Origin: a virus
Virus record (IMG/VR): IMGVR_UViG_3300021952_000025
Location: 1 to 32,934 of that record
Direction: 5' to 3' (one strand)
Length of the DNA stretch: 32,934 bases
Position numbers and translations under genes: made by a program. The notes under the pieces are model-generated. The model worked only from the letters and a program-made list of their open reading frames with translations. It was not told the DNA's origin and searched no databases. Positions 1-32,934 of this stretch are shown in pieces. Numbering within the stretch: position 1 is the first letter of the stretch; every line of letters begins with the position of its first letter.

Positions 1-270
1 GTTGTTTGCAATAAAGGCAGTGATGCCGCATTGACCGTGACTCTGCCCACAGCAGCGTTGATCGATGCAAATATCACAAGCGCAAAAGTTGGTTCAGCTT
101 TTGAATTGACAATTTGCAACAACAACAACAGCGGCGCATCGTCTACCCTTACTGTTACAGCCGGTACTGGTATTACGATCTTCGGTTCTGTTACCGTTCC
201 ACGTTTCGGTTCATACACATACCGTTTCGTAAAGACCGGCGACGCTGCTTACTCAGCGTTCTTGAAGTAA
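1..270 (+). CDS. Partial phage head decoration-like protein (C-terminal end)
   Basis: The reading frame is open from the first base of the window, so the start lies outside; an internal Met codon at 31 is not needed as a start. The visible 89 residues are rich in Thr, Val, Ala, Gly and Asn and alternate like beta strands (for example TLTVTAGTGITIFGSVTV), with no catalytic motif. The next gene has a similar composition, and both precede head-completion genes, so a capsid decoration or fibre-like surface protein is the likely role. That role is inferred from composition and position, not from a recognised family. A strong terminator follows the stop codon directly. Confidence 0.75.
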   Translation, partial: VVCNKGSDAALTVTLPTAALIDANITSAKVGSAFELTICNNNNSGASSTLTVTAGTGITIFGSVTVPRFGSYTYRFVKTGDAAYSAFLK

Positions 271-273
271 ACA

Positions 274-297
274 ATGGGGGCTTCGGCCCTCATTTTT
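274..297 (+). terminator. Rho-independent terminator
   Basis: An 8-bp stem ATGGGGGC/GCCCTCAT (one G-T wobble) closes a TTCG tetraloop and runs into TTTTT. It sits 3 bases after the stop codon of the partial gene and would end or attenuate transcription coming from the upstream capsid genes. Confidence 0.9.
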
Positions 298-308
298 AAG
301 GAACTATC

Positions 309-716
309 ATGTCAAATACCAAAGCTACTGGCGTTGCATATCTGGACCCCGAATTCAGCACAATGTACGCAACCGAAGAAATCGGTTACTCTGCCTCTGC
401 TCAAGGTACTGTGACTCAACTGACAAGCAAGTCCACAGCGGTTACGTTGGACAAGTCTGCCGGTCGTATCACAATGAATAACGCTTCGTTGACTACAGCT
501 ACGAATGCCACGTTCACTTTGAACAACGCTTTGATTAGCGCTAACGACACTGTGATTTTGACAATTTCTGGTGGTCAAGCGACCCCTGGCTCATACAACG
601 TATTTGCCAACGCGCTGTCTACTGGTTCTGTCAGCATTACATTGCGTAACATTTCGGGCGGTACACTGTCCGAAGCTGTTGTGATCAACTATTGCATCAT
701 CCACGGCGCAAACTAA
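309..716 (+). CDS. Putative head decoration / capsid surface protein
   Basis: A 135-residue protein, rich in Thr, Ser and Ala and almost free of charged residues after the first 25, with alternating hydrophobic positions typical of an all-beta virion protein. The ATG follows AAGGAACT at a suitable distance. It is insulated by its own terminators, one just upstream (274-297) and one just downstream (720-746), which is common for highly expressed capsid proteins. Its place between the expected coat gene (outside the window) and the gp4-like gene suggests a decoration protein. I do not recognise a specific family; a minor structural protein is an equal possibility. Confidence 0.75.
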   Translation: MSNTKATGVAYLDPEFSTMYATEEIGYSASAQGTVTQLTSKSTAVTLDKSAGRITMNNASLTTATNATFTLNNALISANDTVILTISGGQATPGSYNVFANALSTGSVSITLRNISGGTLSEAVVINYCIIHGAN

Positions 717-719
717 ACC

Positions 720-746
720 AAATGGGGGCTAATCACCCCCATTTTT
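720..746 (+). terminator. Rho-independent terminator
   Basis: A perfect 9-bp stem AAATGGGGG/CCCCCATTT with a 7-nt loop, followed by more T residues. It lies in the short gap after the decoration-like gene. It is the second terminator within 450 bp. Confidence 0.9.
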
Positions 747-751
747 AAATT

Positions 752-934
752 ATGAACGTCACACTCGTACACCCCATCCACGGCGCCAAAGTTGCAACAA
801 TGGAACTTGAGGCAGAAATGGATGAACGAAACGGCTGGACTCGCTATAATCCAGACACGCCTTCTGAACCTGAAGCGGCTCCCGTGAATGTGCTGGAAGT
901 TAAACGCCGTAGAAAAACCACTGCTGAGGTTTAA
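752..934 (+). CDS. Small phage structural-cluster protein, unknown function
   Basis: A 60-residue protein with a charged, Pro-rich middle (TPSEPEAAPVN) and a basic tail (VKRRRKTT). Proteins of this size and pattern (an HP.HG.K.AT start, acidic middle, RRR end) are familiar from the same place in other podovirus-like genomes, just before the gp4-like gene, but have no assigned function. The ATG sits directly after terminator hairpin sequence with no clear ribosome-binding site, so translation may be weak or begin differently. It ends 2 nt before the next ATG, which uses the GAGG inside its 3' end as a Shine-Dalgarno. Confidence 0.65.
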   Translation: MNVTLVHPIHGAKVATMELEAEMDERNGWTRYNPDTPSEPEAAPVNVLEVKRRRKTTAEV

Positions 935-936
935 AA

Positions 937-1650
937 ATGACAACGTACACCGCTGGCCAACAAATCGAACGCGCCCTTCGGCTTCTCGGTGTGCTTGCTG
1001 AAGGTGAAACGCCGTCTGCGGCTACATCTCAAGACGCCTTGATGGCGCTCAATCAAATGATTGATTCGTGGAACACAGAGCGTCTTTCCACATTTGTTAC
1101 CCAAGATCAAGTCTATTCATGGCCCGCTGGCGAGATTAGCCGCACACTTGGTCCAACTGGTGATTTTGTAGGTAACCGTCCAATTCTGATGGACGATGCA
1201 ACATATTACAAAGCGCCTAATGGCGTGTCGTATGGCATCAAGTTTATCAACCAACAACAATACGATGGCATTGCCGTTAAAAATGTCACATCCACATACC
1301 CGCAAGTTTGCTGGGTTAATATGGGCTTTCCTGACATTACACTGACTGTTTACCCTAAACCTACTCAGGTTTTGGAATGGCACATGATTTCGGTGGAGGA
1401 GTTGAATAACCCCGCCGATTTGTCTACGGCGATGTACTACCCACCAGGCTATCTGCGCGCGTTTACATACAACTTGGCCATGGAGTTTGCCCCTGAGTTT
1501 GGCGTTGAGCCAAGCCCACAAGTGCAGCGCATTGCAATGACTTCTAAGCGTGACTTGAAGCGCATCAACAACCCTGATGATGTGATGGCACTGCCTTACG
1601 CATTGGTGGCTAACCGCCAGCGTTTCAACATCTATGCCGGTAACTACTAA
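937..1650 (+). CDS. P22 gp4-like head-completion / tail accessory protein
   Basis: A 237-residue protein. The N-terminal helix-rich part (GQQIERALRLLGVLAEGETPS, then DALMALNQMIDSWNTERLS) is the signature of the gp4-like family, which binds beneath the portal ring, closes the DNA-filled head and carries the tail needle. P22 gp4 is 166 residues, so this version is longer, as is usual in environmental relatives. The C-terminal part (LRAFTYNLAMEFAPEFG) also matches the family pattern. The next gene is the gp10-like partner and starts in a TAATG overlap at 1650, as expected for a co-translated head-to-tail connector pair. Confidence 0.85.
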   Translation: MTTYTAGQQIERALRLLGVLAEGETPSAATSQDALMALNQMIDSWNTERLSTFVTQDQVYSWPAGEISRTLGPTGDFVGNRPILMDDATYYKAPNGVSYGIKFINQQQYDGIAVKNVTSTYPQVCWVNMGFPDITLTVYPKPTQVLEWHMISVEELNNPADLSTAMYYPPGYLRAFTYNLAMEFAPEFGVEPSPQVQRIAMTSKRDLKRINNPDDVMALPYALVANRQRFNIYAGNY

Positions 1651-3089
1651 TGAAGACGCCGATTCTTGGCTCTACATACGTCACCCGAAGCGTCAATGCA
1701 GCAGACGCTCGGATGGTCAATCTATTTCCCGAAATTGTTCCCGAGGCCGGTAAAGAGCCTGCGTTCCTGAACCGCGCGCCTGGCCTTAAGTTGCTCAACA
1801 CCGTTGGCACCGGCCCGATCCGAGGTCTGTGGGCGTTTTCGTCCAATGACGGCGTTGGCTTTGTTGTTTCTGGCACGCAGCTGTACAAGATCAACAATGC
1901 CTACGTAGCCACGCTAATCGGCTCTGTAAGCGGCACTGGCCCCGTCAGCATGTCTGACAATGGTACACAGTTGTTTATCGCTTGCAACGGCCCCAGTTAT
2001 ATCTACAACAACACAACTGGTGGCTTTGGCCCCATCACTGACCCTGACTTTCCAGGCGCGGTGACTGTCTGTTATCTAGATGGCTACTTTGTGTTCAACG
2101 AGCCAAACAGCCAAAAGATGTGGATTACTGAACTGCTAGACGGTACGTCCATCAACCCATTAGAGTTTGCCAGCACTGAAGGCTCGCCTGACGGCCTGAT
2201 CGCTGTGGCATCCAACTTCCGTGAAGTATGGGCCTTTGGCACAAACTCAATTGAAGTTTGGTACGACACTGGCGCAACTGATTTTCCGCTTCAGCGCATT
2301 CAAGGCGCGTTTAACGAACTTGGCTTGGCCGCGCCCTATTCTGTGGCCAAAATGGACAATGGTTTGTTCTGGCTTGGCCGTGACCGCCGTGGCCAAGGTA
2401 TTGTCTACCGCGCTAACGGCTACACCGGCATCCGTATTTCAACACATGCTGTTGAATGGCAAATTCAACAATACGCCGATATGTCTGACGCTATTGGCTA
2501 CACTTATCAACAAGATGGCCATAGCTTTTATGTATTGGTTTTCCCTAGCGCTAATACGACTTGGGTATATGACGCCGCCACACAAGCCTGGCATGAGCGT
2601 GCAGGTTTTGTCGATGGTGCGTTTACTCGTCACCGTGGCAACTGCCAGATGGCGTTTAACAACAAAATCGTTATTGGCGATTTTGAAAACGGCAACATTT
2701 ACGCTTTTGACCTCGACGACTTTAGCGACAACGGTGGCATTCAAAAATGGTTGCGTTCATGGCGCGCGTTGCCAACTGGCCAAAACAATTTGCACCGCAC
2801 AGCTCAGCACATGATGCAACTTGATTGCGAATCTGGCGTGGGCATCAACTTAGGCCAAGGTGACGATCCTCAAGTTATGTTGCGCTTTTCAGATGACGGC
2901 GGCCACACATGGTCAAACGAGCATTGGTCATCTATGGGCAAAATTGGGCAGTATTACAAGCGTGTCATTTGGCGTCGCCTTGGCATGACCACCAAGTTGC
3001 GTGACCGCGTTTATGAAATATCTGGCACTGACCCTGTGAAAATTGCCATCATGGGCGCAGAACTTATTTTGAGTCCAACAAATGCCTAG
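1650..3089 (+). CDS. P22 gp10-like packaged-DNA stabilisation / tail hub protein
   Basis: A 479-residue protein, close to P22 gp10 (472 residues). The N-terminus (PILGSTYVTRSVNAADARMVNLFPE) and the following beta-propeller-like repeats match the Phage_stabilise family that assembles on gp4 to close the portal channel and anchor tailspikes. Motifs such as SNDGVGFVVSGTQLYKI, LDGYFVFNEPNSQKMWIT and SDDGGHTWSNE are typical. It overlaps the gp4-like stop by one base and overlaps the following fibre gene by 8 bases, so the three genes probably form one translationally coupled unit. Confidence 0.88.
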   Translation: MKTPILGSTYVTRSVNAADARMVNLFPEIVPEAGKEPAFLNRAPGLKLLNTVGTGPIRGLWAFSSNDGVGFVVSGTQLYKINNAYVATLIGSVSGTGPVSMSDNGTQLFIACNGPSYIYNNTTGGFGPITDPDFPGAVTVCYLDGYFVFNEPNSQKMWITELLDGTSINPLEFASTEGSPDGLIAVASNFREVWAFGTNSIEVWYDTGATDFPLQRIQGAFNELGLAAPYSVAKMDNGLFWLGRDRRGQGIVYRANGYTGIRISTHAVEWQIQQYADMSDAIGYTYQQDGHSFYVLVFPSANTTWVYDAATQAWHERAGFVDGAFTRHRGNCQMAFNNKIVIGDFENGNIYAFDLDDFSDNGGIQKWLRSWRALPTGQNNLHRTAQHMMQLDCESGVGINLGQGDDPQVMLRFSDDGGHTWSNEHWSSMGKIGQYYKRVIWRRLGMTTKLRDRVYEISGTDPVKIAIMGAELILSPTNA

Positions 3090-4719
3090 CCCTAACGCTA
3101 CGCCAACGCCAGTCACGCCACCCCGAGTGCCGTTAATTGACCCACGCACGGGTTTAATTGACCGTGCCTGGTATTTGTTCTTTGTGTCGCTAATGAATGC
3201 GGCCACAATTGTTTACGACGATGCTGCACTTGCCCCCAGCGCCGAATCTTTGATCGCGTCTTACAACGCGGCTTTGCAAGCGTTGGCACAAAATGTTGAC
3301 ACTCAGCCGCCGCCAGTTGATCTAAGCGCTGAATTAACAAAACAAATTGAAGCGGCTGGTCTTGAACAATGTTGCTCGGCATTACTATCGCAAGTAGCCG
3401 AGATGCAAAAGCAAATTGAGGCGCTTAATTTGTTGCCTCCACCCGCCCAAGGCACAGTAACCGCCGTGACGGCCACAGCGCCCGTGGTGTCGTCTGGCGG
3501 CACTGCGCCTGACATTAGTATGCCAGCGGCCACCACATCAGTAAGCGGTTATTTGACGTCAACTGACTGGAACACATTTAACAGTAAAGCGCCAGCTACC
3601 AGCGGCACTTCTATTCTGTACGGCAACGGCTCTGGCGGCTTTAGCAATGTCACAATTGGCTCCGGCGTCGCCTTTGCAGGCGGTACGTTATCAGCGACTG
3701 GTTCGGGCGGTACTGTTACCTCAGTGACTGGTACTGCGCCTATCGCGTCCTCGGGCGGCACAACGCCAGCAATCAGTATTTCTCAGTCTAGTACTTCTAC
3801 TAATGGTTATTTGTCCAGTACTGACTGGAACACGTTTAACAACAAACAGCCTGCTGGCACATACGTCACATCTGTTAGCGGCACAGCACCTGTCGTGTCG
3901 TCTGGTGGCACGACACCGGCTATTTCGATGGCAGCCGCTAGCAGCTCAACCAACGGCTATTTGACATCAACCGATTGGACGACGTTTAACAACAAAGGCT
4001 CTGGCACTGTCACGGCTGTTTCTGTCGTGTCGGCAAATGGTTTTGCAGGCACATCAAGCGGTGGTGCAACCCCCGCGTTAACCCTAACTACTAGCATTAC
4101 TGGTTTGCTTTACGGCAACGGAACCGCGCTGGCCGCCGCTACGATCAGCGCGCCGTTGAGTTACTCAACAGGAACGCTAAGCATTCCGATGGCCACATCG
4201 TCAGCCAATGGCTATCTATCCAGCACTGACTGGACAACGTTCAACAACAAAGGCTCGGGCACAGTTACTTCGGTGACCGGCACAGCGCCTGTCGTGTCTA
4301 GCGGTGGTACAACGCCAGCAATCTCCATGGCGGCGGCTACAACGTCTGTCAATGGTTACTTGACATCGACCGACTGGAATACGTTTAACAACAAGCAGGC
4401 TGTCTCTGCGCCGGTCACCAAAACGGCAGACTTTTTTGTTGCGACAACCGATCTGTGGATTATCAACAACAAGTCTGGCTCGACTTGTACGGCCACGCTT
4501 CCTGCGGCGGCGTCATACACCGGTCGGATTTTGCGCTTTCAAAATTATCAAGCACAGACGTTAGTCTCGGCTTCATCAAACGTAGTGCCTTTGGTCGGCG
4601 GTGCTGCTGGAACGGCAATTCTTGCCGCCGTTGCTGGCGATACAGCAACACTTGTGTCTGACGGCTCAAACTGGATAATGACACAATACGTACCTAACAA
4701 TGTCCTACTTTTGGAGTAA
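3082..4719 (+). CDS. Repetitive tail fibre-like protein
   Basis: A 545-residue protein. Residues 1-60 hold a Pro-rich start and a conserved phage fibre N-terminal pattern (PLIDPRTGLIDRAWYLFF), probably the virion attachment part. Residues 85-120 look helical or coiled (SQVAEMQKQIEALN). From residue 124 to about 438 there are five tandem units of roughly 46 residues, GTVTSVTGTAPVVSSGG followed by a segment ending GYLTSTDWNTFNNK; one unit is longer and diverged. The last 105 residues form a distinct end domain (DLWIINNKSGSTCTATLP..ASSNVVPLVGG) typical of phage fibre tips. It probably forms a trimeric fibre that contacts the host or environment. Confidence 0.8.
   Translation: MPSPNATPTPVTPPRVPLIDPRTGLIDRAWYLFFVSLMNAATIVYDDAALAPSAESLIASYNAALQALAQNVDTQPPPVDLSAELTKQIEAAGLEQCCSALLSQVAEMQKQIEALNLLPPPAQGTVTAVTATAPVVSSGGTAPDISMPAATTSVSGYLTSTDWNTFNSKAPATSGTSILYGNGSGGFSNVTIGSGVAFAGGTLSATGSGGTVTSVTGTAPIASSGGTTPAISISQSSTSTNGYLSSTDWNTFNNKQPAGTYVTSVSGTAPVVSSGGTTPAISMAAASSSTNGYLTSTDWTTFNNKGSGTVTAVSVVSANGFAGTSSGGATPALTLTTSITGLLYGNGTALAAATISAPLSYSTGTLSIPMATSSANGYLSSTDWTTFNNKGSGTVTSVTGTAPVVSSGGTTPAISMAAATTSVNGYLTSTDWNTFNNKQAVSAPVTKTADFFVATTDLWIINNKSGSTCTATLPAAASYTGRILRFQNYQAQTLVSASSNVVPLVGGAAGTAILAAVAGDTATLVSDGSNWIMTQYVPNNVLLLE
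3451..4395 (+). repeat. In-frame tandem fibre repeats (5 units)
   Basis: Units begin at about 3451, 3709, 3856, 3997 and 4258 and each ends in a Thr-Phe-Asn-(Asn/Ser)-Lys coding segment. Four are about 138 nt long and the fourth is about 255 nt with an inserted GLLYGNGTALAAAT-type segment. The repeats are diverged at synonymous sites, so they are old, but they are alike enough to recombine. Confidence 0.85.
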
Positions 4720-4722
4720 ACC

Positions 4723-5058
4723 ATGACAGTGACCGTCAAAGTCCTCGTACCGGCTAAATATGCCGAGAACGCGCAAACATCTCAATACACAGCGACTGGT
4801 GTGACCGCCATCATCGACAAGTTCACAGCGACCAACATCAGCGGCTCGGCCGCCACGATCAGCGTGAACTTGGTCACCGTGACTGGCTCGGCTGGCAACA
4901 CCAACTTGATCACTAAGACCAAAACATTGCAGGCGTCTGAAGTCTACACATTTCCTGAACTGGTTGGCCAGGTGCTTGGCTCTGGCGACTTTATTAGTAC
5001 AATTGCAGGCACAGCCAGCGCAATCAACATTCGCGTTTCTGGACGTGAGGTGACCTGA
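4723..5058 (+). CDS. Small phage structural protein, unknown
   Basis: A 111-residue, Thr/Ser/Ala-rich protein with predicted beta alternation (AATISVNLVTVTGSAGNTNLI) and few charged residues. The ATG follows TTTTGGAGTAAACC, a good Shine-Dalgarno. It lies between the fibre and cupin genes and its TGA overlaps the next ATG. Proteins with this pattern are frequently found beside fibre genes in podovirus-like genomes, but I know of no assigned function. A minor virion component is the likely role. Confidence 0.75.
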   Translation: MTVTVKVLVPAKYAENAQTSQYTATGVTAIIDKFTATNISGSAATISVNLVTVTGSAGNTNLITKTKTLQASEVYTFPELVGQVLGSGDFISTIAGTASAINIRVSGREVT

Positions 5059-5396
5059 TGATTGAACACCACTTTAGCGCGGGTGTATATGCCAAGGAAA
5101 CACGCATTCCTGCTGGGCATGTTCTTGTGCAACATAAGCACAAGTTCGACCATTTGTCGATCCTTGCCAGTGGTTCAATTGAATTGATGGTTAATGACGA
5201 GCGCAAAATTATTCATGCGCCAGCGTGCATAACCATTGAAGCAAATAAACATCATGGCGTAAAATCGCTCACAGATGTTGTGTGGTATTGTATTCACGCC
5301 ACCGATTGCACCGATACAGATGAAATTGATGAAGTATTGATAGTGGCTGGCGATAACGCACAAGCCCGTGAACTGGCCCAGTGCCTTCAGGAGTAA
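5058..5396 (+). CDS. Cupin-fold phage protein
   Basis: A 112-residue single-domain cupin. Residues 20-40 (GHVLVQHKHKFDHLSILASG) give the first cupin motif with an HxH pair and a following G, and residues 55-75 (APACITIEANKHHGV) supply the second motif with another His, so a divalent-metal site is plausible. Small cupins occur in this position, between fibre and ejection genes, in other phages; their substrate or structural role is not known. It starts on ATG overlapping the previous TGA and ends 3 bases before the next ATG. Confidence 0.8.
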   Translation: MIEHHFSAGVYAKETRIPAGHVLVQHKHKFDHLSILASGSIELMVNDERKIIHAPACITIEANKHHGVKSLTDVVWYCIHATDCTDTDEIDEVLIVAGDNAQARELAQCLQE

Positions 5397-5399
5397 ATT

Positions 5400-6128
5400 A
5401 TGCCTTGGATGATACCCGCCGCGATTATTGGAAGTTCTTTGCTTGGCGGCAGTTCCGCTAAAAGTGCCGCTTCTACACAAGCTGCCGCCGCCGATCGCGC
5501 TGCTGAACTTCAAAATCAACAGTTTCAACAGACTCGACAAGACCAAGAACCTTGGCGACAAGCAGGCATAAATGCGTTAGGCGTAATGCAACAGACCGCT
5601 GGCAACGTTCCTGCGGCGTTTAAATTTGGCATGGGCGATTTTCAACAAGACCCAGGCTACGCATTCCGTTTGTCTGAAGGACAAAAAGCACTTGACCGCC
5701 AAGCCGCCGCCCGTGGTGGTTTGATTTCCGGCGGCGCTCTAAAAGCCGCTGGGCGTTATGGTCAAGACATGGCGTCACAAGAATATCAAAACGCATTTAA
5801 CCGCGCTTTTACTGGCTATGGCACAGACGTAGCGCGTGAAAATCAGTTGTACAACCGTCAAGCCGCATTGGCTGGTATCGGTCAAACATCGACTAATTTA
5901 GTTAATCAAGCTGGTCAAAATTACGCAAATAATGCGGGTAATCTAATTACTGGTGGCGCAGCGGCTCAAGCGGCTGGTCAAGTTGGTATGGCCAACGCAT
6001 TTACTGGCGGCCTTGGCACTTATTTGAATTACACAAGCAATAATAATTTATTGAACGCTTTGCGTAGAAGCAGCACTAGTAGTCCAACAAACGCTCAACT
6101 TGAAGCACAAATGTACGGAGAAGGTTAA
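5400..6128 (+). CDS. P22 gp7-like DNA transfer (ejection) protein
   Basis: A 242-residue protein, like P22 gp7 (229). The N-terminus is hydrophobic and small-residue rich (PAAIIGSSLLGGSSAKSAAS), followed by a helical Gln/Arg-rich stretch (AAELQNQQFQQTRQDQEPWRQAG) and the family pattern DPGYAFRLSEGQKALDRQAAARGGLISGGALKAAGRYGQ. This pattern is widely seen in podovirus internal proteins expelled ahead of the genome. AGGAGTAAATT precedes the ATG. It is the first of three ejection-type genes in P22 order. Confidence 0.85.
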   Translation: MPWMIPAAIIGSSLLGGSSAKSAASTQAAAADRAAELQNQQFQQTRQDQEPWRQAGINALGVMQQTAGNVPAAFKFGMGDFQQDPGYAFRLSEGQKALDRQAAARGGLISGGALKAAGRYGQDMASQEYQNAFNRAFTGYGTDVARENQLYNRQAALAGIGQTSTNLVNQAGQNYANNAGNLITGGAAAQAAGQVGMANAFTGGLGTYLNYTSNNNLLNALRRSSTSSPTNAQLEAQMYGEG

Positions 6129-6130
6129 TT

Positions 6131-7624
6131 ATGGCTATTGATCCAAACATTGCTCTGGGTGTAAGACCAATTGAATTGCCAAATCAGTTGGCGCAATATG
6201 GTCAACTTGCGGCCATTCAAAACGCGCAAAATCAAAATGCGTTGGCACAGTATCAATTAAGTTCTGCTCAACGAGCAGATTTAGCACAAACTGATTTGGC
6301 CGAGGCTTATAAAAAATCAATAAATCCTGAAACTGGTGCTATTGATAAAACATTGCTATTTAGCAATGTTGCTCAATCTAGAGCAGCTCATCTTTTGCCG
6401 GACATTCAAGCAAAAATGCTTGAAACTGAAAGCAAACAAGCAAATATTAAAAAAACTGGTATTGAAACAACTGAAAAAGAATTTAAGTTGGCTCAAGATA
6501 AACTTAAACATGGATGGATGTCCATGGGTGAAGCATCAACGCCACAAGCTGCTATTGAAAAATTAAACGAAGGCGTCAAACAAGGTTATTTTGATTTTGC
6601 AACTGCTTCAAAAGAAGCACAAAAAATTCAAACCATGACACCTGATGAATACAAGCAATACCGTATTCAAAAAGTAATGGGTTTGTTGGATGCCAAAGAT
6701 CAATTAGGCGCCATGTTGCCAAAAATTAGGCAACAAGAAGCTGGCGGCAGCATTGTCAACATTCAAGATAACCCAATGATGCCAGGTTACGGACTACCAA
6801 TCGCTGGCATGAATATTGGCAAAACTGCAACCATTGCAGACCAACTTGCTCGTGAGAAATTTAATTGGGAAAAAGCCAATCCTAATCAAACCATCCATGA
6901 AGATGCAAATGGTTTGTTGGCTGTTAACAATCGAACTGGCGTGGCCACTCCTGTGGTGTACGGCCCAATGGGCATTCAGCCTGCTAGCGCTCCGACAGCA
7001 ACTGCGCCTGCTGCAAGCATGATGCGTCAGCCACAGGCTGCATTGCCTGGTCAACGTGCGCCGGCAATACCTGGCATGGCCAGTGTGCTTGATCAAACTG
7101 CGCCTGCGGTTCCTACAGCTCCTATGGCATTGCCATCCGCAACTGGCGAACGTGTGCCTGGCCAGCCTGTGTCCGGCAAAGGCAAAACACCGCCTACAGA
7201 ATACACAAAGCAAGCCATGGGTATTTTGAATACAAATGACGCTTTGGAAAAAATGCAAGACACAATGAAGAACTTTAAATCTTCAGACATGTTAAATCCA
7301 ACAAGGCGAGCAGAACTTGGCCAAGCGCATTCTGCGGCTTTGTTGTTTGCTAAAGAACTATTCAATCTTGGTGTTTTGAATGGTGGTGATGAACGAATCA
7401 TCAATTCAGTCATTAACAACCCAATTGATTTTTCTTCTACTGCTGTGCCAATTCAAGCAATTAGAAAACAAGTTTCAGATTTGCAAGGCGTTGTTGAAAG
7501 AACAAATAAAAATCTTTCAACAGTTTATAAGTTGCCTGCTTTGAAATTAGAAAGAAAAGCACCTTCTAACGCTTCTGACGTAGCAAATGTAGATACATCA
7601 AATCCTTTGTTGCAGCAACAATAA
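6131..7624 (+). CDS. Putative internal virion / DNA ejection protein (gp20-like position)
   Basis: A 497-residue protein, mostly helical with a Gln/Asn/Ala-rich N-terminus (QLAQYGQLAAIQNAQNQNALAQYQLSSAQRADL), a middle with Lys-rich helices, a Pro/Ala-rich linker around residues 280-350, and a C-terminal helical domain. P22 gp20 (471 residues) occupies the same place between gp7 and gp16, so an ejected internal protein is likely. Identification rests on size, composition and position; no catalytic motif is visible. Its A/T-rich codons differ somewhat from the upstream fibre gene. Confidence 0.75.
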   Translation: MAIDPNIALGVRPIELPNQLAQYGQLAAIQNAQNQNALAQYQLSSAQRADLAQTDLAEAYKKSINPETGAIDKTLLFSNVAQSRAAHLLPDIQAKMLETESKQANIKKTGIETTEKEFKLAQDKLKHGWMSMGEASTPQAAIEKLNEGVKQGYFDFATASKEAQKIQTMTPDEYKQYRIQKVMGLLDAKDQLGAMLPKIRQQEAGGSIVNIQDNPMMPGYGLPIAGMNIGKTATIADQLAREKFNWEKANPNQTIHEDANGLLAVNNRTGVATPVVYGPMGIQPASAPTATAPAASMMRQPQAALPGQRAPAIPGMASVLDQTAPAVPTAPMALPSATGERVPGQPVSGKGKTPPTEYTKQAMGILNTNDALEKMQDTMKNFKSSDMLNPTRRAELGQAHSAALLFAKELFNLGVLNGGDERIINSVINNPIDFSSTAVPIQAIRKQVSDLQGVVERTNKNLSTVYKLPALKLERKAPSNASDVANVDTSNPLLQQQ

Positions 7625-7634
7625 GAGGACACAT

Positions 7635-9398
7635 ATGGCCGATTTATCCTCGATTTTAAATGACCCAAACTATGTCAACGCTAACGCGGCGACTAAAGCG
7701 GCCATTTTTGACAAGTTTTCCGCGCAAGATAAAAACTTTACCGGTGCTAATCCTGAAACCCAGCAAGCGATTCGCGTAAAGTTTGGCCTTGATGTTACGC
7801 CACCAACATCAACGTCATTTAATCCTGGCGAAATGTTAGTCAATGCGCCAGCTAGTTTGTACAGGAACACCATAGGTGGTTTATATGAGGCCGTCAGTAG
7901 TCCATTGCAAACAACAACTGGATTGATGGACATTGCTGCCGGTGGATTGCAAAATCTCACTCCAAAACCTTTGCGTGACATCATCAACAAAGCAAATGTT
8001 GGTGGACCTTTTCTTGATCCAGCGGCTGCCGCGCGTGCGCAAAATGTGGCCAATCTTGTTGGCCAAGATTATGCAAAGACTTATGGCACTGGTGAAGGTT
8101 TTGCTCGAACAATGGAGCAAGACCCGTTTAGGGTGGCCGGCGATGTGTCAATGTTGTTGGGTGGCGGTAGTGCTGCCGCCAAAGCGGCCAATCTTGGCAA
8201 AGTAAGCAATGCACTTGCACAAGCATCAGCTGTGACCAATCCAATGAATGCGTTGCTCAAACCAGCAGCGGCAGTCATTAGTCCAACTATTTCGCCTCAA
8301 ATCCAATCTTTGATGAAAGAAGGCGTTGTGCCAACTGCTGGCCAAATTTTGGGCGGTGGTTACAAACGTGCTGAAGAAGCATTGTCAAGCGTTCCAATCA
8401 TTGGTGACTTTATTAAAGGCGCTCAAGGCAAGGCAATGGCCGATGTTAATCGTGTTGCTTTTAATCGAGCATTGACACCAATCGGTGAAAAGTTGCCAGA
8501 AGGCGTTACTGGCCGCGAAGCAGTTCAATTTGTGTCTGAAAAATTAGACGATGCTTATGGCAAATTGTTGCCAAAAATGACTGTGGTGCAAGACACGCCA
8601 TTTCAAACAGCTATTGCAAATTTAAAAGGCATGGTTCAATCTGGCGCAATTGATCCTAAAGCTGTTAGCTTTTTTAATAATTGGATGGATAACAATGTCC
8701 TTAATAAATTTCAAGGACAAAACGCAATTACCGGCGAAACATTAAAAGCAATTCAAGGTGATTTGCGTGAGACTGTTAGCCGTTTGGGTGCATCTACAGA
8801 TGCAGATCAAAGACTAATTGGCCAAGCGTTAAAAGAAGCACAAGATCAAGTGCGTCAATTGGTTACTCGAAGCAATCCACAGTATGCAAGTGAATTAAAA
8901 GCAATTGATACTGGCTATGCCAATTTCAAACGTGTTGAAAAAGCAGCTGCTAGTCTTGGTGCGGAAGAAGGAATTTTTTCACCAGCTCAATTGCAAAATG
9001 CTGTTAAAGCAATGGACAGAAGCAAAGACAAAGGACAATTTGCACAGGGCAATGCCTTAATGCAAGATTTGTCTGAGAGCGCAAAGACAGCGTTGGGCAA
9101 CAAAGTGCCTGATTCTGGTACTCCATACAGATCAATGATGGCAGCTTTGGCCGCATCAGGTGGCGCCGGCGCGGCTGGGTTTCCAGCAATTGCCGCATCA
9201 TTGATTGCTTCGCCATTGTTGTATTCTCAAACAGGTCAAAACATGTTGGCTGCAATACTTACAAAACGTCCAGACTTTGCCAATGCATTGGCTGCTCAGT
9301 TAAATACAAGTGAAAAAGCAAAATTGGCTGCATTGATGGCATCACAAGCTGGTCAAACGCCATACCGCATTGATTTAACCGGAATGGCGAACAAATAA
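7635..9398 (+). CDS. Putative internal virion / DNA ejection protein (gp16-like position)
   Basis: A 587-residue protein. Residues 1-60 contain a short degenerate pair of motifs (NAATKAAIFDKFSAQD and NPETQQAIRVKFG) common to phage internal virion proteins. Long alanine-rich helices follow, and near residues 495-535 there is a hydrophobic Gly/Ala stretch (AALAASGGAGAAGFPAIAAS) that could insert in a membrane. P22 gp16 is 609 residues, occupies the same position and is ejected to help DNA cross the host envelope. The ATG follows AAGAGGACACAT. Assignment is by position, length and composition; I see no muramidase motif. Confidence 0.75.
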   Translation: MADLSSILNDPNYVNANAATKAAIFDKFSAQDKNFTGANPETQQAIRVKFGLDVTPPTSTSFNPGEMLVNAPASLYRNTIGGLYEAVSSPLQTTTGLMDIAAGGLQNLTPKPLRDIINKANVGGPFLDPAAAARAQNVANLVGQDYAKTYGTGEGFARTMEQDPFRVAGDVSMLLGGGSAAAKAANLGKVSNALAQASAVTNPMNALLKPAAAVISPTISPQIQSLMKEGVVPTAGQILGGGYKRAEEALSSVPIIGDFIKGAQGKAMADVNRVAFNRALTPIGEKLPEGVTGREAVQFVSEKLDDAYGKLLPKMTVVQDTPFQTAIANLKGMVQSGAIDPKAVSFFNNWMDNNVLNKFQGQNAITGETLKAIQGDLRETVSRLGASTDADQRLIGQALKEAQDQVRQLVTRSNPQYASELKAIDTGYANFKRVEKAAASLGAEEGIFSPAQLQNAVKAMDRSKDKGQFAQGNALMQDLSESAKTALGNKVPDSGTPYRSMMAALAASGGAGAAGFPAIAASLIASPLLYSQTGQNMLAAILTKRPDFANALAAQLNTSEKAKLAALMASQAGQTPYRIDLTGMANK

Positions 9399-9619
9399 TG
9401 GACTATCAAGTTTTATTCAACATCGCCGTAGCTATTGCCGGCTTCTTTGGCGGCTGGACATTGAACCGCATCTATTTGGCAATTGACCGGCTTGATGGTG
9501 ATGTGCGCAACATGCCTTTGAATTATGTCACTCGTGATGACTATCGTTCTGACATGCGAGACATCAAGGACATGCTCGGCAAGATTTTTGACAAACTCGA
9601 TGGTAAGGTTGACAAATGA
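9398..9619 (+). CDS. Small membrane protein of the lysis region
   Basis: A 73-residue protein with one N-terminal transmembrane helix (LFNIAVAIAGFFGGWTL) followed by a charged soluble tail (YVTRDDYRSDMRDIKDMLGKIFDKLDGK) that could form a helical coil. Its ATG overlaps the preceding stop. Proteins with this layout are common immediately upstream of phage holin/endolysin genes and may take part in lysis or superinfection control, but the function is unproven. It begins the lysis cluster. Confidence 0.75.
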   Translation: MDYQVLFNIAVAIAGFFGGWTLNRIYLAIDRLDGDVRNMPLNYVTRDDYRSDMRDIKDMLGKIFDKLDGKVDK

Positions 9620-9904
9620 ATGCGCGCGCTTCTTTTTTTACTGCTGTTGCTACTGTCAGGGGCTACGGCCAGAGAAGCCTGCATCGTCTCCGACTTCTAT
9701 GGTCTAAGCTGGCTCGGAAACCCGAGTGAGCGCCACCAACGTCTGTCTGAATGGCTAAGCACCAACGGCAACGCATGTAGTTCGGAACAACTGGTAGGTA
9801 TTTGGAATAACTTGGCGTTGTGGGCCGGTGTTGCAGACAGCGGTGAATTACGTCAAAAAATACTGTATTACTACGCGAGGGCTGTTGAAAGGGAAAAGAA
9901 GTGA
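9620..9904 (+). CDS. Exported small protein, unknown (lysis cluster)
   Basis: A 94-residue protein with a clear signal peptide (MRALLFLLLLLLSGATA) and probable cleavage after an Ala-rich site; no lipobox Cys is placed for a lipoprotein. The mature part has two Cys (EACIV and NACSS), which may form a periplasmic disulfide, and a helical C-terminus (LRQKILYYYARAVEREKK). It begins right after the preceding TGA. Export to the periplasm suggests a Gram-negative host. The role is unknown; a lysis accessory role is possible from its neighbours only. Confidence 0.7.
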   Translation: MRALLFLLLLLLSGATAREACIVSDFYGLSWLGNPSERHQRLSEWLSTNGNACSSEQLVGIWNNLALWAGVADSGELRQKILYYYARAVEREKK

Positions 9905-10140
9905 TCTCCCTGCACAGATGGTATCCGTTTGTGTTCCCCAAGGAATACGACGTCAAAACTATCGCGTTTGAAAAACGGGCAGAAAAATTAGACGAAGAAT
10001 ATAGGTTGGAAGTGCAAGCGCAAAAAGTCAGAGAATCAGTTGAAGCATACGCGCTTGAGCTATATGATAAACGCGCTAGGCAAACGACAATCGAATTGGA
10101 AATGTTTGCCAACCATAAGCGCTTTGATAAATTTGTGTAG
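9901..10140 (+). CDS. Small charged helical protein, unknown
   Basis: A 79-residue protein starting at GTG in a GTGA overlap with the preceding stop; GGGAAAAGAA upstream is a weak Shine-Dalgarno. It is highly charged and predicted helical (KRAEKLDEEYRLEVQAQKVRESVEAYALELYDKRARQTT), with no signal peptide or membrane segment. I do not recognise the family. Tight coupling with both neighbours supports it being real. Confidence 0.6.
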   Translation: MISLHRWYPFVFPKEYDVKTIAFEKRAEKLDEEYRLEVQAQKVRESVEAYALELYDKRARQTTIELEMFANHKRFDKFV

Positions 10141-10148
10141 GAGTAAGT

Positions 10149-10379
10149 ATGGATAGCACATTAAATAAAGTCAGTTTTTGGGTAACGCTTATGGTGGCGT
10201 TTACTTTGTGTGTTTCAGTGTTAGGCATGGTTGGCGCTTTTCTTCTTGGGCTTTGGGCAAAAGAAGTCGATAACGCAGAAATCTTCAGCATGCTTCACCC
10301 CGCATTTCAAACCATCATTGGCGGATTTATTGGATTGTTGGCTGGCGTAAAACTGTCTCAAAACGAAAGCAAAGAATGA
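10149..10379 (+). CDS. Small two-helix membrane protein, possible holin/antiholin
   Basis: A 76-residue protein with two hydrophobic segments (WVTLMVAFTLCVSVLGMVGAFLLGL, residues 11-35, and TIIGGFIGLLAGVKL, residues 55-70) joined by a short loop, like small class II holins. The ATG follows AGGAGTAAGT. It directly precedes and overlaps a 3-TM holin, so it might be a second holin, an antiholin or a pinholin-type regulator. The assignment is topological only. Confidence 0.7.
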   Translation: MDSTLNKVSFWVTLMVAFTLCVSVLGMVGAFLLGLWAKEVDNAEIFSMLHPAFQTIIGGFIGLLAGVKLSQNESKE

Positions 10380-10789
10380 ACTTGAGCGACTTAAATCCAC
10401 TGGTGGCGATTGGCGGCAAGATCCTTGACCGCGTGTTGCCTGACCCTGCGGCGGCCGCTGCGGCCAAGGCCGAACTAGATAAGTTGGCGCAAGAAGGTGA
10501 GCTGGCCAAGATGGCCAACGAAACCAAACTGTATGAGACTGAGCAAAACAACCTCACACAGCGCATGCAAGCCGACATGGGGTCTGACTCTTGGCTGTCC
10601 AAAAATATACGCCCTATGACGCTTATATTCCTTTTGATAGCCTATTCTGGTTTTGCCATCGCGTCCATCTTTGAATACGAGACGCGCGGCGCCTATGTTG
10701 AGCTGCTTGGCCAGTGGGGTATGTTGGTAATGTCATTTTATTTTGGCGGCCGCACCATGGAAAAAATTGCAGATAGGGTCAAGAAATGA
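10376..10789 (+). CDS. Holin of the 3-TM / GTA type
   Basis: A 137-residue protein. The N-terminal 70 residues are soluble and helical with Ala-rich charge (PDPAAAAAAKAELDKLAQEGELAKMANE), followed by SWLSKNIRPMTLIFLLIAYSG, a second hydrophobic stretch near YVELLGQWGMLVMSFYFGGRT, and a short basic end (KIADRVKK). This is the layout of the GTA-type 3-TM holin family (a soluble coil then a conserved RP-M membrane motif). It overlaps both neighbours by 4 bases and lies directly before the endolysin, which fits a holin that releases it. Confidence 0.85.
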   Translation: MNLSDLNPLVAIGGKILDRVLPDPAAAAAAKAELDKLAQEGELAKMANETKLYETEQNNLTQRMQADMGSDSWLSKNIRPMTLIFLLIAYSGFAIASIFEYETRGAYVELLGQWGMLVMSFYFGGRTMEKIADRVKK

Positions 10790-11214
10790 ATCTCTCAACA
10801 CATTTCACACTTGAAGAACTTACACACACGGATCACCGTGATTTGGACAACACACCTACACAAGATGAAATTAGCAATTTACAAAGACTGGCAAACTTTC
10901 TTGAAGAAGTTAAAACAGTATTGGGCGGCAAGCCCATCATGGTCAATTCAGCTTTCAGGTCTAAACAAGTCAATGACGCTGTGGGTAGCAAAGATACTTC
11001 TCAGCATCGGATCGGCTGCGCTGCTGACATTCGTGTTCCCTCTATGACGCCAGATGAAGTGGTGCGCGCCATCATTGCTTCGGGTTTACCCTATGATCAG
11101 ATCATCCGTGAATTTGATCGGTGGACGCATATCAGCGTCCCCAATCAAGAAGGTCAAACCCCGCGCAAGCAAGCCTTGATTATTGACAAGGCTGGGACTC
11201 GGGCATTTGCATAG
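10786..11214 (+). CDS. Endolysin, peptidase M15 (D-Ala-D-Ala-type) family
   Basis: A 142-residue single-domain M15A-type peptidase predicted to cleave peptide crosslinks in peptidoglycan. The start (HFTLEELTHTDHRDLDNTP) is the family opening, and SAFRSKQVNDAVGS then SQHRIGCAADI hold zinc ligands His74 and Asp81; WTHISV supplies His115, with Glu109 or Asp111 nearby as a possible catalytic acid. No signal peptide is visible, so export should depend on the holin. The 3' end overlaps a convergent minus-strand gene by 35 bases with no terminator visible between them. Confidence 0.9.
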   Translation: MNLSTHFTLEELTHTDHRDLDNTPTQDEISNLQRLANFLEEVKTVLGGKPIMVNSAFRSKQVNDAVGSKDTSQHRIGCAADIRVPSMTPDEVVRAIIASGLPYDQIIREFDRWTHISVPNQEGQTPRKQALIIDKAGTRAFA

Positions 11215-11395
11215 TCAAGGCACGGTAAGCCTCAATGGCCGTTTTAAGGTCACATTGCAATTGCTGAATAATGTCATCCTGCTCGCACAGTTTGACATAT
11301 GCTTCGCCTGCAAAATCAACCAGGCTTTCGCGTTCCCACATATCAAATTTTGGCATTTGAATTTGGCGTTTACGCCATCCGCTTTTGTTAGTCAT
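11180..11395 (-). CDS. Small protein, unknown (end of early leftward operon)
   Basis: A 71-residue protein with an acidic helical middle (FAGEAYVKLCEQDDIIQQLQCDLKTAIEAYRAL), probably a short coiled coil. The start (ATGACT) overlaps the end of the upstream gene. It is the last gene of the leftward operon and its end overlaps the endolysin gene on the other strand. I do not recognise the family; the overlap with neighbours and even codon use support expression. Confidence 0.65.
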   Translation of the reverse strand: MTNKSGWRKRQIQMPKFDMWERESLVDFAGEAYVKLCEQDDIIQQLQCDLKTAIEAYRALTMQMPESQPCQ

Positions 11396-11579
11396 TGATT
11401 TCTTTCTTTGACGGTGCGTCTATTTCGCGGCGGTAATACTTGGCAGGCATCTTGGCTTTTTTATCCAATTGATTGCGCAGCCATTCGGCGCCGCCAAGTT
11501 CTTGCAAAATCATCCAGTGTCTGTCTGACATCCGAATTTGTCTTCCGAGTAAGGGTTCAGGTGGTTTTGGGCGTGGCAT
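11388..11579 (-). CDS. Small basic protein, unknown
   Basis: A 63-residue protein with the pattern PKPPEPLLGRQIRMSDRHWMILQELGGAEWLRNQLDKK. The segment RMSDRHWMILQELGGAEWLRNQL resembles small DNA-binding helix pairs seen in phage and mobile-element proteins of this length, but I cannot name a family. It overlaps the upstream zinc-ribbon gene by 23 bases and the downstream gene by 8 bases, so translation is probably coupled. Confidence 0.65.
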   Translation of the reverse strand: MPRPKPPEPLLGRQIRMSDRHWMILQELGGAEWLRNQLDKKAKMPAKYYRREIDAPSKKEIND

Positions 11580-11730
11580 ATTGTCTTAGGTGTCTACCAG
11601 TTGTTCGTTTAATCCAGCAAAATTGGCAAAACCATCTCTGGCCAATCTTGATGCCGCCTTCTGGCGGCTTGATTTCTTCGCATTTATTGCAGAGTTGTAA
11701 TTTGTGCATTCGTTCTGTTAACAATGTCAT
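11557..11730 (-). CDS. Tiny zinc-ribbon-like protein
   Basis: A 57-residue reading frame too short for usual gene-calling cut-offs. It has two CxxC knuckles (LCNKC, Cys14 and Cys17; FCQFC, Cys35 and Cys38) spaced 17 residues apart and flanked by basic residues, a compact treble-clef or zinc-ribbon layout. Its ATG overlaps the glutaredoxin stop in ATGA and its end overlaps the next gene, filling the only gap in this part of the operon. The role could be DNA, RNA or protein binding. Confidence 0.7.
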   Translation of the reverse strand: MTLLTERMHKLQLCNKCEEIKPPEGGIKIGQRWFCQFCWIKRTTGRHLRQYATPKTT

Positions 11731-11951
11731 TTGATTTGTTTAAGTGCTTCATGTAAGCCAGCCAGACCGCCAACGCGCTGGCCATCAATAAAAATCTGCG
11801 GCATTTGACGTGCGCTTTCTGGCAGATCACTAAGCAATGCAGGGTTTGACTCAATGTCAATTTCAACATACCTAATGTTTTCAGCCCTCAAGATCATCTT
11901 GGCTGTCACGCAGTTAGGGCATTTGCGTTTGGTGTAGATTAAGATTTCCAT
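11727..11951 (-). CDS. Glutaredoxin-like thiol oxidoreductase
   Basis: A 74-residue glutaredoxin. The redox motif CPNC is at residues 11-14 (MEILIYTKRKCPNC), followed by VEIDIESNP and the cis-proline region MPQIFIDGQRVGG at residues 49-61, which binds the thiol partner. Such phage glutaredoxins usually feed electrons to ribonucleotide reductase and so raise dNTP supply during infection; no phage reductase is in this window, so it may serve the host enzyme. It overlaps neighbours on both sides in the early operon. Confidence 0.9.
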   Translation of the reverse strand: MEILIYTKRKCPNCVTAKMILRAENIRYVEIDIESNPALLSDLPESARQMPQIFIDGQRVGGLAGLHEALKQIK

Positions 11952-12184
11952 TATGTTTTCATTCCTCGAATTGTTTTAGCACACCATAAAGCCGCACCAT
12001 CTTTTTCCCAATGGTTTTCACACATCAATGCAGCTTCTTCCAATACTTGGTTTCTTTGTGATGGCGAAACATACACATCAAAATAATACGGTTGCCCTAA
12101 GTCACGAAGTATTTGTTTGCCAAGATTGCTTTGTTTTTCAACTTCGTTAAAGGCTTCGTCTTCCTCTTTTGTCCAATCAGTCAT
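11951..12184 (-). CDS. Small acidic protein, unknown
   Basis: A 77-residue protein, acidic at the start (TDWTKEEDEAFNEVEKQ), with a central hydrophobic segment (YYFDVYVSPSQRN) and Cys near the end (LMCENHWEKDGAALWCAKTIRG). The ATG is preceded by TAGGAGACAAGC, one of the best Shine-Dalgarno sites in the operon, so it is probably well translated. I do not recognise it. Its last base is shared with the first base of the glutaredoxin gene. Confidence 0.7.
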   Translation of the reverse strand: MTDWTKEEDEAFNEVEKQSNLGKQILRDLGQPYYFDVYVSPSQRNQVLEEAALMCENHWEKDGAALWCAKTIRGMKT

Positions 12185-12193
12185 GCTTGTCTC

Positions 12194-12394
12194 CTAAAAA
12201 GGTATTTGATCCCACTCCCAATGTTCGCATTCAACTGTGCCATGTATCCACTCTGTTGGTGGCTTGGCTTCAAATTGTTTGCAAATTCCTGTGCTGAAGT
12301 TGTTGCAATGTAGGCAATTGACCTCTATCAAAGAGAGCTGCTTGGCCTGGCTGTCCAGATGTCTCTTGATTGCATTTAGTTCGATCAAATTCAT
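12194..12394 (-). CDS. Small four-cysteine protein overlapping the helicase end
   Basis: A 66-residue protein with Cys27 and Cys30 (NCLHC), Cys38 and Cys56, a likely metal site, ending in the pattern ECEHWEWDQIPF. The layout C-x2-C-x(n)-G-x-C-x(n)-C-x2-W-x-x-D-x-x-PF is recurrent among small phage proteins. The first 125 bases lie inside the 3' end of the helicase gene in another frame. A GAGG Shine-Dalgarno 9 nt before the ATG supports independent translation. Function unknown. Confidence 0.7.
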   Translation of the reverse strand: MNLIELNAIKRHLDSQAKQLSLIEVNCLHCNNFSTGICKQFEAKPPTEWIHGTVECEHWEWDQIPF

Positions 12395-14000
12395 ATTGTT
12401 TTACCTCTGTATATTTTCCATTTTTGCGGGTTGCAATTCTGATTGGCTCATCAATTTTGTGTGACTTCAAGCAATCTAATGCGTTTTGTGTGCCAGACGG
12501 CATGTAAACCTTGTCGCGCTCAAGCCACCAGTTTTGTGCCTTTTGTTTGGGGTAGCCAATGTGGTTAAAGCAAACCCACTCACTGGCTACACGCAGCAGG
12601 CCGGTGTAGTAGTCAACCCTCAAGCTATCTGGCTTGCCTTCTTTCCTGTGCATGGCGTAGCCAACTCTGGTAACTTCATGCCACACCAGCTCGGCCACCG
12701 CAGTCTGGCTTGACAAGAGCGCTGCATAAGACACTTTGGCATCCATTGGCTTGGCTTCTTCTTCTTTGATTGTGCCGCCGCAATGCACACACACCATGGC
12801 TGCCGGCAAGTTGCGTTCACCGCAGTCTGGGCAGATGCTGTAGGGCGCCTCTTGTGTGCCTGATTTTTTCTTGGCTTTGCCTTGAATCGTGTCCACCGGC
12901 CCCAAGCGCTCCACGGTGTCGGTAAAGTCAAGCACCAAACAATCCGTCTTGCCGTCTGCAATGCGTGTGCCTCGGCCCATGCCCTGCACATAAAGCACTG
13001 GCGACTTGGTTGGCCTGCACCAGACAATGCAGTCCACATCTGGCACATCAAAGCCAACCGACAGCGCCAGCACGGTGACCAGGCAGTGAATCTGGTGGTT
13101 CTTAAACTGGCGAATCAGGTCTTCGCGCTCTTGTTTTGGTGTCTCACCACACACAACAGCACTGCTGATGCCAAGTGCGTTTAGCTTGTCTGCAAGGCTT
13201 TCAGCGTTTTCGACACTCGGTGTAAAGGCGATCCATTTCTTGCGCTCTGAGGCAATCCTAGTGGCTTCTGTGGCCACTTTGGCAAGGTATTTTTCAACTT
13301 CGCGGGATAGTTCGCCAACTTTGTAATCACCGTTTGAGATGCCAACATGGCTGGCGTCAATGCGGGTGCTAATTTTCTCAGCCGGTGGAACCAATGGCGC
13401 AATAAACTTCTGCTCAAGCAGCTCACCCATGGACACACGGCTTGCAATGCCGGTGAACAATGGATCGTCACCGTCAGTCAACCAAACCTGATTGCCCCTG
13501 AACGGTGTGGCCGTCATGCCAACAGTCCTGAACTGGCACAGCTCACCGAGTTTAGACAGAAAGGTGCGGTACATGCCTGCATCGCCTGCCTTCTGGCTCA
13601 CTAAATGAGCCTCATCAATCACCACGGCCTTGATGTTGCCAAGCAAATGTGCGGCCTTGTGGATGCTTCCAATGGTGGCCACAATCACATCAGCGTTGTA
13701 CTTCTTAGTTCCCAGGCTGGCGCTGACAAAGCCAACGCTAATGGTATGGGGCAGTAAGGCTCTGAGCTTGGCCGCATTCTGCTCGGCCAATTCCTTGGAA
13801 GGGACCAGCACCACAGTGCGCGGGTGAAACTCTGGCCACTGCTCCCACATCTGGCGCACAATCTCAGCGCAGATCACCGACTTGCCAGCGGCGGTGGGCA
13901 ACACCAAGAGAGGGATGTCGGCCTCCTCGGTGTGCTTTGTCCACCAGGCAAATAGGTCAGACACTGCGCGTGATTGATATTCACGCAGGATCATCATCAC
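12270..14000 (-). CDS. Superfamily II DEAD/DEAH-box helicase
   Basis: A 576-residue ATP-dependent helicase. Motif I is PTAAGKS (GKS at residues 39-41), motif II DEAH at 129-132, motif III TAT at 163-165 and motif VI QGMGRGTR at 339-346. A zinc ribbon (Cys390, 393, 404 and 407) follows the helicase core. This layout is the phage RAD25/ResIII-like helicase found in replication-recombination modules, where it remodels DNA together with recombinase and SSB. The start overlaps the preceding tiny gene by 20 bases; three consecutive ATG codons make the exact start uncertain by two residues. After the typical family end near residue 538 (YEF) it runs on for 38 low-complexity residues. Confidence 0.92.
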   Translation of the reverse strand: MMMILREYQSRAVSDLFAWWTKHTEEADIPLLVLPTAAGKSVICAEIVRQMWEQWPEFHPRTVVLVPSKELAEQNAAKLRALLPHTISVGFVSASLGTKKYNADVIVATIGSIHKAAHLLGNIKAVVIDEAHLVSQKAGDAGMYRTFLSKLGELCQFRTVGMTATPFRGNQVWLTDGDDPLFTGIASRVSMGELLEQKFIAPLVPPAEKISTRIDASHVGISNGDYKVGELSREVEKYLAKVATEATRIASERKKWIAFTPSVENAESLADKLNALGISSAVVCGETPKQEREDLIRQFKNHQIHCLVTVLALSVGFDVPDVDCIVWCRPTKSPVLYVQGMGRGTRIADGKTDCLVLDFTDTVERLGPVDTIQGKAKKKSGTQEAPYSICPDCGERNLPAAMVCVHCGGTIKEEEAKPMDAKVSYAALLSSQTAVAELVWHEVTRVGYAMHRKEGKPDSLRVDYYTGLLRVASEWVCFNHIGYPKQKAQNWWLERDKVYMPSGTQNALDCLKSHKIDEPIRIATRKNGKYTEVKQYEFDRTKCNQETSGQPGQAALFDRGQLPTLQQLQHRNLQTI

Positions 14001-14139
14001 GCTCCAAAAGCATCTTGTCAGCCATGGCGTAAGCGTTTTCTACGGCGCTTTTTCTGTCGCCATTGGCCAGCAAGCCAGTCAAAGCGGCTGCGGCAAAGTA
14101 ATCACGCAAGGTGATTTGGTCAATTGGTGGCGTGTTCAT
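13981..14139 (-). CDS. Tiny conserved phage protein (LRDYFAAAAL type)
   Basis: A 52-residue reading frame (ITLRDYFAAAALTGLLANGD, then an Ala/Met-rich helix and an acidic end). The motif LRDYFAA.AL.GLL is frequent in small phage and prophage proteins of unknown function. Its ATG overlaps the nuclease stop (ATGA) and its end overlaps the helicase start by 20 bases, filling the only gap between the two genes. Confidence 0.75.
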   Translation of the reverse strand: MNTPPIDQITLRDYFAAAALTGLLANGDRKSAVENAYAMADKMLLERDDDPA

Positions 14140-15224
14140 ACGAACCTTCCGTTGTGTTGTTTGCGCAGTTCAAGCGCTTGGTTATCTGTCAGCATGATTT
14201 TGTCCTTGCAGGCGTGAATCTCTTGGCTGCTGATGTAGTCTGGATTTACTTCTGGGTCACCGTTGACAAACTGCTTGCCGTCAGCCATCTGGTAGACAAC
14301 GCCATGGTCAGGCGTGCTGTCAACTGGCGTGGCCGTCTTGGCAAGTAGAATGGGAATATAGCGATGATTGTTACAACCCACGCGCTGTTCTTCTGTGGCC
14401 AAGTCAAGATAAAGATGACTGCAATGCCATCGGCCTTGGCCGCCCATCTCTGGTGTGACATGCACGCATGACCGGCAAGTGGGGGCTGGTACGTCCGTGC
14501 CGTGGCAGATCGCCTGGTAATCACAGAACTTGCACTCAAACCATGTGGGGTCAGTCGATATGCCAACTGGTGGCTCAACGCTGGTGATCACCGCCATGGC
14601 CTTGTCGATTAGCTTTTGAGCCTCGTCAGGGTTGTAGTCCAAGCGCTCGGTGTAGATGTCATCATTGTCTTTGTTCACCACAAAGTACAGCGCCCTTTGG
14701 CATCCGTCTTCGCCAAACTGGTCAATGCTCCACTTCATGTATATTTGCATCTGCGCGTAGTGTTCGGGCTTGGCCTTCTTTACGCCATTTTTTTGCATTT
14801 CTTTAAACATCTTGTCAGATGCTGTCTTTATCTCCAGTATGTGCGGAGACTTAGGCGCCTGCGGCAAACCAACAATGATGCCGTCAGCATTGCCTTGGAA
14901 GTGGTGGCCAGTCTCGGGTTCGCTGAATGACCACTGCTTGCCAGTCGCTGGATTAATCTGGTAAACCGTGCAGCCAATGCTTGCCAAGTCTTGATAAACC
15001 CTTGGCTCTTGTAAGTGGCCAGACTGAAACACTCGATAGAGCCGGCCAGAAAACTGCGCAGGCTTAGACCACCGGAATGAATACCAGTGCTGGCGCAGGC
15101 AGGGCTTACCAATGGCAGAGGCGCCAAGGTAAGGCCGCTGCGCTTCCGCGCCATACTTCGCCTTGTAGTAGGCAAAGATGGCATCGGCCACAGGATCAGT
15201 AACTGATTGTGGTAGCAAGGCCAT
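14136..15224 (-). CDS. Cas4/RecB-like PD-(D/E)XK nuclease
   Basis: A 362-residue nuclease. The start at 15224 is chosen because GCTAAGAAAGGCTGAC gives a Shine-Dalgarno before it; a longer frame reaching 15344 adds low-quality residues inside the upstream gene. The active site shows GNADG (Asp114), then LEIKTAS (Glu131, Lys133) and HYAQMQIYM. Cys42 with Cys231, Cys234 and Cys240 matches the Cas4/AddB arrangement of one N-terminal and three C-terminal ligands for a 4Fe-4S cluster. A second Cys set (from 250 and 253, CRSC, to GCNNHRYIP) forms an extra C-terminal metal-like domain. It probably resects DNA ends for the recombination ATPase encoded upstream. Confidence 0.88.
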   Translation of the reverse strand: MALLPQSVTDPVADAIFAYYKAKYGAEAQRPYLGASAIGKPCLRQHWYSFRWSKPAQFSGRLYRVFQSGHLQEPRVYQDLASIGCTVYQINPATGKQWSFSEPETGHHFQGNADGIIVGLPQAPKSPHILEIKTASDKMFKEMQKNGVKKAKPEHYAQMQIYMKWSIDQFGEDGCQRALYFVVNKDNDDIYTERLDYNPDEAQKLIDKAMAVITSVEPPVGISTDPTWFECKFCDYQAICHGTDVPAPTCRSCVHVTPEMGGQGRWHCSHLYLDLATEEQRVGCNNHRYIPILLAKTATPVDSTPDHGVVYQMADGKQFVNGDPEVNPDYISSQEIHACKDKIMLTDNQALELRKQHNGRFV

Positions 15225-15225
15225 G

Positions 15226-15723
15226 TCAGCCTTTCTTAGCCCATGCGGGTGCTTTTGGCTTTGCGGCCTCTTGCTCGGCTGTTGGCCATGCAGGCGTTTC
15301 GGCAGCAGTTGGCGCTGGTGCGCTGAAGCCACCGGCAGACTCATAGCCCTTAATGTTGTTGCTGGCCTTGTACATGCCTTGTGCCTCGCGCACAGTCACA
15401 TTGATTTTGACTGGCTTGAAGTGCAGGGCGGCAGTGTCCATCACCTTGATGACATTCACGGCATGACAAAGCGCAGACAACTGGCTTTGTGCAATGCGTT
15501 GCGTATCTTCGTTAGTGTGCATGATGTTCAAGTTTTCCCAAACCTTGCGGCCTTTGAACTGGCCATCAATGATTTCAAAAGTCAGCTTCAAACCTTCACC
15601 GTTGCCAGACTTCAAGGGCGCCACATCGGATTCGATGATGTGAGCCAAGTAAGTGCCGGCAGGCAGTGGTCCTGATGACTGTTGTGGAACGACTTGCGAT
15701 GCGTCAAAATTAAACTGAGCCAT
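15226..15723 (-). CDS. DUF669 family, likely ssDNA-binding protein
   Basis: A 165-residue DUF669 protein, a family found in phage recombination operons and thought to act as an SSB-like accessory. The N-terminus (FDASQVVPQQSSGPLPAGTYLAHIIESDVAPLKSGNGEGLKLTFEI) is the family core, expected to form a beta-barrel. The tail is Pro/Ala-rich and ends in PAWAKKG, a typical C-terminus for the family. TAGGAAATTATC precedes the ATG. It lies between the Sak4-like ATPase and the nuclease, which fits a recombination complex. Confidence 0.85.
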   Translation of the reverse strand: MAQFNFDASQVVPQQSSGPLPAGTYLAHIIESDVAPLKSGNGEGLKLTFEIIDGQFKGRKVWENLNIMHTNEDTQRIAQSQLSALCHAVNVIKVMDTAALHFKPVKINVTVREAQGMYKASNNIKGYESAGGFSAPAPTAAETPAWPTAEQEAAKPKAPAWAKKG

Positions 15724-15761
15724 GATAATTTCCTAAAAAGTTAAGTTACGAACTGGGGTGA

Positions 15762-16508
15762 TCAAGACTGCGCTTGGGTAAGCGCTGCTTGGAATGCCGT
15801 CCAGTCAAGCGGCATATTGGACAGTCCAAAGCGGTTACCACCGCAATGAGCCGGATGTGGTTCAACGTGCAAGATGCGCTCACCAGTTGTGGTGGCCTTG
15901 GTTTCTTTCTTAGAAAACCCTGCGTCTGTCTTGCTCGTAAAGATGCGGTAGCCTGCGTAGCCAATGACATCAGCCCATTCTTGCACCAAGCCAGCGGCCT
16001 TGTCGTGCAGTTTCAGCACATGGCTGTCATAGCCCTCGGTCAACGGGTCTTCAATGCGCTTGATCTTGTCGTGCGCAATCAAGATGATGCCCATACCCTT
16101 GGCAGAGCGCAAGACCTCAAGGCCAGAGAGCAAGTTGCGCCATTCTTCAGCGGCGGCAACATAACCCTTGCCAAAGCCAGGCTGCTCGATGTTCTTCCAG
16201 TTGTTCTGCTTGCACACATACTCTTGGATCATGGGTTCGAGCCAGTCGAGCGAGTCAATGAACAAGGTCTGGAAGTCATGTTCTTGATTTATCAGCGTGT
16301 CAATGGCCGCATAGACTTCGGGCAGACTGGACGCCAGAGGAAAGGCGTTTGCGTCTACGGCGTCAGCGCCGTCTTCGGTCAGGATGCCAATGGCGTTGGG
16401 CGCCATGGCCGCGAAGGTTGTCTTGCCAATCTTGCCTTGGCCAACCACAACAATCTTGGGTGAGCGTACACGTTTGGTCTTGGAAATGGAGGATAGATCG
16501 AATGCCAT
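15762..16508 (-). CDS. Sak4-like recombinase ATPase (RecA-fold)
   Basis: A 248-residue ATP-binding protein. Walker A is GQGKIGKTT at residues 23-31 and Walker B TLFIDSLDWL at 81-90, followed by a region conserved in phage AAA_24/Sak4 proteins (IILIAHDKIKRIEDP..YDSHVLKLHDKAAGLVQEWADVIGYA). Sak4 proteins are minimal RecA-like single-strand annealing ATPases that cooperate with SSB. The neighbouring DUF669, nuclease and helicase genes complete a recombination module. The following gene starts after a 38-base gap, unusually large for this operon. Confidence 0.85.
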   Translation of the reverse strand: MAFDLSSISKTKRVRSPKIVVVGQGKIGKTTFAAMAPNAIGILTEDGADAVDANAFPLASSLPEVYAAIDTLINQEHDFQTLFIDSLDWLEPMIQEYVCKQNNWKNIEQPGFGKGYVAAAEEWRNLLSGLEVLRSAKGMGIILIAHDKIKRIEDPLTEGYDSHVLKLHDKAAGLVQEWADVIGYAGYRIFTSKTDAGFSKKETKATTTGERILHVEPHPAHCGGNRFGLSNMPLDWTAFQAALTQAQS

Positions 16509-16509
16509 G

Positions 16510-16878
16510 TTAGTCTTTCAGTTCAATGGATGGTTTTGCGGGTTTGCTTGTAATGAACACGGCAGCCTTGTTGTAGGCAGCAGGATCAATTTCGGAAAGT
16601 TGTCGGAGGTAAGCCAAATTGACTTCGGCCTTCCACCTAAATGCTCGTTGGGCGTTGTCAGGCAGATCGTCATAGTCGACTGCCAAACGGTCAGTATCAA
16701 CCGAACGGTTGAGCTTCCAAGTAATGCTGAAGTCTTCGTCATTGTGCGTGCCTTCATTGCTTTCAGGCTTGGCAAACTGCTCGGTGATCAAGCCTTCGAT
16801 GCGCAGGCGCTCATTCTTTGCGTCCAGTTCGGCTTGTTTAGCCTGGCGCAGCTGTTCTACCAAATTAGTAATCATCAT
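16510..16878 (-). CDS. Recombination-module accessory protein, unknown
   Basis: A 122-residue protein, helical at the start (LVEQLRQAKQAELDAKNERLRIEGLITEQF), then an acidic middle and the pattern FSITWKLNRSVDTDRLAVDYDDLP. Proteins with this order are frequent just upstream of Sak4-like genes and have no known function. The chosen ATG at 16878 is preceded by TTGAGGATTTTAAAA; a TTG start at 16893 is possible but less likely. It overlaps the upstream gene end by 14 bases and lies 1 base before the ATPase. Confidence 0.75.
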   Translation of the reverse strand: MMITNLVEQLRQAKQAELDAKNERLRIEGLITEQFAKPESNEGTHNDEDFSITWKLNRSVDTDRLAVDYDDLPDNAQRAFRWKAEVNLAYLRQLSEIDPAAYNKAAVFITSKPAKPSIELKD

Positions 16879-17140
16879 TTTTAAAATCCTCAAGTGCTGT
16901 GGTTGTGATATGGTCTACAAGGTACTGCAAGAGCAAATGGCCGATGTCAACGTCTGTGCCTTTAACGTAGGCGTTGACCAGTTCCAGATTCTCGGATGTG
17001 CCAGGCTCATTAAGTAAGCCATAGCTGTCGCGTGAGCCTTCTTCTTTTGGCGTGTACTCCAAAAAGCAAACCAGATCGACACCTTCGACTTCGCATTTAA
17101 ACTCGGTCAAACCTTTGGGGCAGACGGGTGTCGGTTTCAT
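16865..17140 (-). CDS. Small acidic protein, unknown
   Basis: A 91-residue, acidic protein (SRDSYGLLNEPGTSENLELVN, then DVDIGHLLLQYLVDHITTTALEDF). The beginning (CPKGLTEFKCEVEGVDLVCFLEYTP) is a likely beta-rich segment with three Cys. It starts in an ATGA overlap with the preceding tiny gene and overlaps the next gene by 14 bases. I do not recognise the family. Confidence 0.7.
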   Translation of the reverse strand: MKPTPVCPKGLTEFKCEVEGVDLVCFLEYTPKEEGSRDSYGLLNEPGTSENLELVNAYVKGTDVDIGHLLLQYLVDHITTTALEDFKNDDY

Positions 17141-17232
17141 ATTGGTGCGTCCTCAAAGTTATCGGGGTTGAACTTAGGCACTTTGTTGCCCTTGTCCTTG
17201 GGGTTTGGGAATGGTGGGAATGGCCAGCTCAT
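17137..17232 (-). CDS. Tiny Pro/Phe-rich protein
   Basis: A 31-residue reading frame starting MSWPFPPFPNP and ending in a basic, Asn/Asp-rich tail (KVPKFNPDNFEDAPI). It lies exactly between two genes, with ATGA overlaps on both sides, so it is more likely real than the length suggests. Small WPFPPFP-type proteins are familiar from other phage early operons. Function unknown. Confidence 0.6.
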   Translation of the reverse strand: MSWPFPPFPNPKDKGNKVPKFNPDNFEDAPI

Positions 17233-17525
17233 GTTCTAAACTTTGAATATTGATTGAGCAATCTAAAAATGCCAATGGGATAACGGCGGCGCCCTTCTTT
17301 TTCCCATTCAATGACAATGGTGTCGTTGTCATAACGCCAACATCCGTCTTCAGTCAAATTGTCTTTTGTGTAAAAGTAAGCGCGAGACAAAGCTGGCTTG
17401 CTTTCGCAGGGTTCAGTCAAGATGATAATCTTGCCGCCTGCTTGGTTATCAGTCTCAGCAAATGTGTTGGCGTTAGCGCTTGTAATGGCCAGCGCAGCTG
17501 TGATTGCAATGATTAAATTTTTCAT
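17229..17525 (-). CDS. Exported small protein, unknown
   Basis: A 98-residue protein with a signal peptide (MKNLIIAITAALAITSANA) and likely cleavage after ANA. The mature part has Cys pairs (TEPCESK and DGCWRYD) and a TIVIEWEK strand. The start at 17525 is preferred over a longer frame because it gives the signal peptide and an ATGA overlap with the upstream gene. An exported early protein could act on the envelope, for example in superinfection exclusion, but nothing in the sequence proves this. Confidence 0.7.
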   Translation of the reverse strand: MKNLIIAITAALAITSANANTFAETDNQAGGKIIILTEPCESKPALSRAYFYTKDNLTEDGCWRYDNDTIVIEWEKEGRRRYPIGIFRLLNQYSKFRT

Positions 17526-17665
17526 GCTGACCACCATGCAACGAGTAAAGCGGCCATGCCAACACCAATGACGATGGCGACAATGAGGTCAATGACTGCT
17601 TCGCCACGGCTGTTGAGCTTGGCGTTTTTGACTTCGGGGTAGTGAAAGTATTTGCTGTGTTTCAT
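17522..17665 (-). CDS. Tiny single-pass membrane protein
   Basis: A 47-residue reading frame. The first 25 residues are polar and basic, followed by a membrane helix (VIDLIVAIVIGVGMAALLVAWW). It ends in an ATGA overlap with the exported-protein gene, so the two may be made together. No family recognised. Confidence 0.65.
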   Translation of the reverse strand: MKHSKYFHYPEVKNAKLNSRGEAVIDLIVAIVIGVGMAALLVAWWSA

Positions 17666-17679
17666 GTGATGCTTTCTAT

Positions 17680-17694
17680 GGGGGCCGAGGACCC
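17680..17694 (-). repeat. G/C-rich element, copy 2
   Basis: The plus-strand sequence GGGGGCCGAGGACCC resembles the hairpin element GGGGGCCGTGGCCCC at 18118. It lies just upstream of the tiny membrane-protein gene and after the stop of the previous gene. The hairpin is weaker here because two stem positions are changed. Confidence 0.5.
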
Positions 17695-17704
17695 GTTGGT
17701 TGGA

Positions 17705-18085
17705 TTAGGCTGCGACTTTCTCGGCAAACAAGCGCTTGGCTTCTGTACCTTGATAAACATATTCGTCAGAACCGTAAGCTGGATCAATTTCTTCCCAAAA
17801 TGTTGGAGCCAAAAATTGACCAGACTGAAGGGCTGCGTTAACACGGGCAACCAAACGCTCGGCTTTGGCAGATGCTTCTTGACGCAGATCGGAAAAATAA
17901 GATTCGCCAGACTCAGGGCAAACAACTTCTTGAGTGCCGTTAAAAATTGCTGTGTGACGGAAGCGGCGGCCAGCTGCGTTTTCGATAACCACATAAAACT
18001 GCTCAGCAATGAATGGACGACCATCGCATGAGTAACCGGCGTTGTACATATCAGATGCGGCGTAAGCTGTGTAAGTTGCGTTCAT
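17705..18085 (-). CDS. Early protein, unknown
   Basis: A 126-residue protein (TYTAYAASDMYNAGYSCDGRPF at the start, then an acidic middle and an Ala-rich helical end AERLVARVNAALQSGQF). No family recognised. It is the second gene of the leftward operon, preceded by AAAGGAAACACAAA as Shine-Dalgarno and by a leader hairpin shared with the first gene. Codon use looks like that of its neighbours. Confidence 0.75.
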   Translation of the reverse strand: MNATYTAYAASDMYNAGYSCDGRPFIAEQFYVVIENAAGRRFRHTAIFNGTQEVVCPESGESYFSDLRQEASAKAERLVARVNAALQSGQFLAPTFWEEIDPAYGSDEYVYQGTEAKRLFAEKVAA

Positions 18086-18091
18086 TTTGTG

Positions 18092-18132
18092 TTTCCTTTA
18101 TGGCCTTTCGGCATATTGGGGGCCGTGGCCCC
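18092..18132 (-). promoter_or_regulatory. Leader with two stem-loops before the 126-aa gene
   Basis: Read on the minus strand: a GGGGCCACGGCCCC hairpin (18119-18132), then GCCGAAAGGC (18103-18112), a 3-bp stem with a GAAA loop, then the AAAGGAAA ribosome-binding site. GCCGAAAGGCC and the AAAGGAAACA segment are repeated before the operon's first gene. This looks like a processing or translation-control leader rather than a terminator, because no T-run follows the hairpin. Confidence 0.55.
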
Positions 18133-18139
18133 GTGTTGT

Positions 18140-18322
18140 TTATTGTGTTTTTTGGATTTTGTCGTGAAGCATTGCTCGGCTGAATGCTGTTCCGAATTGC
18201 TGACCAACAAAGTAGATTTCACCATCTACACCTTTGGTCACATAGTAAGAATTTTTACCAGCGTGCCAAACAATAAATTGTCCAGAGCTGCCTTTGAATT
18301 TCCATGTAGTGCGATCAGTCAT
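18140..18322 (-). CDS. First gene of the leftward early operon, unknown
   Basis: A 60-residue protein (RTTWKFKGSSGQFIVWHAGKN, then YYVTKGVDGEIYFVGQQFG), beta-rich in appearance and mildly basic. The start at 18322 is chosen because AAAGGAAACAAA precedes it; a longer frame to 18373 would run into the promoter. It directly follows the strong leftward promoter, so it is probably the first phage protein made from that strand. No family recognised; it is not an obvious repressor. Confidence 0.75.
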   Translation of the reverse strand: MTDRTTWKFKGSSGQFIVWHAGKNSYYVTKGVDGEIYFVGQQFGTAFSRAMLHDKIQKTQ

Positions 18323-18326
18323 TTTG

Positions 18327-18345
18327 TTTCCTTTGGCCTTTCGGC
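18327..18345 (-). promoter_or_regulatory. Leader hairpin before the first leftward gene
   Basis: The same arrangement as at 18092-18112: GCCGAAAGGC (18336-18345) followed by CAAAGGAAACA and the start codon. It differs from the other copy only by small deletions between the hairpin and the ribosome-binding site. Confidence 0.55.
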
Positions 18346-18380
18346 GTGATGCCAAGAACAATTTCGTTGGCATGGGATGA

Positions 18381-18410
18381 ATTATCTAGCATAACGCTAG
18401 ATGCTGTCAA
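18381..18410 (-). promoter_or_regulatory. Leftward early promoter (sigma70 type)
   Basis: On the minus strand TTGACA (18410-18405) is a perfect -35 box, followed by an 18-nt spacer and GATAAT (18386-18381), a good -10 box. Transcription would begin near 18374 and cover the whole early operon down to 11180. The spacer is almost entirely filled by an inverted repeat (18384-18402), so binding there should block RNA polymerase. Confidence 0.8.
18384..18402. promoter_or_regulatory. Operator, perfect inverted repeat
   Basis: The plus-strand sequence ATCTAGCATAACGCTAGAT has perfect 7-bp arms, ATCTAGC and GCTAGAT, around ATAAC. It sits between the -35 and -10 boxes of the leftward promoter and touches the -10. 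The half-site GCTAGA recurs at 18418-18423 and 18481-18486. The likely binder is the YdaS/Cro-like protein encoded next to it. Confidence 0.8.
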
Positions 18411-18486
18411 GCACTTTGCTAGAAATAATTCAATTATTTGCATAGGTGCTTTCCCTAATACGGATTTGTTCAAGCAATCTGCTAGA
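18407..18486 (+). repeat. Direct repeats TCAAGCAnTnTGCTAGA
   Basis: Two 17-nt copies with 15 matches: TCAAGCACTTTGCTAGA at 18407-18423 and TCAAGCAATCTGCTAGA at 18470-18486. Each ends in the GCTAGA half-site. The first overlaps the leftward -35 box and the second overlaps the -10 region in front of the Cro-like gene, an arrangement expected for a bidirectional switch. Confidence 0.75.
18423..18439. promoter_or_regulatory. AT-rich perfect palindrome in the control region
   Basis: AAATAATTCAATTATTT has 8-bp arms around a single C. It lies midway between the two direct repeats, 58 bp before the Cro-like start codon. It could bind a second dimeric regulator or a host nucleoid protein. Confidence 0.6.
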
Positions 18487-18488
18487 CT
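18480..18488 (+). promoter_or_regulatory. Probable extended -10 of the rightward promoter
   Basis: TGCTAGACT fits an extended -10 (TG-n-TAnACT) with no good -35 box upstream. The -10 ends 9 nt before the ATG at 18498 and no Shine-Dalgarno lies between, so a leaderless or nearly leaderless mRNA is likely. It overlaps the second direct repeat and so should respond to the same regulator. Confidence 0.5.
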
Positions 18489-18497
18489 TTGCGCCCT

Positions 18498-18716
18498 ATG
18501 AACACACAAATAACCCCAGATGAGCGCCGACAACTGGCAGAAAAAGTTGGCATAAACGAGCAATATCTTTACCAGTGCCTTACTGGCAGGCGTGAGATGT
18601 CAGCATGGGAGGCCGTCAGAGTGGAGCAGGCCAGCGAAGGGCGGCTCACTCGCAAGATGGTGTGCCAGGGCAGCTGGCAGTCTATTTGGCCAGAGCTGGT
18701 GGAGGCAAAAGCATGA
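18498..18716 (+). CDS. YdaS/Cro-like transcriptional regulator
   Basis: A 72-residue protein with a helix-turn-helix: ERRQLAEKVGINEQYLYQCLTGRREMSAWEAVRVEQ. The pattern QLAEKVGIN.QYLYQCLTGRR is typical of the YdaS/Cro-like family. It is the first gene of the rightward operon, divergent from the leftward early operon with operator half-sites between them, so it probably acts as the Cro-type switch. The ATG at 18498 is favoured; a TTG at 18489 lies within the promoter. It ends in an ATGA overlap with the next gene. Confidence 0.88.
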   Translation: MNTQITPDERRQLAEKVGINEQYLYQCLTGRREMSAWEAVRVEQASEGRLTRKMVCQGSWQSIWPELVEAKA

Positions 18717-18916
18717 GCAGAGATGACATTATCAAAATGGCAGACGCATCAGGCATATCGTTGTACGGCATGGGTTTAGACAGAGAAAAGTTCATTCAGT
18801 ATCTTGAATCCTTTGCCACCCTTGTTGCTTTTGCCGAGCGTCAAGCAATTCTTGGACTTGCTGATTCATTGGGTTGGGTAAACATTGACCACATTACAGC
18901 AAGAGAACAAGCATGA
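18713..18916 (+). CDS. Small conserved phage protein, unknown
   Basis: A 67-residue protein (SRDDIIKMADASGISLYGM, then FIQYLESFATLVAFAERQAILGLADS). Small proteins with an 'RDDIIxMA..AG' start and a 'FA.LVA.AER.A' helix are very common next to phage replication genes; their role is unknown. The start at 18713 has GGAGGCAAAAGC in front and an ATGA overlap upstream; a longer frame exists but lies in the Cro-like gene. Its end overlaps the primase-helicase start. Confidence 0.8.
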   Translation: MSRDDIIKMADASGISLYGMGLDREKFIQYLESFATLVAFAERQAILGLADSLGWVNIDHITAREQA

Positions 18917-20961
18917 GCAATTTAACTTCTATTTTTCCTAATGGCTTCGCGGCTGCCACAGAGAGCCAAGACCTGATCAACCCAGAGGAATCGTTTCGTA
19001 GGCATTGTGAGGCTGCTGGCCTCTTGATTAAAGACCAGATCATTGCTGACGGTGAAATTCACCGTGTGGCGCATGTGTCGAGCAAGAAGGGTGCGGTTGA
19101 TGGTTGGTACATCTTGCACACCAGTGGCAAAGTGCCAGTTGGTATTGCAGGCTGCTGGAAAGAGCCTGTGTTTGAAGCCAAATGGATTGCAGATACTGGC
19201 CGTGCCATGTCATTCACTGAGCGCTTTGAGCATGATAAGTGGGTGGCAGAGGTAAAGGCCAAGAAAGATGCGGATCGGTTGGCCAATCAGGCCGTGGCTG
19301 CCGAACGTGCAGAGGATGAGGTGGGAACGTATGCCGATGCAAGCAATGACCATCCATACCTTGTGCGCAAGCATGTTGGCGCCAACGGGATCAAGATTGA
19401 CCGTGCAGGCAGACTGGTTGTGCCGGTGATCAATCAGGCAGGCGAAATATTGAGCTACCAAACCATTGATGCAGATGGCAACAAGCGGTTCCTCAAAGGC
19501 GGCAAGATTGAGGGCGGGTTTTACGAACTGCGTGGTAACCGGAAGATCGTGTTCATTGGTGAGGGCTTTGCCACTTGTGCGTCCATCCATGAGGCGACTG
19601 GCTACACCGTGCTGGTGGCGTTTGACTGCGGCAATTTGGCCAAGGTGGCCAAGAGCGCAAAAGAAATGTTCCCAGGCTCAAAGATTGTGATCGGTGCAGA
19701 CAATGACCAGTTCACGGAGGGTAACCCTGGCGTGACCAAAGGCCGTGCAGCTGCGGCGCTTGTGTTTGGCGAGATTGTGTACCCATCGTTTTCTGACTCA
19801 GACATGGTGGACAACAAGCCAACGGACTTCAATGACCTTCACTGCCTGCAAGGTTTGGATGCTGTCAAAGAGCAGATCGAGCGCGTAGCTGGCCCAATGC
19901 GCGACAAACTGGCGTTTGAATTCAGTCGTGCTGATAGCCTGCAACTGACCCAAATTAAGTGGATCGTGGATGACTACATCGAGGCAGACTCGCTGGCGCA
20001 AGTGTTCGGTGACCCAGGCGGCGGTAAGTCCTTTGTGTCCATCGACATTGCTTGTTGTGTGGCGACTGGAAAAGCATGGCATGGCCATGAGGTTAAGCAA
20101 GGCTCGGTGTTTTACATTGCCGGCGAAGGTCATAATGGTTTGGCCAGGCGGTTCAAAGCATGGCAGATTGGCAACGGCCAGACCTTGGACGGTGCGCCAC
20201 TGTACAAAAGCCACCGTGCGGCGCAGTTGTATGACGCCACAGAGGCTGCGGTGGTGGCTGAGTCCATCAAAGAGCTGTCTGCGCAGGCCGGCACGGTTCC
20301 ATCTTTGATCATCATTGATACCTTGGCGCGTAACCATGGGGGGGATGAGAACAGCACCCAAGACATGAATGCGTTTATTCAGCACCTTGACACCTACTTG
20401 CGCCAACCATGGAACTGCTGCGTTCTGGTGGTGCATCACTCTGGCGTGGCTGACAAAGATCGGTCTAGGGGTAGCACAGCCTTGAAAGGCGCATTGGATG
20501 CGGAGTACCGATGCCAGCTGGATTCGGGAACCAAAACCATCGCGTTTGAGTCCAAGAAGATGAAGGACGCAGAAATGCCTGCGCCTAAGAACTTCCAGAT
20601 CACCCAAGTGGACTTGCCAATCCAAGACAAGCACGGTTTAGCGGTCAAGGGCGCGTACCTGACGGCTGTGGACATTTCGGGCCTGATGGGCAACATCCAA
20701 AAGCGGGTGATTCTGTCAGGCAACCAGCGCATCGCACTGAACTGTCTGGTGGCCATCGAAGCCAAGAGAGCCAGCGAAGGTGTTGAGGGTTTTGCAGCCA
20801 TGGCTGACTACGATCAATGGCGTGAAAGCGCCAAAGAGCATGGTCTAAATTCACGCCGGTTTAAGGAATGTTTGGATGCGCTAATCAAGAAATCCATGGT
20901 TTTGGAGAACGCCGGCATGTACCGAACCGTACCGAAAGTTGAGTCAAGTGAGCCAGTTTGA
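18913..20961 (+). CDS. Primase-helicase (Toprim plus RepA-like ATPase)
   Basis: A 682-residue replication protein. The N-terminal part is a primase-like region; Toprim motifs follow at about residues 210-270 (FIGEGFATC with Glu217, and GADND with Asp263 and Asp265). From about residue 345 there is a RepA/AAA_25-type hexameric helicase: Walker A GDPGGGKS at 366-373 and Walker B LIIIDTLA with Asp469, then VVHHSG. It should unwind and prime DNA at the phage origin. The last coding bases already contain two copies of the GTACCGAA repeat (encoding MYRTVPKV). No phage DNA polymerase is visible, so the host replisome is probably recruited. Confidence 0.92.
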   Translation: MSNLTSIFPNGFAAATESQDLINPEESFRRHCEAAGLLIKDQIIADGEIHRVAHVSSKKGAVDGWYILHTSGKVPVGIAGCWKEPVFEAKWIADTGRAMSFTERFEHDKWVAEVKAKKDADRLANQAVAAERAEDEVGTYADASNDHPYLVRKHVGANGIKIDRAGRLVVPVINQAGEILSYQTIDADGNKRFLKGGKIEGGFYELRGNRKIVFIGEGFATCASIHEATGYTVLVAFDCGNLAKVAKSAKEMFPGSKIVIGADNDQFTEGNPGVTKGRAAAALVFGEIVYPSFSDSDMVDNKPTDFNDLHCLQGLDAVKEQIERVAGPMRDKLAFEFSRADSLQLTQIKWIVDDYIEADSLAQVFGDPGGGKSFVSIDIACCVATGKAWHGHEVKQGSVFYIAGEGHNGLARRFKAWQIGNGQTLDGAPLYKSHRAAQLYDATEAAVVAESIKELSAQAGTVPSLIIIDTLARNHGGDENSTQDMNAFIQHLDTYLRQPWNCCVLVVHHSGVADKDRSRGSTALKGALDAEYRCQLDSGTKTIAFESKKMKDAEMPAPKNFQITQVDLPIQDKHGLAVKGAYLTAVDISGLMGNIQKRVILSGNQRIALNCLVAIEAKRASEGVEGFAAMADYDQWRESAKEHGLNSRRFKECLDALIKKSMVLENAGMYRTVPKVESSEPV

Positions 20962-21208
20962 AACAAAGTTACCATGGGCTTGTACCGAAATGTACCGAAA
21001 TGGTAATTTGGTTACGATCAAAAAGTACCGAACTGTACCGAAATGTACCGGATTCGGTACATCGGTACATGGCAAATGTACCGAACCGTGTACCGAAATG
21101 TACCGAAACGTACCGAAATGTACCGAAGCACCCCCCCTCTGGTGTACCGAAACGTACCGAACGTATCTACAGATACGTTCAGGTTCGGTACATAAAGGGG
21201 TTCGGTAC
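20919..21208. repeat. Iteron-like array of GTACCGAA
   Basis: Thirteen exact forward copies start at 20919, 20929, 20982, 20992, 21025, 21035, 21078, 21090, 21100, 21110, 21120, 21144 and 21154. Three reverse copies (TTCGGTAC) start at 21053, 21184 and 21201, with near copies at 21045 and 21061. Neighbouring forward copies are mostly exactly 10 bp apart, one DNA turn. The array begins inside the 3' end of the primase-helicase gene and fills the 273-bp gap before RusA. Position and phasing suggest initiator binding sites at an origin. Reading frames across the array are repeat artefacts. Confidence 0.85.
21159..21180. repeat. 10-bp inverted repeat at the iteron array
   Basis: Arms GAACGTATCT (21159-21168) and AGATACGTTC (21171-21180) are separated by 2 bases. 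The first arm begins inside the last forward GTACCGAA copy and the second ends just before the reverse copies, so it marks the point where array orientation changes. With a 2-nt spacer it is more likely a protein-binding dyad than a transcript hairpin. Confidence 0.7.
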
Positions 21209-21234
21209 ATCCGCACTTTGGGGAGGGTTGGTTG

Positions 21235-21582
21235 ATGATAGAAGTTGAGATGGACATGAAGATCGTGTCGGTGGCCAACATGCGGTTGCATTGGGCGGCC
21301 AAGGCCAGACTGGTGAAGTCGCAAAGGCAGAAGACCAGAATGGCACTGGCAGCTGTTGCACAGTCCTATGGTGTGGAGATATTGCCAGTGACCGTGGTGT
21401 TGACCAGGGTGGCTCCAAGGAAGCTAGACGGCGACAACTTGCAGTCTGGGTTTAAAGCGGTCAGGGACGGTGTGGCTGACTGGCTTGGGATTGATGATGG
21501 CAGCGACATGATCGAATGGCAGTACAACCAAAGGTCTGGTGGGCCGAATGTGTACAAGGTTGAGATCGAGGTGATAACATGA
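21235..21582 (+). CDS. RusA-like Holliday junction resolvase
   Basis: A 115-residue protein with the RusA pattern: ANMRLHWAAKARLVKSQR at the start, then RVAPRKLDGDNLQSGFKAVRDGVADWLGIDDGSD, whose Asp residues (in LDGDN and IDDGSD) bind the catalytic metal. RusA enzymes cut Holliday junctions, here likely to resolve replication and recombination intermediates before packaging. The ATG at 21235 is preceded by GGGGAGGGTTGGTTG; the 3' end overlaps a tiny gene (ATGA). Confidence 0.88.
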   Translation: MIEVEMDMKIVSVANMRLHWAAKARLVKSQRQKTRMALAAVAQSYGVEILPVTVVLTRVAPRKLDGDNLQSGFKAVRDGVADWLGIDDGSDMIEWQYNQRSGGPNVYKVEIEVIT

Positions 21583-21734
21583 CGGTGTGTGCCACTTTGC
21601 AGTTGCCACACGTTTTTGTAAGGGCTGTTAAGCCAGCGCTCGAGGATGGTGATTTGCGGATTTTCTGGCTTTCTCCCGCAACTGGTCAAAACCCAAATCG
21701 AAGCCTTTACGTTTTTTTAGGAGTTTACAAGTGA
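21579..21734 (+). CDS. Tiny protein, unknown
   Basis: A 51-residue reading frame (TVCATLQLPHVFVRAVKPALEDGDLRIFWLSPATG, then NRSLYVFLGVYK). It joins RusA and the small terminase with an ATGA overlap at its start and a GTGA overlap at its end, which argues for translation. No family recognised. Confidence 0.6.
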   Translation: MTVCATLQLPHVFVRAVKPALEDGDLRIFWLSPATGQNPNRSLYVFLGVYK

Positions 21735-22246
21735 CTGATAACTTGGCGTCTGATGTGACGGTGAAAAAACATGCCGGTGGCCGTCCTGTCGTTTATGGCA
21801 TCGACAACCCATGTTGGCAGATACTGTGTGAGCAGATTTCGGAAGGCAAAAGTCTAAGCAGTGCGCTTAAAACGTCTGAGGGTATGCCATCGTATCAACT
21901 GGTGATGTTGATGCTTAGAAACAACCCTGAGTTCAGAGCCATGTACGAAAAGGCCGTAGAAAGCCGCGCAGACCGCTTGGCAGAGGAAATCATCGAACTG
22001 GCTGACCAAGAGATGCCAGAAGGCTTAGAAGGCCCTATGGCGTCTGCATGGGTGCAACAAAAGCGAATGCAAGTCGATGCACGCAAGTGGGTTGCAAGTA
22101 AGTTGAAGCCTAAGACTTATGGCGATCGCATAGATGTTGCCGTGACCGATAACCGGATCAGCGTGATGGATGCACTCAAAGAAGCAAAGCAGCGCGTCTT
22201 GAAGGACGAGAGCAATGTAGTTGATGCGGAAATCAAGGAAGCGTGA
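21731..22246 (+). CDS. terS: Terminase small subunit (Sf6 type)
   Basis: A 171-residue protein. It starts at GTG with TTAGGAGTTTACAA as Shine-Dalgarno. The N-terminal half is a helix-turn-helix-like region (ILCEQISEGKSLSSALKTSEGMPSYQLVMLMLRNN), and the second half has the Sf6-type small terminase pattern RADRLAEEIIELADQ and RMQVDARKWVASKLKPKTYGDRI. It recognises the packaging site and feeds the large terminase. Unusually, the large subunit lies 2.1 kb downstream, after a 465-bp non-coding region and an unrelated gene. Confidence 0.88.
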   Translation: MTDNLASDVTVKKHAGGRPVVYGIDNPCWQILCEQISEGKSLSSALKTSEGMPSYQLVMLMLRNNPEFRAMYEKAVESRADRLAEEIIELADQEMPEGLEGPMASAWVQQKRMQVDARKWVASKLKPKTYGDRIDVAVTDNRISVMDALKEAKQRVLKDESNVVDAEIKEA

Positions 22247-22320
22247 TTGGTGAGGTTATGCATAAAAAGCATAGATTTTGTAGCGTTACGCGCACGCGCC
22301 CGCCCCTTTTTGAAAAAAAA

Positions 22321-22595
22321 GTAAGTAAGCGCTCACTAACAAAAAAAGTAAGTAAGCACTTACTAACTTAGCCGATCGGCAAGTTATCCACAGGGTGTTT
22401 TGACAGTTGTTCATGCTGGGCTGTGAATAACTCGATACGATGACCATACGACATGTATAACTTGTGCATAACTACATATCAACTTAACATAATGGTCATT
22501 GTATAAAGTGGGTGTAGCATTTGGTATTCATTTCGGATTGTGCGGTCAAGTAAGTAAGTACCAACTAACATTTGGGTTAGTAAGTACCCGCTAAC
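22321..22595 (+). repeat. 20-nt repeat, two pairs
   Basis: Four copies fit GTnAGTAAGnnCnnnCTAAC: 22321-22340 and 22348-22367 (starts 27 bp apart), then 22550-22569 and 22576-22595 (starts 26 bp apart). Outer bases form partial inverted repeats (GTTAG/CTAAC in copy 4, GTAAGT/ACTTAC in copy 2), as for dimer-binding sites. The DnaA boxes lie between the two pairs. Confidence 0.85.
22384..22471. promoter_or_regulatory. Cluster of three DnaA boxes
   Basis: TTATCCACA at 22384-22392 on the plus strand is the perfect consensus box. TTATTCACA (22430-22422) and TTATGCACA (22471-22463) on the minus strand both match TTATNCACA. A near match, TTATGCATA, occurs at 22256. Host DnaA could be recruited here. 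Confidence 0.75.
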
Positions 22596-22667
22596 GTGGC
22601 CCGATGGCCGCAAGGGAGGGGGTAGGGCCGGCGCGAAAGGGCCGAGCAAACGTATACCCCGCGAACA

Positions 22668-22702
22668 TTTTTTATTTTTATTTTTTAAAAAAATGATTTA
22701 TT
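22668..22702. other. AT-rich tract, possible DNA-unwinding element
   Basis: A run almost entirely of T and A (T-rich, then A-rich, then TTTATTAT), ending about 10 bp before the next start codon. It contrasts with the G/C-rich block just upstream. It could be the melting region of an origin or part of a promoter for the next gene. Confidence 0.5.
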
Positions 22703-22711
22703 ATCTGCCCC

Positions 22712-24175
22712 ATGCCAATCAACAACGCACTCACCCCTGAAGGCTTAAACGCGCTGGGTGCAGCGTTTGGTTTTTATCCGCAACTTAGGCGCAATAGGAC
22801 GGTGCAAGACGCGCAGGCCGCGTTAGACATTCCGGTGCAAGTGTTGCGTGGCCGAGTCGCCGCAACAGCTGGTATGCCGTCTGACATCTTGAACACATTG
22901 CGCACACCGATGCCGATGGAGATGTACGGCGAGACAGATTACGGGCCGCAGACGCAAGTGCCGTATGGCACGCAAGAATTGCTAAAGACTTTGCCATTGG
23001 CGCCTCAAGGCCCAGCCCAACAGGCTGCGGCCAATCTAGGCACATTGGCGCCAATAAGTCCAATGGAAGCGTTGCAGGCCGCAAGATTGGCAAGGCAGGC
23101 AGCGTTGGCTGGTGGCAAGACGGTTAAGCAGGCTGCCAAGATTGCGGGTGAAGAATTGAATGCGGCCATGATGGGTGAGCGTCAGGGTACGCTGCTTGGC
23201 GCGATAACGCCGCAACCGTTGTTTGCTGTGCCGCCATCTGGCCGCAGTGGTTTTGGCGCGTTCGATCCACGTTATGTCCCAAGGGTTCAAGAGCAGGCAA
23301 GAATGCAGGCAATGACCCGTGATGTGCAGTTGAACCCAAATGTGGTGACGCCGTCCACGGTTACGCTAGATCAATTTGCTGGCAGGCCGTTTATTACAAG
23401 CATGGCTGACAGAACGGCAGCTGGTGGTAAGTTGATGGGTATTGACAATGTGCAATTTAACCGCCCTGTTGAGTTTTTAGGTGGTCAGGATTACATGTTC
23501 AACAACCCTGGCTTAGTTTGGTCATCTGGAAATGTGCCTACAAATGCTTTGGTGAAGTATGCAAATGAAATTAAGCAGGCAACGGGACAGAATCCGATCT
23601 ATTTGCCTTGGCGCATGGCGCCAACTGGTGGTGACTTTGCGCAGATGACTGGCGAGACGATGTTGTCTTACGCTGATGCTGCCATGGGTAAGATGCAAAA
23701 AAGGCGACTGGATAAATCGATCAAAGAATTTTTGCCTGATTGGTCTGGTGTGTCTGATCCGGCAAGTGTTCAGCAGTTTAGGGATGCGCCGGACAAGACG
23801 CGCAAGGCCATCAAAACAATGATGGACAGGGATTTTCGAAATGAAGGTGGTTTGAACATTGGTGGCGCGAGGCTGGCTGTGTCTGACCCTGCGCAATTGG
23901 CCGCGCAAGAGGGTGGCGTTCAAAATGTCGGTGAGATATTTGCAGGCAGCCCAGTGATTAAATCAAGCCATCCGGCGTACCCAGGCGGTGTGCAGGGGCA
24001 GGGTTTAGGAACACTGGCTGAAGACTTGAACATTTTCCAGTTGTTGCCTGAAGTTGCGCAAGCGCGAAAAATTCCAGATGTTACAAATCCACGCGCAACG
24101 GATTTGAGGGCTTTGCAAATGAAGCCTTACTCTGGTGTGATCAGCAATGAGTTGCTCAAGCGCCTTGGCTATTGA
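22712..24175 (+). CDS. Unknown protein with virion-type conserved domain
   Basis: A 487-residue protein. Residues 1-170 are Ala/Pro-rich with a pattern seen in ejected or internal phage proteins (VLRGRVAATAGMPSDIL, then LGTLAPISPMEALQAARLA). The C-terminal part, from about residue 200, is a well-ordered domain with striking motifs: FITSMADRTAAGG, VEFLGGQDYMFNNPGLVWSS, IYLPWRMAPTGGDFAQMTGETML. I recall the same motif order in large phage proteins of unknown function; no catalytic assignment is possible. It lies between small and large terminase genes with no Shine-Dalgarno at its ATG. It could be a virion cargo protein. Confidence 0.8.
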   Translation: MPINNALTPEGLNALGAAFGFYPQLRRNRTVQDAQAALDIPVQVLRGRVAATAGMPSDILNTLRTPMPMEMYGETDYGPQTQVPYGTQELLKTLPLAPQGPAQQAAANLGTLAPISPMEALQAARLARQAALAGGKTVKQAAKIAGEELNAAMMGERQGTLLGAITPQPLFAVPPSGRSGFGAFDPRYVPRVQEQARMQAMTRDVQLNPNVVTPSTVTLDQFAGRPFITSMADRTAAGGKLMGIDNVQFNRPVEFLGGQDYMFNNPGLVWSSGNVPTNALVKYANEIKQATGQNPIYLPWRMAPTGGDFAQMTGETMLSYADAAMGKMQKRRLDKSIKEFLPDWSGVSDPASVQQFRDAPDKTRKAIKTMMDRDFRNEGGLNIGGARLAVSDPAQLAAQEGGVQNVGEIFAGSPVIKSSHPAYPGGVQGQGLGTLAEDLNIFQLLPEVAQARKIPDVTNPRATDLRALQMKPYSGVISNELLKRLGY

Positions 24176-24362
24176 ACAAGAACTTTGGATCAAAAGTGCT
24201 GGCGAAATCTTCACCGTACCGATCAGACAGAAATGCTTTGACTGATTCTTCGGTGACTTCTTTGACGCCGGTAACAACACAGCGTGTCTCATGCAAGCCA
24301 AGTGCATTGAGCATTTTTGCTGGCATTTTGATGTCGGTATTGACGATGGGTGATAATGTCAT
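24156..24362 (-). CDS. Small divergent gene, probably leaderless, unknown
   Basis: A 68-residue protein (SPIVNTDIKMPAKMLNALG, then VVTGVKEVTEESVKAFLSDRYGEDFAS) with normal globular composition, unlike the plus-strand frame opposite. It is the only minus-strand gene in the 18.5-32.9 kb region; its end overlaps the preceding plus gene by 20 bases and its start is 28 bp from the large terminase start. A consensus-like promoter places the transcription start on the A of its ATG. Function unknown; its operator suggests that it is controlled with the early genes. Confidence 0.65.
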   Translation of the reverse strand: MTLSPIVNTDIKMPAKMLNALGLHETRCVVTGVKEVTEESVKAFLSDRYGEDFASTFDPKFLFNSQGA

Positions 24363-24368
24363 GCCCCC

Positions 24369-24396
24369 ATTCTATCAGATAGCTAGATAAATGCAA
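24369..24396 (-). promoter_or_regulatory. Minus-strand promoter with ATCTAGC operator half-site
   Basis: TTGCAT (24396-24391), a 16-nt spacer, TAGAAT (24374-24369), then GGGGGC and ATG. ATCTAGC begins 2 nt after the -35 box, exactly as in the leftward early promoter. A CTATCAGATAG dyad (24372-24382) overlaps the -10. The -35 box is formed by the first two codons of the large terminase gene read backwards. Confidence 0.65.
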
Positions 24397-25917
24397 ACCA
24401 CGATCTACAAGCCCGAAGACGAACAAGAGTTGATGGCCACTCTGTGGACGCCGGCCATTGCCGATGACCCAGAGGCGTTTGTGCTGTTTGCCTTCCCTTG
24501 GGGCCAAGAGAACACGCCACTTCAACATTTCAAAGGCCCACGCAAATGGCAGCGCGAAGTCCTGCGTGAGATTACCGCCCACATCAAGCGCCAGCAAGGC
24601 CGCATAGACTTTGAAACCCTGCGCCACGCCGTATCTTCTGGCCGCGGTATTGGTAAGTCTGCGCTCGTGTCCTGGCTAACCATCTGGATGTTGTCTACCC
24701 GCATAGGCTCAACAACGATCATTTCGGCCAACAGCGAAGCCCAGCTGCGTGCGGTCACATGGGCTGAGATCACAAAGTGGTTGGCCATGAGCATTAACAG
24801 CCACTGGTTTGAGGTTGCGGCCACCAAGATCACGCCTGCGGCATGGTTGACTGAGCTGGTTGAGAAAGACCTGAAAAAAGGCACACGTTATTGGGCTGTT
24901 GAGGGCCGGCTGTGGTCAGCAGAGAACCCAGATGCTTATGCTGGTGTCCACAACTTTGACGGTGTGATGGTAATCTTTGATGAGGCATCAGGTATTGATG
25001 ACTCGATCTGGGCTGTGACGGCTGGTTTCTTTACCGAGAACACACCGAATCGCCTTTGGCTGGCTTTTTCCAATCCACGCCGAAACACTGGCTACTTTTA
25101 TGAGTGCTTTAACTCCAAACGCGACTTTTGGAGTAACAAGGTGGTGGACGCACGCACAGTGGAAGGCACAGACAAGCAGGTTTACCAGAACATTATTGAC
25201 GAATACGGCCCAGACTCTAGCCAGGCACACGTTGAGGTTTATGGCATGTTCCCGTCTGAGGGTGATGACCAGTTTATTCCGGCTGACATTGTGGATGAGG
25301 CCATGAGTAGGCCCAAATACAAGGATCAGACGGCGCCAATCATCATTGGAGTTGACCCTGCACGCTTTGGCGCTGACGCCACCGTCATCGCCATCAGACA
25401 AGGGCGCGACATTGTGCGCATTGACCGCCACAGGGGTGATGACACCATGACGGTGGTTGGCCACATCATTGAGGCCATCGAAGAATTCAGCCCTGCCCTA
25501 GTGGTCATTGACGAAGGTGGGCTTGGCGCTGGCATTGTTGACCGTCTCAAAGAGCAGCGGTACAAGATCAAGGGTGTGAATTTTGGCAATAAGTCGGCAA
25601 ACCCCATCATGTATGGCAATAAACGCGCTGAGATGTGGGGCAAAATGAAGGAATGGCTGCGCTCTGCCAGCATTCCTAAAGATAGGTTCTTGAAAACTGA
25701 TTTGGTTTCGCCTATGATCAAGCCAGATTCGAGGGGCACTATATTTTTGGAGTCAAAAAAGGACATGAAGGCTAGGGGCCTTGCATCTCCTGACGCAGCT
25801 GATGCAATATGCGTTACATTTGCGTTTCCCGTGGCTCACAGGGAATATACTGCGAAGGAAAGAACCCGCGCATATTCTGACCGCACGGCAGTTGCAACTT
25901 CATGGATGGGAAGTTAG
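24391..25917 (+). CDS. terL: Terminase large subunit (Sf6 gp2-like)
   Basis: A 508-residue packaging motor. The ATPase domain has Walker A SGRGIGKS at 83-90 and Walker B VMVIFDEAS with Asp197 and Glu198. The C-terminal RNase H-like nuclease has GVDPARFGADAT (Asp322), VVIDEGGLGAG (Asp374) and SPDAADAI (Asp468, Asp471). It translocates DNA into the head and cuts it at packaging ends. No Shine-Dalgarno is visible at the ATG, but the conserved PEAFVLFAFPWG segment starts about 30 residues in, which supports this start. Confidence 0.95.
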   Translation: MQTTIYKPEDEQELMATLWTPAIADDPEAFVLFAFPWGQENTPLQHFKGPRKWQREVLREITAHIKRQQGRIDFETLRHAVSSGRGIGKSALVSWLTIWMLSTRIGSTTIISANSEAQLRAVTWAEITKWLAMSINSHWFEVAATKITPAAWLTELVEKDLKKGTRYWAVEGRLWSAENPDAYAGVHNFDGVMVIFDEASGIDDSIWAVTAGFFTENTPNRLWLAFSNPRRNTGYFYECFNSKRDFWSNKVVDARTVEGTDKQVYQNIIDEYGPDSSQAHVEVYGMFPSEGDDQFIPADIVDEAMSRPKYKDQTAPIIIGVDPARFGADATVIAIRQGRDIVRIDRHRGDDTMTVVGHIIEAIEEFSPALVVIDEGGLGAGIVDRLKEQRYKIKGVNFGNKSANPIMYGNKRAEMWGKMKEWLRSASIPKDRFLKTDLVSPMIKPDSRGTIFLESKKDMKARGLASPDAADAICVTFAFPVAHREYTAKERTRAYSDRTAVATSWMGS

Positions 25918-26178
25918 ATGGCTACAAAGAAAAATGTCTCTCTCAGCGTTGGCCGTGGCGAAAAGTTGCCGGTGTCCAAGGGCGCTGGCTTAACTGAAAA
26001 GGGACGCGAGAAGTACAACCGCGAAACTGGTAGCAATTTAAAAGCGCCAGCACCGAACCCCAAGACCAAGGCAGATCAAGGCCGAAAAGATTCATTCTGC
26101 GCCCGTATGGGTGCAGTGGCAGCCAACGCCAAGGATGGCGAACGAGCTAAAGCAGCTCTTAAACGATGGAAGTGTTAA
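25918..26178 (+). CDS. Small basic phage protein (DUF6321-like)
   Basis: An 86-residue, Lys/Arg-rich protein. The pattern SLSVGRGEKLPVSKGAGLTEKGREKYNRETGSNLKAPAP, then KADQGRKDSFCARM and a final AKAALKRWKC matches a conserved family (DUF6321-like) found beside terminase and portal genes in many phages. The function is unknown. It begins immediately after the large terminase stop. Confidence 0.85.
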   Translation: MATKKNVSLSVGRGEKLPVSKGAGLTEKGREKYNRETGSNLKAPAPNPKTKADQGRKDSFCARMGAVAANAKDGERAKAALKRWKC

Positions 26179-26181
26179 ATC

Positions 26182-26340
26182 ATGGCCACTAAACCCGCCG
26201 GCTTGTATGCCAATATCCATGCAAAACAAGAACGTATCGCGCATGGCTCCAAAGAGAAGATGCGCTCCCCTGGCGATAAAGGTGCACCCACCGCTAAAGC
26301 ATTCAAGCAATCGGCCAAGACGGCCAAGAAAGGTAAATGA
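26182..26340 (+). CDS. Tiny Lys-rich protein, unknown
   Basis: A 52-residue reading frame (ATKPAGLYANIHAKQERIAHGSKEKM, then a Lys/Ala-rich end FKQSAKTAKKGK). GLYANIHAK-type proteins are common in this position in environmental phages. The last base of its TGA is the first base of the next ATG. Confidence 0.75.
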   Translation: MATKPAGLYANIHAKQERIAHGSKEKMRSPGDKGAPTAKAFKQSAKTAKKGK

Positions 26341-26489
26341 TGCCACTGGTTAAATCAAAATCACCCGAAGCCTTCCGCAAAAATGTGAAAGCCGAAATTG
26401 CCGCTGGCGCTCCTGTCAAGCAAGCCGTGGCGATTGCCTATAGCGTTAAACGCGAAGCACAAAAATCTTCACCAAAAGGCAAAAAATGA
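26340..26489 (+). CDS. Tiny Lys-rich protein (MPLVKS type)
   Basis: A 49-residue reading frame: MPLVKSKSPEAFRKNVKAEI, then AAGAPVKQAVAIAYSVKREA. This pattern is a widespread small phage protein seen near head genes; function unknown. Its end overlaps the next ATG (ATGA). Confidence 0.8.
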   Translation: MPLVKSKSPEAFRKNVKAEIAAGAPVKQAVAIAYSVKREAQKSSPKGKK

Positions 26490-26689
26490 AAGTTACTACT
26501 GCCGCACGTAAGGCCATGCCCAAGTCTGAGTTCGGCATGCCTGGCTCACGTTCATACCCTATGCCAGACAAAGCACATGCGGTTAACGCCAAAGCGCGTG
26601 CAACTCAGCAAGTAAAAGCTGGCAATCTTTCTGAATCATCTAAAGCAAAGATTGATGCCAAGGCTAACAAAATTATCAAGAAAAAATGA
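26486..26689 (+). CDS. Small basic protein, unknown
   Basis: A 67-residue protein (KVTTAARKAMPKSEFGMPGS, then YPMPDKAHAVNAKARATQQV and a Lys-rich end IIKKK). The pattern F..PG.R.YP.PDK.HA.NAKAR matches another small conserved phage protein without known function. Both ends overlap neighbours in ATGA. It is the fourth small basic protein in a row after the large terminase. Confidence 0.8.
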   Translation: MKVTTAARKAMPKSEFGMPGSRSYPMPDKAHAVNAKARATQQVKAGNLSESSKAKIDAKANKIIKKK

Positions 26690-26919
26690 AAGCATTGCAA
26701 GACTGCATCATCATTAAGCGCGATGTTGAAAAGCATCCGCTGTTTGTTTTGCCACAAAATTCACAGACTGAAACGGGCATTGCCATTGCCGTTGGCCCAA
26801 AATGTTTGGACATCAAGGTTGGTGACCATGTATACTTTGGCGTAGGGCAAGAATTTAAGCAGGACGGCAAAGAGTATGTCGTCATGCGTGAGCCTCATAT
26901 TTTAGGGGTTTTGGAATGA
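26686..26919 (+). CDS. groES: GroES-like co-chaperonin
   Basis: A 77-residue co-chaperonin: KALQDCIIIKRDVEK at the start, a mobile-loop-like segment (LPQNSQTETGIAIAVGP), then DIKVGDHVYFG, the Cpn10 core, and KEYVVMREPHILGVLE at the end. It is shorter than bacterial GroES (about 95 residues). It should cap the host GroEL, as T4 gp31 does, to help fold coat protein. No GroEL gene is visible. It overlaps the portal start by 4 bases. Confidence 0.85.
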   Translation: MKALQDCIIIKRDVEKHPLFVLPQNSQTETGIAIAVGPKCLDIKVGDHVYFGVGQEFKQDGKEYVVMREPHILGVLE

Positions 26920-29117
26920 ATGATCCAACCGGAATAGTCGCAGCCGCTAATGTGGCTGCTGGCGGTAAGCCTGCAAAGAGTGATTCAGACATATTGACAG
27001 TTGCCCGTGCGCGACTGGACATGGCTGTCTCTGCATTGGCTGAAAGCCGTGAGGATGAGATTGACGATCTGCGCTTCTATGCAGGCTCGCCAGACAATCA
27101 TTGGCAGTGGCCTGCTGACGTTTTGGCTACTCGCGGTGCTGTGCAAGGTCAGACGATCAACGCACGCCCAACTCTGACAATCAACAAATTGCCGCAACAC
27201 GTTCGTCAAGTGACGAATGATATGCGTCAGAACCGCCCAGGCGCAAAAGTCATCCCAGTCGATGACAACGCCGATGTGGAAGTGGCCGACATTTTCAACG
27301 GCATGATCCGCCACATTGAGTACATCTCTGACGCTGATGTGGCATACGACACGGCCTGCGAAAATCAAGTGTCCTACGGCGAAGGCTACATCACGCTGTA
27401 CACCGAGTACTGTGACGAGAACACATTCGATCAAGACATCAAAATTGGCCGTATTCGCAACAGTTTTTCGGTCTACATGGACCCGCTAATCCAAGATCCA
27501 ACTGGCGCAGATGCCAAGTGGTGTTTCATTACCGAAGACCTTACAAAAGCAGAATACGAGCGCCAATACCCCGATGCTGCGCCTATTTCTACGCTTCAGT
27601 CCCTTGGCGTGGGTGATCAGTCGATTAGCAACTGGCTCAACGAAGACACAGTTCGCATCGCTAGTTATTACTACATTGACTACGACAAAACCAAGCTGAA
27701 TTTGTACCCTGGCAACCAGTCGGCCTTTGAAGGCACGCCCGAGGACAAGATGCTCAAAGGCATGTTTGGCAAGCCTGTCAAATCACGCATGTCTGAGCGC
27801 CCACGGGTTAAGTATTGCAAGATCAACGGTTACGAAATTCTCGAAGAAAAAGAGTGGGCTGGCAAATGGATTCCCGTGATCCGTGTTGTTGGTAACGAGT
27901 TTGAGGTTGATGGCCGTATCTACATTTCTGGCCTTGTCAGAAATGCTAAAGATGCCCAGCGCATGTACAACTACTGGGTGTCTCAGGAAGCTGAGATGCT
28001 GGCTCTGGCGCCCAAGGCTCCGTTCATTGGCTATGGTGGCCAGTTCGAGGGCTACGAAGACAAGTGGAAAACTGCCAACACAAACAACTGGCCTTATCTG
28101 GAAGTCAATCCTGATGTTACAGACGGCCAAGGTGCAGTGTTGCCACTACCCCAGCGTGCGCAGCCGCCAATGGCCTCCACGGGCCTTTTGCAAGCCAAGG
28201 CTGGCGCATCTGAAGACATCAAGTCCACAACCGGCCAATACAACGCTTCTCTTGGCATGGGTTCCAACGAACGCTCTGGTAAAGCCATTTTGGCTCGCCA
28301 GCGTGAAGGTGATGTAGGTACTTACCACTATGGTGACAACCTGACCCGTGCCGTGCGCCATGTGGCTCGTCAGTTGGTGGACTTGATCCCCAAAATTTAC
28401 GACACACAGCGAATTGCTCGCATCATTGGTGAAGACGGCGAAACTAAGATGGTCAAGATTAATCCTGACCAACCTCAACCCGTCAACAAGATCATCAACG
28501 AGCAGGGCATTGTGATTGAAAAAATCTACAACCCAGGTGTTGGCAAATACGATGTGGTGGCCACAACTGGCCCAGGCTACGCAACCAAGCGCCAAGCGGC
28601 ACTTGAAGCAATGGCGCAGCTGTTGCAAGGCAACCCACAACTGTGGTCTGTGGCTGGCGACTTGTTTATTAAAAATATGGACTGGCCTGGCGCACAAGAG
28701 ATGGCCAAACGGTTTGAAAAGACTATTGATCCAAAATTCTTGTCTGAAGGCGAAGACGATCCAGCATTGCAGGCAGCGCAGCAACAAATTCAGGCCATGG
28801 GCGCTGAAATGGAGCAGATGCACGCCATGATCCAGAATGTCGGCAAATCAATCGAAATGCAAGACATGGAGCGCAAGGACTTTGAGGCTCAAGTCAAGGC
28901 TTATGACGCCGAAACCAAACGAATCGCTGCCGTGCAGGCATCTATGTCCCCCGAACAAATCCAAGACATTGTCATGGGCACAGTTCATGGCATGATCACA
29001 TCTGGTGATTTAATTGGCGAAATGCCAGGCCGCGAACCGATGGAAATGATGCCCGAATCCGCAGAATATGCGCCGCAACAACAAATGATGCCACCTGAGC
29101 AAGGAATGCCACAATGA
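26916..29117 (+). CDS. Portal protein (P22 gp1-like)
   Basis: A 733-residue protein, very near P22 gp1 (725). The N-terminal part (SPDNHWQWPADVLATRGAVQ, then RPTLTINKLPQHVRQVTNDMRQNRPGAKVIPVDD) and GQYNASLGMGSNERSGKAILARQREGD are characteristic of the P22-type portal. The C-terminal 150 residues are Gln/Met-rich and helical, like the P22 portal barrel, and end in PPEQGMPQ. It forms the dodecameric ring at one vertex through which DNA enters and leaves; gp4-like and gp10-like proteins of this genome bind beneath it. Confidence 0.95.
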   Translation: MNDPTGIVAAANVAAGGKPAKSDSDILTVARARLDMAVSALAESREDEIDDLRFYAGSPDNHWQWPADVLATRGAVQGQTINARPTLTINKLPQHVRQVTNDMRQNRPGAKVIPVDDNADVEVADIFNGMIRHIEYISDADVAYDTACENQVSYGEGYITLYTEYCDENTFDQDIKIGRIRNSFSVYMDPLIQDPTGADAKWCFITEDLTKAEYERQYPDAAPISTLQSLGVGDQSISNWLNEDTVRIASYYYIDYDKTKLNLYPGNQSAFEGTPEDKMLKGMFGKPVKSRMSERPRVKYCKINGYEILEEKEWAGKWIPVIRVVGNEFEVDGRIYISGLVRNAKDAQRMYNYWVSQEAEMLALAPKAPFIGYGGQFEGYEDKWKTANTNNWPYLEVNPDVTDGQGAVLPLPQRAQPPMASTGLLQAKAGASEDIKSTTGQYNASLGMGSNERSGKAILARQREGDVGTYHYGDNLTRAVRHVARQLVDLIPKIYDTQRIARIIGEDGETKMVKINPDQPQPVNKIINEQGIVIEKIYNPGVGKYDVVATTGPGYATKRQAALEAMAQLLQGNPQLWSVAGDLFIKNMDWPGAQEMAKRFEKTIDPKFLSEGEDDPALQAAQQQIQAMGAEMEQMHAMIQNVGKSIEMQDMERKDFEAQVKAYDAETKRIAAVQASMSPEQIQDIVMGTVHGMITSGDLIGEMPGREPMEMMPESAEYAPQQQMMPPEQGMPQ

Positions 29118-29476
29118 AAGCCGCAGACTTTATCGGAATTTTATTCCTAGCCCGCGATGTAACGCACAGTGTTCACTTGAACACCCGTAGCTACAGCAAA
29201 CATGTGGCGCTCAATATTTTTTATGATCGCATCATTGACGCGGCTGACGACTTTGCCGAAGCCTACCAAGGCCGTCATGGTTTGATTGGCCCAATTACCT
29301 TGCATTCGGCCAAAAAGACGGCCAACATTATTGAATTTTTGCAAGATTCGCTTGCTGAAATTGAAGGTGCAAGATACGATGTGTGCGATAAAACTGATAC
29401 ATCGTTGCAACAATTGATAGATAATATCGTTGAGATTTATCTGCGCACGCTGTACAAGCTAAAATTCTTGGCATAA
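29114..29476 (+). CDS. Small helical phage protein (DUF5856-like)
   Basis: A 120-residue protein with the pattern FLARDVTHSVHLNTRSYSKHVALNIFYDRIIDAADDFAEAYQG, a helical family seen after portal genes in many phages (DUF5856-like; its His/Glu/Asp placement recalls a ferritin-like fold). Function unknown. The ATG overlaps the portal stop. Confidence 0.8.
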   Translation: MKAADFIGILFLARDVTHSVHLNTRSYSKHVALNIFYDRIIDAADDFAEAYQGRHGLIGPITLHSAKKTANIIEFLQDSLAEIEGARYDVCDKTDTSLQQLIDNIVEIYLRTLYKLKFLA

Positions 29477-29484
29477 GGATCATC

Positions 29485-29787
29485 ATGGAACTCTTAAACC
29501 CCCTATCAAAGACCGATTTCCCTGGCCGCACAGCGTCTTACACTGGCACTGCTGCCAACACCTCTGACTGGAACCCAGGTCCTGAAGGCGTGGTAATCTG
29601 GTCTACAACCCCTTGTTATGTGGAAGTTGGCCCTGCTGCTGTTGCGACAACTGCCAGCACTCCGATCCCCGCATACACACCAATTCCGTTCTATTTGCCT
29701 ATGGGCACTGGCGCTCCTTGGCGCGTAAGCGCCATCCGTGTGGCTGATGACGGCGTGGTGTACTGCAAACCCATTAACAAGCAATGA
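29485..29787 (+). CDS. Small structural-type protein, unknown
   Basis: A 100-residue, beta-like protein rich in Pro, Thr and Ala (PLSKTDFPGRTASYTGTAANTSDW, then IPFYLPMGTGAPWRVSAIRVADDGVVYCKPI). The composition resembles small virion surface proteins. The ATG follows AAGGATCATC. No specific family recognised. Confidence 0.75.
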   Translation: MELLNPLSKTDFPGRTASYTGTAANTSDWNPGPEGVVIWSTTPCYVEVGPAAVATTASTPIPAYTPIPFYLPMGTGAPWRVSAIRVADDGVVYCKPINKQ

Positions 29788-29951
29788 GCTTCGGCGTCGC
29801 CCTCCGTAACGCGCTGGGCCTTGGCCTTGGCGGTATTGCTACGCTGATTACAGGCACACGCGACAGCGGTGCTTCAGTGGGCAACTTGCTGTGCGAAAAT
29901 GGTGACAACCTTGTCCAAGAGGACGGTGGCTTGATTCTTTTGGAGCCTTAA
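29784..29951 (+). CDS. Tiny protein, Gly/Leu-rich, unknown
   Basis: A 55-residue reading frame (SFGVALRNALGLGLGGIATL, then CENGDNLVQEDGGLILLEP). The first half is hydrophobic and Gly-rich; the end (N.VQEDGG.ILLE) is a repeat-like pattern seen at the ends of other phage structural proteins. ATGA overlaps the previous stop. Confidence 0.7.
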   Translation: MSFGVALRNALGLGLGGIATLITGTRDSGASVGNLLCENGDNLVQEDGGLILLEP

Positions 29952-29952
29952 C

Positions 29953-30663
29953 ATGGCAGTATTTTTATCTCCTGTAGGCGGCGTTGCGGCCCAATTTTTT
30001 ACCAATACCGGTTCAGTTTTGACTGGCGGTAAGCTGTACACTTACGCGGCTGGCACAACAAGCCCTCAAACTACTTACACCACTTACAGAGGTAATATTG
30101 CGCGTACCAATCCAATTGTTTTGGATTCTGCGGGCCGTGTACCGGATGGTGGCGAAATTTGGATTACTGCAAACGCTTATAAGTTTGTATTAAAAGATTC
30201 AAATAATGTTTTGATCGCCACATGGGACAACATCAATAATTCTGGGCCAGTTGTTTTTACGATCGATGATTTTACGGGCAACGGAACACAAATAGATTTT
30301 ACGTTGACCGCCGCGCCGTATAACGAAAACGTAACTTTCGTATATGTTAACGGCGTTTATCAAAACAAAAATACATATAGTATTTCTGAAAACACTTTAA
30401 CTTTTTCAGCAGCGCCGCCATCAAACTCATCAATTGAGGTGATGTATCCGCCAACAGCTCAAGACATTACGTTAAACGATTTTACAGGCGATGGAACAAC
30501 TGTTGCCTTTACGATGTCTGTTGCACCATTTAATGAGACTTCAACCTTTGTGTTTATCAATGGTGTGTACCAACAAAAAAACACTTATACTGTAGTTGGT
30601 ACAACGCTGACTTTTGCAACCGCACCTCCATTTACTTCAAAAATTGAAGTAGTTTTTACCTGA
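29953..30663 (+). CDS. Tail fibre / tailspike adaptor protein
   Basis: A 236-residue protein. Residues 1-90 (FLSPVGGVAAQFFTNTGSVLTGGKLYTYAAGTTSPQTTY, then GNIARTNPIVLDSAGRV) resemble the head-binding domain that anchors P22-like tailspikes. The rest is two copies of a 70-residue unit (DFTG-GT..FT..AP.NE..TFV..NGVYQ.KNTY..TLTF). It lacks the receptor-binding domain itself, so it may link a separate fibre to the virion. Confidence 0.8.
   Translation: MAVFLSPVGGVAAQFFTNTGSVLTGGKLYTYAAGTTSPQTTYTTYRGNIARTNPIVLDSAGRVPDGGEIWITANAYKFVLKDSNNVLIATWDNINNSGPVVFTIDDFTGNGTQIDFTLTAAPYNENVTFVYVNGVYQNKNTYSISENTLTFSAAPPSNSSIEVMYPPTAQDITLNDFTGDGTTVAFTMSVAPFNETSTFVFINGVYQQKNTYTVVGTTLTFATAPPFTSKIEVVFT
30268..30660 (+). 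repeat. Two-copy 70-residue repeat in the adaptor protein
   Basis: DFTGNGT starts at 30268 and DFTGDGT at 30478, exactly 210 nt apart. Both units share AP(Y/F)NE..TFV..NGVYQ.KNTY and TLTF, and the second ends at the gene end. Confidence 0.8.
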
Positions 30664-30675
30664 TTGGAATAAATC

Positions 30676-31281
30676 ATGGCAGATAAAAAAATCTCCGCGT
30701 TAACCGGCGCGTCCACGCCACTTGCAGGCACGGAAGTACTACCAATTGTTCAATCTGGCGCAACAGTTAAAGTTGCTGTTTCAGATTTAACCGCAGGCCG
30801 CGCAGTTAGCGCTACTGCGGTTACAGCTTCAACTGGAAATTTAATAGTTAGTACGTCAGGTAAAGGCGTAACAACTGGAAGCGCTATTCCCCTTGGATTT
30901 GGTACTAATGGAAGTACATCACAAGCCACACTAGACACTAGCGGAAATTTTAGCGCAGCAGGGTATCTTACTACTGGAAGCCCATCTGCTGGCATATCGT
31001 ATTTTCTCACTTATGGCGGCGGCGGAAAAGTTGTTGGCGCTGGTGGCACATTAAGTTATACGATGGCGGCAAGTTACACGGGGCTTGCACAATTGTCAAA
31101 TGCCTCAAGCGGAAGAACTGCTTTAGTAATGTTTGATGGCTTGAACTCTGTTACAACTATTTCCGATCCTAATTTAATTTTGGTTAGCCTACCAATAACC
31201 AAATCAAGTGGAACAGTTACAGTTACAAATAATACTGGTGGCACTATATCGTTGTATTTGACAATCTACGCAAATTCATAG
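30676..31281 (+). CDS. Tail fibre-like protein
   Basis: A 201-residue protein. The start (ADKKISALTGASTPLAGTEVLPIVQSGATVKVAVSDLTAGRAVSA) is a common phage fibre N-terminus; the rest is Gly/Ser/Thr-rich beta structure with YGGGGKVVGAGG and a compact C-terminal strand region. It probably assembles with the adjacent adaptor and tailspike. Spacing of 12-13 bp to the previous gene and 8 bp to the next suggests one transcript. Confidence 0.8.
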   Translation: MADKKISALTGASTPLAGTEVLPIVQSGATVKVAVSDLTAGRAVSATAVTASTGNLIVSTSGKGVTTGSAIPLGFGTNGSTSQATLDTSGNFSAAGYLTTGSPSAGISYFLTYGGGGKVVGAGGTLSYTMAASYTGLAQLSNASSGRTALVMFDGLNSVTTISDPNLILVSLPITKSSGTVTVTNNTGGTISLYLTIYANS

Positions 31282-31289
31282 GAAAAAAA

Positions 31290-32792
31290 ATGTCATTAAC
31301 TAAAGTTTCATACTCAATGATTAATGGCGCATCTGTGAATGCGCTTGATTTTGGGCTAAGTACTTCTGGAACTGCTGCCGCAAATGCGGCCGCAATTCAA
31401 GCCGCAATATCTTCTTTTTCTTCAACTTTGGGCGGTAAAGTATTCATCCCAAGAGGTGTTTATAGTGTTGCGCCAGATGTAATTACTTTTGCTGCAATAA
31501 AGTACGTAACTATTGAAGGCGACGCGCCTGGCTATGGATATGATACGCCCTATCCAGCAACTGTACTTAGTTTTACCGCAGGCTCTGTAGGTATAAACAT
31601 GTTTGACCCAACTGGGTCACAGTTTCAAGGCAACCGACTTTGTAATTTGTTGATTAAAGGCAATAATCTTATTACAGAAGGCATTAAGTTAAACGATAAC
31701 GTAGTTCTTGAAGATTTAGCTGTTACAGGCTGTAAAGATTACGGTATTCATTTAGCCGATGCAACTAACTCGGCCGTATTAAACAGAGTGACGTGCTATG
31801 CGAATACAGCAGGTCTTGGCTTTGGTTTGTATATTGATGGTAGCAACACAACTGTTTACACAGTACAAAATTCAAACTTTAGGACAAACAAAAAAGGCGT
31901 GAGTATGCACGCTGGGTTGGGCGCTTTATTCCAACAAATCGTTTCTGAATCAAACTATGAGGAAGGTCTTTACATTTACAGACCTGATGCAGCTACGCCT
32001 TTAAATCTGTGTAACTTTAATGATTTTTACATGGAAAACAACTGGCGTGGTTCGCCTGGCAATGGTTTGGTCATTGATTCTTTAACGCATGATACGAATA
32101 CATCTGTTCCAGGCGGATTGGTGTTTAATAATTGCGTTATTGCCGCAACTGGCAATTCTTACCATTTGTCAGTTGAAGCCGCTAATAGTGTAGATTTTTA
32201 CAATGTTGTAATGGCTGGAGGCAATTTAGCACAAGGAATGTATCTAAGTGCTTTGTGGGCCAGACGCATATTTTTCCATGACTGCCAACTTGCAACAAAT
32301 ACTGCATCTACATTTGGCGTTTTAAGCGGGATAATTAACAAAGGCAATCCAAGCTATAGCGATCTTGCTGGCTATGACAGCACTATGGGCTGGTCTGGAA
32401 TTTACAACAGAGTTTTTAAAACTTCTGGTGGGTTTGTTCAAACAGTTTCTTATGTTTCTCAAGCAATAACTGCTAGTAGTTCAATTACAGTTGCCGTTGC
32501 TGTCCCCGCTGGCGCTAAACTTTTGGGGACTCAAATTCGAGTTGATAGCACTGTGTCAAATGCTTTTGATGCCGCATATTCTGGTGGTGCAACCCAATCA
32601 ATTGCTACTGGTGTTACTCCAACTCAGAATGTCCGCGTTTCAGCTTTGTTTAATGAAAACGCTGCGACTGCGATAACTTCAACAACAACAAATGTCACCA
32701 TCACTAAAAATGGCGGTGGAAGTTTCTCTGCTGGCGGTTCGTTAAGTGTTTGGACATATTATTCATATATTCAAACTGCTGACCCTGTTTAA
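31290..32792 (+). CDS. Tailspike, pectate-lyase (beta-helix) type
   Basis: A 500-residue protein. The N-terminus (NALDFGLSTSGTAAANAAAIQAAISSF, then GGKVFIPRGVYSVAPDVI) is the pectate-lyase_3 start typical of beta-helical depolymerase tailspikes; repeated beta-helix rungs follow (CNLLIKGNNLITEGIKLNDNVVLEDLAVTG, then YGIHLADATNSAVLNRVTCY). Such proteins bind and often cut surface polysaccharide. The last 110 residues form a separate beta-rich end (TASSSITVAVAVPAGAKLLG). Catalytic residues cannot be assigned from sequence alone. Confidence 0.88.
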   Translation: MSLTKVSYSMINGASVNALDFGLSTSGTAAANAAAIQAAISSFSSTLGGKVFIPRGVYSVAPDVITFAAIKYVTIEGDAPGYGYDTPYPATVLSFTAGSVGINMFDPTGSQFQGNRLCNLLIKGNNLITEGIKLNDNVVLEDLAVTGCKDYGIHLADATNSAVLNRVTCYANTAGLGFGLYIDGSNTTVYTVQNSNFRTNKKGVSMHAGLGALFQQIVSESNYEEGLYIYRPDAATPLNLCNFNDFYMENNWRGSPGNGLVIDSLTHDTNTSVPGGLVFNNCVIAATGNSYHLSVEAANSVDFYNVVMAGGNLAQGMYLSALWARRIFFHDCQLATNTASTFGVLSGIINKGNPSYSDLAGYDSTMGWSGIYNRVFKTSGGFVQTVSYVSQAITASSSITVAVAVPAGAKLLGTQIRVDSTVSNAFDAAYSGGATQSIATGVTPTQNVRVSALFNENAATAITSTTTNVTITKNGGGSFSAGGSLSVWTYYSYIQTADPV

Positions 32793-32802
32793 GGAATAAA
32801 TT

Positions 32803-32934
32803 ATGACAACTTTTAACTGGTCTATTGAAAAACTAACGGTAACCGGCGACCAAAATGTGGTTACGCAAGCTCATTGGCGGTGCGACGCTGTAAACGGTGA
32901 TTTAACTGCTGCTTGCGCCGGTGTCCGCGATCTT
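32803..32934 (+). CDS. Partial small phage protein (N-terminal end)
   Basis: 44 visible residues (TTFNWSIEKLTVTGDQNVVT, then HWRCDAVNGDLTAACAGV) run off the end of the window. AAGGAATAAATT precedes the ATG. The TTFNWSIE..., QNVV..AHWR pattern is familiar in small proteins near phage tail genes and appears as a compact family of unknown function (DUF7936-like). The next genes probably include scaffold and coat. Confidence 0.75.
   Translation, partial: MTTFNWSIEKLTVTGDQNVVTQAHWRCDAVNGDLTAACAGVRDL

Follow-up and report, generated by a model that had tools for sequence, protein, structure and literature searches.

An iteron array that covaries with the C-terminal domain of a phage primase-helicase: a probable replication origin

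A dense cluster of short repeats lies across the 3′ end of a phage primase-helicase gene, which raises the question of what the array is for and which protein recognises it. The window, meaning the whole stretch of DNA analysed here (32,934 nucleotides), comes from IMG/VR as a linear virus record. Its genes include those for a P22-type portal, a head-closure protein and a small terminase of the Sf6 type, and for comparison we gathered about 100 viral contigs related to it. We consider it very likely that positions 20919-21208 form the replication origin of this phage and that the adjacent primase-helicase is its initiator, acting through a C-terminal winged helix; both the binding and the initiation are inferred.

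Iterons are clustered across the end of the primase-helicase gene

Exact matching identified 16 copies of the 8-mer GTACCGAA (13 forward and 3 reverse) in the array at 20919-21208 (plus strand), and no copy elsewhere in the 32.9-kb window. Two near copies were also found, GTACCGGA at 21045-21052 (forward) and GTACCGAT at 21061-21068 (reverse). The first two GTACCGAA copies are located within the primase-helicase gene, whose stop codon ends at 20961, and the array ends 26 bp upstream of the probable ATG (21235) of a small right-hand gene. With the near copy counted, the steps between forward copies are 10, 53, 10, 33, 10, 10, 33, 12, 10, 10, 10, 24 and 10 bp, including an exact 10-bp run at 21090/21100/21110/21120. 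The best-fit period of the whole array is about 10.6 bp (coherence 0.82 at 10.6, 0.15 at 10.0), indicating that most sites share one helix face without a strict 10-bp rule. Short direct repeats clustered beside an initiator gene are the mark of an iteron origin, and the array satisfies this criterion.

A preliminary description of the window, made from the sequence alone, had reported sixteen exact copies (13 forward, 3 reverse) plus two near copies, the first two copies within the primase-helicase coding end, and a 10-bp inverted repeat at the switch in orientation; all of these held. Its expectation of about 0.01 copies is right for equal base frequencies, while dinucleotide shuffles of the whole window gave a mean of 0.47 and a maximum of 2 copies of GTACCGAA against the 16 observed. 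Exact 10-bp phasing held for the run at 21090-21120, and steps within groups are mostly 10 bp, but it did not hold over the whole array; the claim that the sites face one side of the helix held in part, for most sites. The GC-skew check that it proposed showed no turning point at 21 kb; as skew tracks the direction of the genes in this linear fragment, the measure is uninformative here and was rejected as origin evidence.

Neither a sigma-70-like promoter nor a terminator was found within the array. Its AT content is 40-60% in 50-bp bins, with no clearly AT-rich unwinding element, and it is possible that the TA-centred palindrome described below stands in for one.

The primase-helicase carries a predicted C-terminal winged helix

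The primase-helicase (18913-20961, plus strand; 682 aa) combines a Toprim_3 domain (residues 213-314), an AAA_25/RepA-type helicase domain (residues 335-513) and a C-terminal winged helix. The first two were matched by Pfam (AAA_25, 5e-38; Toprim_3, 2e-9), and the protein matched the PHROG family DNA primase at 6e-70. AlphaFold modelled residues ~603-672 (encoded at 20719-20928, plus strand) as an H-H-H-wing fold, with three helices and a two-stranded wing, at a mean core pLDDT of 86-94. Foldseek matches of this domain in the PDB were largely winged-helix domains; the E-values were weak (best 0.04) because the domain is small. The third helix of the model, SRRFKECLDALIK (residues 647-659, encoded at 20851-20889, plus strand), is the inferred recognition helix. 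A Pfam search with the C-terminal domain gave nothing over the cut-off, the full-length AlphaFold model (mean pLDDT 45) was too poor for use, and a search of bacterial genome contigs for relatives of the primase-helicase confirmed none.

The winged-helix prediction, together with the covariation shown below, makes it likely that this domain binds the iterons. An initiator should have a dsDNA-binding domain matched to its iterons, and this is met by prediction and covariation only, not by binding data. We also observed that the final wing strand (MYRT in class A) is encoded by the first iteron, 20919-20926, and occupies the same place in relatives, so that the domain and its inferred target share the same bases where the first iterons code for the wing strand.

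Iteron class covaries with the C-terminal domain

Four iteron classes were identified: A, GTACCGA[AT]; B, [TG][TA]ACCGAA (also NWACCGAA); D, (C)GTCCGGA; and E, CATCCGAA. The class A consensus, [TC]GTACCGA[AT], rests on 716 sites that were chosen by the presence of GTACCG. Each class goes with its own type of recognition helix, SRRFKE or ARRFKE in A, SNRFRE in B, RNRFWD in D and NNRFWE in E. Across the ~100 related contigs, the iteron switches only where the C-terminal domain switches. Over residues 1-580, a dozen class-B proteins match that of the window at 97-99% identity, but in the C-terminal domain at only 48-49%; in the same phages the right-hand gene is 96-99% identical to the window's, and the arrays carry at least 12 B iterons and at most one GTACCGAA.

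Iteron class was then compared with gene trees (65 loci; 60 for the small HTH protein). The C-terminal tree required 3 class changes, the minimum for four classes, and still 3 after removal of the residues encoded by iteron DNA; the remaining C-terminal coding part contained an iteron in 0 of 65 loci. The trees of the protein body required 14-19 changes, those of the right-hand gene 14-16 (23 with shuffled labels) and the TerS tree 16. Near-identical sequences inflate the body trees, which therefore serve less well for comparison than the right-hand gene and TerS. Among pairs with a C-terminal identity of at least 0.6, an iteron was common to both in 95-100%, and below 0.5 the same iteron was found in 0-1%, even at a body identity near 1.0. 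Together, these results show that the iterons covary with the C-terminal domain. As a side observation, three class-A arrays (L174, L049 and L195) mix GTACCGAA and GTACCGAT nearly evenly, L174 having mainly GTACCGAT; such arrays are possibly intermediates in iteron change.

Domain and array are exchanged as one cassette

Comparison of the window with the type-B locus L132 showed a DNA identity of mostly 86-97% along the gene, 38-66% over ~20.7-21.2 kb and again 80-97% in the gene to the right of the array. Identity falls only over this interval, demonstrating that the winged-helix coding part and the array have been exchanged together by recombination. The exchanged cassette, at approximately 20680-21215 (plus strand), comprises the winged-helix coding part, the array and the palindrome. 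Domain and array are inherited and exchanged as one unit because they are adjacent, the first iterons even encoding the end of the domain.

A compensated palindrome adjoins the iterons

The palindrome GAACGTATCTACAGATACGTTC (21159-21180, no strand assigned) is flanked by the last forward iteron on one side and by the first of the right-hand reverse iterons on the other, and consists of a 10-bp inverted repeat, GAACGTATCT-AC-AGATACGTTC. A palindrome, either perfect or with one or two mismatches, was found in all 101 of 101 arrays of the window's clade, adjoining the last forward iterons at a class-specific and nearly fixed distance. Compensatory double changes were found at 8 of the 8 stem pairs tested, among 22 distinct palindrome versions, and pairing was retained in 94% of cells compared with 59% after shuffling and 18-40% when slid. 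Because the palindromes were picked by symmetry, the pairing figure is inflated; independent support comes from the fixed position and the variety of the arms. In the clade related to Salicola phage CGphi29, a palindrome was found in 28 of 56 arrays against a background of 1.5%, its centre usually being CT[AT][AT]AG.

Conservation of the palindrome with compensation is shown; its role is inferred. Pairing has been kept rather than arm sequence, which suggests a hairpin or cruciform over a protein operator. A terminator was rejected, as there is no T-run and the terminator scan did not flag the site.

Alternative explanations

The covariation might reflect mere hitch-hiking, with domain and array recombining as neighbours without interaction. 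In favour of this, the two are adjacent and are clearly exchanged together. However, the right-hand gene (21232-21582, plus strand; RusA-like by eye only, with no Pfam or NCBIfam match), our negative control, is about as close to the array as the domain is (median 53 bp to the last iteron), yet its trees require 14-16 changes, and it is 96-99% identical in many phages with different iterons. Moreover, 11 loci keep the class match over 700-1400 bp of inserted genes between domain and array. Linkage alone is therefore insufficient, and the class differences sit in the predicted recognition helix, which leaves hitch-hiking very unlikely. A packaging site (pac/cos) read by the small terminase is also very unlikely. 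TerS (21731-22246) starts only 520 bp to the right of the array, but a packaging site should follow the type of the small subunit and this array does not: TerS is independent of iteron class (16 changes) and is 70-71% identical to the window's in both A and B phages. An operator of the small YdaS/HTH_31-like HTH protein, encoded upstream of the primase gene at 18489-18716 and probably the Cro-like protein of the preliminary description, can be all but ruled out. That protein does adjoin the replication genes, but it is 92-97% identical in most class-B phages despite their different iterons, and its tree requires 17 changes compared with 20 for shuffled labels.

The primase-helicase might instead bind the array mainly for control (titration, handcuffing or late-gene timing), with the real start elsewhere. 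Iteron arrays serve copy control in plasmids, and this array borders the packaging genes, with the late genes to its right. Against this, no other cluster of GTACCGAA was found in the window or in related loci beyond stray single copies, the array has no promoter-like site, and a conserved palindrome at a fixed distance suits an initiation site; we consider the control reading unlikely. The comparative evidence thus supports the preliminary proposal of an initiator-bound origin, with binding and initiation inferred, and between the two binders it had named, primase-helicase or Cro-like protein, favours the C-terminal winged helix of the former. Its packaging and recombination-hotspot alternatives are weak, though the cassette itself is exchanged by recombination. 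A conserved primase-helicase without repeats, which it had named as refuting, was not encountered: every one of the 101 clade members has an array beside the gene, though the repeat is not always GTACCGAA.

Proposed mechanism and comparison with known origins

In the mechanism that we propose for the origin reading, the C-terminal winged helix would bind each GTACCGAA iteron, and several iterons on one helix face would gather and orient the primase-helicase. This would load the RepA-type hexamer at the palindrome, whose centre is TA[TC]A or CTWWAG and whose arms may vary provided that they pair. The DNA probably opens or forms a hairpin there, and the Toprim domain may make primers on one or both strands. 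Exchange of domain and array would then change the origin specificity of the phage in one step. That the protein binds the iterons, that replication starts here and what the palindrome does are all inferred, without binding, footprint or coverage data.

No description of the present system was found in the open-access literature searched. It appears to work like the origins of SaPI Rep, P4 alpha and PLE RepA, built on a Toprim primase and a RepA-type helicase, again with binding and initiation inferred. SaPI Rep and SCCmec Cch2 helicases recognise downstream iterons by their C-terminal domains (PMC7581432, citing Ubeda 2007), and the likeness is that of a self-loading helicase whose C-terminal domain goes with short iterons that closely follow the helicase gene. 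However, those are D5/DUF927-type helicases with AEP primases from staphylococcal islands, whereas in the phage protein a RepA-type (AAA_25) helicase is joined to a Toprim primase, and a conserved palindrome accompanies the iterons; the D5/DUF927-type core that defines SaPI Rep is not met, the helicase being AAA_25. In PLE RepA, the DNA-binding domain likewise changes together with the iterons, the initiator being otherwise conserved, and modules are repeatedly swapped, with the Odn nuclease as the probable driver (PMC8263062). PLE is a satellite with an N-terminal RepA_N domain, ~30-bp semi-palindromic iterons and two specificity groups, while the phage has a C-terminal winged helix, 8-bp iterons, four classes plus ~24 in relatives, and its own origin. 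The RepA_N criterion is not met either, as Pfam finds only AAA_25 and Toprim. The phage system thus fails the family-defining tests of both SaPI Rep/Cch2 and PLE RepA.

P4 alpha holds a primase, a helicase and a winged-helix origin binder in one chain and uses short iterons, a likeness shared by the phage protein. P4 differs in its SF3-type helicase and in an origin that is not at the 3′ end of the gene. The family criterion (an SF3/D5-type helicase with a related winged helix) is not met, the helicase being AAA_25, and the C-terminal domain profile had no sequence match to P4 structures. The lambda ori lies inside gene O (PMC6022878), and O origin specificity is type-specific; the phage iterons similarly overlap the gene of their initiator, but O is neither helicase nor primase and its binding domain is N-terminal. 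RSF1010 oriV has a RepA-type helicase, iterons and hairpins recognised by a primase (ssi). The phage resembles it in these elements and differs in having one chain instead of three separate proteins (RepA/RepB′/RepC); a link between palindrome and ssi is made by analogy only.

A bolder reading may be proposed, of which the parts taken jointly are slightly more apt to fail than to hold. It would see a widespread group of uncultured phages with a one-chain Toprim primase, RepA-type helicase and winged-helix initiator, in which cassette exchange rapidly turns over the origin specificity, the probable benefit being escape from competitors that target the origin or from incompatibility. The previously undescribed compensated palindrome (TAYA or CTWWAG centre) would be a hairpin start for both strands, and ~25 matched domain-iteron pairs would be a readable code for winged-helix DNA recognition. 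So far, only a few covarying initiator-iteron pairs have been known (PLE, SaPI, lambdoid O). The present comparison found four classes within phages up to 99% identical elsewhere, with ~24 more in relatives and a sharp identity threshold for switching. With so many protein-DNA pairs matched by nature, one can test how the target of a winged helix changes, how a phage changes its origin without loss of fitness, and whether origin-directed interference drives the change; the compensated palindrome gives the origins of these phages a new element that is concrete and can itself be tested.

Distribution and local variation of the layout

Arrays were detected as at least 5 copies of a 7-mer within 300 bp, and 206 distinct C-termini were scanned; as background, 1 of 2420 upstream windows meets the copy threshold. 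In the Salicola-phage-related clade, an array was detectable with this method at 56 of 97 C-termini, with ~24 different iteron sequences in the same layout and a weaker domain-iteron association (partial rank correlation 0.215, p 0.001). Phages that have a name and share this layout are Alteromonas phage XX1924 (TGAACC), Idiomarinaceae phage 1N2-2 (TGTACCG), Salicola phage CGphi29 (TGTCCCC) and Roseobacter phage CRP-406 (TTCCAGCC).

Iteron loci without a primase match were considered as satellites with a stolen origin, and this was rejected, as most are contig ends. One of them, L051, has only two copies. In L059 (7201-8524), the array is accompanied by two small ORFs at the expected primase end and no primase match in the stretch, likely reflecting a larger insert between primase and array. 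In the window, a 487-aa protein without Pfam, PHROG or NCBIfam match is encoded at 22712-24175, between the small and large terminase genes. Inserts between primase-helicase and array were seen in L083, L213, L228, L153, L242, L248, L185, L011 and L190; the recurrent insert is a gene that resembles PAPS reductase/adenine nucleotide hydrolase (by eye, ...TCISFSGGRTSAYML...) and sits exactly between the stop of the primase-helicase gene and the array, and other inserts carry a methyltransferase-like gene (by eye) or a different ORF.
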